Positions 1-64,000 of a stretch of 64,000 bases of DNA are shown in pieces (positions within the stretch are counted from its first letter, which is position 1; every line of letters starts with the position of its first letter). Source of the DNA: Mycolicibacter minnesotensis. Its GTDB lineage: Bacteria; Actinomycetota; Actinomycetes; Mycobacteriales; Mycobacteriaceae. Below the pieces are notes generated by a model that searched no databases, was not told where the DNA came from, and saw only the letters and a list, made by a program, of their open reading frames with translations. The stretch covers positions 3,348,001 to 3,412,000 of the forward strand of contig NZ_AP022589.1 in the NCBI RefSeq assembly GCF_010731755.1, read 5' to 3'. The position numbers were made by a program, and so were the translations under genes.

Positions 1-2555
1 TGCGGGGCTTCGGTGCCCGCGACCACACCGTCACGGTTCTCGAGACCAGCTGGATCACCCCGCACTGCGTGCGGGTGTGGATGCACTCGCCCACCCTGTT
101 CACCGATGCCGCCGTCGAACCGAGTGCCTGGCTGAGGTTCTGGTTCCCCGACCCGGACGGATCCAGTACGGAGTTCCAACGCGCGTACACCATCGCCGAG
201 GGGGACGCGCAGACCGGACGCTTCGCGGTCGACATGGTGCTGCACGAACCGGCTGGGCCCGCCACCCGCTGGGCTCGCACCGTGGAAGCGGGAGCCACCA
301 TCGCAGCGATATCCCTGATGGGCTCGTCGCGCTTCGAAGCCCCCGACGCCGATGCCCAACCCGCCGGATACCTGCTGATGGGCGACTCGGCGTCGATTCC
401 GGGAATCAACGGGATCATCGGCACCATCGCCCACGACGTCCCGATCGAGCTCTACCTGGAACAGCACGACGACAACGACCTGCTGATCCCGATCACGGCG
501 CACCCTCGGCTGCGGGTGCACTGGGTGCACCGGCGCGACGCAGGTTCGTTGGCCGCTGCGATCGAGGTCAGGGACTGGTCGAACTGGTATGCCTGGGCCA
601 CCCCGGAGGCCGGGACACTCAAGGCCCTGCGGTCGCGGCTGCGCGACGAGTTCGGCTTTCCCAAGTCCGAGGTGCATGCGCAGGCCTACTGGACCGCCGG
701 ACGCGCCATGGGCACCGAACGCGACGCCGCGGACATCGCGACGACTCCGCCGCCACCAGAGACAAGTTCGCGGGAGGCCTCTGGTGAGCGCAGCGTCAAC
801 GCGCCGAAGGCGCAGTGGCGCGCGCAGGCTGCGGGCCGGCTGCTGGGCCCGCTGCGGGTGCCGCTGATCCTCTCCGGTGTTCTGCAGGCACTGATCACGC
901 TGCTGCAGTTGGCGCCCTTCGTGCTTCTGGTGGAGCTGGCGCGGCGGTTGGTCGCCGGCGCCGACGAGTCAGCGCTGTGGACCGTCGGGATCGCCGCGCT
1001 GTCGCTGCTCGGCCTGGGCACGCTGCTGGGTGCGGGCCTGACACTGTGGCTCCACGTTGTCGACGCCCGTTTCGCCAGCGAGCTGCGTGCCCGGCTGCTC
1101 AGCAAGCTCTCGCGCCTGCCGCTGGGCTGGTTCACCGCGCGGGGGTCCGGCTCGATCAAGCAGCTGGTCGCCGACGACTCCCTGTCGTTGCACTACCTGG
1201 TGACCCACGCGATCCCCGACGCGGTGGCCGCCGTCGTGGCACCGGTGGCGGTCCTGGTCTACCTGTTCGTCGTGGACTGGCGAGTGGCGCTGGTGCTGTT
1301 CGTGCCGGTGTTGGTCTACATGGTGCTGATGTCGGTGATGATGACCCAGTCGGGCCCCAAGATCAGCCAGGCGCAGCGCTGGGCCGAACGGATGAATGGC
1401 GAGGCCGGCACCTATTTGGAGGGCCAGCCGGTGATCCGGGTGTTCGGCGGGGCCGCGGCCTCCACCTTCCGCCGACGCCTCGACGAGTACATCGACTTCC
1501 TCGTCACCTGGCAGCGGCCGTTTGTCGGCAAGAAGACACTGATGGACCTGGTGACCCGCCCGTCGACGTTCCTGTGGCTGATCGTGCTGACCGGCACCCC
1601 GCTGATCGTCACCGGCCGGATGGATCCGGTGAACCTGCTGCCGTTCCTGTTGTTGGGCACCACGTTCGGTGCCCGCCTGCTGGGCATCGGTCTGGGGGTC
1701 GGCGGTATTCGCGGGGGCATGCTGGCGGCTCGACGGCTGCAGATCGCCCTGGACGAGACCGAACTGGCAGTCGAGCAGCACGAGTCCGCGACCGCCGAGG
1801 CGGCCGGGACAGTGACCTTCGACGCGGTCACCTTCGGCTACCGCCCCGGAGTGCCGGTGATCCGTGAGGTGTCGTTGTCGCTGCGGCCGGGCACCGTGAC
1901 CGCACTGGTCGGTCCGTCGGGGTCGGGCAAGTCGACCCTGGCCGCCTTGCTCGCCCGATTCCACGATGTGGATTCCGGTTCGATATCGGTTGGCGAACAA
2001 GACATCCGGTCGATGACCGCCGACGAGCTCTACCGGCAGGTGGGCTTCGTCCTGCAGGAAACCCAACTGGTGCACGGCAGCGTGCGCGACAACATCGCGT
2101 TGGCCGTCCCGGATGCCACCGACGAACAGGTGTGGGCCGCCGCCCGCGAAGCGCAAATCCATGACCGGATACTGCGGCTGCCCCAGGGTTACGACACTGT
2201 GCTCGGTGCCGCTGCCGCGCTGTCCGGCGGGGAACGGCAGCGACTCACCATCGCTCGGGCCATCCTGGCCGATACGCCAGTCCTGATCTTGGATGAGGCC
2301 ACTGCATTCGCCGACCCCGAATCGGAGTATCTGGTGCAGCAGGCGTTGAACAGGTTGACCCGGCATCGGACCGTGCTGGTGATCGCCCACCGCCTGCACA
2401 CCATCACCGGTGCCGACCAGATCGTCGTTCTCGACGACGGCGGCATCGTCGAACAGGGCAGCCACGAGCAGCTGTTGGCCGCCGGCGGCCGCTACCTCCA
2501 ATTGTGGGAGACCGGCCGTAGCGCGGCCACCGTCGGCGCGGAGGCCCACCGATGA
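1..2555 (+). CDS. irtA: IrtA, ferric-mycobactin importer subunit with FAD-binding siderophore-interacting domain (5' partial)
   Basis: ABC half-transporter that with IrtB imports ferric carboxymycobactin; in the family the N-terminal domain binds FAD and reduces the iron. The reading frame is open to position 3 with conserved residues before the first possible start (GTG at 69), so the true start lies upstream of the window. Order seen: siderophore-interacting FAD domain (to about nt 800, with an RAYTIAE flavin motif), six-helix exporter-type membrane domain (about 830-1780), then the ATPase with Walker [10 protein letters not shown] near 1911, LSGGERQ near 2219 and Walker B LILDEAT near 2284. 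Its stop overlaps the irtB start (ATGA), so the two are probably co-translated. Confidence 0.95.
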
Positions 2556-4291
2556 TCCGCACCCTGATCCGGCTGATCCCCCCGGACCGTCGCGGCCGGA
2601 TGTACGTCTACGCCGTGCTGACGTTTCTGTCCGTGGCGGTGCGGGCCGCCGGGACGGTGCTGCTGGTTCCGTTGGTGAGCGCACTGTTCTCCGACACCCC
2701 GAGTGCGGCGCTGGCCTGGTTGGGTTGGCTGACTGTGGCGACGCTGGCGGGTGGGGTGGTGGACTTCGTCTGCGCCCGAATCGGATTCGACCTGGGATTC
2801 GCGGTCCTCGACCACACACAGCATGACGTGGCCGACCGGCTGCCCGGTGTCCGGCTGGGCTGGTTCAGCGCCGCCAACACCGCCGACGCGCGGCAGGCGA
2901 TCGCCGCGACCGGCCCCGAACTGGTCAGCCTGGTGGTCAACCTGTTGACCCCGGTGATCGGCGCGATTCTGCTGCCGCCGGCTATCGCGGTGGCGCTGTT
3001 GGGGGTGTCCTGGCAGCTGGGGCTGGCCGCGCTGGGTGGAGTGCCGCTGCTGCTGGGTGCGCTGTGGGCGTCCAACCGGCTCAGTGCGCGCGCCGACACC
3101 GCGGCCGGTGAGGCCAACACCGCCCTGACCGAACGCATCATCGAGTTCGCCCGGACGCAGCAGGCGTTGCGCGCGGCGCGGCGGGTGGAACCCGAACGCA
3201 GCACGGTCGGAGCAGCCCTGGCCGCCCAGCACGGCGCGGCGATGCGGTTGCTGCTCATGCAGATTCCCGGCCAGCTGCTGTTCAGTCTGGCCAGCCAGGG
3301 CGCACTGATCCTGCTTGCCGGAACCACCACCGCGCTGACCGTCACCGGCACCCTGAGCGTTCCCGAGGCGGTCGCCTTGATCGTGGTGGCGGCGCGGTAC
3401 CTGGAACCGTTCACCGTCATCAGCGAGCTGGCGCCTGCCCTGGAGTCCACCCGGGCCTCCCTCGAACGGATCCGTGCTGTCCTCACCGCACCGACGGTGA
3501 CGGTCGGTTCCGGCCGGCTACCCGAGGGCGCCGGTGCACCGCGCATCGAGTTCGACGACGTCACCTTCGGCTACGACCCCGCCGGTCCGCCGGTGCTCGA
3601 CCGGGTTAGCTTCGCGCTGGAGCCCGGCACCACCACCGCCATCGTCGGGCCCTCCGGATCCGGCAAGAGCACCATCTTGTCGCTCATCGCCGGGCTGCAC
3701 GAACCGACCGCCGGCCGAGTACTGCTCGACGGGGCCGATGCTGCCGAGCTGGACGCGTCATCGCGGCGGGCGGTCAGCAGCGTGGTGTTCCAGCATCCGT
3801 ACCTGCTCGACGGCACGATCCGCGACAACATCCTGGTCGGAGATCCTGACGCCGATAAGGAGACGCTCGGGCGGGCCACCCACTTGGCCCGAGTCGACGA
3901 GCTGGTCGCCAGGCTGCCCGACGGCCCCAACACCAAGGTCGGCGAAGCCGGCGCGGCGTTGTCCGGCGGTGAGCGTCAACGGGTCAGCATCGCTCGCGCC
4001 CTGCTCAAGCCCGCCCCGGTGCTGCTGGTCGACGAGGCGACCAGCGCCCTGGACACCGAGAACGAGGCCGCTATCGTCGCCGCGTTGAGCGCCGAACTGC
4101 GTCCGCGTACCCGGGTGATCGTCGCGCATCGGCTGGCCAGCATCGCGCAAGCCGACCGCGTGCTGTTCATCGACGGTGGCCGGGTGATCGAAGACGGCAC
4201 CATCGACGAACTGCGCTCCGCCGGTGGGCGATTCGACGAGTTTTGGCGACAGCAGAACGATGCCGCCGGTTGGCAGATCCACGCCGGCTAG
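2552..4291 (+). CDS. irtB: IrtB, ferric-mycobactin ABC importer subunit
   Basis: Second half-transporter of the IrtAB heterodimer in the inner membrane. 579 residues, the usual length. An exporter-fold membrane domain fills about residues 1-330. The ATPase has Walker [10 protein letters not shown] at 366-374, signature LSGGE at 470-474, Walker B Asp494-Glu495 and an AHRLAS H-loop. It lacks the FAD domain present in IrtA. The ATG overlaps the irtA stop by 4 nt. In M. tuberculosis irtAB lie far from the mbt genes; here they are next to mbtA, giving one uptake-plus-synthesis locus. Confidence 0.95.
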
Positions 4292-4368
4292 CGCGACGGA
4301 GCCGATTAACCGCTCGCGCTCGTCGTAACGGCCGTCGCCGCCGGGTCCGCTGTGGGAGCATTTCTAGC

Positions 4369-4998
4369 GTGAGCACCGACGAGGACCCCGAAGCCCGAAT
4401 TCGGGCATTGGAACGTCAGCAGTCGGGCTTTGAGCGGGCTGTGGAACTGACAGCCCCGTCGGTCGGAACCGAAGACCACGCACCCGCGCGGCGTGGTGTG
4501 GGCCTGGGTCTCGTGGTCGTGGGGGCGATGGTCGCGGTGGTGGCGATAGTGGGCGCGTTCGCGATCTACCTGGTATCCCACGGCTCCAGTCGCTCCGTGC
4601 CGGGGCTGCCGACGGCCAGTCGTACAGCTCCGACACCGTTGCGGGTCGACCCCGCCCCCGAGCCTGCGCCTTCGGCTGTGCCCGTTCCGATTCCGCCCGT
4701 CGCGGCGCCACCGCAGGTGCCGGACTCCGGCAGCGGCGTCACCCTGTCCGTCACCGGGGCCGGCGAGAACAAAACCCTGCCCTGTGCCGGTCGCTATGCC
4801 TCCGTGAGCGGGGTCAACAACACGGTGGAGTTCGTCGGCGAGTGTGCCGGCCTGACCGTGTCGGGTATCGGCAACATCGTCACCGTGACGTCGACACCCA
4901 CGATCACGGTGTCCGGCCTGCAGAACCGGGTGACGTATCGCGCCGGGGATCCCCAGGTGAGTACCTCCGGTTTCGACAACGCCGTCGAACGTGGTTAG
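4369..4998 (+). CDS. DUF3060-family membrane-anchored protein
   Basis: Unknown function. A GTG start at 4369 gives 209 residues; the frame is open further upstream, but that part is arginine-rich and looks non-coding. One transmembrane helix lies at about residues 45-68, followed by a Pro/Ala-rich linker, so the C-terminal part should be outside the membrane. The C-terminal ~85 residues repeat a short beta pattern with Gly-Asn-Val/Gly-Asp-Asn turns and two cysteines, typical of DUF3060. It ends 9 nt before the mbtA stop, in convergent orientation. No link to iron can be read from the protein itself. Confidence 0.75.
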   Translation: MSTDEDPEARIRALERQQSGFERAVELTAPSVGTEDHAPARRGVGLGLVVVGAMVAVVAIVGAFAIYLVSHGSSRSVPGLPTASRTAPTPLRVDPAPEPAPSAVPVPIPPVAAPPQVPDSGSGVTLSVTGAGENKTLPCAGRYASVSGVNNTVEFVGECAGLTVSGIGNIVTVTSTPTITVSGLQNRVTYRAGDPQVSTSGFDNAVERG

Positions 4999-5007
4999 CC
5001 CGTCCGG

Positions 5008-6546
5008 TCAGCCGAGTTGGCGGGCCAGTGCCTTCTTGTCGATCTTGCCGACTGCGGTGGTGGGAAGCGCCGGCAGTACCGCCAGCTGATCTATCCGGGT
5101 GTGGGTGGCAACCCCGCACTCGTCGAGGTGTCGGTTGAGGTCTGCGAGCAGCAGCGGTGCGCCGATGAATACCACGGCAGCGCAGACTTTTTCGCCAAGG
5201 TATTCGTCGGGCAGGCCGACCACTGCTGCCGACTGGATCCCCGGATGACTCAGCAGATGCACCTCCAGCTCATCGGCGGCGATGTTCTCACCGCCCCGCA
5301 CGATCACGTCCTTGATCCGGCCGGTGACCTCCAGATAACCGTTGGCGCAGCGGCGTACTCGGTCACCGCTGCGGTAGAAGCCGTCCGGGCTGAACGAACG
5401 CGCATTGGCCTCGACCGCGTTGTAGTAGCCGTTGATCGTGTACGGACCGCGTACCAGCAGCTCGCCCTCGGGTGCCTCCATTCCGTCCTCGTCGACCACC
5501 CGAAGCTCGTCGTCGTCGCACAACGGCCGGCCCTGGGTGGTGTCGAGCACTTCCGCGGCGTCGCCGGGCCGGGTATAGCAGAGCAGACCCTCGGCCATCC
5601 CGAACACCTGCTGCAGGCCCGGGGTCAATGCCTCGCGGATCCGCGCCGCATCACTGGGGGCCAGCTTGGCGCCACCGACCTGCAGCAACCTCAGCGTGGT
5701 CGGCCGCTGCGGCTCCCAGTCACAGGCCTGTGCCCACAGCGCGGCCAACGCCGGCACCAACGCGGTGACCGTCACCCTGTGACGGGCGATGGTGGCGAAC
5801 GCCGCCTCCGGGCTGGGATCGGTGCCGAAGACCGTGGTCGCCCCCACCGACATGGCGCCCAACAGTCCCGGGCAGGCCAGCGGGAAGTTGTGGCCGGCCG
5901 GCAGTGCCACCAGGTAGACGTCATCTGTGGTCAGCTCACATAACCGTGCACTGGCAATCGCGTTGTAGACGTAGTCGTTGTGGGTACGGGGAATCAGCTT
6001 GGGCATTCCAGTGGTGCCGCCGGAGACCAGCAGCAGGGCCGGTGCGGCAGGATCCGGGGCGAATTGCGGCGCGGGGGAGAGCCCGGGTTCGTCCTCGATG
6101 GTGATCCGCCGCAAGCCCAGTTTGGCGGCCATCGCCGGATAGTCGAATCCTGCAGTGGCGTCGGGGATCACGATCCCGACCGCATCGCTGACTCCGGCCA
6201 GATGCCCGATCTCGGCGGCGCGGTGCCCGGGCAGGCACAGCACCGGAATGGCCCCCACTCGCAGCAGTGCGAACAGCGTGACCGCGAACGCACAACCGTT
6301 GGGCAACTGCACCAGCACGCGGTCGCCGGGGCCGACGCCCCGCCGGTGCAAGGCGGCCGCCGCGCGATCGACCGCGCCGTCCAACTGTGCGTACGACATC
6401 GTCGTGGTCGCGTCGATGACCGCGGGGCGGTCCGGCCAACTGGCGGCGGCGTCGTCGAGCAGCGATCCCACCGGGCGCCCGCTCCAATAACCGGCCGCCC
6501 GGTAGGCGGCGGCCCGCTCGTCGGGAAACGGTACGAACCCGTGCAT
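5008..6546 (-). CDS. mbtA: MbtA, salicyl-AMP ligase
   Basis: Activates salicylate as the acyl-adenylate and loads it onto the aryl carrier domain of MbtB, the first step of mycobactin assembly. 512 residues of the ANL superfamily, closely matching MbtA along the whole length. The ATP motif SGGTTGMPK begins at residue 175, VRGPYTINGYY and YRSGD follow, and the C-terminal GKID carries the catalytic Lys501. The ATG at 6546 was chosen because AGGGAG lies 5 nt upstream and homology starts at FVPFP; the frame is open for another 35 codons. Divergent from mbtB across an iron box. Confidence 0.94.
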   Translation of the reverse strand: MHGFVPFPDERAAAYRAAGYWSGRPVGSLLDDAAASWPDRPAVIDATTTMSYAQLDGAVDRAAAALHRRGVGPGDRVLVQLPNGCAFAVTLFALLRVGAIPVLCLPGHRAAEIGHLAGVSDAVGIVIPDATAGFDYPAMAAKLGLRRITIEDEPGLSPAPQFAPDPAAPALLLVSGGTTGMPKLIPRTHNDYVYNAIASARLCELTTDDVYLVALPAGHNFPLACPGLLGAMSVGATTVFGTDPSPEAAFATIARHRVTVTALVPALAALWAQACDWEPQRPTTLRLLQVGGAKLAPSDAARIREALTPGLQQVFGMAEGLLCYTRPGDAAEVLDTTQGRPLCDDDELRVVDEDGMEAPEGELLVRGPYTINGYYNAVEANARSFSPDGFYRSGDRVRRCANGYLEVTGRIKDVIVRGGENIAADELEVHLLSHPGIQSAAVVGLPDEYLGEKVCAAVVFIGAPLLLADLNRHLDECGVATHTRIDQLAVLPALPTTAVGKIDKKALARQLG

Positions 6547-6601
6547 ATGTACTCCCTGGCTGGCCGACGACCGAACGTAGATAGAGTAGCTTCGAGGAAA
6601 A

Positions 6602-6620
6602 TTAGGGCAGCCTAACGAAA
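6602..6620. promoter_or_regulatory. IdeR iron box between mbtA and mbtB
   Basis: The 19-bp site TTAGGGCAGCCTAACGAAA matches the mycobacterial iron box TTAGGTTAGSCTAACCTAA well, especially TTAGG and CTAAC. It lies 14 bp before the mbtB start and 55 bp from the mbtA start, so one site can serve both divergent genes. IdeR with Fe(II) is known to repress mbtA/mbtB at this place in M. tuberculosis; binding here is inferred. Confidence 0.85.
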
Positions 6621-6634
6621 GGTGGGGTGGCGCG

Positions 6635-9600
6635 GTGGGGCCGGACGACATTCGCGCGCAGGTCGCGGAGCTGCTCGGTGCCGATGCCAGCGCCGTCGAC
6701 CCCGAGGCCGACCTGGTCGGTCAGGGCTTGGACTCGATCCGGATGATGAGCCTGGCCGGCCGCTGGCGAAAACAGGGCATCGACGTCGACTTCGCGGCGT
6801 TGGCCGCAGACCCGCGCATCGCCGCGTGGCAGGAGCTGGTGGGGGATCGGAATGGACCTGCGCTCGCCCAGGTGACCGCCGACGATCCGGCAGACGCCGC
6901 CGCACCGTTCCCGCTGGCGCCCATGCAACACGCAATGTGGGTGGGCCGCGACGACGACGTCGCCCTCGGCGGGGTGGCAGGGCATCTGTACGTGGAATTC
7001 GAAACCAGCCCCGGGCGCGCAGGCATCGACCCAGATCGCCTGGCGGCGGCCGCCGCGGCGCTGGCCGTCCGCCATCCGATGCTGCGGGTCGGATTCTCAC
7101 CGGACGGCACCCAGTACATCCGCGCCGATGCGACCGTGCCCGTCGCGGTGCAGGATCTGCGCGGCCTGGATGCCGGAGCGGCGGCCCAGCGTCTGGACAC
7201 CACCCGCGCGGCGAAGTCCCATCAGCAACTCCAGGACGCGGTCTTCGAGCTCACGGTGTCCCTGCTGCCGGACGGCACGGCGCGTCTACACGTCGACCTG
7301 GACATGCAGGCCGCCGACGCCATGAGCTACCGCACCCTGATGGCCGACTTGGCCGCGGCCTATCGAGGTGAGGCGCTGCCGGAGTTGGGCTACACCTATC
7401 GGCAGTACCGCCAGGCCACCGCTGCGCGCGAACCCGACGAAGACCACCGCCAGTGGTGGGAGCAGCACATCCCCGACCTGCCGGATCCACCCAAACTGCC
7501 GCCACCGGCAGTCGCCCCGGCCGACCCGAGGCGCAGCACCCGGCGCTGGCACTGGCTGGACCCGGAGACCCGCGACGCGCTGTACGCCCAGGCGCGCGCC
7601 CACGGCGTCACACCGGCCATGACGCTGGCCGCCTCGTTCTCGCACACCCTGGCCAGATGGTCGGATGCACCGCGATTCCTGCTCAACGTCCCGCTGTTCG
7701 GCCGGGAACCCTTGCATGACGACGTGGATCGGCTGGTCGGGGATTTCACCTCGTCACTGCTGTTGGACGTGGACCTGAGCCAGGCCCACACCGGCGCGCA
7801 ACGCGCCCACGCCGTGCAAGACGCCATGCGCACCGCCGCCGCGCATGCCGACTACCCGGGCCTGGCGGTGTTGCGCGACCTGAGCCGTCACCGCGGCACT
7901 CAGGTGCTGGCACCGGTGGTGTTCACCAGTGCGCTCGGACTCGGGGAACTGTTCGCCGATGAGGTCACCGGCGCGTTCGGCACCCCGGTCTGGATCATCT
8001 CCCAGGGCCCACAGGTGCTGCTCGACGCGCAGGTCACCGAGTTCGACGGCGGCGTCCTGGTCAACTGGGACGTCCGCGAGGAGATGTTTGCCCCCGGGGT
8101 GATCGACGCCATGTTCGCCCACCACATCGCCGATCTGACCCGGCTGGCCGCCGGCCAGGGCTGGGCAGAACCCGCGCCGGTAGCCTTGCCGGCCGACCAG
8201 GCGCAGCTGCGAGCCGCAGTGAACGCGGGCACCGCGCAACCCAGCGGGGAAGCGTTGCACGACGGGTTCTTTCGTCAAGCCGACCACGACCCCGAGGCGG
8301 TCGCGGTACTGCACGGCTCGGGCGAGATCAGCTATGGCAGGCTGCGCGAGCAGGCGTTGTCGGTGGCCACCGAGCTGCGCGAACACGGCGTGCGTCCCGG
8401 AGACACCGTGGCGCTGCTGGGTCCTAAAGGCGCCGAGCAGATTCCGGCCCTGTTGGGCATCCTCGCCGCCGGTGCGGTGTATCTGCCGATCGCCGCCGAT
8501 CAGCCGCCCGAACGCAGGGATCGGATCCTGGCCCTGGGCGGTGCGGTATCGGCCCTGGTGACCGGGGACACGCGCCCGTCCCTGGAGATTCCGGTGGTGG
8601 AATTCTCCGAAGCGCTGCGACGTCCCGGCGTTGATCCGGTGCGCGCCGATCCAACCGAGCTGGCCTATGTGGTGTTCACCTCCGGCTCCACCGGAGAGCC
8701 CAAGGGTGTCGAGGTCACCCATGACGCCGCCATGAACACCGTCGAAACGCTCAGTGCTCGTTTTGGATTCGCTCCCACTGACCGCAGCCTGGCGTTGCTC
8801 ACGTTGGATGCCGACATGTCGGTGCTCGACGTGTTCGCCATGCTGCGTGCCGGTGGGGCCATCGTGATGGTCGACGAAGCCGACCGACGCAGTCCCGAAG
8901 TGTGGGCCCAACTCGTGGCGCGGCACCGGGTCAGCGTGCTCAACCTGATGCCGGGGGCGCTGGAGATGTTGGTCGCCACCGGCGGGGAGCTGTCTTCGGT
9001 GCGGGCGGTGTTGACCGGCGGCGACTGGGTTCGGCCCGAACTGGCCCGGCGGTTTGCCCTGGCGGCGCCCGGGGTGCGATTCGCCGGGCTGGGTGGGGCG
9101 ACCGAAACCGCCATCCACGCCACCCTGTGCGAGGTCGAGGGTGACCCGCCCGCGCACTGGGCAGCGGTGCCCTATGGCACCCCACTTCCCAACATCGCCT
9201 GCCGCGTGGTGGACGCCGACGGCGCCGATCGGCCGGACTGGGTGGCCGGCGAACTGTGGGTGTCCGGGCGCGGGATCGCCTCGGGCTATCGCGGACGGCC
9301 AGACCTGACCGCCGAGAAGTTCGTCGAGTACGAAGGCCGCCGCTGGTATCGCACGGGCGATCTGGCTCGCTACACCTTCGACGGCTCCCTGGAATTCATC
9401 GGTAGGGCCGATCACCGGGTCAAGATCAGCGGGTATCGCATCGAGCTCGGCGAGGTCGAAGCCGCACTGCGCCGGCTGCCCGGGGTCGCCGAGGCGGTGG
9501 TGGTGGCGCTGCCCGAGTCCGGTGGGCGTGAGGTGTTGGCGGCCGCTGTCCGATCCGATGATCCCGCGGTGAGCGTTGCCGCCGTGCAGGCCGGGCTGGC

Positions 9601-10066
9601 CGAGTCGCTGCCCGAACACATGATTCCCCGGCAGTTGCAGGTGGTTACCGCCATTCCCTACACCGTCTCCGGGAAGATCGACCGCCGGGCCGTGACCGCC
9701 GAATTGGCCGCGGCACTGGCGGCCACCGACGGCCACCGCGAGCCGGCAGGCCCGTTGCAAGGTGCCCTGGCCGCGATCATCGCCGAGGTGCTCGGGCGCG
9801 GCGTCGCGGGACTCGGTGCCGATGACGACTTCTTCGCCCTGGGTGGGGATTCGGTGCTGGCGACCGCGGTGGTGGCGCGCATCCGCACCTGGCTGGATGT
9901 GCCTGGCGCGGTGGTCGCCGATATCTTCGCCACCCGAACCGTGGCCAAACTGGCCGAGCGACTGACTTCGCGGGACACCGATCCGGGCCGCTTAGATGCG
10001 GTCGCCGAGGTGTATCTGGAAGTGGCGCAGCTGGACGCCGCCGCGGTGGCCGACGCATTGAGTTAA
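6635..10066 (+). CDS. mbtB: MbtB, phenyloxazoline synthetase (ArCP-Cy-A-PCP)
   Basis: NRPS that joins salicylate to Ser or Thr and cyclises it to the oxazoline. 1143 residues. Order: aryl carrier with phosphopantetheine Ser34 (GLDSIRMM); heterocyclisation domain with an exact DxxxxDxxS motif at residues 223-231; adenylation domain with TSGSTGEPKG from residue 682 and an intact Asp in the A4 core (ADMSVLD); peptidyl carrier with Ser1073 (LGGDS). It stops after the carrier. M. tuberculosis MbtB is remembered as about 1414 residues, with the extra part matching the separate MbtT-type thioesterase found here at 11387. GTG start, 14 bp after the iron box. Confidence 0.95.
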   Translation: MGPDDIRAQVAELLGADASAVDPEADLVGQGLDSIRMMSLAGRWRKQGIDVDFAALAADPRIAAWQELVGDRNGPALAQVTADDPADAAAPFPLAPMQHAMWVGRDDDVALGGVAGHLYVEFETSPGRAGIDPDRLAAAAAALAVRHPMLRVGFSPDGTQYIRADATVPVAVQDLRGLDAGAAAQRLDTTRAAKSHQQLQDAVFELTVSLLPDGTARLHVDLDMQAADAMSYRTLMADLAAAYRGEALPELGYTYRQYRQATAAREPDEDHRQWWEQHIPDLPDPPKLPPPAVAPADPRRSTRRWHWLDPETRDALYAQARAHGVTPAMTLAASFSHTLARWSDAPRFLLNVPLFGREPLHDDVDRLVGDFTSSLLLDVDLSQAHTGAQRAHAVQDAMRTAAAHADYPGLAVLRDLSRHRGTQVLAPVVFTSALGLGELFADEVTGAFGTPVWIISQGPQVLLDAQVTEFDGGVLVNWDVREEMFAPGVIDAMFAHHIADLTRLAAGQGWAEPAPVALPADQAQLRAAVNAGTAQPSGEALHDGFFRQADHDPEAVAVLHGSGEISYGRLREQALSVATELREHGVRPGDTVALLGPKGAEQIPALLGILAAGAVYLPIAADQPPERRDRILALGGAVSALVTGDTRPSLEIPVVEFSEALRRPGVDPVRADPTELAYVVFTSGSTGEPKGVEVTHDAAMNTVETLSARFGFAPTDRSLALLTLDADMSVLDVFAMLRAGGAIVMVDEADRRSPEVWAQLVARHRVSVLNLMPGALEMLVATGGELSSVRAVLTGGDWVRPELARRFALAAPGVRFAGLGGATETAIHATLCEVEGDPPAHWAAVPYGTPLPNIACRVVDADGADRPDWVAGELWVSGRGIASGYRGRPDLTAEKFVEYEGRRWYRTGDLARYTFDGSLEFIGRADHRVKISGYRIELGEVEAALRRLPGVAEAVVVALPESGGREVLAAAVRSDDPAVSVAAVQAGLAESLPEHMIPRQLQVVTAIPYTVSGKIDRRAVTAELAAALAATDGHREPAGPLQGALAAIIAEVLGRGVAGLGADDDFFALGGDSVLATAVVARIRTWLDVPGAVVADIFATRTVAKLAERLTSRDTDPGRLDAVAEVYLEVAQLDAAAVADALS

Positions 10067-10107
10067 GGGCTGGTGGACCCCGGTTGCGATGTGTCAGCAT
10101 CGACAGT

Positions 10108-10794
10108 ATGAAAACGCGCCGATCGGTCGTGTTGCTCGGTGTTTCGGCGGTGACGGGCGTGGCCTGCCTTGTCGGCGCCCCGAAGGTGGGCACCGCCGCG
10201 GCGGCCAGTTGTCCCGACGTCGAGGTGACGTTCGCCCGGGGTACCGCGGAGGCGCCCGGTGTCGGCGGAGTCGGCCAGAGATTCATCGACGCATTGCGCT
10301 CGCAGGTCGGTGGGCGGTCCCTGGAGGTGTATGCGGTCAATTACCCGGCAGGGGAAGACTGGCCGCCGTCGGCATCCGAAGGCGCCGCTGATGCGAACGC
10401 CCACGTGCAGTCCATGGTGGCGACCTGTCCCAACACCAAGCTGGTGCTCGGCGGTTACTCCCAAGGCGCCATGGTCATCGATCTGATCACCATTGCGCGG
10501 GCCTCGGTGGCGGGGTTCACCGCGGCGACCCTGTCGGCGGAGGAGGCGGAACACGTGGCCGCGGTCGCGGTCTTCGGGAATCCGACCGACCGGTACCTGG
10601 GCGGACCGATCAGCGAGATCAGCCCCTGGTACGGGGCCAAGGCCATCGACCTGTGTGCCGACGGCGACCCGATCTGCACTCCGGGAGCACTGGCGCTGCC
10701 CACACATGACGAGATGGTCTCGGCGCCACACCTGTCCTACGAGCAGTCGCCGATGCCTGAGCAGGCCGCGACCTTCGTCGCAGGCAAGCTCTGA
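10108..10794 (+). CDS. Secreted cutinase-family serine esterase
   Basis: 228 residues. The first 33 form a typical export signal (Lys-Arg, hydrophobic core, Ala-rich end before AASCPDVEV). The alpha/beta-hydrolase core has the nucleophile elbow GYSQG with Ser118, an Asp in ADGDPIC and a His in APHLSY, plus cysteines placed as in cutinase disulfides. Mycobacterial cutinase-like proteins hydrolyse esters and lipids outside the cell; the substrate here is unknown. The ATG at 10108 (MKTRRSV) fits the signal peptide better than an upstream in-frame start. It lies 41 bp after mbtB and before the detached thioesterase, an unusual place for this family. Confidence 0.88.
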   Translation: MKTRRSVVLLGVSAVTGVACLVGAPKVGTAAAASCPDVEVTFARGTAEAPGVGGVGQRFIDALRSQVGGRSLEVYAVNYPAGEDWPPSASEGAADANAHVQSMVATCPNTKLVLGGYSQGAMVIDLITIARASVAGFTAATLSAEEAEHVAAVAVFGNPTDRYLGGPISEISPWYGAKAIDLCADGDPICTPGALALPTHDEMVSAPHLSYEQSPMPEQAATFVAGKL

Positions 10795-10804
10795 GGCCGG
10801 CGCG

Positions 10805-11176
10805 TCAGGCGACGGTCTCCGACGTCCAGTACTCGCGCAGGGCGGCGATCTGCTCGCCGGCGAATTCCAGGATGGCGACTTCACGCATCCGTTTGCGTAC
10901 GTGCTGTGCGAGATCGTCGAACGTTGCCTCCCACTCGGCGATCACTGTGGTGCCGTCGGTAGCCGTGTAGAGGTTGAGCAGTCGGGCGTCGATGTTGGCC
11001 TGTCCCTCGACGACTTTGCGCTGCCAGTAGTCGGCGATCCCGGTTCGTGTGCGGATCGGTTCGCCCAGCACCCGCTCGTGGTACGTGGCGTCTTCGGTGA
11101 AGATCGTGACGATGAGCTCGGGATCCTGCTGCATCCAGGCCTGCAGGTAGGTGTCGAGCGTTGCGCGGGCGTCCAT
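10805..11176 (-). CDS. SnoaL/NTF2-like small protein
   Basis: 123 residues with the alpha+beta pattern of the SnoaL-like/NTF2 fold: an N-terminal helix, a DPELIVTIFTEDATYHERV segment (residues 18-36), a W residue after the third helix and a C-terminal EYWTSE strand. Such proteins are small cyclases, isomerases or lyases, or have no known activity; none can be assigned. The ATG at 11176 fits the usual N-terminus, and a longer antisense extension across mbtT is a GC artefact. The gene is on the opposite strand, converging with the cutinase gene and divergent from mbtT. Confidence 0.7.
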   Translation of the reverse strand: MDARATLDTYLQAWMQQDPELIVTIFTEDATYHERVLGEPIRTRTGIADYWQRKVVEGQANIDARLLNLYTATDGTTVIAEWEATFDDLAQHVRKRMREVAILEFAGEQIAALREYWTSETVA

Positions 11177-11211
11177 CAGGGCAGTGTGGCCGACGACGGG
11201 GACTACCCTTC

Positions 11212-11271
11212 GCCGAACGTGTATTGAGACCGGAAAATGGTCGGCAATCTCGTGCTGAGTGCACGCTCGGC
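11212..11271. repeat. 60-bp interspersed imperfect palindrome, copy A
   Basis: Starts GCCGAACGTG and ends CACGCTCGGC, arms that pair with one mismatch. It aligns without gaps to 42221..42280. The arms and the stretch AATCTCGTGCTGAG are conserved; the centre has diverged. It lies between the SnoaL-like gene and the mbtT iron box. Confidence 0.75.
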
Positions 11272-11349
11272 GCGAGGGCGGTCCAAGACGGGCCGACAAG
11301 CGCCGGGATGCCCCGCCCCACCTCGGTAAGGTAATCTGACGCAGGCTAA

Positions 11350-11368
11350 TTAGGGCAGCCTTTACTAA
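11350..11368. promoter_or_regulatory. Second IdeR iron box, upstream of mbtT
   Basis: TTAGGGCAGCCTTTACTAA shares its first 12 bases with the mbtA/mbtB box and keeps TTAGG and the terminal CTAA, but the right arm is weaker. It ends 18 bp before the mbtT ATG. It would make the mbtT-to-mbtH operon a separate iron-repressed transcript. Confidence 0.7.
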
Positions 11369-11386
11369 TACTTGCGAGGGGATCGG

Positions 11387-12133
11387 ATGGCCGTCGACGA
11401 CACCTCGGCCGTCGCGCAGTTCCCGCCCTGGATCGGCCGCTTTTCCGGACCCGGCGTCGCGACCCTGCTCTTTCCGCATGCCGGCGGGACGGCGGTCAAC
11501 TACCGCCCCCTGGCCCTGGCACTGGCCCCCGCCGCCGACACCTATGTCATGCAGTATCCGCAGCGTGCCGACCGTTTCCGCGAGCCGGCGGCCGAGACCC
11601 TGCCGGAGCTGGCCCGCAGTCTTTTCGATGCCGCACCGTGGCACCAGCTCGGGCCGCTGCGCCTGTTCGGCCACAGCATGGGCTCGCTGGTGGCGTTCGA
11701 GTTCGCCCGGATCGCCGAGGAGCGCGGCATCGAGATCCAACGCCTGTGGGCCTCGGCCGCCCCCGCGCCCGGGATCGTGGCCGGACTGCGCAAGGTGCCC
11801 ACCGGCGACGCCGACCTGCGTGCCGAACTGGCCCAGCTCGGCGGCACCGACCCGCGCCTGCTGGCCGACGAGGAGTTCCTGACCCTGCTGTTGACCCCGG
11901 TCCGCTCGGATTACCTGGCGTTCAACCGCTACCACTGCGCACCCGATGTCACGATCCGTGCCGACATCACCGTGCTCGGGGGCCGCTCCGACGACCGAAT
12001 CGGCACCGACGTGCTGGAACGCTGGGCCGACCACACCACTGGGGCCTGCACGATGTCGCTGTACGACGGCGGGCACTTCTACCACTACGAGCACATCGAG
12101 ACCCTGGCGAAGCGGATCATCGCCGATGAATGA
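11387..12133 (+). CDS. mbtT: MbtT-type type II thioesterase
   Basis: 248-residue alpha/beta-hydrolase of the editing-thioesterase family that removes stalled or wrong acyl groups from NRPS/PKS carrier domains. Motifs: FPHAGG near the N-terminus, nucleophile elbow GHSMGS with Ser97, and His230 in GGHFYHYE. The ATG at 11387 has a GAGGGG ribosome site and sits 18 bp after an iron box. It opens a run of overlapping genes and overlaps mbtC by 8 nt. Its length matches the C-terminal excess of M. tuberculosis MbtB, so it looks like the free form of that domain. Confidence 0.88.
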   Translation: MAVDDTSAVAQFPPWIGRFSGPGVATLLFPHAGGTAVNYRPLALALAPAADTYVMQYPQRADRFREPAAETLPELARSLFDAAPWHQLGPLRLFGHSMGSLVAFEFARIAEERGIEIQRLWASAAPAPGIVAGLRKVPTGDADLRAELAQLGGTDPRLLADEEFLTLLLTPVRSDYLAFNRYHCAPDVTIRADITVLGGRSDDRIGTDVLERWADHTTGACTMSLYDGGHFYHYEHIETLAKRIIADE

Positions 12134-13454
12134 TCGGCGCGAGGACCCGGTCGTCATCACCGGCCTCGGCGTCGAGGCGCCCGGCGGCATCGACACTGCC
12201 GAGCAGTACTGGTCGCTGCTGGTCGACGGCCGTGAAGCGCTGAGCGCCCTACCTGAGGACCGTGACTGGGCGGTGCGCGACCTCATTGAGGGATCGCACC
12301 GCGAAGGCTTCAAGCCCATCTGCAATGTGGGTGGATTCCTTTCGGGCGCAGCCGAATTCGACCCCGGGTTCTTTGGCATCGCGCCGCGGGAAGCCGTCGC
12401 GATGGACCCGCAGCAGCGGGTCGCGCTGCGCGTGGCCTGGCGCGCCCTGGAAGACGCCGGCATCAATCCCGACGAACTCACCGGCCACAACGTCGGCGTC
12501 TACCTGGGGGCCTCGGTCACCGGCTACGGCCCGGACATGGCGCAATTCAGCGCGCACAGCGGCCACCTGCTACCCGGCACCGCACTGTCGGTGATCTCCG
12601 GCCGGATCGCCTACACCCTGGGCCTGGCCGGCCCGGCGCTCACCGTCGACACCTCGTGTTCGTCGGCGCTGTCTGCCCTGCATCTGGCGGTTCAGGCGAT
12701 CCGGACAGGTGACGCCGACATGGCGCTGGCCGGCGGCGTGTGCGTCATGGGTTCGCCCGGATTCTTCGTCGAGTTCTCCAAGCAGCATGCGCTCTCCGAT
12801 GACGGCCACTGCCGGCCCTACAGTGCCGCCGCCACCGGAACGGTGTGGGCCGAGGGCGCCGGAGTTTTTGTGCTGCAACGCAAATCGTCCGCACTGCGCG
12901 AGCGCCGCCACATCTACGGCGAGATCCTGGCCAGCCGGCTCAACCAGGACGGTCACACTGCCGGGCTGCTGACCCCCAGTGAGCAGGCCCAGCAGCGTCT
13001 GTTCCGGCACACGCTGGCCGACGCCGGCGTGCATCCTGGACAGGTCGGGATGATCGAGGGACACGGAACCGGGACCAAGGTCGGTGATCCCGTCGAACTG
13101 CGCTCGCTGAGCAGCGTTTACGGCGCCGAGAAAACACCCGAAGCCGGCCCACGGCTGGGCTCGGTCAAATCCAATATCGGGCATACCCAGGCCGCAGCTG
13201 GGGCACTCGGGTTGACCAAGGTGCTGCTGGCCGCCGAGTACCAGACCATCCCGCCGACCCTGCATGTCGGCGACGGCCGGCACGACGGCATCGACTGGGA
13301 CGCCAGCGGCATCAGCCTGGCCGAGATCAGCACCGCCTGGCCGGCGAGCGACGGCCGGCGGATCGGGTCGGTATCGGCCTTCGGCATGAGCGGCACCAAC
13401 GCCCACGTCATCGTGTCGGTCGCCGAGAGCGCGGAAGCGGTGCCGGCGTGCTGA
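12126..13454 (+). CDS. mbtC: MbtC, beta-ketoacyl synthase of mycobactin assembly
   Basis: Stand-alone ketosynthase, 442 residues, that with MbtD makes the beta-hydroxyacyl unit of mycobactin. The complete Cys-His-His triad is visible: Cys178 in DTSCSSAL, His313 in EGHGTGT and His353 in NIGHTQAAAG. The ATG at 12126 lies inside the end of mbtT (8-nt overlap), and the stop overlaps the GTG of mbtD, so translation is probably coupled. Length agrees with the remembered M. tuberculosis MbtC (444). Confidence 0.93.
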   Translation: MNDRREDPVVITGLGVEAPGGIDTAEQYWSLLVDGREALSALPEDRDWAVRDLIEGSHREGFKPICNVGGFLSGAAEFDPGFFGIAPREAVAMDPQQRVALRVAWRALEDAGINPDELTGHNVGVYLGASVTGYGPDMAQFSAHSGHLLPGTALSVISGRIAYTLGLAGPALTVDTSCSSALSALHLAVQAIRTGDADMALAGGVCVMGSPGFFVEFSKQHALSDDGHCRPYSAAATGTVWAEGAGVFVLQRKSSALRERRHIYGEILASRLNQDGHTAGLLTPSEQAQQRLFRHTLADAGVHPGQVGMIEGHGTGTKVGDPVELRSLSSVYGAEKTPEAGPRLGSVKSNIGHTQAAAGALGLTKVLLAAEYQTIPPTLHVGDGRHDGIDWDASGISLAEISTAWPASDGRRIGSVSAFGMSGTNAHVIVSVAESAEAVPAC

Positions 13455-16400
13455 GCAACCATCCGGACACGCTGCCCGACGGCCGGATCCCCGTCCTGAT
13501 CTCCGCGCACGCCCGTGACCTCGTGGCCGCCGAGGCGGGTGCCCTGGCGCGCTACCTGCACACGCATCCCGCCGGAGTGCCACAGGTCGCCCAAACCCTG
13601 CGAGCCACCCGTCCGGTCCGCCGCCACCGGGCGATGGTCCGGGCCCGCGACGTCGGCGAACTCATCAGTGGCCTCGACGCGGTCTATCGCGGCGCCGAGC
13701 ATCCCCTGGTGGTGCGGTCGCATCAACCCGAGGCTGCGCGCACCGCGTTCGTGTTCCCCGGGCAAGGCAACCAGTGGCCCGGCATGGGAGCCGACCTGCT
13801 CGCCGTCGCGGCCTACCGCGCCGAGGCGGATCGCTGCCACGACGCCTTCCTGCGCGCGGGTCACGCGTCGCCGCTGAGCTACCTGCGCGGCGCCGACGAG
13901 TCTGACGACACCGATCCGGCGGTTCAGCGAGGTTCGACGCAGGAGAGCCGAAGCTGGGACCGCCGCGATGAACCCGTGGTGGTGCAGGCTGCGCAGTTCA
14001 CCCACGCCGCAGCCCTGGCCGCCACCTGGCGGCACTTCGGCGTGTTGCCCGACATCACCGTCGGCCACAGCCTGGGGGAGGTGGCCGCGGCATACACCGC
14101 CGGAGTGGTGGATCTGGATGCCGCCGTGGCCGTGGTGGCCGCACGGGCGCAACTGACCGACTTGCTCGCCGCCAACGCCCCGGTCCGATTCGGCATGGCG
14201 ATGATCGCCGTGAGCGCCGAGACCGCGAGCGAGATCATCGCGGAAACCCCCGGCTGGCTGGAGCTCTCGGTGGTCAACGGCCCCGAGTCGGTGGTGATAT
14301 CGGGTGAGTGGCCGGCCATACAGCAGGTGCTGAACGCCGCCCAACGACGCGGGGTGTTCGCCCGCGAGCTGCCGGTGCGCTACCCCGCCCACACCAGTGC
14401 CCTGGAACCGCTCCGAGACCAGCTGACCGCGCAGCTTCCCGACGCTCAATTCCACAGCACCCCAGTGGAGTTCCTCGGTTCGGTCTACGGAGCTCCGATC
14501 CCGGCCGGAGCGGCGTTCCGCCAGTACTGGTTCGACAATCTTCGCCGGCAGGTCCGATTCGACCTGGCCGCAGCTGCCGCCGTCGCCCGCGGCGTCACAA
14601 CGTTCATCGAGATGTCCGCCCACCCGACCCTGCTCATCGCGCTGGGCGACTCCGCCGGCACCGCCCTGGTGCTGGGCAGCACCGACCGCGACCGGCCGGC
14701 CGCCGAAGCGCTGGCTGCCAACATCGCCGCTGCCGCGATCGCCGACCCCGGCTATCGCTGGCGGGACTTCACGCCGCCGGATGCTCCCGCGCCGCTGCGG
14801 CACTTCCCCCACGCACCGATGCACACCAACCGGTTGTGGGCCGGCGCGCAGGCATCGGCGCCCCGCCATCGGGCGCCGGTGGTCATGACCGAACGCTGGG
14901 TGCCGGCCGGCGAGCAGGAACCCCGGCCCGCCCGGGTTGCCGTCAATGACTACACCGGGCAATCGGCCGAGCTGACCGCACAGCTGGTGGCTGCCCTGGA
15001 GACCTCACACGTCGCAGTAGTGACGGACCCGGAAGAGGCCGAACTGCTGCTCCTGATCGCCCCGCCCGCAGACACCACGGAGATTGGTGCGGCCGCCGCC
15101 GAGTTCGCCCAGTACGCAGCCGCCCAAACCGCTCTACACCCAGGCCGGAACTGCCGCCGGGTATGGCTGCTGACCCGCGGTGCCGAGCAGCTCGAGGCTG
15201 ATCCACCGGCACGCCCGGGCCCCGCCGCGCTGGCCGCGCTGCACCGCAGCACCGGATTCGACTACCCCGACCAGACCTACGCCCACATCGACCTGCCAAC
15301 GCAGACCACCCACGACGATCTGCGGGCCGCCGTCGGAGCACTTGCGCTCAATGACACCGAGGTCGCGGTCCGTGGCGGGCAGCTGGCAACCCGCCGCTTC
15401 GTCGAGTCCCCGGCTGCCCAGACGGTGCCCGCTGTCCCGCACAGCGTGGTGATCACCGGTGGCACCGGTGCCATCGGCATGGCCTACGCCGCCTACTGCG
15501 CCGAACACGGTGTCCGAGACATCGTGCTACTGAGTCGCAGCGGCGGCACCGACACCATTGCGGCTCAGCTGGCGGTGCTGCGCGCGCGCACCGGAGCGCG
15601 GGTCACCGCGATCCGCTGCGACATCACCGACGATGCCGCGGTTGCAGCGGTGATCGCGCACCATCGGCCCGCACCGGTGGGTCTCCTGGTGCACACGGCG
15701 TCGGCGGAGGCCGTTGCCACGGCGAAAGTCACCGAGACGGCCGTTCGGGATGCGCTCGGCGCCAAAGTGATCGGCTTGGACAACGTGGTTCGCCACTGGC
15801 CGCTGCGCGCCGATGCGCGGGTGCTGGTCTGCTCCTCGGTGCTGGCCCTGTGGGGTGGGTCCGGACATGGTCTCTATGCGGCCGCCAATCGGATGGCCGA
15901 TATCAAGGTGGGACAGCTGCGGGCGCAGGGCCACGACGCCAGCTCCATCCGCTGGGGCCTGTGGCGCAGTGTGGCCGTGGTCAGCGGGGAGGAGAAAGAC
16001 CGGATCGGCCGGACCGGCCTCACACCGATGTCGCCAGAAGCCGCCATCACCGCAGGACTTTCCGCCGCGCCGAACGATCCCGCCATCCTGTCCGCCGATT
16101 TCGACCGGCTGGCAGTGTTCTTCGACAGCCAGGGCGTGCCGTCGCCGTTCGATGCAGCCCTGAGCGCCGACCTGTTCACCCCGACTGGCGCCGGCGCCGA
16201 GCGCCCGGTCGCCGAGGTGGTGGCCGACGAGCTGGTGACCGTGCTTGGCCTGGAAGGCCCCGACGACATCGACATGCACCGGGCCCTGGTCGATCTGGGC
16301 CTGGATTCCCTACTCGCACTGGATCTGCGCAAGCGCCTGGGGCGAGCCACCGGCCTGCGCGTGGCACTCGGCCCGCTGCTGGCCGGAATGACCGGAGCCC

Positions 16401-16474
16401 AGCTGACGGCGGTCTTGCGTGATGACGCAGCACCGTCGCCGGCAACGGAAAGGACTGTATTCACCCATGACTGA
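13448..16474 (+). CDS. mbtD: MbtD, polyketide synthase module (AT-KR-ACP)
   Basis: Partner of MbtC. 1008 residues, GTG start. The acyltransferase has GHSLGE with Ser208. The ketoreductase Rossmann motif VITGGTGAIG lies near residue 668. The carrier has GLDSLLALDLR with Ser954. No ketosynthase is present; MbtC supplies it. Residues 157-173 (VQRGSTQESRSWDRR region) come from a 50-bp palindromic repeat inserted in frame upstream of the AT nucleophile; the neighbouring acidic SDDTDP stretch suggests an exposed loop. The stop overlaps mbtE by 8 nt. Confidence 0.93.
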   Translation: MLSNHPDTLPDGRIPVLISAHARDLVAAEAGALARYLHTHPAGVPQVAQTLRATRPVRRHRAMVRARDVGELISGLDAVYRGAEHPLVVRSHQPEAARTAFVFPGQGNQWPGMGADLLAVAAYRAEADRCHDAFLRAGHASPLSYLRGADESDDTDPAVQRGSTQESRSWDRRDEPVVVQAAQFTHAAALAATWRHFGVLPDITVGHSLGEVAAAYTAGVVDLDAAVAVVAARAQLTDLLAANAPVRFGMAMIAVSAETASEIIAETPGWLELSVVNGPESVVISGEWPAIQQVLNAAQRRGVFARELPVRYPAHTSALEPLRDQLTAQLPDAQFHSTPVEFLGSVYGAPIPAGAAFRQYWFDNLRRQVRFDLAAAAAVARGVTTFIEMSAHPTLLIALGDSAGTALVLGSTDRDRPAAEALAANIAAAAIADPGYRWRDFTPPDAPAPLRHFPHAPMHTNRLWAGAQASAPRHRAPVVMTERWVPAGEQEPRPARVAVNDYTGQSAELTAQLVAALETSHVAVVTDPEEAELLLLIAPPADTTEIGAAAAEFAQYAAAQTALHPGRNCRRVWLLTRGAEQLEADPPARPGPAALAALHRSTGFDYPDQTYAHIDLPTQTTHDDLRAAVGALALNDTEVAVRGGQLATRRFVESPAAQTVPAVPHSVVITGGTGAIGMAYAAYCAEHGVRDIVLLSRSGGTDTIAAQLAVLRARTGARVTAIRCDITDDAAVAAVIAHHRPAPVGLLVHTASAEAVATAKVTETAVRDALGAKVIGLDNVVRHWPLRADARVLVCSSVLALWGGSGHGLYAAANRMADIKVGQLRAQGHDASSIRWGLWRSVAVVSGEEKDRIGRTGLTPMSPEAAITAGLSAAPNDPAILSADFDRLAVFFDSQGVPSPFDAALSADLFTPTGAGAERPVAEVVADELVTVLGLEGPDDIDMHRALVDLGLDSLLALDLRKRLGRATGLRVALGPLLAGMTGAQLTAVLRDDAAPSPATERTVFTHD
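13916..13965. repeat. 50-bp palindromic element inside mbtD
   Basis: Runs from CCGGCGGTTCAG to GGGACCGCCG. The inner ends GGCGGTTCAGC and GCTGGGACCGCC pair along 11 bp with one bulge. It matches the mbtE copy at 16534 at 45 of 50 positions but is read in another frame (as AVQRGSTQESRSWDRR). The length lets the AT domain stay open. Confidence 0.85.
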
Positions 16475-19400
16475 CACCGGCGGTTTAGTGAGGCTCGACG
16501 AAGGAGAGGCGAAGCTGAGATCGCCGAATGACACCGGCGGTTTAGCGAGGCTCGACGAAGGAGAGGCGAAGCTGGGATCGCCGAAGGACACCGGCGGTTT
16601 GGCGACCGACGCGAACGAGCTGCGCTTGGAGCTGATGCGCCGCCGTCTCGCCGAACGCGGGCTGGCCGCCGCACAGCGGGATCCCGAACCGGCCAACGGG
16701 TCTGGACCGCTGACCATGAGCGACGGACAGCGCCGGATGTGGTTCGTCCAAGAGCTCGACCCCGACGGAGCCCTCGCCAACATCTCGGTCTCCTACCGGC
16801 TCACCGGTCCGCTGGACGCCGCCCGGTTGCAGGACGCGCTGGCCGCGGTGGCTGCCCGCCACCCCGCACTACGCACCATCTATACCGTCGACGACGCGGG
16901 TGAACCCCACCCGGCGATCGCCGAGGTCACACCCGGTTTTGCCGCACATGATCTGGCCGAGCTTCCCGATCAGGCGCGGGCGTTGCGGCTGGAAGTGCTC
17001 GCCCAGCGCGAATTCGCCACCCCGTTCCGGCTGGACACCGATGCGCCACTGCGGCTCACCCTGGTCCGGGTCCGTCCAGACGAACACATTCTGTTGCTGG
17101 TGGCGCACCATATCGCCTGGGACGACGACTCCTGGGCAGTCTTCTTCGCCGACCTCACCGCCGCCTACTCCGACCCCGAGAAGTTTGCGGCGCGCCCGAC
17201 GGTGCCGCACGCCGTCGCAGCGGCGGGTGCCAACCACGAAGCCGAGCTGACCTACTGGCGGACCCTGCTGGCCGACCCACCCGACCCGTTGGAGTTGCCC
17301 GGCCCGCACGGCTCGGCGATCCCCAGCACGCTGCGCGCCGGCCTGTGCACCCGCACCCTGCCCGCCGAACTGATGGCCGGCGTCGCCGATCTGGCACGCA
17401 GCAACGGCGCGACGCCCTACATGGTGATCGCCGCGGCGTTGTCCGCCCTGATCTATCGCTACACCGCCACCGATGACTTCCTGATCGCCTCACCGGTGCT
17501 CAACCGCACCGGCGGCACCGAAGGGGCCATCGGCTACTTCGGCAACACCGTCGTGCTGCGCGCGAAGGTCGACGGCGCTGACCGATTCAGTGACCTGGTG
17601 GTCCGCACCCGTGATGCGGCGCTGGGCGCGTTCGGACATCAGGGCATCAACCTGGACCGGGTGGTGCGCGAACTCAACCCGGATCGCCGCCATGGGGGAG
17701 TGGAACGTCTGACCCGCATCAGCTTCGGGTTCCGCTCCACCCACGGCGAGGGCTTTCAGCCTGACGGGATCACCTGCACCCGAGCCGATTACCGCGGAAA
17801 GATCGCCCAACTTCCCCTGGGCATCATGGTCGAGGTCGGCGGCTCCCACGAGGGCGGCGCGTTGATCGAGGCCGAGTACCTGCACGACGTGCTCGATGAG
17901 GCGCTGGTCGACCAGGTGTTGCGTCACCTGGTGCAACTGCTGGCCGCCGCGGTCGCCCAACCCGACGGCCGCGTCGGCGAGCTGGACATGCTCGGCGACC
18001 AAGACCGGACCTGGCTGCAAGCGGTCTCACGCGGACCGGACTACACCCCGTCGCCGGAGGCTCCCGCCACCCTGGGCTCCCTGGTAGCCGATCGCGCAGC
18101 GGCCACCCCCAATGCCATCGCCATCGTCGACGATCACGGCCGCTACAGCTACGCCGACATCAACGCCCGCGCCAACCGGATTGCGCACCACCTCATCGCG
18201 GCCGGCATCGGCACCGAGGACAAGGTCGCGGTGCTGTTCGGCCGCTCAGTGGATCTGGTGGTCACCGCGTTGGGCATCGCCAAGGCCGGCGCCGCCTATG
18301 TACCCGTCGACCCCGAATACCCCGCGGACCGCATCGAATTCATCCTGGGTGATGCCCGGCCGTCGATGGTGCTCCGTGAGCCGCTGACCGCCGATGAGGT
18401 GGCCGACCGGCCTGACACCGACCCCACCGATGCCGACCGGGTGCGCCCGCTGAGCCGGGAGAATCTCGCCTACCTGATCTACACCTCAGGTTCGACCGGT
18501 TTGCCCAAGGGCGTCGAGGTCTCTCATGCCCCGATCACCGAATACCTGCTCTGGTTCGGCGCCGAATACGGAATCGATGACTCCGACGTCTTGCTGCAGG
18601 TCGCCTCTCCGAGCTTCGACGTGTCGATCGGCGAGCTGTTCGGCACACTGGGAAACGGTGCACGACTCGTCATTCCGCGTCCGGACGGGCTGCGTGACAT
18701 CGGCTACCTGACCGATCTTCTGCAGCGCGAGGGCGTCACGGCCATGCATTTCGTGCCGTCGCTGCTGGGCCTGTTCCTGTCGCTGCCCGGCGTCAACCAA
18801 TGGCGGACACTGCGGCGTATCCCGATCGGTGGCGAACCACTGCCCGGCGAACTCGCGGACAAGTTCCACGCCACTTTCGATGCGATGCTGCACAACTTCT
18901 ACGGACCGACCGAGACCGTGGTGAACTCCTGCCGATACAAGGTCGAAGGCACCCAGGGCAATCGGATCGTGCCGATCGGCAGCCCAAACATCAACACCAC
19001 CATGTGGCTGCTTGACGACGCCCTGGCACCGGTACCGGTCGGAGTGATCGGCGAGATCTACATCGGCGGAACGCATGTGGCCCGCGGCTACTTCGACCGT
19101 GCCGGACTGACCGCGGAGCGCTTCGTCGCCGACCCGTGGACGCCCGGCCAGCGGCTCTACCGCACCGGTGACCTCGCCCGCCGCAATGCCGAGGGCGACC
19201 TGGAGTTCATCGGCCGCGCTGACGACCAGGTCAAGGTGCGTGGCTTCCGGATCGAACTCGGGGAGGTGGCGGCCGCCATCTCGGTGGACCCCAGCGTCGG
19301 CCAGTGTGTGGTCGTCGTATCGGACCTGCCCGGCCTGGGCCGCAGCCTGGTCGCTTATCTGACCCCCGCTGGGCCCGGCGCTGCGGAAGACACCGTCGAG

Positions 19401-22400
19401 ATTCCGCGGATCCGCGCCCGAGTTGCCGCTGCGCTGCCGGAATACATGGCCCCCGCCGCCTACGTGGTCGTCGCTGACATCCCAATCACCGCGCACGGCA
19501 AGATCGACCGCGCTGCGCTGCCGGACCCGAAGCCGATCGAGAGCACCCCCTACCGGGAACCGCAGACCGACACCGAACACCTGGTGGCGCAACTGTTCGC
19601 GCAGCTGCTCTCCCGCGACAAAGTGGGCGCCGACGACTCCTTCTTCGACCTCGGTGGGCACTCGCTGCTGGCCACGAAACTGGTCGCGGCGATCCGCTCT
19701 CGATGCGCGGTGGAGATCGGCATCCGCGAGATCTTCGAAGCCAGTACGGTGGCCAGGCTGGCCGCGGCCATCGACCGGGCACCGGCTGCGCAACAGACCG
19801 CCGGGCGACCGGCGCTGGTCGCCGTGCCGCGTTCCGGTGACCTTCCGGTCTCGGCATCGCAGCTGCGCACCTGGTTCGCCTACCGACTGGACCCCGGCGC
19901 TACCGGTGACAACATTCCCCTGACGGCCCGGCTCAGCGGCCCCTGCGACACCGCAGCCCTGATCGCCGCGATCAGCGACGTAGTCGCTCGACACGACAGC
20001 CTGCGCACCACCTTCCGCGAGATCGATGGACTGCCACACCAAGTCATCAATGCTGCGGCGCACGTTCCGGTGACCGAGCTGCGCTGCCCGGAGACCGATC
20101 CGGCGGCTGTGACGGCCTGGACTCAGGCCCGTCTGGACGAGCAGCGTGGCGCAGCGTTCGATCTTGAGCATGATTGGCCGCTTCGCGCCGCGCTGCTGCA
20201 CCTGCCCGGCGACGAGCGGGTGCTGTCCCTGGTGGTGCATCACATCGCCGCCGACCACTGGTCGGTCGAGGTGCTGTTCACCGACCTGTTGATCGCCTAT
20301 CGCTCCCGGGCTGCCGGTTCGGCGCCGGGGTGGGCGCCGCCGGCCTTGCAGTACGCCGACTTCGCGCACTGGCAGGGCGAACTGCTGCGCGACGAATCCG
20401 GATTGATCGACGCGCAACGCCGCTATTGGATGGAGCAACTGGCCGGCCTGGCCGATGACACGGGGCCCCGGCCGGACTTTGCCCGTCCCGCCACCGCCAA
20501 CGGCTCCGGTGACTCGGTTGCCTTCACTGTGCCCCCGCAGGTGCGGGCCGGCTTGGCGGCCCTGGCACGCGAGACCGGTGCCACCGAGTTCATGGTGGTG
20601 CAGGCCGCGGTGGCGGTGTTGATGCATCTGGCCGGTAGCGGAGACGACATCCCGCTGGGGGTGCCGATCGCTGGACGCACCGACGAGGCCCTGGACAATC
20701 TGGTCGGGTTCTTCGTCAACATCGTCGTTCTGCGAAACCGGTTGTCGGGCAACCCGACTCTGCGCGACGTGGTGACGCGGGCACGGGAGGCCGCGCTGGG
20801 TGCCTACGCGCATTCCGACCTGCCCTTCGACCGGCTGGTGGAGGCCCTGAACCCGGTCCGGACCTTGTCGCGCAACCCGCTGTTCCAGGTGGTGGTCCAC
20901 GTGCGCGAAGCGGCCGATGTCACCCACGTCATCGACACCGGGTCAGACGGCGACCTGGTCTTCCGCACCGTGATGCCGACGTTCGACATTGCCCACGCCG
21001 ACTTGTCGGTGAACCTTTTCACCGCGGCCGGTGACAGCGCCGAGGGCGCCGGCTATGACGGGCATCTGATCTATCGGACCGATCTCTACGAGCGCGCCAC
21101 CGTGGCGCGACTGGCCGATTGGCTGGGCCGGGTGCTGGCGACGATGGCCGGTGACCCGGGCCGGGCACTGCGCGACATCAGCCTGGTCGATGACGCGCAA
21201 CGCGAACAGATCCTGGACCAGTGGAGCCGCGGCGCCGAGATGCCGGCGGATGACCCGCGCACCATCGCCGACGTCCTTGCCGCCAGCCGGGACTTCGACG
21301 GCGTTGCCGTGCGCTGTGCTGGAGCCGAACTCACCTACCCGCAGCTGCATCAGCGTTCCGACCGGCTTGCCGAACTGCTGATCGCTGCCGGGGTCGAACC
21401 CGGAACCCTGGTGGGTCTGTCGGTCCAACGCGACCTCGATCTGCCGGTGGCGTTGGTCGGCATCATGAAGGCCGGTGCCGGTTACTTCCCCTTAGACCCG
21501 ACCTACCCGCGCCAGCGTCTCGAGTTCATGATCGACGATGTCGAGCCGAAGGTGATCCTGGTCAGCGGTACCACCCGGGATGCGATACCCGCGCCCGACG
21601 GTGTCACGCGGTTGTGCCTGGACGACACGGATGTGCAGGTCGAGCTGGCGGAACAGGCTGTCGGAGTGGTGCTTCCGGTGCCCAACCCGGATGACCCGAT
21701 GTATCTGGTGTTCACCTCCGGATCCACCGGCGTGCCCAAGGGTGTGCTGGGAACCCATCGCTCGATGAGTGCCCGTCTGAACTGGCAGATCGCCCACTAT
21801 CCGGTGTCCGGAGACGACATCCGGCTGGCCCAATCGTCGATGACGTTCCTCGAAGGCGGCATGGAGATGCTGGCCGGGCTGGCTGCTGGGGCAACGCTGA
21901 TTCTGGCCGACGACAACGAGTTCCGCGATCCTGAAGCCCTCGCCCGGCTGATCGTGGGCGAGCGGGTGGCTCAGGTGACCGCGGTGGCCAGCCTGATCTC
22001 GGTGCTGGCCGATGAACCCGACACCCTGCGTGGCCTGCGCCGGCTGGTGTGCAGCGGGGAGCCGGTCTCCGCCGACCTGCTGGCCCGATTGGGCACGTCG
22101 CTAGATCCGAATGCTCAGCTGCTCAACAACTTCGGAGCCACCGAGACCTCGGGCGCTGCGGTGCGCGGTGAACTGGAGCCGCCCACCCCGAAACTGGGTC
22201 GGCCCACCCCCGGGTCTGCGGCCTATGTGCTCGACGACGCGCTGCAGCCGGTGCCGCCCGGCGTGGTGGGCGAGGTGTACTACGCCGGCCCGCAGATCGT
22301 CCGCGGTTACTGGAAGCGACCGGGACTGACCTCGACCCGTTTCGTGGCCAACCCCTTCTCCACCTCCGACGGTGACCGGCTCTACCGCAGCGGGGACCGG

Positions 22401-23105
22401 GCCCGCTGGAGTGTCGACGGCGTCCTGGAGTTCGTCGGCCGTACCGACCACCAGGTCAAGGTGCGGGGTTTCCGGGTGGAACTGGCAGAGGTGGAGGCTG
22501 CACTGCGCGCCGCGCCCGGAGTGGCGTCAGCAGCTGCCCGGACGTGGGAGCAGCGCGGTGTCACCACACTGGCCGGTTACCTGGTGTCCGCAGGCCCGGT
22601 CACCGACGCGGCGGCCTTCATCGCCGCGGTACGCGCTGAGGTGGCCGCGGTGCTGCCCGGCTACATGGTTCCGGCGTCGCTGACGGTGTTGGAAGCCTTG
22701 CCGCTCACCGACTCCGGCAAGCTGAACCGGCCGGCGCTGCCGCAGCCGGCGGTGGCTACCCGCGGGGAGTCGGACCCTGCGGTCACCCCCACCGAGCAGG
22801 CCCTCGTGGGTATCTGCGCCGAACTGCTGGGTCTTGCGGCGATCGGTCGCAGCGACGGCTTCTTCGAACTCGGCGGGGACAGCATCTTGTCGGTGCAGCT
22901 GGCTGCGCGGGCTCGAGCGGCGGGGCTGGACGTGGACCCGCGGATGATCTTCGAGCATCCCACGTTTGCCGAACTGGCTGCCGCCGTCGACGCCGCCGGC
23001 AGCACTCCGCAAGCCGCGGACACGGCTTTTGAGCCGATGAGCGTCTCGGGTCTGAGCGGCGATGCGCTGGCCGGTCTGACCGCGGCGTGGGGTGATTCGC
23101 CGTGA
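16467..23105 (+). CDS. mbtE: MbtE, dimodular NRPS (C-A-PCP-C-A-PCP)
   Basis: Lysine-incorporating synthetase of mycobactin. 2212 residues from the ATG at 16467 (MTDTGG), which overlaps mbtD by 8 nt. Module 1: condensation motif HHIAWDD from residue 214, adenylation TSGSTGLPKG from 673 with SFDVS at A4, carrier Ser1066. Module 2: condensation HHIAADHW from 1258, adenylation TSGSTGVPKG from 1750, carrier Ser2139. The second A4 core reads TFLEGG near 1793-1798, so the Asp that normally holds the substrate amino group is missing. M. tuberculosis MbtE is remembered as about 1682 residues, roughly one adenylation domain shorter. Residues 3-40 come from two tandem palindromic repeat units. Confidence 0.92.
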   Translation: MTDTGGLVRLDEGEAKLRSPNDTGGLARLDEGEAKLGSPKDTGGLATDANELRLELMRRRLAERGLAAAQRDPEPANGSGPLTMSDGQRRMWFVQELDPDGALANISVSYRLTGPLDAARLQDALAAVAARHPALRTIYTVDDAGEPHPAIAEVTPGFAAHDLAELPDQARALRLEVLAQREFATPFRLDTDAPLRLTLVRVRPDEHILLLVAHHIAWDDDSWAVFFADLTAAYSDPEKFAARPTVPHAVAAAGANHEAELTYWRTLLADPPDPLELPGPHGSAIPSTLRAGLCTRTLPAELMAGVADLARSNGATPYMVIAAALSALIYRYTATDDFLIASPVLNRTGGTEGAIGYFGNTVVLRAKVDGADRFSDLVVRTRDAALGAFGHQGINLDRVVRELNPDRRHGGVERLTRISFGFRSTHGEGFQPDGITCTRADYRGKIAQLPLGIMVEVGGSHEGGALIEAEYLHDVLDEALVDQVLRHLVQLLAAAVAQPDGRVGELDMLGDQDRTWLQAVSRGPDYTPSPEAPATLGSLVADRAAATPNAIAIVDDHGRYSYADINARANRIAHHLIAAGIGTEDKVAVLFGRSVDLVVTALGIAKAGAAYVPVDPEYPADRIEFILGDARPSMVLREPLTADEVADRPDTDPTDADRVRPLSRENLAYLIYTSGSTGLPKGVEVSHAPITEYLLWFGAEYGIDDSDVLLQVASPSFDVSIGELFGTLGNGARLVIPRPDGLRDIGYLTDLLQREGVTAMHFVPSLLGLFLSLPGVNQWRTLRRIPIGGEPLPGELADKFHATFDAMLHNFYGPTETVVNSCRYKVEGTQGNRIVPIGSPNINTTMWLLDDALAPVPVGVIGEIYIGGTHVARGYFDRAGLTAERFVADPWTPGQRLYRTGDLARRNAEGDLEFIGRADDQVKVRGFRIELGEVAAAISVDPSVGQCVVVVSDLPGLGRSLVAYLTPAGPGAAEDTVEIPRIRARVAAALPEYMAPAAYVVVADIPITAHGKIDRAALPDPKPIESTPYREPQTDTEHLVAQLFAQLLSRDKVGADDSFFDLGGHSLLATKLVAAIRSRCAVEIGIREIFEASTVARLAAAIDRAPAAQQTAGRPALVAVPRSGDLPVSASQLRTWFAYRLDPGATGDNIPLTARLSGPCDTAALIAAISDVVARHDSLRTTFREIDGLPHQVINAAAHVPVTELRCPETDPAAVTAWTQARLDEQRGAAFDLEHDWPLRAALLHLPGDERVLSLVVHHIAADHWSVEVLFTDLLIAYRSRAAGSAPGWAPPALQYADFAHWQGELLRDESGLIDAQRRYWMEQLAGLADDTGPRPDFARPATANGSGDSVAFTVPPQVRAGLAALARETGATEFMVVQAAVAVLMHLAGSGDDIPLGVPIAGRTDEALDNLVGFFVNIVVLRNRLSGNPTLRDVVTRAREAALGAYAHSDLPFDRLVEALNPVRTLSRNPLFQVVVHVREAADVTHVIDTGSDGDLVFRTVMPTFDIAHADLSVNLFTAAGDSAEGAGYDGHLIYRTDLYERATVARLADWLGRVLATMAGDPGRALRDISLVDDAQREQILDQWSRGAEMPADDPRTIADVLAASRDFDGVAVRCAGAELTYPQLHQRSDRLAELLIAAGVEPGTLVGLSVQRDLDLPVALVGIMKAGAGYFPLDPTYPRQRLEFMIDDVEPKVILVSGTTRDAIPAPDGVTRLCLDDTDVQVELAEQAVGVVLPVPNPDDPMYLVFTSGSTGVPKGVLGTHRSMSARLNWQIAHYPVSGDDIRLAQSSMTFLEGGMEMLAGLAAGATLILADDNEFRDPEALARLIVGERVAQVTAVASLISVLADEPDTLRGLRRLVCSGEPVSADLLARLGTSLDPNAQLLNNFGATETSGAAVRGELEPPTPKLGRPTPGSAAYVLDDALQPVPPGVVGEVYYAGPQIVRGYWKRPGLTSTRFVANPFSTSDGDRLYRSGDRARWSVDGVLEFVGRTDHQVKVRGFRVELAEVEAALRAAPGVASAAARTWEQRGVTTLAGYLVSAGPVTDAAAFIAAVRAEVAAVLPGYMVPASLTVLEALPLTDSGKLNRPALPQPAVATRGESDPAVTPTEQALVGICAELLGLAAIGRSDGFFELGGDSILSVQLAARARAAGLDVDPRMIFEHPTFAELAAAVDAAGSTPQAADTAFEPMSVSGLSGDALAGLTAAWGDSP
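16473..16606. repeat. 57-bp tandem palindromic repeat at the start of mbtE
   Basis: Two complete units, 16473-16529 and 16530-16586, then a partial third (to about 16606). The two units differ at a few positions only. Each encodes 19 residues of the type DTGGLxRLDEGEAKLxSPx. The core (16477-16526 and 16534-16583) is the same palindromic element as at 13916. The paired ends are kept with G-T wobbles. Confidence 0.9.
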
Positions 23106-26100
23106 CCGAGACAACAACACAGGCCAACTCCGCACGCACTGCGGCCATCGAGGACGTGCTGGCGCTGTCCCCGCTGCAGCAGGGACTGTTCTCGCTGGCC
23201 AAACTCGCCACCGATGACGGTGGCGAGAGCGACGGCCTCGACGTCTACACCGTTCAGTTCGTCATCGACATCGAGGGGGCTGTCGACGCTGCGCTGCTGC
23301 GCCGCAGCGCCGATGCCATGCTTGCCCGGCACGCCAATCTGCGGGCCTCTTTCTGGGATGTCGACCTGCCGCACCCGGTACAGATCATCCCCGCGGCCGC
23401 GGGCCTTCCGTGGCGTGAAATTTCTGCTGGTCCAGACGAGTTCGATGAGATCGCGCGCATCGAACGCGCCACCAACTTCGACTTGGCGCGCGGTCCGCTG
23501 CTGCGCTTCGTGCTCATCGAGTCCGCACCCGAACAGCGCCGGCTCATCGTCACCGTCCACCACCTGCTGCTCGATGGGTGGTCGATGGCGGTGTTCTTCG
23601 ACGAGATGGTCGCCGTCTACCGCGCCGGTGGAGCGGATCCGCTGCCCCCGCCGCGGCCCTACCGCGACTACATCGGGTGGCTCGCGAGCCAGGACAGTGA
23701 CGCAGCAGTGGCGGCGTGGCGCGAATACCTGGCGGTGCTGAACGCCCCGACCATCCTGGCCCGGGGTACGCAGCCGGTGGTCGGCAGCGCCTTACCCCTG
23801 ACTCACGAGGTCGCGTTGGACAGCGAGGCCACCGCGCGCCTGACCGAATGGGCCCGCCGACACGGGTTGACGCTGAACACGGTCCTGCAGTTCGCCTGGG
23901 CGGTGCTGCTGGGCCGGCTCACCGACCGGACCGACGTGGCCTTCGGGGCGGTGGTGTCGGGACGTCCGCAACAGCTGACCGGCGTCGAGACCATGGTCGG
24001 CCTGTTCATCAACACCGTCCCGGTGACGGCGTCCACGCCGCCGCGGGCCGAGGTGGTCGCCGCCTGCCAAGCGCTGCAACGTGATACCGCTGCAATGCGC
24101 GACCTGGGGTACTTGAGCCTGTCGACGGTGCAGCGGGCCAACAGCAACGCAGTTTTCGACACCCTGCTGGTCTTCGAGAATGCCCCGATCGGCTCGGCGT
24201 CGGCCGGGGTCACCACCGACGACGGGGTGCGGTTCATCCCGATCGCCGTGGAAAGCCTCACGCACTACCCGCTGACACTGGTCAGCTACCCACCCCGCGA
24301 CGGCCGGTTCACCGTGCTGCTCGAGGCGATCCCAGAAGCACTGGGGGAGTTGTCGATTCCCGATCTGGGGCAGCGGCTGCTGCAGATCCTGGGCCAGTTG
24401 TCCGATCCGGCGCGGCCCCGCATCGCCGACCTGGAAGTCCTGCTGCCTGCCGAGCGGGCACACGTTGTTTCCGGTCAGGTAGCGGTGCAGGCGAAGTCGG
24501 TGCCGGATTTGTTCGCCGCGGCCGTTGCCGCAGGACCGGACAGCCCGGCACTCACGGACCAGAACCGCAGCCTGACCTATGCCGAACTGGCATCCGAATC
24601 GGCCCGGCTGGCTCGGGTGCTGGCCGGGCAGGGGATCGGCCCCGAAGACCGGGTCGCGATAGCACTGCCACGCTCGTTGGACTCGGTCATCGCGATCCTC
24701 GCGGTTCTGCAGGCCGGCGCCGCCTACGTTCCCATCGACATCGGTCTGCCCGACGCGCGCATCGAATCGATTCTGCGCCAATCCGGTCCGAAGCTGACAC
24801 TGAACCCCGAGCTTATGACGCAGCTGCGCGCCGACGGGGCCGTGCAGCGCCCGACGCCGTCGACGATCCACCCCGAGTCGGCTGCATACGTCATCTTCAC
24901 CTCCGGTTCCACCGGCGAGCCCAAGGGTGTTATCGGCACCCACAGCGCCCTGGCGTCCTACTTCGCCGACCACCAGCAACGAATGTACGCACCGGCCATC
25001 GCGCAGCTCGGTCGGCCATTGCGGATCGCGCACGCCTGGTCGCTGAGTTTCGACGCGAGCTGGCAGCCGCTGGTCGGGCTGCTGGGCGGGCAGAGTGTGC
25101 ACCTGTTCTCCGCCGAGGACATGCGCGACGCCGAGGCGATCATCGACGGTATTCGCCGGCATCGCCTGGACATGATCGACACCTCGCCCTCGATGTTCAC
25201 CCAGCTCTTCGACGCCGGACTGCTCAACGCCGAGTCCGACCATCGGCTCACCGTGCTGGCGCTCGGCGGCGAGGCGATCGCCCCGCACGTGTGGGCGCGG
25301 CTACGCGCCGCGCCGTCGACCGCGGTGCACAACTGCTATGGACCCACCGAAACCACGGTGGAAGCCGTGGTCGCTGACGTCGCCGACACCGATGTACCGG
25401 TGATCGGGCAAGCGGTGCGGGGCATGGTCGCCCACGTACTGGACTCGGCGTTGCGTGAGGTGCCCGCCGGGGTGGCCGGCGAGCTGTACCTGTCCGGGGC
25501 CCAGGTCACCCGGGGTTACCTGGGCCGTGCCGGGGCGACCGCAGCCCGCTATGTCGCCGATCCCGCCGGCACCGGTGGCCGGATGTATCGCACCGGGGAC
25601 CTGGTCCGGCGTCGCGCCGACGGTCGGCTGGTCTACCTCGGCCGAGCCGACGACCAGGTCAAAGTGCGCGGCTACCGGGTCGAGATCGCCGAGGTCGAAG
25701 GGGCATTAGCCGCGGCGACCGGGGTGACCGCCGCGGCGGTGGTCGCCGTTGTCGGCCCGACCGGCACTCAATTGGCCGGCTTTGTCGCGGGCACGGGCGT
25801 CGACACCACCCGGGTCCGCGCCGAGATCGGTTCCCGGCTGCCGTCGTACCTGATCCCCGCGCGGCTCCTTGCGGTGGAATCGATGCCGTTGACTCCCAAC
25901 GGAAAGCTCGACACCGAGCACCTAACGGCGCTGCTGGCGCAGTCTGGTCCGCTCGGCGGCGGGGCCGAAGCAGTCACCGACACCGAACGAGCTTTGGTGG
26001 CAGTGCTCGCCGAGGTGTTGGCGGGTCCGGCGGGCTCCCCGAGTGCCGATGTGGCCGCCCTCGGGGTCGAGGCGGACCTGCGTGAGCTGGGTTTGGACAG

Positions 26101-27517
26101 CATCGTCGCACTGTCGCTGGTGCGCGCGGGGCGCCAGCGCGGACTGCCTTTGCGCCCGCGGGCCGTGTTGAGCTGCAACACGATCCGTGACTTGGCTGCG
26201 GTCTTGGACAACGAAATCGCCCAGGCCGCGCAAGTGTCGCAATCCGGCGGGCCGCTCGCGGACGACGGTCCGATCCCGCTGCTTCCCGCCGGACGCTGGC
26301 TTTACCAATACGGCAGTCCGCGCCGACTCGGGCAGGTCGAAGCGATCCGGCTGCCCGACGACACCGATCCGCAGCAGCTGCACTCGGCATTGGCCGCGGT
26401 CGTCGCCGCCCACCCGCTCCTGCACGCCCGACTCGATCTCGCCGAGCTGACGCTGCATCCGATCGAACCCACCGACATCCTGTGCGAGGTGGCCGTCGCA
26501 GTGGCCGATCAGTCGATGGTCACCGAGCACGGCACCCGACTCCTGCAGAGCCTGGATCCCGAGGCCGGAGCCATGCTGCGCGCCGTGTGGCTGCGCCCGC
26601 CGAGTGGGGCTGGGGTGCTGATCCTGGGCGCCCACGTGCTGGCGATGGACCCGGTGTCGTGGCAGGTGATCCTCGGTGAGCTGCATGCCGCTCTTGCCGG
26701 GACCGAGCCGCTGCCGGAGCACAGCGGCTACCGGCGATGGGCGGCCGCACTGCAGCAGCGCGCGCAGGACTTGGACACGGTGGACTTCTGGGCTGCACAG
26801 CTGGCGGGTGAGGACCCTGAGCTCGGTGCGCGCCGGGTGGACCCCCGCCACGATCACGCGGGTGATCTGACCGTGACGGTGACCGTCGCCGACCCCGGGG
26901 TGACCGCCGCACTGTTGGCCACCCAGGTTCCCCTGCACGACCTGTTGGTCGCGGCGACAGCAAGGATGGTCAGGGCGTGGCGGGCCCGCCGCGGACAGGT
27001 CGACGCGCCGCCATTGTTGGCTGTGGAGACCCATGGGCGTGCCGAGGAAGTGGTGACCGGGGTCGACACCACCGACATCGCCGGTCTGCTCTCGGCGATC
27101 TACCCACTTCGGGTGCCCCGGGCCGACCCGGCCGCAGTGGCGGATGCGCTCGCCGGAATTCCCGGCGGGGGAATCGATTACGGTCTTCTGGCCTACCTAC
27201 GTGCCGATACCGCCGAGCAGCTGGCGGTTTTTCCTGGACCGCAGCTGTTGCTCAACTACCTGGGCAGGGTCGACCGGGTCGGCGCCGGACCGGCGGTGGC
27301 CCCCGACCTGATTGCCCGGCTGCCGTCGGTGCCCGAACCAGGCCAGGCGGTGCGCCACGAGCTGAGCATCTTCGCCGCAGTGGCCGACGTCGGGGCGGGG
27401 CCGGCGTTGATGGCGCAGTGGCGCACGCTGCCCGATATCCTCGGCGACGCCGAGATCGTGCAGCTGCAAGGGCTGTTCGCCGACAGTCTGAGCGAGCTGG
27501 TGGAGGAGCTGCGATGA
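23102..27517 (+). CDS. mbtF: MbtF, lysine NRPS with C-terminal epimerase-like domain
   Basis: Last synthetase of the line, adding the terminal lysine that cyclises. 1471 residues, GTG start overlapping mbtE by 4 nt. Condensation domain with HHLLLDGWS from residue 153; adenylation TSGSTGEPKG from residue 600 with LSFDAS at A4; carrier GLDSIVALS with Ser1000. Residues about 1040-1471 resemble an epimerisation domain (MDPVSW and NYLGRVDRV), but the catalytic HHxxxD reads AHVLAMD, with Val1179 in place of the second His. This tail is probably inactive as an epimerase and may have a release or cyclisation role. Confidence 0.92.
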   Translation: MTETTTQANSARTAAIEDVLALSPLQQGLFSLAKLATDDGGESDGLDVYTVQFVIDIEGAVDAALLRRSADAMLARHANLRASFWDVDLPHPVQIIPAAAGLPWREISAGPDEFDEIARIERATNFDLARGPLLRFVLIESAPEQRRLIVTVHHLLLDGWSMAVFFDEMVAVYRAGGADPLPPPRPYRDYIGWLASQDSDAAVAAWREYLAVLNAPTILARGTQPVVGSALPLTHEVALDSEATARLTEWARRHGLTLNTVLQFAWAVLLGRLTDRTDVAFGAVVSGRPQQLTGVETMVGLFINTVPVTASTPPRAEVVAACQALQRDTAAMRDLGYLSLSTVQRANSNAVFDTLLVFENAPIGSASAGVTTDDGVRFIPIAVESLTHYPLTLVSYPPRDGRFTVLLEAIPEALGELSIPDLGQRLLQILGQLSDPARPRIADLEVLLPAERAHVVSGQVAVQAKSVPDLFAAAVAAGPDSPALTDQNRSLTYAELASESARLARVLAGQGIGPEDRVAIALPRSLDSVIAILAVLQAGAAYVPIDIGLPDARIESILRQSGPKLTLNPELMTQLRADGAVQRPTPSTIHPESAAYVIFTSGSTGEPKGVIGTHSALASYFADHQQRMYAPAIAQLGRPLRIAHAWSLSFDASWQPLVGLLGGQSVHLFSAEDMRDAEAIIDGIRRHRLDMIDTSPSMFTQLFDAGLLNAESDHRLTVLALGGEAIAPHVWARLRAAPSTAVHNCYGPTETTVEAVVADVADTDVPVIGQAVRGMVAHVLDSALREVPAGVAGELYLSGAQVTRGYLGRAGATAARYVADPAGTGGRMYRTGDLVRRRADGRLVYLGRADDQVKVRGYRVEIAEVEGALAAATGVTAAAVVAVVGPTGTQLAGFVAGTGVDTTRVRAEIGSRLPSYLIPARLLAVESMPLTPNGKLDTEHLTALLAQSGPLGGGAEAVTDTERALVAVLAEVLAGPAGSPSADVAALGVEADLRELGLDSIVALSLVRAGRQRGLPLRPRAVLSCNTIRDLAAVLDNEIAQAAQVSQSGGPLADDGPIPLLPAGRWLYQYGSPRRLGQVEAIRLPDDTDPQQLHSALAAVVAAHPLLHARLDLAELTLHPIEPTDILCEVAVAVADQSMVTEHGTRLLQSLDPEAGAMLRAVWLRPPSGAGVLILGAHVLAMDPVSWQVILGELHAALAGTEPLPEHSGYRRWAAALQQRAQDLDTVDFWAAQLAGEDPELGARRVDPRHDHAGDLTVTVTVADPGVTAALLATQVPLHDLLVAATARMVRAWRARRGQVDAPPLLAVETHGRAEEVVTGVDTTDIAGLLSAIYPLRVPRADPAAVADALAGIPGGGIDYGLLAYLRADTAEQLAVFPGPQLLLNYLGRVDRVGAGPAVAPDLIARLPSVPEPGQAVRHELSIFAAVADVGAGPALMAQWRTLPDILGDAEIVQLQGLFADSLSELVEELR

Positions 27518-28818
27518 GCACACTTGCGGTGGTGGGCGCCGGCGCCAAAGCCGTCGCGGTGGCCGCGAAGGCCGCTGTGTTGCGTGCGATGGGGGTCGAC
27601 GCACCGGACGTGGTCGCGGTCGAACGCACCGAGGTCGCCGCCAACTGGCGTGCCTCGGGTGGCTGGACCGACGGCGCGCACCGGTTGGGTACCAGCCCGG
27701 AGAAGGACGTCGGCTTTCCGTACCGCTCGGCACTGGTCGCCGGCCGCAACGCCGAACTCGACGAGCGGATGACCCGCTACAGCTGGCAGTCCTATCTGAT
27801 CGCCACCGGCCAATTCGCGCAGTGGGTGGATCGCGGCCGCCCGGCGCCGACTCACCTGCGGTGGAGTCAATACCTGCGCTGGGTGGCCGACGCGGTGCAG
27901 CTGACCGTGATCCCGGGGGAGGTGGAGCGACTCGGGGTGCAGGGCGACGGCTGGGTGCTGCACACCCGCGAGACGGAGGTCGCCGCCGACGCGGTGATGA
28001 TCACCGGACCGGGTCAGGCGGAGAAGTCGATCCTGCCCGGCAACCCGCTGGTGCTCTCGATCGCCCAGTTCTGGCACCGGGCCGCCGCCGACCGGATCAG
28101 CGCCGAGCGGGTGGCGGTCATCGGCGGCGGCGAGACAGCCGCCTCGATGCTCAATGAGCTTTTCCGCCATCGTGTTTCGACCATTACGGTGATCTCGCCG
28201 CAGGTGACGCTGTTCACCCGGGGGGAGGGCTTCTTCGAGAATGCGTTGTTCTCCGATCCCATCGACTGGACCGCGCTGACCTTGGCGGAGCGGCGAGACG
28301 CGCTGGCCCGCACCGATCGCGGAGTGTTCTCGGCCCGGGTGCAGGATGCGCTGCTGGCCGACGACCGGATCCGCCACCTCCGGGGCCGGGTGGCCCACGC
28401 GGTGGCCCGCGACGGCCGAATCCGACTGACGTTGAGCACCAACCGGGGCGGCGAGAACTTCGAGACCGTTCACGGATTCGACCTGGTCATCGACGGCTCC
28501 GGCGCCGATCCGCTGTGGTTTGTGCCGCTTTTCGGCCAAGACACTCTGGACCTGCTGGAGTTGGGTCTGGGTGGGCCGCTGTCCGGGGAGCGGCTGGCCG
28601 AGGCGATCGGGCCCGATCTTGCCGTCAGTGAGGTCACCCCGAAGCTCTTCTTACCCAACTTGGCAGGACTCACCCAGGGTCCGGGCTTTCCCAACCTGAG
28701 CTGTCTAGGCCTGCTGTCTGACCGGGTGCTGGGCGCCCACCTTGCTCCTGCGCCACCAAAATCCCCCGCGCGTTCGCCGCTGATATCGAGGAGATCCGAT
28801 GAGCACCAATCCCTTTGA
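27514..28818 (+). CDS. mbtG: MbtG, lysine N6-hydroxylase
   Basis: Flavin monooxygenase that uses NADPH and oxygen to hydroxylate the lysine side-chain amine, making the hydroxamate iron ligands. 434 residues, matching the family. FAD motif GAGAKA at residues 8-13, and a second dinucleotide motif GGGETA at 204-209 for NADPH. The ATG overlaps the mbtF stop (ATGA), and the 3' end overlaps mbtH by 20 nt. The frame upstream of 27514 is a shadow of mbtF. Confidence 0.93.
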
Positions 28819-29029
28819 CGATGAGAATGGCAGCTTCTACGTGCTGGTCAACGACGAAGAGCAGTACAGCCTGTGGCCGACCTTCGCCAATGTTCCCGCC
28901 GGGTGGCGAGTGGTCTATGGAGGTGAACAGGGCGCCGCTCGTGCGGCCTGTTTGGAGTACGTCGAACAGCACTGGAACGACCTGCGGCCCAAGAGCCTTC
29001 GGGATGCCATGGCGGCCGAGCGGGGGTAG
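28799..29029 (+). CDS. mbtH: MbtH, NRPS adenylation chaperone
   Basis: Founder-type MbtH-like protein, 76 residues, which binds NRPS adenylation domains and supports their folding and activity. The family signature is complete: [25 protein letters not shown] and a C-terminal [11 protein letters not shown]. It starts inside the 3' end of mbtG (20-nt overlap), indicating the same transcript. Likely partners here are the adenylation domains of MbtB, MbtE and MbtF. Confidence 0.97.
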
Positions 29030-29065
29030 CCTGGCGCGGTAACCGTCGCTATTCGAGGGGGAACC

Positions 29066-29569
29066 GTGACTGGAAAACTGCTGCTCATCGGCGCTGCGGC
29101 GCTGACCGCAATCGGCGTCGCAACGGGGGGCGTCGCGTCCGCCGAGCCCGCCGCACCCCAGGACTCCGTGCTCGACGCACCGATTCCGCAGGAGCCCGCA
29201 CCGCCGGCGCCGGCCGGTGCACCGCTGCCTACGACCGGCGAGGTCGCGGGCATGCTGACCAGGCTCAGCGATGCCGGTATCGGCTACAAGGAGAAGGCCG
29301 ATCTGGTCGAGAACGGCATCACCCAGCACGAAGGACACGGGCTCGACAGTGAACTGCGCCGGGCCTACCGCGACGGGGAGCTGCCCTACAACTTCGACGT
29401 GCTCAACGTGGTGCAGACCGGTGAAGGGCATGGGCTGGCCAATGTGACGATCACCGGCCCCAAGATGCCTGCGCCGCAGACCGTGCCGTTACAGCTTGTC
29501 GATCAGGGCAGCTGGGTGCTCTCGCATGACTCGGCGACCCAGTTGATGCAGATCCTCGGCGCTCACTAG
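29066..29569 (+). CDS. MTB12/CFP-2-like secreted low-molecular-weight antigen
   Basis: 168 residues, the length remembered for M. tuberculosis CFP-2 (Rv2376c), which also follows mbtH. A signal peptide of about 27 residues ends VASAEP, followed by a Pro/Ala-rich stretch and then the conserved domain (GYKEKADLVENGI, residues about 72-84, and GPKMPAP). GTG start with GAGGGGG upstream, 36 bp after mbtH on the same strand. The fold is NTF2-like in predictions I remember; the function is unknown. Its fixed place behind mbtH suggests co-transcription with the mycobactin genes. Confidence 0.9.
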   Translation: MTGKLLLIGAAALTAIGVATGGVASAEPAAPQDSVLDAPIPQEPAPPAPAGAPLPTTGEVAGMLTRLSDAGIGYKEKADLVENGITQHEGHGLDSELRRAYRDGELPYNFDVLNVVQTGEGHGLANVTITGPKMPAPQTVPLQLVDQGSWVLSHDSATQLMQILGAH

Positions 29570-29604
29570 CGGGGGTCAAGGGGCGTCCGCGCACGCGGGC
29601 CGGG

Positions 29605-31143
29605 TCAGCGGTTGAGCCGCCCGAACATGCCTTTCTGGGTCTTGTAGAGCCCGGGGAACTCGGCGAAGAGCCGGTCGTAGACCTCGCGGTTACCGGCCAC
29701 GGGTTCGAAGACGCCGTCGAGCGGAGTCAGCTGGCGCAGCTCCTCGGGATGCAGTTCACCCATCCCGATTCCTGCGAACAACGCTGCGCCGCGGAGCTGG
29801 GCGTTGAGCGGGTCCGCCACGCGTTCGTAGGTGCGGCCCGTCACGTCGGCCATGATCTGGCACCACAGGTCCGACCGCGCCCCGCCGCCGATGATCCGGA
29901 TCGGCCCGGAATTGGGTGCGAACCGGTCCAGGTACTTCAGCAGCCAGCGACTGTTGTAAGCCACCCCTTCGAGCACCGCGCGCACCAGATCGGCCCGGGT
30001 GGTGGCCAGCGAGAGGTTGTGGAAACCGCCACGCGCCCGGCGGTCGTCGACGGGGGAGCGTTCGCCCTTGAGCCAGGGGGTGAAGATCACCCCGTTCGAT
30101 CCGACCGGTGCACTGGCCGCCAGCTCCGTCAGTGCGTCGTAGTCGAGGCCGTCGAAGACGTTGTCGCGCAACCACTCCAATGCGCGCCCTGCGGTGTCCT
30201 GCATGTCGACCAAGAGGTAGGACGACGGGTCGAGGCCCGGAACCGTGGCAAGTTGATGAAACACGTCGGTTTTCTTCGATGGCATCGGGCAGCTGATCCA
30301 CGAGGTGGTGGAAATGCTCAGGTGCAGCTCTCCCGACTGCACCGCACCCGAGCCCACGGCAGCGCAGTGCATGTCCGTGCTGCCGGTGACCACCTGCGCC
30401 GCAGCCGAAATCCCCAGCTCGGCAGCGACCTGCGGTGTCACCCGACCGATGATCGATCCGGTGGGCAACAGCGGTGGCAACTTCGTTCGGTCGACACCGG
30501 CCAGACGCACCAGCACGTCGTCGTAGTCCAGCAGGGCCAGGTTCCGATTGTCGGTGAGCCAGCTGCCCGTCATCGACGCCGGTGATGCTGCCGCCCGCCC
30601 GGTGAAGCACATGCTGAGGTAGTCCACCGGCTCCAGCAGCCAGCGGGTCTGTGCGAACACCTCCGGGTCGCCGTGCTGCAGGTGCAGCATGTGCCCGATC
30701 GGGTCGTCGCCGTTGGGGGACGGAACCCCGCCGTTGCGGCGCAACCAGTTGAGTACCACGCGTGGCCGGTAGCCGGCCAGCCAGCCGCCGAATGCCTTGC
30801 GGCTGTAGGGTTCGCCCCGACTGTCCATCCACATCACGCAGCGCCCCACTGGACGCCCTTGGGCGTCGACGGGCACGATGCTGGCCCACTGCCCGGTGAT
30901 GGACACCCCGGTGACTCGCTCGCCGTCCACACCGCCTTCGGCCAGCCCGCGCCGGGTGGCGTCGCGGATGATCGTCCACCACAGTGCAGCGTCCTGGGTG
31001 GCTTCCCCGCCTGGGCCGTACTCGGTCGCGACCCCGATGTGGTCCGACCACAGCACGGTCCCGTCCAACGAGACGAAGCCGACTTTGGGGCCGCCGGTTC
31101 CCAGGTCGACGGCCAGGATGATGTGGTCGGAGCGGTTGCTCAT
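29605..31143 (-). CDS. FGGY-family carbohydrate kinase (xylulokinase-like)
   Basis: 512-residue sugar or polyol kinase of the actin-like ATPase fold. The N-terminal phosphate loop is LAVDLGTGGPKVG, the substrate-side motif is TGSTDMHCA, and the C-terminal GGGARSDLWCQI binds ATP. Xylulose is the nearest textbook substrate, but the sequence does not prove it. The ATG at 31143 overlaps the stop of the upstream PLP-enzyme gene (ATGA), so the two form an operon, and the kinase substrate should be related to that of the lyase. Frame extension beyond 31143 is a shadow. Confidence 0.87.
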   Translation of the reverse strand: MSNRSDHIILAVDLGTGGPKVGFVSLDGTVLWSDHIGVATEYGPGGEATQDAALWWTIIRDATRRGLAEGGVDGERVTGVSITGQWASIVPVDAQGRPVGRCVMWMDSRGEPYSRKAFGGWLAGYRPRVVLNWLRRNGGVPSPNGDDPIGHMLHLQHGDPEVFAQTRWLLEPVDYLSMCFTGRAAASPASMTGSWLTDNRNLALLDYDDVLVRLAGVDRTKLPPLLPTGSIIGRVTPQVAAELGISAAAQVVTGSTDMHCAAVGSGAVQSGELHLSISTTSWISCPMPSKKTDVFHQLATVPGLDPSSYLLVDMQDTAGRALEWLRDNVFDGLDYDALTELAASAPVGSNGVIFTPWLKGERSPVDDRRARGGFHNLSLATTRADLVRAVLEGVAYNSRWLLKYLDRFAPNSGPIRIIGGGARSDLWCQIMADVTGRTYERVADPLNAQLRGAALFAGIGMGELHPEELRQLTPLDGVFEPVAGNREVYDRLFAEFPGLYKTQKGMFGRLNR

Positions 31144-32534
31144 TGCGGCGGCAGGGACTGCTGGGTGTCGAGGATGTGCTCCATGAACCCTTCGATGAAA
31201 TGGGCTGCCTCTTCGGTCATCCCGCCGGGGACACCGCCGTATACCGCAGCGCTGATCGGCGCATCGCCGGCGGCGGTCTTCTTCTTGGCGTACTCGATCG
31301 CGTCGTCGAGGTCGGCGGTGAAGGCTTCGACCACGCCGGGCTGGGTCTGCGGCCGCGTCACGGCCATGTGGATGGCGTTGGGGTACTGCTGACCGTTGAA
31401 CCGCCAGCCCTTGGGCTTCATGGCGTCGGCGACGTGGTAGATGTCGAACTCGTCGGACCGGAAGCTGAAGCAGAACGTGGGCGAACCGATGATCGTCAGC
31501 TCCGGGTGGCTGCGCACCGCGTCCTGCATCGCCGCCGCGGTCTCGAAAATCGCTTTGGCGTAGTTGCGATAGCCTTCTCGGCCCAGCTGGACCATGGAGG
31601 CCCACGCGGCGGCGATCAATCCGCCCGAACGTGAACCCTCGATGCCCGGAGACATGTACTTGCCGCCGGTCCAGTCCGGCAGGAAGAAGTACTGCGCGTT
31701 GCGGTAGGCCTTGTCGCGGAACAGCAGGGTCGAAGAGCCCTTCAACGCGTAGCCGTACTTGTGGTTGTCCGCCGAGATGCTGGTCACGCCGGGGACCCGG
31801 AAGTCGAAAACGGGGATGTCGTAGCCCAGTTCGTTGGCGAAGGGCAGCACGAAACCGCCCAGGCACCCATCGACGTGCAGGCCCACCCCGCGTTCGAGCG
31901 CCAACTGCCCCAGCTCAGGGATCGGGTCGACCGTGCCATAGCCGTAATTGCAGGCCGAACCCATGATCGCGATGGTGTTCTCGTCGATGTTCGCGGCGAC
32001 CCAGTCGACGTCTACCTGCGCGGTCTGCGGGTCCACGGGCGCCTTGCGCAGCTCGATGCCGAACAGGTGACACCCTTTGTCGAAGGCTGGGTGTCCGGTT
32101 TCGGGCTTGATGAAATTCGGCCGGGTGATGCCCCGGTTCTTGGCGGCGTGCTCACGGTAGGCCAACAGCGCGTGGATGATGCTGCCGGTGCCCCCGGTGG
32201 TGACCATGCCCACCGGCTCGCCGTCGGTGACGGCCTCGGCATGCATGAGATCCAGTGCCATCGCGATGATCTCGCCCTCGAACTTGGTCGCCGACGGACA
32301 GATGTCGCGCTGCAGCACGTTCACGTGGGCGAACAGGCCGAAGGCCTCGTCGAGGAATCGGTAGTGCTCGTGGTCCCCGCAGTACATGGTTCCGGACACC
32401 TTGCCGGTCTCCCAGGTGGGGTCCTCGGCCTGCGCCATCTCGCGCAACTCGGCCAGTACCTCATCGCGCGGCCGGCCGTGTTCGGGCAGCGTGCGGTTGA
32501 CGGTGAAGCGGTCCGTGTAGGGGAAGTCGGACAT
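31140..32534 (-). CDS. PLP-dependent lyase/decarboxylase, sphingosine-1-phosphate-lyase-like
   Basis: 464-residue fold-type-I PLP enzyme of the group II decarboxylase family. The cofactor lysine is Lys259 in SADNHKYGYALKG, which resembles the sphingosine-phosphate-lyase motif more than that of bacterial GadB. Other PLP contacts: TTGGTGSI near residue 110 and HVDGCLGGF before the lysine. This family either decarboxylates amino acids or cleaves 2-amino-1-phosphates by retro-aldol reaction. Overlap with a downstream kinase gene favours cleavage of a phosphorylated substrate, but this is inference. The ATG at 32534 has GGAGG 12 nt upstream, a somewhat long spacing. Confidence 0.83.
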   Translation of the reverse strand: MSDFPYTDRFTVNRTLPEHGRPRDEVLAELREMAQAEDPTWETGKVSGTMYCGDHEHYRFLDEAFGLFAHVNVLQRDICPSATKFEGEIIAMALDLMHAEAVTDGEPVGMVTTGGTGSIIHALLAYREHAAKNRGITRPNFIKPETGHPAFDKGCHLFGIELRKAPVDPQTAQVDVDWVAANIDENTIAIMGSACNYGYGTVDPIPELGQLALERGVGLHVDGCLGGFVLPFANELGYDIPVFDFRVPGVTSISADNHKYGYALKGSSTLLFRDKAYRNAQYFFLPDWTGGKYMSPGIEGSRSGGLIAAAWASMVQLGREGYRNYAKAIFETAAAMQDAVRSHPELTIIGSPTFCFSFRSDEFDIYHVADAMKPKGWRFNGQQYPNAIHMAVTRPQTQPGVVEAFTADLDDAIEYAKKKTAAGDAPISAAVYGGVPGGMTEEAAHFIEGFMEHILDTQQSLPPQ

Positions 32535-32903
32535 GGTGAAGCAGATCCTCCATCTTGAGAACCTCCCCAGGCCGGGCACCGGAGAGGGAGCATCGTGTTG
32601 TTGTTCGCACGCGCAATAGCAGAGCTAACCATGACCGACCCGCGCGCCGTCACATTACGTCGCGCCCACACCTTTGCATCACGCCGGGGCCCGTCGCGGC
32701 CGAGTGCGCCGAAAGTGCGAAATCATGATCTCCTGCACGACCACATGACCGCTGGGATTGGTCAGCCGAATTTGCCGTCGCATTTGTCAAATGGCCGCCG
32801 GGCAAGAATCTCAGATCGGCGCCGACAATTCCAACAGCGAAAATCGACGCGATTGACAGATTCTGGTTGTGAATCCGGCGGGAGCTGACGAACGCGCTCG
32901 TTG
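32535..32903. other. Intergenic region between the lyase and hisN genes
   Basis: About 370 bp with no convincing gene on either strand. It must hold the promoter of the lyase-kinase pair. The part from about 32720 to 32890 is visibly richer in A/T than the surroundings. I see no repeat, terminator or known operator in it. Confidence 0.5.
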
Positions 32904-33704
32904 CTAGCCCAGTCCGAGGCAGTCCAACACCGCTGCCTGCAGCAGCGAGTTGCTGGCCACCGCACTGCCGCCGTGCGGACCTGCGGTGCCGCTCAGGTCG
33001 GTGAAAGTCCCACCCGCCTCGCGGACCAGGACATCGAGTGCCGCCAGGTCCCACAGTGAGACCGTGGGTTCGGCGACGACATCGAGTGCGCCCTCGGCGA
33101 GCAGGCAGTAGGCCCAGAAATCGCCGTAGCTGCGGGTTCGCCACACCGAGTCGGTCAGATCCAGGAAACGCTGTCGCAGTCCCAGTTGCGCCCACTGCTT
33201 GAGTCCGGCGAACGACATGCTCGCCGCACCCAGCTCGGCCACCGCGGACACCGCCAGGCGACGAGGCGCTGCGTCCCCGACCGCGGCAAATGCGCCCAGA
33301 CCGTCACCGGCCCACCATCGTCTGCCCAGCGCCGGAGCACTGATCGCACCGATGCGCGGCACACCGTCTTCGAGCAGCGCGATCAAGGTGGCCCACACCG
33401 GCACCCCCCGGACGAAGTTCTTGGTTCCGTCGATCGGGTCGATGACCCACTGGCGGCCGGTGAACAGGGCGCTACCGCCGAACTCCTCGCCCAAGACGTC
33501 GTCGTCGGGCCGATCACGGGCCAGCGCGTCACGTAGTGCGACCTCGACTGCACGGTCGGCGTCGGTGACCGGAGTGAGATCGGGTTTTGTGTCCACCCGC
33601 AGGTCCAGTGCGCCGAACCGGTCCATAGTCATAGCGTCCGCGAGGTCGGCTAAGGCCAGGGCCAACGTCAGATCGTCATTGATGGATGCTGCTGCAATTC
33701 CCAC
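32904..33704 (-). CDS. hisN: HisN, histidinol-phosphatase (inositol-monophosphatase family)
   Basis: Removes phosphate from histidinol phosphate in histidine synthesis; closely resembles M. tuberculosis Rv3137. About 266 residues from a GTG at 33704. The IMPase metal site is complete: [15 protein letters not shown] and WDLAALD. The start is uncertain: GTG at 33704 lacks a clear ribosome site, homology begins near [13 protein letters not shown], and the frame is open to 33785. The gene is divergent from a LysR regulator. In M. tuberculosis it is far from the mbt region, so it has moved relative to that genome. Confidence 0.88.
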
Positions 33705-33839
33705 AAGCGGGGGACAATACCATCCAATTGATGTTCTGCCCGGTTCGTCGGTCGAATAGTTCGAATTTGGGACCGCGCCGAACACATATGAATCCTGCCG
33801 CCCAGGGCGGTATTTCTGGCTCGCAGGGCATATCCACCT

Positions 33840-34835
33840 GTGCTGCCCGGTTCGAACCCTGCTCGGCCCGCCGCCGTTGACCTAGGATCGGGCTGCATAG
33901 ACATCAACACGCGCAAGCTGCGCCACTTCGTGGTGGCCGCCGAGGAACTGCACTTCAGCCGGGCGGCGGCGCGGGTGTATCTGGCCCAACAGGCACTGAG
34001 CCGCCAGATCAAGGATCTTGAGGACGAACTCGGCGTCCGACTGTTCGAGCGAACCACCCGCAATGTAGCCCTGACGCCCGCCGGCGAGGTGTTTCTCGAG
34101 GGTGCCCGGGCAGTCTTGACCGCACTGGACGGCGCGGCCGCGGCTGCACAACAGACCGCCCGCGGGGTGGTGGGCACCCTGCGGTTGGGATATGTCCCCG
34201 GCGCTGCCCTCGAACTGACCGCGCCGATCATTGCCGAGTTCCGGGAACGTCATCCCGACGTCACCGTGCAGATGCGGGAATTCCCGGTCAGTGATCCCTC
34301 GGCCGGGCTGGCATCGGGCGCGGCCGACGTGGCCTTCCTGCGGTTGCCCCAGAACACGCCCAACCTGTCGGCCGAGATCCTGGCGGTCGATCCAGTCGTG
34401 GCGATGGTGTCGGCCTCGCACCGCCACGCTGGGCGAACCTCGGTGTCGGTGCGGGACCTCCTCGAGGACCCGATCACCCAATCCTCCAGTGTCGACGAGG
34501 CCCACCATGCGTTCTGGAGCCTGGCCGCGGCACGGACCGACGCCGCCAGGATCGACACCGTGCGTACCGACTCGATCACCGAGGAGGCGCAGGTGGTTGC
34601 GGCTGGGGCGGCCATCGCCGTCACCAGCGCGGCGGCCGCCCACTTCATGCCGGCGACCGGAGTCCGGTTCGTGACCATCGAGGACTGGCCCGGCTCGGCG
34701 ATCGCGGTCGGCTGGACTGATGACGAGCCGTCACCGCTGGTGGCCCGCTTCGTCGATGTCGCCTGTTCGGTGCGTGACGCCGAGCCCGCGATCGTGGACG
34801 GTATCGAGCGCCGGCTGCTGGCGGAGTCACCGTAA
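33840..34835 (+). CDS. LysR-family transcription regulator
   Basis: 331 residues from the GTG at 33840. Winged-helix DNA-binding domain from [18 protein letters not shown] to about residue 80, then a periplasmic-binding-type effector domain ([11 protein letters not shown] onwards). Homology to LysR starts at codon 19, which is ATA at 33896 where relatives have ATG (I-D-I-N in place of M-D-I-N). The start is therefore either the GTG with 18 extra residues or a non-standard codon. The gene is divergent from hisN; its target cannot be read, though LysR proteins often control the divergent neighbour. Confidence 0.87.
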
Positions 34836-34879
34836 AATCGAGAGCGGCCGTAACTGTTCGTTGCAGGAGGTGAGCACCC

Positions 34880-35923
34880 ATGGGCGTGGCTGACGATCGC
34901 CGCTTGGAGGTATTGCGCGCCATCGTCGCGGACTTCGTTGCCACCAAGGAGCCCATCGGCTCCAAGGCTTTGGTCGAGCGGCACAACCTGGGGGTCTCGC
35001 CGGCCACCGTCCGCAATGACATGGCGGTGCTGGAGGCCGAGGGCTATATCGCCCAGCCGCACACCAGTTCCGGGCGGGTGCCCACCGAGAAGGGCTACCG
35101 GGAATTCGTCGACCGCATCGACGACGTCAAGCCGCTGTCGGCCGCCGAGCGCCGAGCGATCCTGTCGTTCCTGGACTCCGGTGTAGACCTCGACGACGTG
35201 TTGCGCCGCGCGGTGCGCACCCTGGCGCAACTGACCCGCCAGGTCGCCGTGGTGCAGTATCCGACCCTGTCGGTGTCCACGGTGCGCCACCTTGAGGTGA
35301 TCGCGCTGACCCCGGCACGGCTGCTGCTGGTGGTGATCACCGATTCCGGCCGGGTCGATCAGCGCATCGTCGAGCTTGGCGATCCCATCGACGACCACCA
35401 ACTCAGTCAGCTGCGGGAGTTGCTGGGCGCCGCGCTGGAGGGCAAGCGGATCTCGGCGGCCTCGACCGCGGTCGCCGAACTCGCCGGCCATCTGGACGGT
35501 CGCAGCGGGCTCTCATCCGGCTTGGCCAATGCGGTCGGTCGTTCGGCGACCGTGCTGCTGGAATCGCTGGTCGAACACCGCGAGGAGCGCTTGCTGCTGG
35601 GAGGTACCGCCAACCTCACCCGCAACGCCGCCGACTTCGGCAGCTCGCTGCGGTCGGTGCTGGAAGTGCTCGAGGAGCAGGTGGTGGTGCTGCGGCTGCT
35701 GGCTGTGCAGCAGGAAGCCGGTAAAGTCACGGTGCGTATCGGTCACGAGACCGAGGCGCAGGAGATGGCCGGGGCCTCGATGGTGTCCACCGCATACGGG
35801 TCACAGGGCACCGTGTTCGGGGGCATGGGGGTGTTGGGTCCCACTCGGATGGACTATCCGGGAACGATCGCCAGTGTTGCTGCGGTGGCGATGTACATCG
35901 GTGAAGTGCTCGGGGCTCGCTGA
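34880..35923 (+). CDS. hrcA: HrcA, heat-inducible transcription repressor
   Basis: Repressor of class I heat-shock genes, binding CIRCE operators before groE-type genes. 347 residues, full length. N-terminal winged helix (residues about 1-75, with [17 protein letters not shown]), then the GAF-like and dimerisation regions ending in the conserved [11 protein letters not shown] with a strong AGGAGG 7-8 nt upstream. Followed by dnaJ2 after 33 bp, the usual mycobacterial arrangement. No CIRCE element is visible in front of it. Confidence 0.96.
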
Positions 35924-35956
35924 TCTCCGGTCGGCAGAAGGTGGGAAGGGTCAGGC

Positions 35957-37108
35957 GTGGCACGCGACTATTACGGCTTGCTGGGCGTCGGTAAGGACGC
36001 CAGCGACACCGAGCTCAAGCGCGCCTACCGCAAGCTGGCGCGCACCTACCATCCCGATGTCAACCCCGACGAGGCCGCGCAGGCCAAGTTCAAGGAGATC
36101 AGCGCCGCCTACGAGGTGCTCTCCGACCCGGAGAAGCGCCGAATCGTCGACCTCGGCGGCGACCCCCTGGAAAGCGGCGCCGGTAATGGATTCGGTGGCT
36201 TCGGTGGTGGCTCGGGATTTGGTGGCCTCGGGGATGTGTTCGAGGCGTTCTTCGGCGGCGGTGCGGCGTCACGTGGCCCCATCGGCCGGGTCCGGCCGGG
36301 CTCGGATTCGCTGCTGCGCCTGCGCCTAGACCTCACCGAGTGCGCGACCGGCGTCACCAAGCGCGTGACGGTCGACACCGCGGTGCTGTGCGACCGCTGC
36401 CAGGGTCGTGGCACCCACGGGGACTCGCGTCCCATCGCCTGCGACACCTGCCACGGACGCGGCGAGGTGCAGAGCTTGCAGCGTTCGCTCCTAGGCCAGG
36501 TCATGACCTCGCGGCCATGCCCGACCTGCCGCGGGGTCGGCGAAGTGATCCCCGATCCCTGTCATCAGTGCGGCGGCGACGGACGGGTGCGTTCCCGCCG
36601 TGAGATCAGCGTGAAGATCCCGGCCGGAGTCGGCGACGGAATGCGTGTGCGGCTGGCCGCTCAGGGCGAGGTCGGGCCCGGTGGCGGACCGGCCGGCGAC
36701 CTCTACGTCGAGGTGCATGAGCAGGCCCACGACATCTTCATCCGCGACGGCGACGACCTGCACTGCACCATCTCGGTGCCGATGGTCGACGCGGCCCTGG
36801 GCACCACCGTTGTGGTCGATGCCATCCTCGACGGCGCCACCGACATCACGATCCCGGCCGGTACCCAACCGGGCGCCACCATCGTCCTGCGCGGCCACGG
36901 CATGCCGCAGGTCCGCACCGGCGTGCGCGGCGATCTGCACGCCCACATCGAGGTGGTCGTTCCCGAGCGCCTCGACAGCCATGACACCGAGTTGCTGCGC
37001 AAGTTCAAAGAGCACCGGGATCGCGAGTCCGCCGAAGTCCGCTCGGCGCACACCCCGCCCAGCGGCGGACTGTTCAGTCGACTGCGCGAAACCTTCACCG
37101 GGCGCTGA
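35957..37108 (+). CDS. dnaJ2: DnaJ2, Hsp40 co-chaperone
   Basis: Stimulates the ATPase of DnaK and holds unfolded clients. 383 residues. J domain at 1-65 with YHPDVNPDE, a Gly/Phe-rich linker at about 75-100, the four zinc motifs ([32 protein letters not shown]) and the C-terminal client-binding domains. All zinc cysteines are present. GTG start with GGAAGGG upstream; 33 bp after hrcA and 7 bp before rsmE, so the three are probably one transcript. Confidence 0.96.
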
Positions 37109-37115
37109 GCCCGCC

Positions 37116-37865
37116 GTGGCCGGCCTGTTCTACGTCGATGCGCTGCCCGAGGTGGGTTCGGTGGCCCTCGTCGGTGGCGACGCCGGCTTCCACGCCGCGA
37201 CGGTGCGCCGGATCCGGCCCGGTGAGCAGCTCACCCTCGGTGACGGTGCTGGTGTGGTGGCGCAGTGCGAAGTCGAGGAGACCGACCGCGCCGGATTGAG
37301 GGCGCGGGTTCTGGACCGCCGAATGATCGCGCCGCCGGCGCCGCCGGTGACCGTGGTGCAGGCACTGCCCAAATCCGAACGATCCGAGCTGGCGATCGAA
37401 CTCGCGACCGAGGCCGGTGCCGACGCGTTCGTGGCCTGGCAGGCCGACCGGTGCGTGGCCCGCTGGGACGGCTCGCGTGCCGACAAGGGAGTACGGCGCT
37501 GGCAGGCGGTGGCCCGCGCAGCCGCCGGGCAGTCCCGCCGGGCCCACATTCCGCCCGTTGACGGGGTGCTGGCCGGCTCCGAGTTGGTGTCCTGGGTCCG
37601 CGAGCAGGTGGCCGTCGGCACCGGCGTGCTGGTCTTGCACGATGCGGCCGGCGTCGCACTGCCCGATGCGGTCGAGTCAGGCACGCCGGCACTGGCCCTG
37701 GTGGTCGGACCCGAAGGCGGGATCACCGAGGCGGAGCTGGCGGCGCTGACCGGGGCCGGGGCGGTCGCGGTTCGGCTGGGGCCGACGGTGTTGCGGACCT
37801 CGACTGCGGCGGCGGTCGCGCTGGGCGCGCTCGGGGTGTTGACCCCACGCTGGGGGAGTGAATAG
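37116..37865 (+). CDS. rsmE: RsmE, 16S rRNA m3U1498 methyltransferase
   Basis: SAM-dependent SPOUT methyltransferase for U1498 of 16S rRNA. 249 residues from the GTG at 37116, chosen because homology begins at GLFYVD and the upstream frame is a shadow of dnaJ2. N-terminal PUA-like barrel, then the knotted SAM domain with LVVGPEGGI near residue 195 and [13 protein letters not shown] near residue 222. The stop overlaps the start of the AraC gene. Confidence 0.94.
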
Positions 37866-38529
37866 CCAGTCGGCGCCGTCGCTGAGCATCAGCGACGGTT
37901 ACGCCGTCTACCGCGGACCGGTGGGCGGCGGGCCGATTCACCGCCACGGCGCCTTCCAGATCGTGGTCGCCGGGCGTGACGAGGTGGCCATGGTCGACCC
38001 GGCCGGCACGCGGTATCAGGCTGCCGCGCTGGTCGTCTCGCCGATGGCGCCGCATCGCATCCTGGCCATCCGAGACCTGATCACCTACTACATCGAGCCG
38101 TACTGTCTGTTCGCCGACCGGCTGCGTCGGCGCTACGCCGGCGGCATCGCCGCGGCTCCCGAACTGGGAGAGCTGCGCGAACACGACGTCGCGGCCGCAT
38201 GCCGCCGACCGTCGCAGGAGCTGGATCCGAGACTGGTGGCGGCGCTGGCCCTACTGGCCGACAGCGACCTCGCTATGCCGGCGCTGGCCGCGCAGATCGG
38301 ACTGTCGCCCCAGCGGCTGCGCGCGTTGGCACGCCGCGAACTGGGGATGCCCCTGACCCGCTGGCGGGTCTGGTCGCGGTTGCACCGCGCGGTGGCAGCC
38401 CTGCAGGCGGGTCTGCCCTTGGCGGAAGCCGCGACCACCGCGGGCTTCGCCGATCAGGCCCACTTCACCCGGCAGATGCGCGAGATGATGGGCCTGACGC
38501 CTTCGGTGGTGCTGCGGGCGCTCGGGTGA
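37858..38529 (+). CDS. AraC-family transcription regulator
   Basis: 223 residues with a short N-terminal cupin-like sensing part (about 1-110, with [10 protein letters not shown]) and a C-terminal double helix-turn-helix ([20 protein letters not shown] and [18 protein letters not shown]). The GTG start overlaps the end of rsmE by 8 nt, which suggests read-through from the heat-shock operon. It ends directly against the stop of the convergent methyltransferase gene, with no spacer. The inducer and targets are unknown. Confidence 0.85.
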
Positions 38530-39177
38530 TCACCGCTTGCGGGCGGTATAGATCGAGATCGTCCCGTTGATGGTGGCCACCACCTCGGCCTCGCGGACAT
38601 CGGTGAAGCCGGCGGCCGAAATCAACTCCGGGAGAACCCCATCGGCGTTGGGCTGGGTATCGGTCTTGCCGTCGGCGAACTGGACGAACCGAAACGCCAG
38701 GCGCATCAGCGGAGTCCGTTGCCAGCCGAAGTCGGCGATCACCAACCGCCCGCCCGACCTCAGCACCGTAAACATCGACGCCAAGATGGCGCGCTTGACG
38801 TCCATCGGGCATTGGTGCAGCACCAGGCTGGACATCACACCGTCCATCGACGCCGGCTCCACCGATGCCGCCAGGTCGTCGCCCATCCCGTTCAGCCAGC
38901 GGACTCGGCCATCAGCATCTTTCTCACGCGCCACGGCCAAGATCTCGGGATCGGGATCCAGCCCCACGATCGTCGCCCCGGGCTCCACCCGAGCCGCCAG
39001 CAGCGCCAGCGATCCGGTGCCGCACCCCACGTCGAGGATCGCGTCGTCGGGCCGCGGCGCCAGATGCATGACGGTCAGGCCTCGCCACAGCCGCTCCCGC
39101 GTCAACGCCACCACGTAGTCGAAGAACCGGGCCGGCGCCAAGCGGCCCAGGGCGGGGGTGAAGGCTTCGTCGCTCAT
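38530..39177 (-). CDS. Class I SAM-dependent methyltransferase
   Basis: 215 residues from the ATG at 39177. Rossmann SAM motif LDVGCGTGSLALLAA at about residues 48-62, the acidic LDPDPEIL strand and a later SLVLHQCPMDVKRAIL segment, as in small-molecule methyltransferases of the UbiE/MerR-associated type. The substrate is not evident. Tail-to-tail with the AraC regulator; its N-terminus faces phoH, so a promoter must lie at about 39178-39315. Confidence 0.82.
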   Translation of the reverse strand: MSDEAFTPALGRLAPARFFDYVVALTRERLWRGLTVMHLAPRPDDAILDVGCGTGSLALLAARVEPGATIVGLDPDPEILAVAREKDADGRVRWLNGMGDDLAASVEPASMDGVMSSLVLHQCPMDVKRAILASMFTVLRSGGRLVIADFGWQRTPLMRLAFRFVQFADGKTDTQPNADGVLPELISAAGFTDVREAEVVATINGTISIYTARKR

Positions 39178-39315
39178 ATCCGGCAGTTTCGCCGGTGCGG
39201 TAGCGCCCCGTCTTGAACGAACCGCTCGCCGGAGATCGCAGGCGGTAGACTCGGGTGTCCGAATCATCGCCGTACCCACGGTGCAAATCCCCAGGAAGCA
39301 GGCATCGGAAGCCCC

Positions 39316-40374
39316 GTGACGCCCCGCGATACCCCCGCTGCCGGGCCGGCCTCGCAGGTTCGCAGTACCGTCGACATTCCACCCGACCTGGTCATGGGCC
39401 TGCTGGGCTCCGCAGATGAGAACTTGCGCGCCATCGAAGACCTGCTCACCGCTGACCTGCACGTGCGCGGCAACGCCGTGACCATCTCCGGTGCGCCCGC
39501 CGATGTCGCGCTGGCCGAGCGGGTGCTCGCCGAGCTGGTGGCCGTCGCGGCGGCCGGCCAGCCGCTCGCACCCGAAACGGTGCGACACAGCGTCGGCATG
39601 TTGGTGGGCACCGGAGCGAGCAGCGCATCACCCGCCGAGGTCCTCACCCTGGACATCTTGTCGCGACGCGGCAAGACCATCCGGCCCAAGACGCTCAACC
39701 AGAAGCGTTACGTCGACGCCATCGACGCGCACACCATCGTGTTCGGCATCGGCCCGGCCGGCACCGGCAAGACCTATCTGGCGATGGCCAAGGCGGTCAA
39801 GGCGCTGCAGACCAAGCAGGTGAGCCGCATCATCTTGACCCGTCCGGCCGTGGAAGCCGGCGAGCGGCTCGGGTTTCTGCCCGGCACGTTGAGCGAGAAG
39901 ATCGACCCGTACCTGCGCCCGCTGTACGACGCGCTGCACGACATGATGGATCCCGAGCTGATTCCCAAGCTGATGAGCTCCGGGGTGATCGAGGTGGCTC
40001 CGCTGGCCTACATGCGCGGCCGGACTCTCAACGACGCGTTCATCATTCTTGACGAGGCGCAGAACACCACCGCCGAACAGATGAAGATGTTCCTCACCCG
40101 GCTGGGCTTCGGCGCCAAGATCGTGGTCACCGGCGACATCACCCAGATCGACCTGCCCGGCGGCGCCCGATCGGGACTGCGGGCCGCCGTCGACATCCTC
40201 GACGACGTCGGCGACATCTACGTCGCCGAGCTCACCAGCGTCGACGTCGTCCGGCACCGGCTGGTGTCGGAGATCGTCGACGCCTACGCACGCCACGAAT
40301 CCGAACAGGTTCAGCCCGGGCTGGCCATGAACCGAGCGTCGCGGCGCGCATCACAAGGCAGGTCGAACCGATGA
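39316..40374 (+). CDS. phoH: PhoH-family ATPase
   Basis: 352 residues, the remembered length of Rv2368c. P-loop GPAGTGKT at residues 146-153, Walker B LDEAQ with Asp246-Glu247, and an N-terminal KH-like part. The family is linked to RNA metabolism and sits beside ybeY in many bacteria; its exact role is unsettled. GTG start, and the stop overlaps the ybeY ATG (ATGA), so translation is coupled. Confidence 0.94.
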
Positions 40375-40907
40375 GTATTGAGGTCTCCAACGAGTCCGGT
40401 CTCGACGTCTCCGAAGTCGAGCTGGTCAGCGTCGCCAAGTTCGTGCTGGCCAAGATGGACGTCAATCCCGGTGCCGAGCTGTCGATGGTGCTGCTGGACA
40501 CCGCCGCGATGGCCGACCTGCACATGCGCTGGATGGACCTACCCGGCCCCACCGACGTCATGAGTTTCCCAATGGACGAGCTGGAGCCCGGTGGCCGGCC
40601 GGACGCTCCCGAGCCAGGCCCGTCGATGCTCGGCGACATCGCATTGTGCCCGGAGTTCGCCGCTGAACAGGCCGCGGCGGCCGGGCATTCGCTGGGCCAG
40701 GAATTGGCGCTGCTCACCGTGCACGGCGTGCTGCACCTGCTGGGCTACGACCATGCCGAGCCGGACGAGGAAAAAGAGATGTTCGCCCTGCAGCGCCGTC
40801 TGCTCGAGGAGTGGGTAGCCGACCAGGTGGAGACCTATCGGACCCAGTCCCAAAGCGAGAAGGACCGACGGCTGCTGGACAAGTCCAGGTATTTCGACGA
40901 ATCGTGA
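40371..40907 (+). CDS. ybeY: YbeY endoribonuclease (rRNA maturation)
   Basis: Zinc endoribonuclease involved in 16S rRNA 3'-end processing and ribosome quality control. 178 residues. The metal motif [11 protein letters not shown] is complete, with His118, His122 and His128. Overlaps phoH upstream and the CorC-like gene downstream by 4 nt each, as in the mycobacterial phoH-ybeY-Rv2366c-era order. Confidence 0.96.
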
Positions 40908-42202
40908 CCGAGACACCGCTGCTTCTCGGCGTGATCGCGCTGATCGGTCTGGGTGGCCTGTTCTCGGCGATCGATGCCGCGGTCAACACGGTGTCGCCGG
41001 CGCGGGTCGAGGAACTGGTGCGGGCAAAACGGCCCGGTGCCGGCTGGCTGGTCAAGCTGATGGGCGAGCGTCCCCGCTATATCAACCTGGCCGTGTTGTT
41101 GCGCATCACCTGCGAGGTCACCGCCACGGCACTACTGGTGTACCTGCTCAATGCGGTGCTTGGCCTGGACTGGGGACTGTTCGCCGCGGCAGCGATCATG
41201 GTGGTGGTCAGCTTCGTGGTGATCGGGGTGGGGCCGCGGACCCTGGGCCGGCAGAACGCCTACTCGATCGCGCTGGCCTCAGCTCTGCCGCTGCACGTGA
41301 TCTCGGTGTTGCTCGCCCCGATCAGCCGCGTACTGGTAGTGCTGGGCAATGCGCTGACACCGGGGCGCGGCTTCCGCAACGGGCCGTTCGCCTCCGAAGT
41401 CGAGTTGCGCGAAATCGTCGACATGGCACAGCAACGTGGGGTGGTGGCCGCTGACGAGCGCCGGATGATCCAGTCGGTGTTCGAACTGGCCGACACTCCG
41501 GCGCGTGAAGTCATGGTGCCGCGTACCGAGATGGTGTGGATCGAGCGCGACAAGACCGCTGGGCAAGCCACGTCGTTGGCGGTGCGCAGCGGTCACTCCC
41601 GGATCCCGGTGATCGGTGAGAACGTTGACGACATCCTCGGCGTTGTCTACCTCAAAGACCTTGTCCAACAAACGTATTACTCCACCAACGGGGGGCAGGA
41701 CACCACGGTCGCGCAGGTGATGCGTCCGGCGGTGTTCATGCCCGACTCCAAGGCGCTCAATGCGCTGCTGGAAGACATGCAGCGCAGTCGCTATCACATG
41801 GCGCTGCTGGTCGACGAGTACGGCGCTATCGCGGGACTGGTGACCATCGAGGACGTGCTGGAGGAGATCGTCGGTGAGATCGCCGACGAGTACGACCAGG
41901 GTGAGGTGGCCCCGGTCCAGGAGTTGGGTGACAACAGGTTTCGGGTCTCGGCACGGCTGCCGATCGAAGACGTCGGCGAACTGTACGGAGTGCACTTCGA
42001 CTCCGACCTGGATGTCGACACGGTCGGAGGACTGCTCGCACTGGAGCTCGGTCGAGTTCCGCTGCCTGGTGCCGAGGTAGTGTCACACGGTCTGCTCCTG
42101 CGGGCCGAGGGCAGCCGCGATGGCCGCGGGCGGGTGCGGGTCAGCACCGTTTTGGTCAGCCCGGCCGAACCCGCCGGCGAGGAGGCCGCAGTTGAACCGT
42201 GA
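40904..42202 (+). CDS. HlyC/CorC-family membrane protein (CNNM/DUF21 plus CBS domains)
   Basis: 432 residues from a GTG that overlaps the ybeY stop. N-terminal DUF21 membrane domain of about four helices (residues 1-180), a pair of CBS domains (about 205-330, with [12 protein letters not shown] and [26 protein letters not shown]), and a C-terminal CorC/HlyC domain. The family is tied to magnesium or cobalt transport and resistance; the mycobacterial member is not characterised as far as I know. Followed by a 60-bp palindrome and era. Confidence 0.92.
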
Positions 42203-42220
42203 CGCCGTTGCGGTGTGCAC

Positions 42221-42280
42221 GCCGAACGTGCACTCAATCCGAAAATCCACCCGAAATCTCGTGCTGAGAACACGTTCGGC
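42221..42280. repeat. 60-bp interspersed palindrome, copy B
   Basis: Ends GCCGAACGTG and CACGTTCGGC are perfect 10-bp inverted repeats. Matches copy A at 11212 without gaps. It fills the space between the CorC-like stop and the era start, ending 12 bp before the GTG of era, so it would fold in the mRNA next to the era ribosome site. M. tuberculosis has a small gene (Rv2365c) at this place; I see none here. Confidence 0.8.
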
Positions 42281-42292
42281 GAAAGGCGGCTC

Positions 42293-43201
42293 GTGACTGG
42301 ATCGGATTCCGGATTTCATTCCGGATTTGTCTGTTTCGTCGGCCGGCCCAACACGGGCAAGTCGACGCTCACCAATGCCCTGGTCGGCGCGAAGGTGGCG
42401 ATCACCTCCAACCGCCCGCAGACCACGCGGCACACCATCCGGGGCATCGTGCACCGCGACGACTTCCAGATCATCTTGGTCGACACCCCTGGCCTGCATC
42501 GCCCCCGAACTCTGCTCGGCAAGCGACTGAACGAGTTGGTCAAGGAAACCTACTCACAGGTCGACATCATCGGCCTGTGCATTCCCGCGGATGAGCCGAT
42601 CGGCCCGGGGGACCGCTGGATCGTCGAGCAGATCCGTGCGGTGGCGCCCAGGACCACCCTGGTCGTCATCGTCACCAAGATCGACAAGACCAGCCGCGAC
42701 AAGGTGGCCGCGCAATTGGTGGCGGTGGGTGAGCTGGCACCGGAAGCCGAGATCGTCCCGGTGTCGGCGATCAGCGGCGAACAGGTCGACGTACTGATCG
42801 GCGTGCTGGCCGCGGCGCTGCCCGCCGGCCCCGCGTTCTACCCGGACGGCGAACTGACCGACGAGCCCGAAGAGACCCTGATGGCCGAGTTCATTCGGGA
42901 GGCCGCTTTGGAGGGGGTGCGTGACGAGCTGCCCCACTCGCTGGCCGTGGTGATCGAGGAGGTGCGCCCGCGCGAGGATCGTGACGACCTGATCGAGGTG
43001 TATGCGCTGCTTTACGTCGAACGCGACAGTCAGAAGGGGATCGTGATCGGCCGCGGCGGTGCCCGGCTGCGTGAGGTCGGCACGGTGGCCCGCACTCAGA
43101 TCGAGAAGTTGTTGGGCACCAAGGTTTTTCTGGATCTACGCGTCAAGGTGGCCAAGAACTGGCAACGTGACCCCAAGCAACTCGGGCGGTTGGGTTTCTA
43201 G
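42293..43201 (+). CDS. era: Era GTPase
   Basis: Essential GTPase that binds 16S rRNA and acts in 30S assembly. 302 residues from the GTG at 42293; homology starts at FHSGFVCFVGRPN, and the frame upstream runs through the palindrome. G1 GRPNTGKS, G3 DTPGL, G4 TKID and a C-terminal KH domain with GRGGARLREVG are all intact. GAAAGGCGG ends 3 nt before the GTG. Confidence 0.96.
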   Translation: MTGSDSGFHSGFVCFVGRPNTGKSTLTNALVGAKVAITSNRPQTTRHTIRGIVHRDDFQIILVDTPGLHRPRTLLGKRLNELVKETYSQVDIIGLCIPADEPIGPGDRWIVEQIRAVAPRTTLVVIVTKIDKTSRDKVAAQLVAVGELAPEAEIVPVSAISGEQVDVLIGVLAAALPAGPAFYPDGELTDEPEETLMAEFIREAALEGVRDELPHSLAVVIEEVRPREDRDDLIEVYALLYVERDSQKGIVIGRGGARLREVGTVARTQIEKLLGTKVFLDLRVKVAKNWQRDPKQLGRLGF

Positions 43202-43274
43202 GCCGAGCGGGATCGCGGTCGGCCGTGAGCGCCACCGCCCGCGCCGGGGGAATCGGCATTGGTAGATTCCAGGG

Positions 43275-43949
43275 ATGTCCGTACGCAAGTCGTTGGTTGT
43301 CTCCTCCGTCGGTCTCGTCCTGTGTGCGCAAGCACTGACGGGCTGTGGGGGATCCCAGAAGCCGCTTGACACCACCAAGCTGTTCAACGTCCAGTCGACC
43401 TTCGGCTCGGACTACAAGACCCAGACCAAGGGCCCCAGCGAGATCGACCCGAAGATCCTCGGGGAGCAGAAGATGCCGCCTGGCGTGACGTTTGATCCCG
43501 CCGACTGCGCCGACTACGCGGCCAACACGGGACGTCCGCCGAAGGGCGTCCAGGGCAAGATGTCGATGGTGTCGATCGTCGGCGGCGGCAACCAATTGGT
43601 CGTGATCGCCATGCAGACCGACCAGGAGCTGGCCTACAACGAGGCCGACGCCGAGAAGTGCAAGCACGTCTCGTTCAACGCCGGAAAGCTCACCGGCTAC
43701 CTCGACGACGTGGAGGCTCCGCAGATCGACCACGCCAGGACGGTCGGTTCGCACTCCGAGATCGAGCTCACCGGTAAAGAAGGACAGACGCAGTCCCGCG
43801 AGTCCTACACCTTCACCGCCTACCTGGGGACCGCATTGGTGCAGGTCACCGCGAACCCGCAGGCTGTCAAGGGCCAGGCGCCGGCGATGGTCGACGCCGA
43901 CCGGGCGCGGCAGCTGCTGGTCGACGCGGTATCCGCGCTGCGCGACTGA
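43275..43949 (+). CDS. Mycobacterial lipoprotein of the DUF5642 type
   Basis: 224 residues. A signal peptide of about 22 residues ends in a lipobox ALTGC, so the protein should be lipid-anchored at the outer face of the membrane. The mature part resembles the DUF5642/PknH-sensor-like lipoproteins common in mycobacteria, with two cysteines (FDPADCADY and EKCKHV) that may form a disulfide. Function unknown. First gene of a block that separates era from the amidase gene, unlike M. tuberculosis. Confidence 0.78.
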   Translation: MSVRKSLVVSSVGLVLCAQALTGCGGSQKPLDTTKLFNVQSTFGSDYKTQTKGPSEIDPKILGEQKMPPGVTFDPADCADYAANTGRPPKGVQGKMSMVSIVGGGNQLVVIAMQTDQELAYNEADAEKCKHVSFNAGKLTGYLDDVEAPQIDHARTVGSHSEIELTGKEGQTQSRESYTFTAYLGTALVQVTANPQAVKGQAPAMVDADRARQLLVDAVSALRD

Positions 43950-43952
43950 CCG

Positions 43953-46273
<2,321 letters not shown>

Positions 46274-46280
46274 GCGGCAC

Positions 46281-47147
46281 TCAGTCCGTGCCGCGCGCCA
46301 CCGGACGCGACGCATCCGAACTCCACTGCGACCACGACCCCGGAAACAACGCCGCTGTACGGCCGACGGCGGCCAGCGCCGCGACGATCACCGTGGCGCT
46401 GATTCCCGAACCGCAGTAGGCCCCCACCGGGTCCTCGGGCCTGATACCGCGATCGGCCAGCAGCGCAGCGATCGCGTCGTCGGAAAGAAAGGTACCGTCG
46501 TCGGCCAACAGCTCGGTGAACTGCAGGTTCTTCGCGCCTGGGATGTGGCCGGCGACCGCGTCGAGTGGCTCCACCTCGCCGCGGAATCGCTCGGGGCCAC
46601 GGGCGTCGAGCAGGGCCACCGTGCCACTGCTTGCGCTTTCGCCGGCGTCGTCGGCGGTCAGGGTGGGCCGCAGGCCCTCATAGAGGTCCTCGGGCAACAA
46701 GGTGACGTTGCCGGGCTCGGGGGAGACCTCGCCGCTGTGCAGCGCGCCCCCGGCGCGGGTCCAGGCCGGCAGGCCACCGTCGAGGATGCGGACATCCTGG
46801 ACACCGGAGGTCGACAACAACCACCACAGCCGCCCTGAGGCAGCCCGGTTCCAGTCGTCGTAGACCACCACCGGCCGGTTGCGCCGCACCCCCCATCGAC
46901 GGGCGGCTGCCTCGAGATTGCGTCCGGTCGGCAGCGGGTGCCGGCCCCGGTCGGGCACGGTGTGGTCGGACAACTCGTCTTCGAGTGAGACGTACACCGC
47001 TCCGGGAAGGTGGCCCTGGAGGTATGCCGGACGGCCGTCCGGTGCCTCCAGGCTCCAGCGCACGTCGAGAACGGTGACCGGGTCACCCGACCGCAGCAGC
47101 TCAGCGAGCTCCGTGGCGCTGATCAGGACCTTGCCGCGAGGACTCAC
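46281..47147 (-). CDS. Thiosulfate/3-mercaptopyruvate sulfurtransferase (rhodanese)
   Basis: 288 residues with two rhodanese domains. The active cysteine is Cys245 in YCGSGISAT; the loop CGSGxxA is more like mercaptopyruvate than thiosulfate sulfurtransferases. The N-terminal domain is the inactive type (VTVLDVRW, VYVSLEDEL, VVVYDDWN). Role: sulfur transfer, cyanide or mercaptopyruvate metabolism. It lies 13 bp after the hemophore-like gene on the same strand, so the two may be co-transcribed. Confidence 0.9.
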   Translation of the reverse strand: MSPRGKVLISATELAELLRSGDPVTVLDVRWSLEAPDGRPAYLQGHLPGAVYVSLEDELSDHTVPDRGRHPLPTGRNLEAAARRWGVRRNRPVVVYDDWNRAASGRLWWLLSTSGVQDVRILDGGLPAWTRAGGALHSGEVSPEPGNVTLLPEDLYEGLRPTLTADDAGESASSGTVALLDARGPERFRGEVEPLDAVAGHIPGAKNLQFTELLADDGTFLSDDAIAALLADRGIRPEDPVGAYCGSGISATVIVAALAAVGRTAALFPGSWSQWSSDASRPVARGTD

Positions 47148-47160
47148 GGCGGGGCCCCGA

Positions 47161-47499
47161 TCAGTAGTTGTTGCAGGAGTTGGCGACCGAGGTGATGGTG
47201 CCGACGTACTGCTGGGCCTCAGGCATGCCCTGGACCATGCCGGCCAGCTGCTGGCGCTTGGCGGGCGGTGCGTTGAGGAACATCTGCAGCATGCCGGGGC
47301 CGTTCGGGCTGGCGTCGAACTCCGCGGCTGCGGCGGGGTTCTCCGCGACCAACGCCTGGTGCACCTGCGAGTAGGTGCAGGTGGTGTTGATGATGGGGCC
47401 GAGGTCGGGGCCGGCGGAGGCGAGCCCGGCTCCAGCGGTGAGCGACAAAGCCAGACTGCCAGCTGCGACGGTAAGCCTGGTCAAGGACAGAGAGGCCAT
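47161..47499 (-). CDS. Hemophore-related secreted protein
   Basis: Small exported protein of the mycobacterial hemophore-like family (Rv0203 type), which binds or carries haem outside the cell. 112 residues from the ATG at 47499, chosen because AAAGG lies 10 nt upstream; the ATG at 47517 would add MKGVRK and is also possible. Signal peptide ending GLASAGPD, then a helical domain with two cysteines (NTTCTYSQ and ANSCNNY). Whether it binds haem is not shown by sequence. It is the second iron-related element in the window, distant from mbt. Confidence 0.8.
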   Translation of the reverse strand: MASLSLTRLTVAAGSLALSLTAGAGLASAGPDLGPIINTTCTYSQVHQALVAENPAAAAEFDASPNGPGMLQMFLNAPPAKRQQLAGMVQGMPEAQQYVGTITSVANSCNNY

Positions 47500-47622
47500 T
47501 TTGCGGACGCCTTTCATCAGTGCACGTTTGCGAGGTATGAAGACCTGAAAGTCGAGACTGGCCAAGCTTAGCCGACCTCTGCCGAAGCCGCTGAAGTCGC
47601 AGCTAGCGACGTTTTGAGGAGT

Positions 47623-49068
47623 TCAGGAGCCGTGTCCGGGCTCGGTTCGCCACCACGGTGTGGGTTGCTTGGCCGCCCAGCCGTTGATGCCCTCCAGCTC
47701 CGCGGCCAGCGACACCAGCCGACCGTCGCTGTTGGCCGGCCCCATCAGCTGCACGCCGATCGGTAGCCCGTCAGCGGTGAACCCGGCGGGCACATTGATC
47801 GACGGCCACCCCAGCAGGTTCCACGGCCAGGTCACCGGACAGGCGGCGATGATCGCCCGGTCGGTGTCGAACGCGTTCAGGTCGTCGAAGGTATGCACCA
47901 GCGGCGGTGGTTGTGCGGTGGTCGGTGCCAACACCACGTCGACGATGCGGAAGATCGAGCCCACTCGCTGTTGATCCCTGGCCTCATGGGCGCGCGCTTT
48001 GCGCAGCACGGCCTGGGACAACAGTCGGCCGGTACGCATGTTGGCCAGGGTCCGTGGGTCGAAGGTGACATGGTCGAATCCCTGCCCGGCAGCCAGCACT
48101 CCCGCGGTGGAGCGGGACAGAAAGTTCCAGGACAACCGCAACCCGTAGTCCGGATTGCCCGGCACCACGATGTGCCCGAGCAGCCGCAGCTGTTCGGCGG
48201 TGCGCTCCAGAGCGGCCCTGATCTCCGGATGCAGCCGGGCAGGAAAACCGGTGTAGGGGAAACGCGTCGACAGCGCGATGCGAAGTTGGCCGGGCGCGGT
48301 CCGCACCGAGTCGGACACCGACAGGGGAGCGGGTTTGTGCAGGTCGCCCTCGACGTTGCCCGACACCGCGTCCAGCACCAGGGCTGCGTCCTCGACGGTG
48401 CGGGCCAGCACGCCATTGACGGTGAGCCCGTTGAACGCCTCGGGCAGCGGCCAGGTGGAGATGCGGCCGCGCTGAGGTTTGATGCCGACCAGATGTGTCC
48501 ATGCGGCGGGGATACGCACGCTGCCCGCACCGTCGGATCCGATGGCGGCGGCTACCAGACCTGCGGACACTGCGGCGGCGCTGCCCCCGGACGACCCGCC
48601 GGGGGTGTGCCGGCGAGACCAGGGATTTCGGGTGTGGCCGAATCCCGGACCGCTGGTGAAGGGCCACTGCCCCAGCTCGCAGCTGTTGGTCTTGCCGACG
48701 ATCACCGCACCGGCGGCCTTGAGCCTGCGCACCACTTCGGCGTCGCCGCCGGCGGGCTCGACGTATCCGGAGGTACCGAAGGAGGTGGGCACGCCGGCGA
48801 TATCGGTGTCGTCTTTGACGGCGATCGGGATGCCCAGCAGCGGAGCGCGGTGGCCCGCGGCCCGGCGCCGGTCGGCTTGGGCCGCCTCGACCAGGGCCGA
48901 TTCGGTGAACACCACCCGGAAGGCGTTCAGGGTGGACTGGCTGGCATCGATGGCGTGCAGTGCCCGACGCACCAGCTCGACCGAGGTCGCCTCACCGCTG
49001 GCCAGCTGGTAGAGCTGCTCGGTGACGGTGGGGAAGCGGGTGCCGGACGCCGCGGGTGGGTGGGTCAT
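47623..49068 (-). CDS. amiA2: Amidase (AmiA2-like, amidase-signature family)
   Basis: 481 residues, like Rv2363 (AmiA2), which occupies the same place before recO. The Ser-Ser-Lys catalytic set of the amidase-signature family is visible: Lys in IAVKDD near residue 83, and the serine-rich TPGGSSGGSAAA near residue 150 with GSDGAGSVRIP after it. Hydrolyses amides; physiological substrate unknown. Divergent from recO across 74 bp. Confidence 0.9.
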   Translation of the reverse strand: MTHPPAASGTRFPTVTEQLYQLASGEATSVELVRRALHAIDASQSTLNAFRVVFTESALVEAAQADRRRAAGHRAPLLGIPIAVKDDTDIAGVPTSFGTSGYVEPAGGDAEVVRRLKAAGAVIVGKTNSCELGQWPFTSGPGFGHTRNPWSRRHTPGGSSGGSAAAVSAGLVAAAIGSDGAGSVRIPAAWTHLVGIKPQRGRISTWPLPEAFNGLTVNGVLARTVEDAALVLDAVSGNVEGDLHKPAPLSVSDSVRTAPGQLRIALSTRFPYTGFPARLHPEIRAALERTAEQLRLLGHIVVPGNPDYGLRLSWNFLSRSTAGVLAAGQGFDHVTFDPRTLANMRTGRLLSQAVLRKARAHEARDQQRVGSIFRIVDVVLAPTTAQPPPLVHTFDDLNAFDTDRAIIAACPVTWPWNLLGWPSINVPAGFTADGLPIGVQLMGPANSDGRLVSLAAELEGINGWAAKQPTPWWRTEPGHGS

Positions 49069-49142
49069 CGGTGAAGAGAGTATCGGCGTGCCACGCCGGT
49101 CCGCGTCCGTGAAACACCCCTAGGCGATGCGAAACTGTTGCG

Positions 49143-49946
49143 ATGCGGCTGTACCGGGACCGGGCGGTGGTGCTGCGCCAGCACAAGCTCGGCGAAGCCG
49201 ACCGGATCGTCACTTTGCTCACTCGCGACCACGGGCTGGTTCGCGCGGTGGCCAAGGGGGTTCGCCGTACCCGCAGCAAGTTCGGGGCCCGATTGGAGCC
49301 GTTCGCCCACATCGACGTCCAGCTGCATCCCGGCCGCAACCTCGACATCGTCACTCAGGTGGTATCGGTGGATGCGTTCGCCACCGACATCGTCAGCGAC
49401 TACGGCCGATACACCTGCGCCTGCGTGATCTTGGAGACCGCGGAACGCCTGGCAGGCGCGGAGCGGGCTCCGGCCACGGCGCTGCACCGGCTCACCGTGG
49501 GCGCGCTGCGTGCGGTGGCTGACGGCCAGCGGCCCCGTGAGTTGGTACTGGACGCCTATCTGTTGCGTGCCATGTCGGTGGCCGGCTGGGCGCCGGCGTT
49601 GACCGAATGTGCCCGCTGCGCCACCCCGGGTCCGCATCGGGCATTTCACGTCGCGGCCGGCGGCAGCGTCTGCGGGCACTGCCGCCCGGCGGGGTCCACC
49701 ACCCCGCCGATGGGTGTGCTGGATCTGATGTCGGCGTTGCACGACGGCGATTGGGAGGCCGCCGCGCTATCTACCCCGGCGCATCGCAGTCATGCCAGCG
49801 GATTGGTTGCCGCTCATCTGCAGTGGCACCTGGAGCGGCGGCTGCGGACCTTGCCGTTGGTGGAGCGGGTCCAGCACGGGCCGGCCGGGCGCGACACCGG
49901 GGCGTCGGCACAGCTTCAGTCCGGGGCCACCGGCAGCGAAGGCTGA
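49143..49946 (+). CDS. recO: RecO, recombination mediator
   Basis: Loads RecA with RecR at gaps and anneals single strands. 267 residues: OB fold at about 1-80 (LYRDRAVVLRQHKLGEADRI), helical domain, and a zinc finger with CARC and CGHC at about residues 157-180. ATG start with no strong ribosome site. Matches the recO-uppS order of M. tuberculosis, except that two extra genes lie before uppS here. Confidence 0.93.
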   Translation: MRLYRDRAVVLRQHKLGEADRIVTLLTRDHGLVRAVAKGVRRTRSKFGARLEPFAHIDVQLHPGRNLDIVTQVVSVDAFATDIVSDYGRYTCACVILETAERLAGAERAPATALHRLTVGALRAVADGQRPRELVLDAYLLRAMSVAGWAPALTECARCATPGPHRAFHVAAGGSVCGHCRPAGSTTPPMGVLDLMSALHDGDWEAAALSTPAHRSHASGLVAAHLQWHLERRLRTLPLVERVQHGPAGRDTGASAQLQSGATGSEG

Positions 49947-50056
49947 TCTGACGGCATTGACCTGGCGATTGTGTCCGTTTCGGTGGACTAATCGGGCGTC
50001 GGCGGTAGGCTGATGCGACTTCACGATCCCTAGGTTTAATCAGGAAGGCAGGTCGA

Positions 50057-50563
50057 ATGTTTCACGACACCGGGTGGGGGCGCTGGGCGCACAGGACGAC
50101 GCCGGTTTACGGAGCCGGTCTCGGTGCGGCGGCCGGAGCGCTACTCGTCGTGGGAATGATCCCTGCCATGACTTCCTGCGCGCGGGCTGCCGAACCCGGC
50201 CCGGCTACCGGGATTACGGCGCCGCTGTCTTCGAACGGCCCCGGCGCTGACGGTGCCGATGGCGCTGACGGCGCGGACGGCGCTCCGGGGGCGGACGGCG
50301 CCCCGGGTGCCGGTGGCCTCGGCGGCCAGGGTGGCAAGGGCGGCCAGGGTGGCAAGGGCGGTAAAGGCGGCGCGGGCGGTAAGGGCGGCGCGGGTGGCCG
50401 AGGCGGCGACGGCGGGCACGGCGGCGCCGGTGGCGCCGGTGGCGGTTCGGGGCCGGGCGGCCAGCCGGGCGAGGGTGGTGCCGGCGGCCTCGGCGGTGCA
50501 CCTGGACCGGATGGGAAGCCGGGTCAGCCCGGTCAGCCCGGTCAGCCCGGAAGTGCCGGCTGA
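50057..50563 (+). CDS. Collagen-like Gly-X-Y repeat protein, exported
   Basis: 168 residues. One hydrophobic segment (about residues 17-38, ending SCARA-AEP) suggests export, possibly with a retained anchor. From residue 61 to the end nearly every third residue is Gly: GADGADGADGAP first, then GGKGGQGGKGG-type triplets, then GxPGQPGQPGQPG. This is a collagen-like pattern, not a PE_PGRS protein, because the PE domain is absent. Function unknown; surface collagen-like proteins can mediate adhesion. AGGAAGG lies upstream of the ATG. Absent from this place in M. tuberculosis as I remember it. Confidence 0.75.
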   Translation: MFHDTGWGRWAHRTTPVYGAGLGAAAGALLVVGMIPAMTSCARAAEPGPATGITAPLSSNGPGADGADGADGADGAPGADGAPGAGGLGGQGGKGGQGGKGGKGGAGGKGGAGGRGGDGGHGGAGGAGGGSGPGGQPGEGGAGGLGGAPGPDGKPGQPGQPGQPGSAG

Positions 50564-50579
50564 CCCAAGCCGTCCATGA

Positions 50580-51917
<1,338 letters not shown>

Positions 51918-51945
51918 TCAACGGCCTCAACAGTCGAATCCGATA

Positions 51946-51983
51946 AGCCGCCCGCGGCGACCGCACGGTCGCCGCGGGCGGTT
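51946..51983. terminator. GC-rich hairpin terminator after the methyltransferase gene
   Basis: A perfect 15-bp stem (left arm 51948-51962, right arm 51967-51981) with a 4-base GCAC loop lies 30 bp after the stop and 20 bp before uppS. It has only a short T run, as is usual for mycobacterial terminators. It would separate the inserted methyltransferase from uppS. Confidence 0.75.
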
Positions 51984-52001
51984 CCGGACTGATCGGGCAG
52001 G

Positions 52002-52898
52002 ATGGGGCGCATGGTGTTGAATCGGGCCGCGCGGAAGGTCGCCTTCCCCCAACTGCCTGCGGCACCTGACGACTATCCGGTGTTCCCGGACAAGTCCACG
52101 TGGCCAGTGGTCTTTCCGCAGCTGCCGTCGCCGCCGGGTGGGGGGCCGTGCCGTCCCCCGCAGCACACCTCCAAGGCCGTCGCCCCGCAGATTCCCGCCG
52201 AGGCGTTGCCCAATCACGTCGCCGTCGTCATGGACGGCAACGGCCGCTGGGCCACCCAGCGGGGCTTAGGTCGCACCGAGGGACACAAGATGGGCGAGGC
52301 GGTGCTCATCGACATCACCTGCGGGGCCATCGAACTCGGTATCAAGTGGCTGACCGTGTATGCGTTCTCCACCGAGAACTGGAAGCGTTCCGCGGAAGAG
52401 GTCCGCTTCCTGATGGGATTCAACCGCGAGGTGGTGCGCCGCCGCCGCGAGAACCTCAATGCGATGGGCGTACGGATGCGCTGGGTGGGTTCGCGGCCGA
52501 AGATGTGGCGCAGTGTGATCAAGGAATTCGAGATCGCCGAAGACATGACCGTCGGCAACGACGTCATCACCATCAATTACTGCGTCAACTACGGCGGGCG
52601 CACCGAGATCGCCGAGGCCGCGCAGGCCATCGCCCGGGAGGCGGTGGCGGGCAAGCTGAATCCGAACCGCATCACCGAGGCCACCATCGCGCGGCACCTG
52701 CACAGGCCTGACATGCCCGACGTGGACCTGCTGATCCGCACCTCCGGTGAACAACGCTCGTCCAACTTCATGCTGTGGCAGGCGGCCTACGCCGAGTACA
52801 TCTTCCAGGAGAAGCTGTGGCCGGACTACGACCGCCGCGACCTGTGGGAGGCCTGCGAACAGTACGCCTCGCGGCAGCGCCGGTTTGGAACGGCATGA
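52002..52898 (+). CDS. uppS: UppS, decaprenyl diphosphate synthase (Z-prenyltransferase)
   Basis: Makes the long-chain Z-polyprenyl diphosphate carrier used for peptidoglycan and arabinogalactan; closely like Rv2361c (296 residues). 298 residues from the ATG at 52002; the in-frame ATG at 52011 is also possible. Long mycobacterial N-terminal extension ([22 protein letters not shown]), then the catalytic [19 protein letters not shown] and [15 protein letters not shown]. The stop overlaps the next gene (ATGA). Confidence 0.95.
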
Positions 52899-53287
52899 CG
52901 GCGATGCTGGCCGATCGTCTCGCCGCGGCGCTCGCCGGCGTGTTGGCCGTTGACGCCGAGCCCGACGGTGCGCTGACCGTTCGGCATGACGGGACGCTGG
53001 CGTCTTTGCGGGTGGTGCCGATCGCCGAGGACCTTGAGCTGGTGTCACTCACTCAGATCCTGGGGTGGGACCTGCCGCTGACCACGACGCTGCGTCAGCG
53101 TGCCGCTGAGCAGGCGGGCCTGAGCCAACTCGGTACCGTCACGCTGGTCGAGAGAGACGCTGAGTTCGCAGATGCGATGTTGCGCTACAACTTTCCCGGT
53201 ACCGGCCTGACCGACGATGCGCTGCGCACGCTGGTCCTGTTGGTGCTGACGAAAGGCGTCGACATTCGCGATGCCCTCACCGGCTAA
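52895..53287 (+). CDS. Conserved hypothetical protein (Rv2360c-like)
   Basis: 130 residues. Overlaps uppS by 4 nt and has the same position and rough size as Rv2360c (142). Mixed alpha/beta, soluble, no signal peptide or membrane segment. The N-terminal half alternates strands ([27 protein letters not shown]), the C-terminal half is helical and ends [14 protein letters not shown]. The pattern resembles YbjN/type III chaperone-like proteins, but I cannot assign a role. Converges with zur, 12 bp apart. Confidence 0.82.
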
Positions 53288-53299
53288 GCGACGCCAGAC

Positions 53300-53692
53300 C
53301 TACTTTCGGCAGTCGGCGCAGGTGCCGAAGATTTCGATGGTGTGGCCCACGTCGGAGTAGTCGTACTCCTTGGCGATGCGCGCCGCCCACTCCTCGACTT
53401 CGCGGTCGCCCACCTCTACCGTGGCTCCGCAACCTCTACACACCAGGTGATGGTGATGATGATCCGAACAACGCCGGTACACGGCCTCGCCGGTGTCGGC
53501 GCGCAGCGTATCGACCTGTCCGGCGGTGGCCATCGCCTGAAGCGTGCGGTAGACGGTGGTCAGACCGATGTTCTCGCCGCGCTCACGCAGGACGTCATGC
53601 AGTTCCTGTGCCGACCGGAAGTCGTCGACGGTGTCCAACAGGGCAGCGATCGCCGCCCGTTGCCGGGTGGAACGCACGCCGGGGGCGCTCAA
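53300..53692 (-). CDS. zur: Zur (FurB), zinc uptake regulator
   Basis: Fur-family repressor that with zinc shuts off zinc-uptake and alternative ribosomal protein genes. 130 residues. Winged helix with RSAQELHDVLRERGENIGLTTVYRTLQ, a His-rich DHHHHHLVCRGCG segment, and a C-terminal CADC pair with the earlier CxxC for the structural zinc. The ATG overlaps the smtB stop by 4 nt; smtB-zur order and orientation are as in M. tuberculosis. Confidence 0.95.
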   Translation of the reverse strand: MSAPGVRSTRQRAAIAALLDTVDDFRSAQELHDVLRERGENIGLTTVYRTLQAMATAGQVDTLRADTGEAVYRRCSDHHHHHLVCRGCGATVEVGDREVEEWAARIAKEYDYSDVGHTIEIFGTCADCRK

Positions 53693-54042
53693 CGCTCTTC
53701 ACCGGCGTGCGCCACTGCATCGATGGCGATATGGGCCAGGTGATGGTCGGCCAACCGATAGAGAACTTCCCTGCCGGAGCGTTCGCCGGCGACCACCCCG
53801 GCTGCTTTGAGGATCTTCAGGTGCTGACTGACCAGCGGTTGTGGCACGCCTAGAGCGTCGACCAGCTCGTGGACGCAGCGCTGCGATTCCTGCAGCTGCA
53901 GCACGATTGCGATGCGCACTGGGGCAGCGAGCGCACGCAGCAATTCCCCGGCGGCGTCGAGGATCTCCCTCGGCGGGGGCGCGGGAAACGCGGGACCACT
54001 GTGTTGGTGACCATCCACTAGACCTGAGGCTGAGGGGGCCAT
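53689..54042 (-). CDS. smtB: SmtB, ArsR-family zinc-responsive repressor
   Basis: 117 residues; released from DNA by zinc, which in M. tuberculosis lets zur be expressed. ATG at 54042 with GGAGG 7 nt upstream; the longer frame beyond it is a shadow of glyS. ArsR winged helix with ALAAPVRIAIVLQLQ, QRCVHELVDAL, VPQPLVSQHLKIL and GREVLYRLADHHLAHI; the last helix carries the His residues of the alpha5 zinc site. Confidence 0.93.
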   Translation of the reverse strand: MAPSASGLVDGHQHSGPAFPAPPPREILDAAGELLRALAAPVRIAIVLQLQESQRCVHELVDALGVPQPLVSQHLKILKAAGVVAGERSGREVLYRLADHHLAHIAIDAVAHAGEER

Positions 54043-54062
54043 GCCACCACCTCCGCACACGT

Positions 54063-54077
54063 TGGAAACCGTTTTCA
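54063..54077. promoter_or_regulatory. Candidate Zur box upstream of smtB-zur
   Basis: TGGAAACCGTTTTCA is a near-palindrome and fits the actinobacterial Zur-box pattern TGAAAAtnaTTTTCA at most positions. It lies 20 bp before the smtB start. A second imperfect inverted repeat, CATGCGTGATGATGCATG at 54095-54112, could be the SmtB site. Both are inferred. Confidence 0.45.
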
Positions 54078-54204
54078 GCTGACGCCCACTGTTCCATGCG
54101 TGATGATGCATGTCAAAGAACGCTGGCGGTGTCGATACGATGACTGATGTTTTGCGTGCCGGCGTAGCCGGCGCGGTCCCGTCAAGACAGGAGAACACCC
54201 CCTC

Positions 54205-55602
54205 GTGGCGTCCATCATCGACACCGTTGCCAATCTGGCCAAGCGACGTGGCCTGGTCTTCCAGTCGGGCGAAATCTACGGCGGCACAAAGTCGGCGTGG
54301 GATTACGGTCCACTCGGGGTGGAGCTCAAGGAGAACATCAAGCGGCAGTGGTGGCGTTCGGTCGTGACCTCCCGCGACGACGTCGTCGGACTGGACAGCG
54401 CGATCATTCTGCCGCGTCAGGTGTGGGTGGCCTCCGGTCACGTCGCAGTGTTCAACGACCCCCTGGTGGAATGCCTCAACTGCCACAAGCGCCATCGGCA
54501 GGACCACATGCAGGAAGCGGTGGCGCTGAAGAAGAGCAGCGGCGGCACCGCCGTGGATCCAGACTCCGTGCCCATGAGCGATATCTCCTGCCCGGACTGC
54601 GGGACCAAGGGTGAGTGGACCGAGCCCCGTGACTTCAACATGATGCTCAAGACCTACCTCGGGCCGATCGAGTCCGAAGAGGGGCTGCACTACCTGCGGC
54701 CTGAGACCGCGCAGGGCATCTTCGTCAACTTCGCCAATGTGGTGACCACCGCGCGACGCAAGCCACCGTTCGGAATCGGCCAGATCGGCAAGAGCTTCCG
54801 CAACGAGATCACCCCCGGCAACTTCATCTTCCGGACTCGTGAGTTCGAGCAGATGGAGATGGAATTCTTCGTCGAGCCGTCCACGGCCAAGGAGTGGCAC
54901 CAGTACTGGATCGACGCACGCCTGCAGTGGTACATCGACCTGGGCATCAAGGGCGAGAACCTGCGTCTCTACGAGCACCCGCTCGAGAAGCTGTCGCACT
55001 ACTCCGCCGGCACCACCGACATCGAGTACAAATTCGGTTTCACCGGCAACCCGTGGGGTGAGCTGGAAGGAATCGCCAATCGCACCAACTTCGACCTGAC
55101 CACCCACTCGGAGCATTCCGGCGTGGACCTGTCGTTCTATGACCAGGCCTCCGACACCCGCTACGTGCCCTACGTGATCGAACCGGCGGCCGGCCTGACC
55201 CGCTCACTGATGGCCTTCCTGGTCGACTCGTACCACGAGGACGAGGCCCCCAATGCCAAGGGCGGGGTGGACAAGCGCACCGTGCTGCGGCTGGATCCGC
55301 GGCTGGCACCGGTCAAGGCCGCGGTGTTGCCGCTGAGCCGCAACGCAGACCTGTCGCCGAAGGCCCGGGATCTGGCCGCGGAGCTGCGCAAGTCCTGGAA
55401 CGTGGAATTCGACGACGCCGGAGCGGTCGGGCGGCGGTATCGGCGCCAGGACGAGATCGGCACACCGTTCTGCATCACGGTGGACTTCGACTCGCTCGAA
55501 GATCACGCCGTCACCGTGCGCGAGCGCGACTCGATGTCTCAGGAACGGGTCGCCATCGACGCGGTCTCGGACTATCTTGCCGTGCGCCTCAAGGGTTGCT
55601 GA
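54205..55602 (+). CDS. glyS: Glycyl-tRNA synthetase (class II, dimeric type)
   Basis: Charges tRNA-Gly. 465 residues, as in M. tuberculosis (463). Class II motifs and glycine signature: [20 protein letters not shown] near residue 31, zinc cysteines in CLNCHKRH and CPDCG, FRNEI motif 2, and a C-terminal anticodon-binding domain with [28 protein letters not shown] in the last third. GTG start following AGGAGAAC. Divergent from smtB. Confidence 0.96.
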
Positions 55603-55623
55603 TCGCCGTCAGTCGCCGGCGAT
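55602..55623. terminator. Possible bidirectional hairpin between glyS and the convergent membrane gene
   Basis: ATCGCCG and CGGCGAT form a 7-bp stem with an 8-base loop exactly where the two convergent genes end; it overlaps the last codons of the minus-strand gene. No T run. Confidence 0.35.
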
Positions 55624-56373
55624 TTCCTCGTCGGCGACTTCGGGGGTTATCTGTCTGACGGGCTTGAACCAGTCGGTTCGAGCGCGCCAGGACAGCACGG
55701 ATGCGTAGGTGAAGGCGGAGGTGCTGACCCCCGCGCAGATCCAGGTGGGCAGTGTGACCGCACTGTCGAGCAGCACGCTGGTCAACTGCGCGAGAATTGC
55801 CGCGGCTTTGAAGCCGACCCACACCAGGTAGTACTCGGCGGACGTTTTCGAGCGCGGATCGCTGCGCAGCGTCAGCAGTACCCGGCTGGTGAACCGGAAC
55901 AGATACAGGGTCAGGGCGGCGACCAGCGTCCAATACACCCCAAACCCGGGGCCGCGGGGGGCGAAGACGTCCAGGTGCTCGGGTTGTCCCCGATCCGCGA
56001 TGCAGAACACCATGACCACCAGCGGCAGGCCGATCTGCAGCGGCCTCGTGACATGGCGACGCCACAGTGACCTGGCCTGTTCGTCGTCATTCAGCCGCGT
56101 TACCAAGTGCGCGGACATCACCATCGACGCCGAGAACATGCACAGCACAGCGAGCAGGCCGGCGACGTTCCACAGCCCGCAAACGCGGTGGACAAGCGGG
56201 TCGAGATAGGTCGGTCCCACCGGCGACACAAGCAGTCCCGCGGCGCCGATGAGTATCAGGATGCGTGACGGGTTGGTGTCCCAGCGCGACCCCCAAGCAT
56301 GGCGGCGGACCCACAGCGCGTAGCCGCAGGCCGCCAGTGCCGCCATCAAGGCGATGTTGATCAGTCCCAGCAT
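55609..56373 (-). CDS. Multi-pass membrane protein (MAB_1171c-like)
   Basis: 254 residues from the ATG at 56373. About seven hydrophobic segments (ALMAALAACGYALWV, ILILIGAAGLLVSPV, VAGLLAVLCMFSASMV, LPLVVMVFCIA, TLVAALTLYLF and two more). Resembles a family of actinobacterial putative transporters usually found near small regulators or peptidase genes. No catalytic motif. It lies just downstream of the TPM-domain gene on the same strand (14 bp), so the two may be one transcript. Confidence 0.75.
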   Translation of the reverse strand: MLGLINIALMAALAACGYALWVRRHAWGSRWDTNPSRILILIGAAGLLVSPVGPTYLDPLVHRVCGLWNVAGLLAVLCMFSASMVMSAHLVTRLNDDEQARSLWRRHVTRPLQIGLPLVVMVFCIADRGQPEHLDVFAPRGPGFGVYWTLVAALTLYLFRFTSRVLLTLRSDPRSKTSAEYYLVWVGFKAAAILAQLTSVLLDSAVTLPTWICAGVSTSAFTYASVLSWRARTDWFKPVRQITPEVADEEIAGD

Positions 56374-56387
56374 GGATTCGCCTACGG

Positions 56388-58382
56388 CTAGAACCGGCCG
56401 CCGCCGCCGAAGAAACCTCCGCCCGAGGATGAGCCGCCGAACGAGGTCGGACTCCAACCGCCCCCGCTGCCCCCGCCGCCCCCAAAACCGCCGCCGCCCC
56501 CACTGAGGATGTTGCCGATGATGATGCCGCCCAACATGGCCCCGGTGTCGTTGCCGCCGGGGCCGCCTCCGTAGCGCCCGTAGTACTCCCGCTGCGCGTC
56601 CTGTACATCCGCTTTGGCCAGCGACTGCGCCGCGGCCGCCAGGGTGGCCGCGGAGTTGGCCTGCGTGAGCGCACCGGCGACATCGGTGGTGCGTTTGTCG
56701 TTGGCGGCGTCGAGACGTCGCCGTGCTTCGGCCAACCGGGTACGCGCTTCCGGGCCGACACTGCCGCGACGGGTGTCGATGTATTCCGAGACGGCGCGAA
56801 TCCGCGATGACGCGGTGAACAGCGCCTGTTCCAGGGTGCGAGCCAGACGTTCGGCGGCGGCGCGCTCCTCGGCCACGGTGTCGAGCAGCTGATCCAGGCC
56901 GGCGTCGGCCTTGATCAGGGCGGTGAACGCCCCCAGCGGGTCACCGGAGCTTCGGGCCGTGGCGAGGGCCTCGGCTACGGCGTCGCGGGCGGTGGTCAGT
57001 TCCGACGCGTGGCTGCCCACCCCTCGCATCAGCTGTGTGGCTGCCGCCATGATGCCGGCCTCGGCGTCGGCGATGGTCTCCGGCAGCGAGGCCACCGCGT
57101 GACGGATATCGCTGGCGGCGTTGTCGACCGCGTCGAGCAGGGCTCGGCCCTGACCCAGTGCCGACTCGGCGGCCCGCACCGCGTCCACCAGATCGCTCTG
57201 GCCGCCGGTCACCGGGCGGTCGGCCAGGCTACGTGCCCGGGTGATGTTTCGTTCGGCGAACGACGCCCGGTCCTGTGCGGTCTTGACGTTGCCCGTCACC
57301 GAGCTGAGCGCGGCGACGTCGAATTCGCTGTGCAGGTCGACCAGGTGCTTCTCGGAGGCTGGGATGCGTCCGGTCAGCTCAACGAGTTGCTGGGTCAGCG
57401 CATCGAGACGGTCTCCGGCATTGAGCACGAGGTCGCGCAACTGCTCGAAAGACGCCCGCTGGGTCTCCAACTCGCGGTCGGCCTTCGAGGCCGTCACGAT
57501 CACTCCGGTCAGCAGGTCGCGCTGCTGCGCTGGCGTCTCGGGGATGTCATCGTCGAGCTGTTGGCGGACCGTGAAGGCATGCTCCATGGCGGCTTTGGCG
57601 GAGGCAACGGCGCGGGCGAAGGAGCGGGTGCGTTCGTCGCCGAATTCGTCGACGGCCAGCTCCAGCTCGTTGGCGCTGGTGCGCACCGCATTGTCGACTT
57701 CGACGACCTTCTCGCGTGACAGGGCATCCAGCGCGAACACCGGGATGTCCGACAGCGCGTTGGGATCGGTGGGGTCCACCCGCCGGGCTGCCGCCAGTGC
57801 GGCCGCATGGCGCCTGCGTCGCAACTGACGGACCACCAGCACGAGCGCCAGACCGGCTGCGGCCACGGCGGCCAGAGCGATCAGGATCGGTGTCCAGCTC
57901 ACTTCGGTGGGAGCGGCCGCGGCGTTGAGTCCGGTGGCGGCTGCCGTGGCCGCCGCGGCCCAGTCGCCGCGGTGCAGGGCCGGCTCGATCTGGTTGCGTC
58001 GCAGCGCGTCGACTTCGCTGCTGCTGATCTCAGAGATGCTGCTGGAAACCAGGAAGGAGTAGCTGCGGTCAGCGGTGGCCACGGCCAGCACGGCGTCGTT
58101 GCTGCCGAGGTCGCTGAGTCGTGCGGTGCTGCGGCCCCAATCTTCGGCGGTCTGCCCAGAGAACACATCGACATAGACCACCCACAGTCGAATGTGCTGA
58201 TCGGCGTACAGCTTGTCGATGGCGTCCTGCACCCCGGCCCGCTCAGATTGCGACAACGCTCCGGCACTGTCGGTGATCGAGGTCGGCAGATGCATCGGAG
58301 GTTGTGCCGCGGCGAGTGGCGCTACCAGGAGCAGTGCGATGAGAAACGCCACGGCGGCGCCGGCCAGGCGGGTGATGCGCAT
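56388..58382 (-). CDS. TPM-domain membrane protein with Gly-rich tail (Rv2345-like)
   Basis: 664 residues, like Rv2345, which also neighbours dgt. Signal peptide (residues 1-26, ending AAAQPP), extracellular TPM/Psb32-type domain (about 30-160), one transmembrane helix (about 164-186), then about 400 residues of charged helical, probably coiled-coil sequence inside the cell, and a tail of Gly/Ser/Phe repeats ending GGGFFGGGGRF. Mechanistic role unknown; related TPM proteins act in membrane protein or photosystem maintenance. Confidence 0.87.
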   Translation of the reverse strand: MRITRLAGAAVAFLIALLLVAPLAAAQPPMHLPTSITDSAGALSQSERAGVQDAIDKLYADQHIRLWVVYVDVFSGQTAEDWGRSTARLSDLGSNDAVLAVATADRSYSFLVSSSISEISSSEVDALRRNQIEPALHRGDWAAAATAAATGLNAAAAPTEVSWTPILIALAAVAAAGLALVLVVRQLRRRRHAAALAAARRVDPTDPNALSDIPVFALDALSREKVVEVDNAVRTSANELELAVDEFGDERTRSFARAVASAKAAMEHAFTVRQQLDDDIPETPAQQRDLLTGVIVTASKADRELETQRASFEQLRDLVLNAGDRLDALTQQLVELTGRIPASEKHLVDLHSEFDVAALSSVTGNVKTAQDRASFAERNITRARSLADRPVTGGQSDLVDAVRAAESALGQGRALLDAVDNAASDIRHAVASLPETIADAEAGIMAAATQLMRGVGSHASELTTARDAVAEALATARSSGDPLGAFTALIKADAGLDQLLDTVAEERAAAERLARTLEQALFTASSRIRAVSEYIDTRRGSVGPEARTRLAEARRRLDAANDKRTTDVAGALTQANSAATLAAAAQSLAKADVQDAQREYYGRYGGGPGGNDTGAMLGGIIIGNILSGGGGGFGGGGGSGGGWSPTSFGGSSSGGGFFGGGGRF

Positions 58383-58519
58383 GACGGTAAATCTATATGC
58401 GATCGGGCGCCGATCGACGGCAATTCTGCGACCGGTCGACCCGCGTTCGCAGCAGCCGCGGATCGAACTTCGGCCCGCCGTGTCGTCGGGTCAGATCAGT
58501 TCAAAATAGACTCGCGGCG

Positions 58520-59782
58520 GTGGCCACCAACTCCCGCGACAGCTACGACGCGCACGACTGCGAGCGCATCGTGGCGGAGTCGCCCAAAACCGCCGGCCTG
58601 CCCGGAACCGGCGGCCAGTACCGCACCGATTTTGCCCGTGATCGGGCCAGGGTGCTGCACAGCGCTGCGCTGCGGCGGCTGGCCGACAAGACACAAGTCG
58701 TCGGTCCTCGCGACGGCGACACCCCGCGCACCCGGCTGACCCACTCGTTGGAGGTGGCGCAGATAGGGCGGGGGATGGCGATTGGATTGGGCTGTGATCC
58801 TGACCTGGTGGACTTGGCCGGACTGGCCCATGACATCGGCCATCCGCCTTATGGCCACAACGGAGAGCAAGCGCTCAACGAAATTGCTTGGAATTATGGG
58901 GGATTCGAGGGAAACGCCCAGAACTTCCGGATCTTGACCAGTTTGGAGCCGAAGGTGCTGGGGCCCGATGACGCCAGCGCGGGGTTGAACCTGAGCCGCG
59001 CGGCGTTGGACGCCGTCACCAAGTATCCGTGGCGCCGAAACGCGGCCGACGGTTCGATCCGGACCAAATTCGGCTTCTACGACGATGACCTGGCCGCCGC
59101 CGAATGGATGCGCCTCGGGGCGCCCGAAGGACGGGTCTGCCTGGAGTCGCAGATCATGGACTGGGCCGACGACGTCGCCTACTCCGTGCACGACGTCGAA
59201 GACGGGGTCATCTCCGGCCGGATCGACCTGCGGGTGCTTGCTGACGCCCCGACGGTGGCCGAGTTGACGCGGTTGGGCGATCCCAAGGGAGTGCATGATC
59301 TGGCTGGTGCTGCGCGTCGCCTGACCGAATTGCCAGTGGTGGCAGCGGTGGGAGCCCACGGCGCCTTCCCGGGGACCGTGTCTGCGTTGGTGGCCCTCAA
59401 ACGATTGACCAGCGAACTCGTCGGACGCTTCGCCTCCGCGGCGATCACCGCGACCCATGCCGCGGCGGGTCCGGGGCCGTTGACCCGCTATCAGGCGGAT
59501 CTCGAAGTTCCCGAACTGGTTCGGGCTGAAGTGGCGGTACTGAAAACCCTTGCGGTGCAGTTCATCATCTCGTCTGACCAACATCGGAGGATTCAGGCGG
59601 CGCAGCGCGAACAGGTGCACGAGGTCGCGCACCGGTTGCTCGCGACGGCGCCGGAGAGCCTGGACCCGATCTTCGCCCCGGCTTTCAACGCGGCAGCCGA
59701 TGACGGCGCTCGGCTGCGGGTGATCATCGATCAGATAGCGTCCTGCACCGAAGGGCGGCTGGAACGCCTCATCGCGGGTTGA
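58520..59782 (+). CDS. dgt: Deoxyguanosinetriphosphate triphosphohydrolase-like protein
   Basis: HD-domain dNTP triphosphohydrolase that splits dNTP into deoxynucleoside and triphosphate. 420 residues from the GTG at 58520, after which homology begins ([10 protein letters not shown]). HD metal residues: [11 protein letters not shown]is near residue 74, [15 protein letters not shown]is-Asp near residue 110, and a late Asp in [13 protein letters not shown]. Divergent from the TPM gene. Its 3' end overlaps the convergent PknH-sensor gene by 14 nt. Confidence 0.92.
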
Positions 59783-60548
59783 GTGCGCTCAGCGCGACCT
59801 TGTCCATCATCGCCCGCACCACATCGGTGCTGCTGGTCTGGGGATCCCCGGAGCCACTGGCGTTCTCGGTTCCGGTGAAGGCGATCAGGACTCCGACGAT
59901 GCAGTTGTCCTGTACGCCGATGGCCCGGGTGTCGGGCGCTTTGGGGCTCTTGTCCAGCACGATCGATGCCGCCAGGACGTCGTCGGTGATCCGTACGTCG
60001 GTGATGTGCATTTCGGTTCCGGGCAGGTGCGGCGAACCGTCGGCATCGGGGTTGGTGGCATTGACCGGATGCCCGTCGCAGCGCTTCCACTGCTCGGCGA
60101 ACTTGGCAAAGAGCTGTTGTGCCTCCGCGGCGCTGGGCAGGGCCACGACCGCCTCTTTGACGAACATCACCCGGGTGTCCAGTGGGGTGAAGTCGCCGCG
60201 TTTGGGCTCGGAATCGATCCACGTCTCTCGTGCGTAGCTCTGGACGGGTGCCCCGGCGTACACGCTGCGCTGCGCCACATCCAAGACTCCGACACAGTCG
60301 CCGGGAGTCGCCGAGTCGTCCATCGCTTCTACGCCGCCGTAGGACGGCGGTCCAGTAACCGTGGTGAAGGGCTGATCGAGCATGGCGGTCAGCTCGGTGC
60401 CATCGAGCAGCACCTCATTGACAGCAGTTCCGGTGACGGCGGTCGCGCCTTGGGATCGGTCGGGCAGCACCACCCAGGTGGCCACCGCACCCGCGGCGAG
60501 CACGGCGACGGCGGCAAGACTCACAAACCAGACCCGCTTCGAGTTCAT
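59769..60548 (-). CDS. Exported PknH-type sensor-domain protein
   Basis: 259 residues. A single N-terminal hydrophobic segment (about 6-28) acts as signal or anchor, without a lipobox. The rest matches the PknH extracellular sensor domain, with cysteines near GDCVGV, KRCDGH and DNCIVG that in PknH form disulfides, and WIDSEP and MMDKV motifs. Ligand unknown. The domain stands alone here without a kinase. Confidence 0.85.
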
Positions 60549-60630
60549 TCACGCCCCTGACGCCGCAGTTGACCCGTCATTAAAGCATGGGGTGCAACCC
60601 GCTTCGGGGCCCTCGTTGGATGGCGGCGAC

Positions 60631-60665
60631 CCGCTTCGCCCGGCTCCGCCGCGCTCGCGATCGCC
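60631..60665. repeat. GC-rich sequence related to the repeat behind dnaG
   Basis: CCGCTTCGCCCGGCTCCGCC followed by GCGCTCGCGATC resembles, with two small gaps, the reverse complement of the 56-bp tandem unit at 62607. It lies 34 bp before dnaG. Possible short interspersed element of the genome. Confidence 0.4.
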
Positions 60666-60698
60666 GCGGCGCGTAAGGGCGCACTCTAGACTGACCCG

Positions 60699-62615
60699 GT
60701 GCCAGGCCGTATCTCTGATCGCGACATCGCCGCCATCCGCGAGCGGGTCCGGATCGAGGACGTTGTCGGCGACTACGTGCAGCTCAGACGCGCCGGGGCC
60801 GACTCATTGAAGGGCCTATGTCCGTTTCACAATGAGAAGTCTCCGTCATTTCACGTCCGGCCCAACCACGGCCTGTTCCACTGTTTCGGTTGTGGGGAGG
60901 GTGGTGACGTCTACGCGTTCGTGCAGAAGATCGAGCACGCCAGCTTTGTCGAGGCGGTGGAGATGCTGGCCGACCGGGTCGGGCACACCATCACCTATAC
61001 CGGGGCATCGGCCACCAACATTCAGCGTGAGCGTGGCGGCCGTAGCAGGCTGGTTGCCGCCAATGCGGCCGCCGCCGAGTTCTATGCCGCTGCCCTGAGT
61101 ACCCCCGAGGCCGCGCCGGCGCGAAAGTATCTGACCGAGCGCAACTTCGATGCGGCGGCTGCCGAGCGGTTCGGCTGCGGTTTCGCCCCCTCGGGGTGGG
61201 ACGGCCTGACCAAGCACCTGCTGCGTAAGGGCTTCGAGTTCAAGGAGTTGGAGGCGGCCGGCCTGTCCCGGGAGGGACGACGTGGCCCGATGGACCGGTT
61301 CCATCGCCGGCTGTTGTGGCCCATCCGATCGTCTGCGGGGGAGGTGATCGGGTTCGGCGCTCGTCGGCTGTTCGACGATGACCCGATGGAGGCCAAGTAC
61401 GTCAACACCCCCGAGACCACGCTCTACAAGAAGTCCAACGTCCTGTTCGGCCTCGACCTGGCCAAGCGCGACATCGCCCGGGGGCATCAGGCGATAGTGG
61501 TCGAGGGCTACACCGATGTCATGGCGATGCACCTGGCCGGTGTGACGACGGCGGTCGCGTCCTGCGGGACAGCGTTCGGTGACGAGCACTTGGGCATGCT
61601 GCGCCGGCTGATGATGGACGACAAGTTCTTTCGGGGCGAGCTGATCTACGTCTTCGACGGGGATGCGGCGGGGCGCGCCGCAGCGGTCAAGGCGCTTGAG
61701 GGTGAACAGCAGCTGGCCGGGCAGTCTTTTGTGGCTGTTGCCGCCGACGGTATGGATCCCTGCGATCTGCGCTTGGCCCACGGCGACGAGGCGTTGCGCG
61801 ATCTGGTCGCGCGTCGTACGCCGCTGTTCGAGTTCGCGGTGCGCACCGCTCTGACCGAGATGGACCTGGAGACGGCCGAAGGCCGGGTGGCCGCGCTGCG
61901 CCGCTGCGTGCCGATGGTCGCGGCGATCAAGGATCCGACGCTGCGTGACGAGTACGCGCGGCAGCTGGCGGGTTGGGTGGGCTGGGATGACGTCGCGCAG
62001 GTCATCGGCCGAGTGCGTGCGCAGGCCAAGAATGAGGCGAAGGGGGCAGGCCAGCTCAGGGAGCGTCCGGCGTCGCGGCCCACACCCGAGCCCGCCGAAG
62101 CGCCGGCGGTCGCTCGCCCCAATCCGGCTGATCCCACGTTGTGGCCGCAGCGTGAAGCGCTCAAGGCTGCTCTGCAGTTTCCGGCGTTGGCCGGGCCGGT
62201 TTTCGACACGCTCACGGTGGAGAGTTTCACCCACCCCGGTTATGCCGCCCTGCGTGCCGCGATCGATGCTGCCGGGGGAACTGCCGGGGTAGCGGGAGCC
62301 GGCGGCGCTCAGTGGGTCGAAATGGTCCGCGAGCAGACCTCCTCGACGCTGACGACCGCCCTGATCCACGAACTGAGCGTGGAGGCCATCCGCGTCGACG
62401 ATGACAAACTGCCCCGTTACATCGGCGGGGTGCTGGCCCGGCTACAGGAGGTGTGGGTGGGCCGCCAGATCGCCGAGGTCAAGTCCAAGCTGCAGCGGAT
62501 GTCGCCGGTGGAGCACAGCGACGAGTACCACGCGCTCTTCGGTGACCTGGTGGCGATGGAGGCCTACCGGCGCAGCCTGCTGGAGCAGGCCAGCGGCGAT
62601 GATCTGACCGCCTGA
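60699..62615 (+). CDS. dnaG: DnaG, DNA primase
   Basis: Makes RNA primers at the replication fork. 638 residues (M. tuberculosis 639), GTG start. Zinc-binding CHC2 domain with CPFHNEKSPSFHV and CFGCGEGGD (residues about 35-70); catalytic core with FGARRLFDDDPMEAKYVNTPET; Toprim VVEGYTDVMAMH and VFDGDAAGRAA; C-terminal helicase-binding domain from about 470. The stop lies inside a tandem repeat, and no partner gene follows on the same strand. Confidence 0.97.
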   Translation: MPGRISDRDIAAIRERVRIEDVVGDYVQLRRAGADSLKGLCPFHNEKSPSFHVRPNHGLFHCFGCGEGGDVYAFVQKIEHASFVEAVEMLADRVGHTITYTGASATNIQRERGGRSRLVAANAAAAEFYAAALSTPEAAPARKYLTERNFDAAAAERFGCGFAPSGWDGLTKHLLRKGFEFKELEAAGLSREGRRGPMDRFHRRLLWPIRSSAGEVIGFGARRLFDDDPMEAKYVNTPETTLYKKSNVLFGLDLAKRDIARGHQAIVVEGYTDVMAMHLAGVTTAVASCGTAFGDEHLGMLRRLMMDDKFFRGELIYVFDGDAAGRAAAVKALEGEQQLAGQSFVAVAADGMDPCDLRLAHGDEALRDLVARRTPLFEFAVRTALTEMDLETAEGRVAALRRCVPMVAAIKDPTLRDEYARQLAGWVGWDDVAQVIGRVRAQAKNEAKGAGQLRERPASRPTPEPAEAPAVARPNPADPTLWPQREALKAALQFPALAGPVFDTLTVESFTHPGYAALRAAIDAAGGTAGVAGAGGAQWVEMVREQTSSTLTTALIHELSVEAIRVDDDKLPRYIGGVLARLQEVWVGRQIAEVKSKLQRMSPVEHSDEYHALFGDLVAMEAYRRSLLEQASGDDLTA

Positions 62616-62730
62616 CCGCAAGCGCGGCCGGAGGTCGGGCGCGGCGGGTCAGGCGTCAAGGGACCGCCTGACCGCAAGCGCGGCCGGAGGTCGGGCGCGG
62701 CGGGTCAGGCGTCAAGGGACCGCCTGACCG
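62607..62730. repeat. 56-bp tandem repeat with hairpin potential after dnaG
   Basis: Two full units (62607-62662, 62663-62718), apparently identical, and the first 12 bases of a third. Each unit begins near CGCCTGACCGC and ends near GCGGGTCAGGCG, an inverted pair with one extra base, so each can fold. It covers the dnaG stop and ends before a convergent gene, so it may act as terminator. Copy number could vary between strains. Confidence 0.85.
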
Positions 62731-62733
62731 CCC

Positions 62734-62988
62734 TCACCGCTGCGGTGTGTCGTCCGGGTCTTCCGGTCGAACCACCGTGATGCCGTCTTCGAGTTCGGTC
62801 AGCGTCACCATGGTCGGATCGGGATGGATCCGATTGGCGATGCTGCGCCGGCCCTTGTCGATCAATGCTTGAGCGACCGGGCTGCTCGTCATCGCGTGAT
62901 AGGTGCCCACAATCTGCTCGTAGCGACGGCGGCCGGCCTTGGTGCCCATCACGTAGCCGACCCCCATCACCACGACGTACCCGATCAA
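62734..62988 (-). CDS. Conserved small protein (Rv2342-like)
   Basis: 84 residues. One N-terminal hydrophobic stretch (MIGYVVVMGVGYVMG) suggests membrane anchoring, followed by KAGRRRYEQIVG and a C-terminal ELEDGITVVRPEDP. Position next to dnaG and size match Rv2342 of M. tuberculosis. No function known. Ends 4 bp after the tandem repeat. Confidence 0.82.
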   Translation of the reverse strand: MIGYVVVMGVGYVMGTKAGRRRYEQIVGTYHAMTSSPVAQALIDKGRRSIANRIHPDPTMVTLTELEDGITVVRPEDPDDTPQR

Positions 62989-63122
62989 TGCGACCCCTTA
63001 AAACAGTCGATGCAGTGCTTCCATCCTGCCTCACTCGGCGACGAGACACCCGGGTGCGACCCCCGTTGCGCGACGCTGAATTCGGTATGCGCTAGAGTCT
63101 TGCAAGTCCGCGAGGACAGCAA

Positions 63123-63198
63123 TCCCCTGTAGCTCAATTGGCAGAGCATTCGGCTGTTAACCGGAGGGTTGGTGGTTCGAGTCCACCCGGGGGAGCCA
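63123..63198 (+). tRNA. asnT: tRNA-Asn (GTT)
   Basis: Complete cloverleaf. Acceptor TCCCCTG pairs with CGGGGGA; D arm GCTC-AATTGGCA-GAGC; anticodon loop CTGTTAA with GTT at 63156-63158; T arm GGTGG-TTCGAGT-CCACC. Discriminator G at 63195 and an encoded CCA at 63196-63198. Confidence 0.97.
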
Positions 63199-63213
63199 CG
63201 TTTGAGACCGGCG

Positions 63214-63609
63214 TCAGTCAAGCCGGGGAATCACTGACGGCCCCGTCTGCGAAGGCGGCTGCTGCGGTGCGAACATCGACGGAGCCTGCTGCCCCTGCGG
63301 CCCCTGCTGCTTGGCGGCCCGGGCCTGGGCCAGCGCGTTGACGAGCGGGTTGTTGGCCATCATCTCGCGGCGCTCTTCCTCGCTCAGCTCGTAGATCGCC
63401 CACGCACCCCAGGCCGCCGGCCGCACATACACGTTGACGTGCTGGCGCCCGCTGTTGAAGACGGCGGGAACGGCCACGGCGCGGTCGCTGGCCGCGAAGG
63501 TGGCCATCTCCTCGATGATCCGCTCGATGTCCGCGGTTTCGTGCAGCTCATAGGTCGGCGCTTGCACACCTTTTGCGGGTGTGGCGTTGAGGGCGAGGAA
63601 CCACGGCAT
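63214..63609 (-). CDS. Conserved hypothetical protein
   Basis: 131 residues. ATG at 63609 with AGGAG 9 nt upstream. N-terminal ~85 residues form an alpha/beta domain (ALNATP, TYELHETADIERIIEEMATF, VPAVFNSGRQHVNVYVRPAAWGAWAIYEL); the C-terminal 45 are Gln/Pro/Ala-rich and probably disordered. No motif I can name. It lies just downstream of the acyl-CoA-oxidase-like gene on the same strand (39 bp), with the tRNA on its other side. Confidence 0.72.
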   Translation of the reverse strand: MPWFLALNATPAKGVQAPTYELHETADIERIIEEMATFAASDRAVAVPAVFNSGRQHVNVYVRPAAWGAWAIYELSEEERREMMANNPLVNALAQARAAKQQGPQGQQAPSMFAPQQPPSQTGPSVIPRLD

Positions 63610-63648
63610 GTTCAGGTACTCCTTTGTCGAGTCTGGGTCCAGACCAGC

Positions 63649-64000
63649 CTATAGAGATGGCTGCCCGCGGGGCACGGCGGCGGGCGGTACGGACAAGTGT
63701 TCTGGATGCAGCATTTCGGCGTACCGCAACTGCTCGGGAATGCCGAATCCGTCGATCAGGGTCTGGGCGTGCGGGCGCAGCTTGCGGCACCGGTCGTTGA
63801 TACCGCGGGTGACGGCCTTGGCCCGGTCGGTCGACAGGTATCGGTGTTCGATGAACCAGGCCTTGTCGTCCTCGATGACGCTGAGTGCATAGAGGTCGCA
63901 CACCAGCTCCAGCAGTTCGCGGGCATCGTCATCGGGGCAGGAGTCGATTCCGGCGACGAATGCCTCCAAAACCACGCGGTCGATGTGTGCGGTGGCCGCG
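63649..64000 (-). CDS. Acyl-CoA oxidase/dehydrogenase-like protein, C-terminal part (cut by window end)
   Basis: At least 116 codons of open frame; the 5' end lies beyond position 64000, and the frame is open through the edge. The visible part has LLELVCDLYALSVIEDD, WFIEHRYLS and LRPHAQTLIDGFGIPEQL, which is how actinobacterial acyl-CoA oxidases end, so the full protein should be about 600-700 residues with an FAD domain upstream. That domain is not in the window, so the call rests on the tail only. Confidence 0.65.
   Translation of the reverse strand, partial: AATAHIDRVVLEAFVAGIDSCPDDDARELLELVCDLYALSVIEDDKAWFIEHRYLSTDRAKAVTRGINDRCRKLRPHAQTLIDGFGIPEQLRYAEMLHPEHLSVPPAAVPRGQPSL

Follow-up and report, generated by a model that had tools for sequence, protein, structure and literature searches.

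A dispersed 57-bp palindromic repeat of Mycolicibacter, inserted in frame in genes and probably a non-autonomous DNA element

Rickettsia palindromic elements are dispersed palindromic repeats, many of which lie in frame inside unrelated genes (PMC10969869; PMC3733652). They are described as ~150 bp long and as carrying a conserved peptide (PMC10969869). REP palindromes have a GTAG or CGTC tag at one end, and the DNA-repair genes reported with REPs include the UvrD/REP helicase (PMC3733652). In Corynebacterium diphtheriae, the 32 nt Cod-2 repeats occur within various coding sequences and give different peptides according to the frame, and in M. tuberculosis the same source describes Myt-1 (72 nt, 75 copies) and Myt-8 (92 nt, 33 copies) as structured families, assigned neither to genes nor to spacers (PMC2267715). 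Mycobacteria also have MIRUs (Supply et al., 1997, cited in PMC12548453), which according to a 2025 review appear mobile, enter at start codons and become translationally coupled (PMC12548453). Repeats of 57 bp are described twice in M. tuberculosis, as VNTR4155, an in-frame tandem repeat in leuA that is tolerated by the enzyme (PMC2704214), and as a tandem element at the dop promoter of strain Erdman (PMC12817950). A description of the Mycolicibacter 57-bp family presented here was not found in the openly licensed PMC literature (titles and abstract openings).

The DNA analysed (the window) is a stretch of 64,000 nt from Mycolicibacter minnesotensis (GCF_010731755.1, contig NZ_AP022589.1, 3,348,001–3,412,000), and the features located on it below are all on the plus strand. 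It includes an mbtD-like PKS gene (13448..16474, start codon as in the ORF listing) with acyltransferase (Acyl_transf_1, aa 101–428), KR and PP-binding carrier domains, and an mbtE-like NRPS gene (16467..23105; sequence, ORF and domain search); the mbtE start and mbtD stop codons overlap (ATGACTGA). The original prediction placed one copy of a 50-bp repeat in mbtD and two at the mbtE start. Three copies were found at these positions, and the mbtD copy (13916–13965) and second mbtE copy (16534–16583) are, by eye, identical at 45 of 50 bases; the unit, however, is 57 bp (19 codons) long rather than 50. The covariance model places one unit in the mbtD acyltransferase domain at aa 156–174 (13915..13971; genome 3361915–3361971), and, with the translation, two at the N terminus of MbtE (16476..16532 and 16533..16589; genome 3364476–3364532 and 3364533–3364589), where a partial third copy in the sequence (ACCGGCGGTTTGGCGA, 16590..16605) ends the array. 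As predicted, one repeat is read in different frames in the two genes and gives different peptides, PAVQRGSTQESRSWDRRD in MbtD and GGLARLDEGEAKLGSP in MbtE. A degenerate 48-base pattern with at most three mismatches occurs at exactly these three places of the window and in none of 100 shuffles, which rules out chance similarity of the copies.

The unit consists of a hairpin of ~48 nt, with a purine-rich tip that holds an AGGAG stretch, and a short spacer resembling GCATGAACC. Pairing of the repeat ends had been proposed from the three copies, and is borne out on 31: in a structure of 18 pairs, 93.9% of 558 cells are paired, 8 pairs have compensatory changes altering both sides, and 0 of 500 shuffles reach the observed value on any of five measures. 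One of the 18 pairs (columns 18–34) is missing in 16 of the 31 copies. Neighbouring units are 57 bp apart in 95 of 122 cases (56 in 21, 58 in 5, 55 in 1), so that 27 spacings differ from 57, orthologous arrays being entered separately in this tally. Partial copies terminate some other arrays besides that of mbtE.

Further genomic copies, expected if the repeat is mobile, are numerous. The M. minnesotensis genome has 72 BLAST matches at 40 loci and at least 94 covariance-model matches at E ≤ 1e-5, the latter a lower bound on copy number; the nhmmer list contains 72 units above 30 bits. In a set of 148 genomes (36 genera), matches passing a strict filter are limited to Mycolicibacter. Other mycobacteria have related elements with longer hairpin tips, one of which occupies an in-frame site in UvrD1 common to 11 genomes. 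Carriage by phages or plasmids was dropped as an explanation, since a three-unit array had no match at E 1e-5 among phage (50,697) or plasmid (72,556) records.

Copies lie in four annotated domains, in three reading frames, one antisense. The MshC copy (L066, aa 63–82) was left out of the in-gene insertions because it is upstream of the domain, which begins at aa 89; the AtuA (L059) and VWA (L058) copies have open frames and lie outside the domain. A consensus of the encoded peptides gave nothing against the PDB. Open frames per element number 4.0 of 6, against 4.18 for shuffles. Coding openness is thus not raised, and nothing shows that the element is built for coding.

In relatives, the orthologous sites are often empty. 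At the mbtD site 17 of 23 rows are empty (empty rows, 66 columns), and gains are +57 in L242, +66 (57+9) in M. minnesotensis and +114 (two units) in L246, with remnants of +6 (L245), +18 (L241) and +36 (L244). At the mbtE site 17 of 26 rows are empty. Occupied rows of both genes have complete 57-bp units or in-frame remnants, and lengths are divisible by 3 in 23/23 mbtD and 26/26 mbtE rows. The biotin carboxylase site is occupied in 5 of 25 genomes, and the hisF site, among 25 genomes, is occupied in 10, empty in 14 and, as read by eye, a remnant in 1. The window itself has two empty sites: one within mbtE (22002..22025), with one unit at L114 and L127, and one near 63 kb (63189..63213, target TGAGACCGGCG), where the orthologue in Mycolicibacter heraklionensis strain Davo (L073) is longer by exactly one 57-bp unit. 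On a gene tree, presence of the element is patchy among species, and array size differs between relatives. Some pairs scored as empty (e.g., L079, L152, L077) resemble contracted-array remnants, not clean sites.

The original prediction likened the repeat to the Rickettsia elements. The likeness holds by analogy of behaviour, both being palindromic, dispersed and in frame in unrelated genes, but does not extend to size and peptide: the Mycolicibacter element has 57 bp, several frames (three in annotated domains), a one-unit net gain and tandem arrays, against ~150 bp and a conserved peptide. Compared by description, Cod-2 is similar as a small in-gene repeat with frame-dependent peptides and differs in its 32 nt, and Myt-1 and Myt-8 are similar as structured repeat families. 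VNTR4155 shares the 57-bp unit and the in-frame tandem arrangement in an enzyme gene, but its peptide, vtiaspaqpgeagrhasdp, is by eye unlike any open frame of the Mycolicibacter element, a comparison at the peptide level.

The dispersal of the repeat, its covarying hairpin, clean empty sites, gains of unit length, differing array sizes and patchy presence among species were observed directly. With a probability of roughly 80%, the repeat is a non-autonomous palindromic DNA element, dispersed in Mycolicibacter, with unit-length, frame-preserving insertion. The mobile palindromic DNA element that had been proposed is supported by the other copies and by the empty sites of relatives. Each insertion, in a gene or at a junction between genes, would lengthen the host sequence by one unit net (19 codons), so that coding frames would survive and the inserted unit would be read in the frame set by the host gene. 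A resident unit may expand or contract as a tandem array, and may decay to in-frame remnants; its persistence would require no host benefit. The presence/absence pattern could partly reflect old insertion and then precise loss between flanking repeats.

The junctions bear on how the element moves. By eye, the target duplication is ~5 bases in biotin carboxylase, 8 in mbtE, 10 in mbtD and 11 at the 63-kb site, and some junctions have little duplication. Left and right junction copies share 187 non-consensus bases, against a permuted mean of 151 (0/5000 as high), and single-unit arrays share 108 against 86 (6/5000 permutations), a statistically modest excess. Net gain amounts to one unit and the short target duplication varies in length, which suggests homology-guided copying as the mode of movement. 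A new copy may arise when a unit is copied into a site that has a few bases in common with the unit's junction (~TGANCCCGGCGG); candidate routes are template switching and the annealing of the hairpin, as single-stranded DNA, at a replication fork. Such copying would yield the one-unit net gain and a variable short duplication of target bases, and TGANCCCGG-like sites would be the expected targets of unit-length insertion. Copying of the outer right hairpin arm from the target, considered as a general rule, was dropped when L048, the case that had illustrated it best, appeared after alignment of the orthologues to be a truncated neighbouring unit; L070 is by eye still compatible with it.

Rather unlikely is a further possibility, that the 57-bp unit is a minimal homing element without its own enzyme, whose locus-specific units cross species boundaries to the same site. 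Short homology to the hairpin junction would then be the entire targeting rule, and the incoming unit would have native flanks on both sides. The hisF gene of G161 has six units with 56–57 of 57 bases identical to units of the other group, and its 400-base flanks are 96.5%/98.8% identical to those of G086, the empty sister, against 82.5%/90.2% for the donor-like G190. Similarly, the single mbtE unit of G411 is identical to that of G069 at 55 of 57 bases, and the flanks are 77% identical to G069 and 90%/89% to the empty sister G352. Since much of the unit varies little across the family (mean column identity 89%), the telling part of such comparisons is the locus-specific spacer.

Possible but on balance improbable is a classical non-autonomous insertion element, with a transposase encoded by the host acting on it in trans and producing a ~9–10 bp duplication whose length was blurred by later mutation or conversion. 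Duplications of 9–10 bases are seen by eye in mbtD (GATCCNGTGG) and hisF (AGCACAGCG), and single-unit insertions are clean; the biotin carboxylase duplication, however, stops at about 5 bases with element-like sequence beyond, and, by eye, the duplicated target extends into the outer stem, which is not the arrangement of ordinary terminal inverted repeats. MITEs have a fixed-length duplication outside such repeats; the duplication of the Mycolicibacter element seems variable and seems to overlap the stem. REP/RAYT systems are similar in having short palindromes, in places within genes, but the M. minnesotensis genome lacks the Y1 transposase domain (PF01797; 0 matches, 5/14 controls positive), a result that also counts against the classical insertion element. 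The reverse-transcriptase domain (PF00078) also had 0 matches in this genome (3/14 controls positive), and neither enzyme was retained as an encoded mover.

MIRUs are roughly 50–100 bp long and are not known to contain strong palindromes. That the repeat is a MIRU, a known element type inserting at operon start/stop overlaps, is unlikely. Compared by description, the two are alike in size and tandem direct repeats, and the mbtE array stands at a putatively coupled junction, the ATG/TGA overlap of mbtD and mbtE; the mobility, start-codon insertion and translational coupling reported for MIRUs (PMC12548453) would also agree. Start-codon placement is, however, not general across the 40 loci, 4 of which are within annotated domains and 8 at gene 3' ends. 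The Mycolicibacter element also lies deep in coding sequence and on the opposite strand, and its defining feature is a strong covarying hairpin. A pattern of the M. tuberculosis MIRU typing primers matched in 0 of 396 genomes.

Less probable still is a functional RNA or transcription-termination hairpin under selection at gene ends and operon junctions, with the coding copies as by-products. The covarying hairpin, the AGGAG in its tip and the 8 of 40 loci at which the predicted upstream gene ends on a TAG stop provided by the element would fit such a role; its patchiness in relatives at mbtD, mbtE, hisF and biotin carboxylase and the copies antisense to genes speak against it. So does Rfam, which gave no family at the gathering score in 13800–16700; its two matches at E ≤ 1 there were below that score and off the units, and a known RNA family was rejected. 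Ancient repeats conserved as protein, to which the GGSARLDEGEAKLGPP peptide common to many copies might point, are refuted by the empty orthologues, the several frames including antisense and the compensatory base changes.

Small palindromic elements that insert in frame into functional genes have their best-known examples in Rickettsia, and the same behaviour is now seen in a GC-rich actinobacterial lineage. The Mycolicibacter system offers dozens of copies, relatives with both empty and occupied alleles, and four or more gene sites with gain and loss traceable on trees; the arrival of such elements and their donation of new protein sequence are therefore directly testable. The element may also bear on the origin of some mycobacterial VNTRs, which are widely used in strain typing.

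The three copies of a palindromic sequence predicted for the window, one in mbtD (13916..13965) and two at the start of mbtE (16477..16526 and 16534..16583), are all present at these positions, and the mbtD copy and the second mbtE copy share 45 of 50 bases by visual count. A degenerate pattern occurs at exactly three places in the window and in none of 100 shuffles. The two genes do read the element differently, the mbtD copy translating as PAVQRGSTQESRSWDRRD and the mbtE copies as GGLARLDEGEAKLGSP-like sequence. The element put forward in the original prediction is thus real, with a repeat length of 57 bp and not 50 bp.

The Mycolicibacter minnesotensis genome (one contig of 4,224,047 bases) gave 72 BLAST matches to one unit, clustering into 40 loci; with nhmmer, 72 units scored above 30 bits, likewise at 40 loci. 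A covariance model trained on 31 units had at least 100 matches at E ≤ 1, at least 94 of them at E ≤ 1e-5, both being lower bounds because 150 of 4073 candidates were scored; 12 further loci were found among these matches and their sequences retrieved. Neighboring units (122 pairs from this genome and the named loci, orthologous arrays counted separately) are spaced by 57 bases in 95 pairs, 56 in 21, 58 in 5, and 55 in 1. Private variants are often common to neighboring units of one array, which indicates from sequence comparison that arrays of this family grow locally. The truncated last copies of arrays L042, L055, L058, and L079 end near the hairpin tip (..GAGGCTCGACG), and look as if copying had halted in the loop.

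The consensus unit folds to a single hairpin (-27 kcal/mol, z -3.26), and 2 of 200 shuffles are as stable. Standard pairs fill 93.9% of the 558 pair cells of 31 units. Both sides have changed in 8 of the 18 pairs, and the two bases of pair 18-34 do not pair in 16 of the 31 units. None of 500 shuffles reached the observed value on any pairing measure, and slid versions scored lower. Alignment A2 omits 10 of the 41 units in A1, namely the aberrant L048 and nine of a short form, whose left arm has GGTTAGC or GGCTAGC, which shifts the outer stem; with all 41 units folded jointly, two-sided changes occur in 8 of 15 pairs. The tip (CTC-GA-C-GNA-G-GA-GAG) presumably resembles tandem G-A pairs below a GNA triloop.

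Genes around the copies were called from ORFs by their codon-score rank, to which domain matches were added where searched. The element's first bases contain the TAG stop of a predicted upstream gene at 8 of the 40 loci: L031, the second copy of L039 (L039:5911-5966), the first of L042 (L042:3498-3610), L044, L049, L055, L057, and L067. The short-form hairpin supplies these eight stops; the ninth short-form locus, L035, does not. Four loci fall inside annotated domains. The copy in the mbtD acyltransferase domain is read in frame +1; those in a biotin carboxylase (aa 370-389) and a flavin monooxygenase-like protein (aa 127-146) are in frame 0, and the one in a GT87/PRK13375 mannosyltransferase (aa 175-195) lies on the opposite strand. 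Four copies are N-terminal, in mbtE, hisF, a peptidase C26, and an ABC/FhuF protein (frame +1). Six more loci (L036, L046, L058, L059, L062, L066) lie in putative open frames, and the remaining 18 are intergenic or without firm placement. The first full-length units per locus (n = 34) have on average 4.0 of six frames open vs. 4.18 in shuffles; open frames being no commoner than in shuffles, openness follows from base composition.

Occupied and empty sites were compared among relatives. The mbtD-mbtE stretch was searched in 24 relatives, of which 22 match at E ≤ 1e-30, 20 of these over mbtD. In mbtD (23 rows: M. minnesotensis, 20 relatives, and named loci L099 and L140) the site is empty, with 66 columns, in 17 rows; it is occupied in M. 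minnesotensis (one unit plus 9 bases), L242 (one unit), and L246 (two units), while L244 has one unit with an internal deletion and L241 and L245 short remnants. In mbtE (26 rows: M. minnesotensis, 22 relatives, L099, L140, and L157, whose stretch is identical to L241 and which may be the same species) the site is empty in 17 rows and holds one to three units in 9, the commonest empty start being ATGACTGACACCGTCGA and an occupied one, in L256, ATGACTGACACCGGCGG...TGACACCGTCGA. All row lengths at both sites are multiples of 3. The biotin carboxylase site is occupied in 5 of 25 genomes (M. minnesotensis, G190, G073 with 3 further bases, G392, and G423 with two units). The hisF site is occupied in 10 of 25, with one remnant (G078, by eye) and 14 empty, leaving out rows repeating listed genomes (L325, L326, L295-L300) and four occupied named rows (L106, L149, L151, L156). 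Two empty sites of the window are occupied elsewhere: 63189-63213, at which L073 is longer by exactly 57 bases, and 22002-22025 in mbtE, at which L127 has 57 and L114 60 more.

Under strict filters, model matches were found in 9 of 148 genomes, M. minnesotensis included, all in its genus (1 of 36 genera). Of 396 genomes of that genus, 50 match, again including it. Matches listed in the named scan (80) belong to Mycolicibacter species and two Mycobacterium sp. Among 29 matching genomes searched again, largely ones whose matches had been few or weak, longer-tip relatives occur, with matches of 78-80 bp in many, mainly 87 bp in G446, and mainly 66 bp in G235. G446 and G235 (L233-L240) represent two other lineages with many copies of their own versions, mainly 87-bp and 66-bp units, some in open frames through flanking coding sequence. 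UvrD1 has an in-frame copy at one site, between VREL and VPPAELCVVGDADQ, in 11 of the 29 (57 bp in L193; 78 bp in L194, L196, L199, L200, L205, L206, L207, L215, L217, and L219); its solved chain 9dci is without the insert. Eight genomes (L204, L208, L210-L214, L216) have a 79-80-bp copy at a common site, where a small gene (..MRGYWNMDGMQFGQAVQ*) has its 3' end and its stop codon falls within the copy.

No title or opening of an abstract found among the openly licensed PMC papers searched described this family. Judged by passages of the cited papers, Rickettsia palindromic elements are closest in behavior (PMC10969869, PMC3733652), and MIRU in lineage and in gene-junction use (PMC12548453). 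Repeats that are read in different frames have a precedent in Cod-2 of C. diphtheriae, and the M. tuberculosis families Myt-1 and Myt-8 could be relatives (PMC2267715). In M. tuberculosis, leuA offers a precedent for an in-frame repeat of 57 bp that is tolerated (PMC2704214), although its peptide differs.

Occupied sites show a net gain of one unit, or several, and an apparent target duplication that varies between sites (about 5, 8, 10, and 11 bases, by eye). Copying from a template with a period of 57, kept in register with a target that matches it in part, would produce such constant gain with variable duplication, and we infer that the element may move in this way. Non-consensus bases common to left and right junction copies exceed those of permuted pairs (187 vs. 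151.2, 0 of 5000; 113 arrays once the identified ortholog groups were merged), also in the 67 single-unit arrays (108 vs. 86.4, 6 of 5000). Movement by a transposase acting in trans is a serious rival; neither of the two domains searched for, Y1 transposase (PF01797) and reverse transcriptase (PF00078), was found in the M. minnesotensis genome.

A gene tree of mbtD from 21 genomes (midpoint root, for drawing only) divides into groups of 10 and 11. Copies or remnants in mbtD are confined to the first group (6 of 10), in which mbtE copies occur in 5 of 10 genomes, hisF copies in 9 of 10, with a remnant besides, and biotin carboxylase copies in three. The second group has an mbtE copy in G411, hisF copies in G161, and biotin carboxylase copies in two genomes. 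The G161 units match those of the other group at 56-57 of 57 bases and the G411 unit at 55 of 57 (53 and 54 vs. two others), while the flanks of both match their own empty sisters. Evidential weight falls on the locus-specific spacer, because the unit is for the most part conserved across the family. Ancient presence would also explain the G161 and G411 copies, but with many precise losses, and is the less simple reading; the simpler one is that these copies reached the same sites by interspecies transfer.
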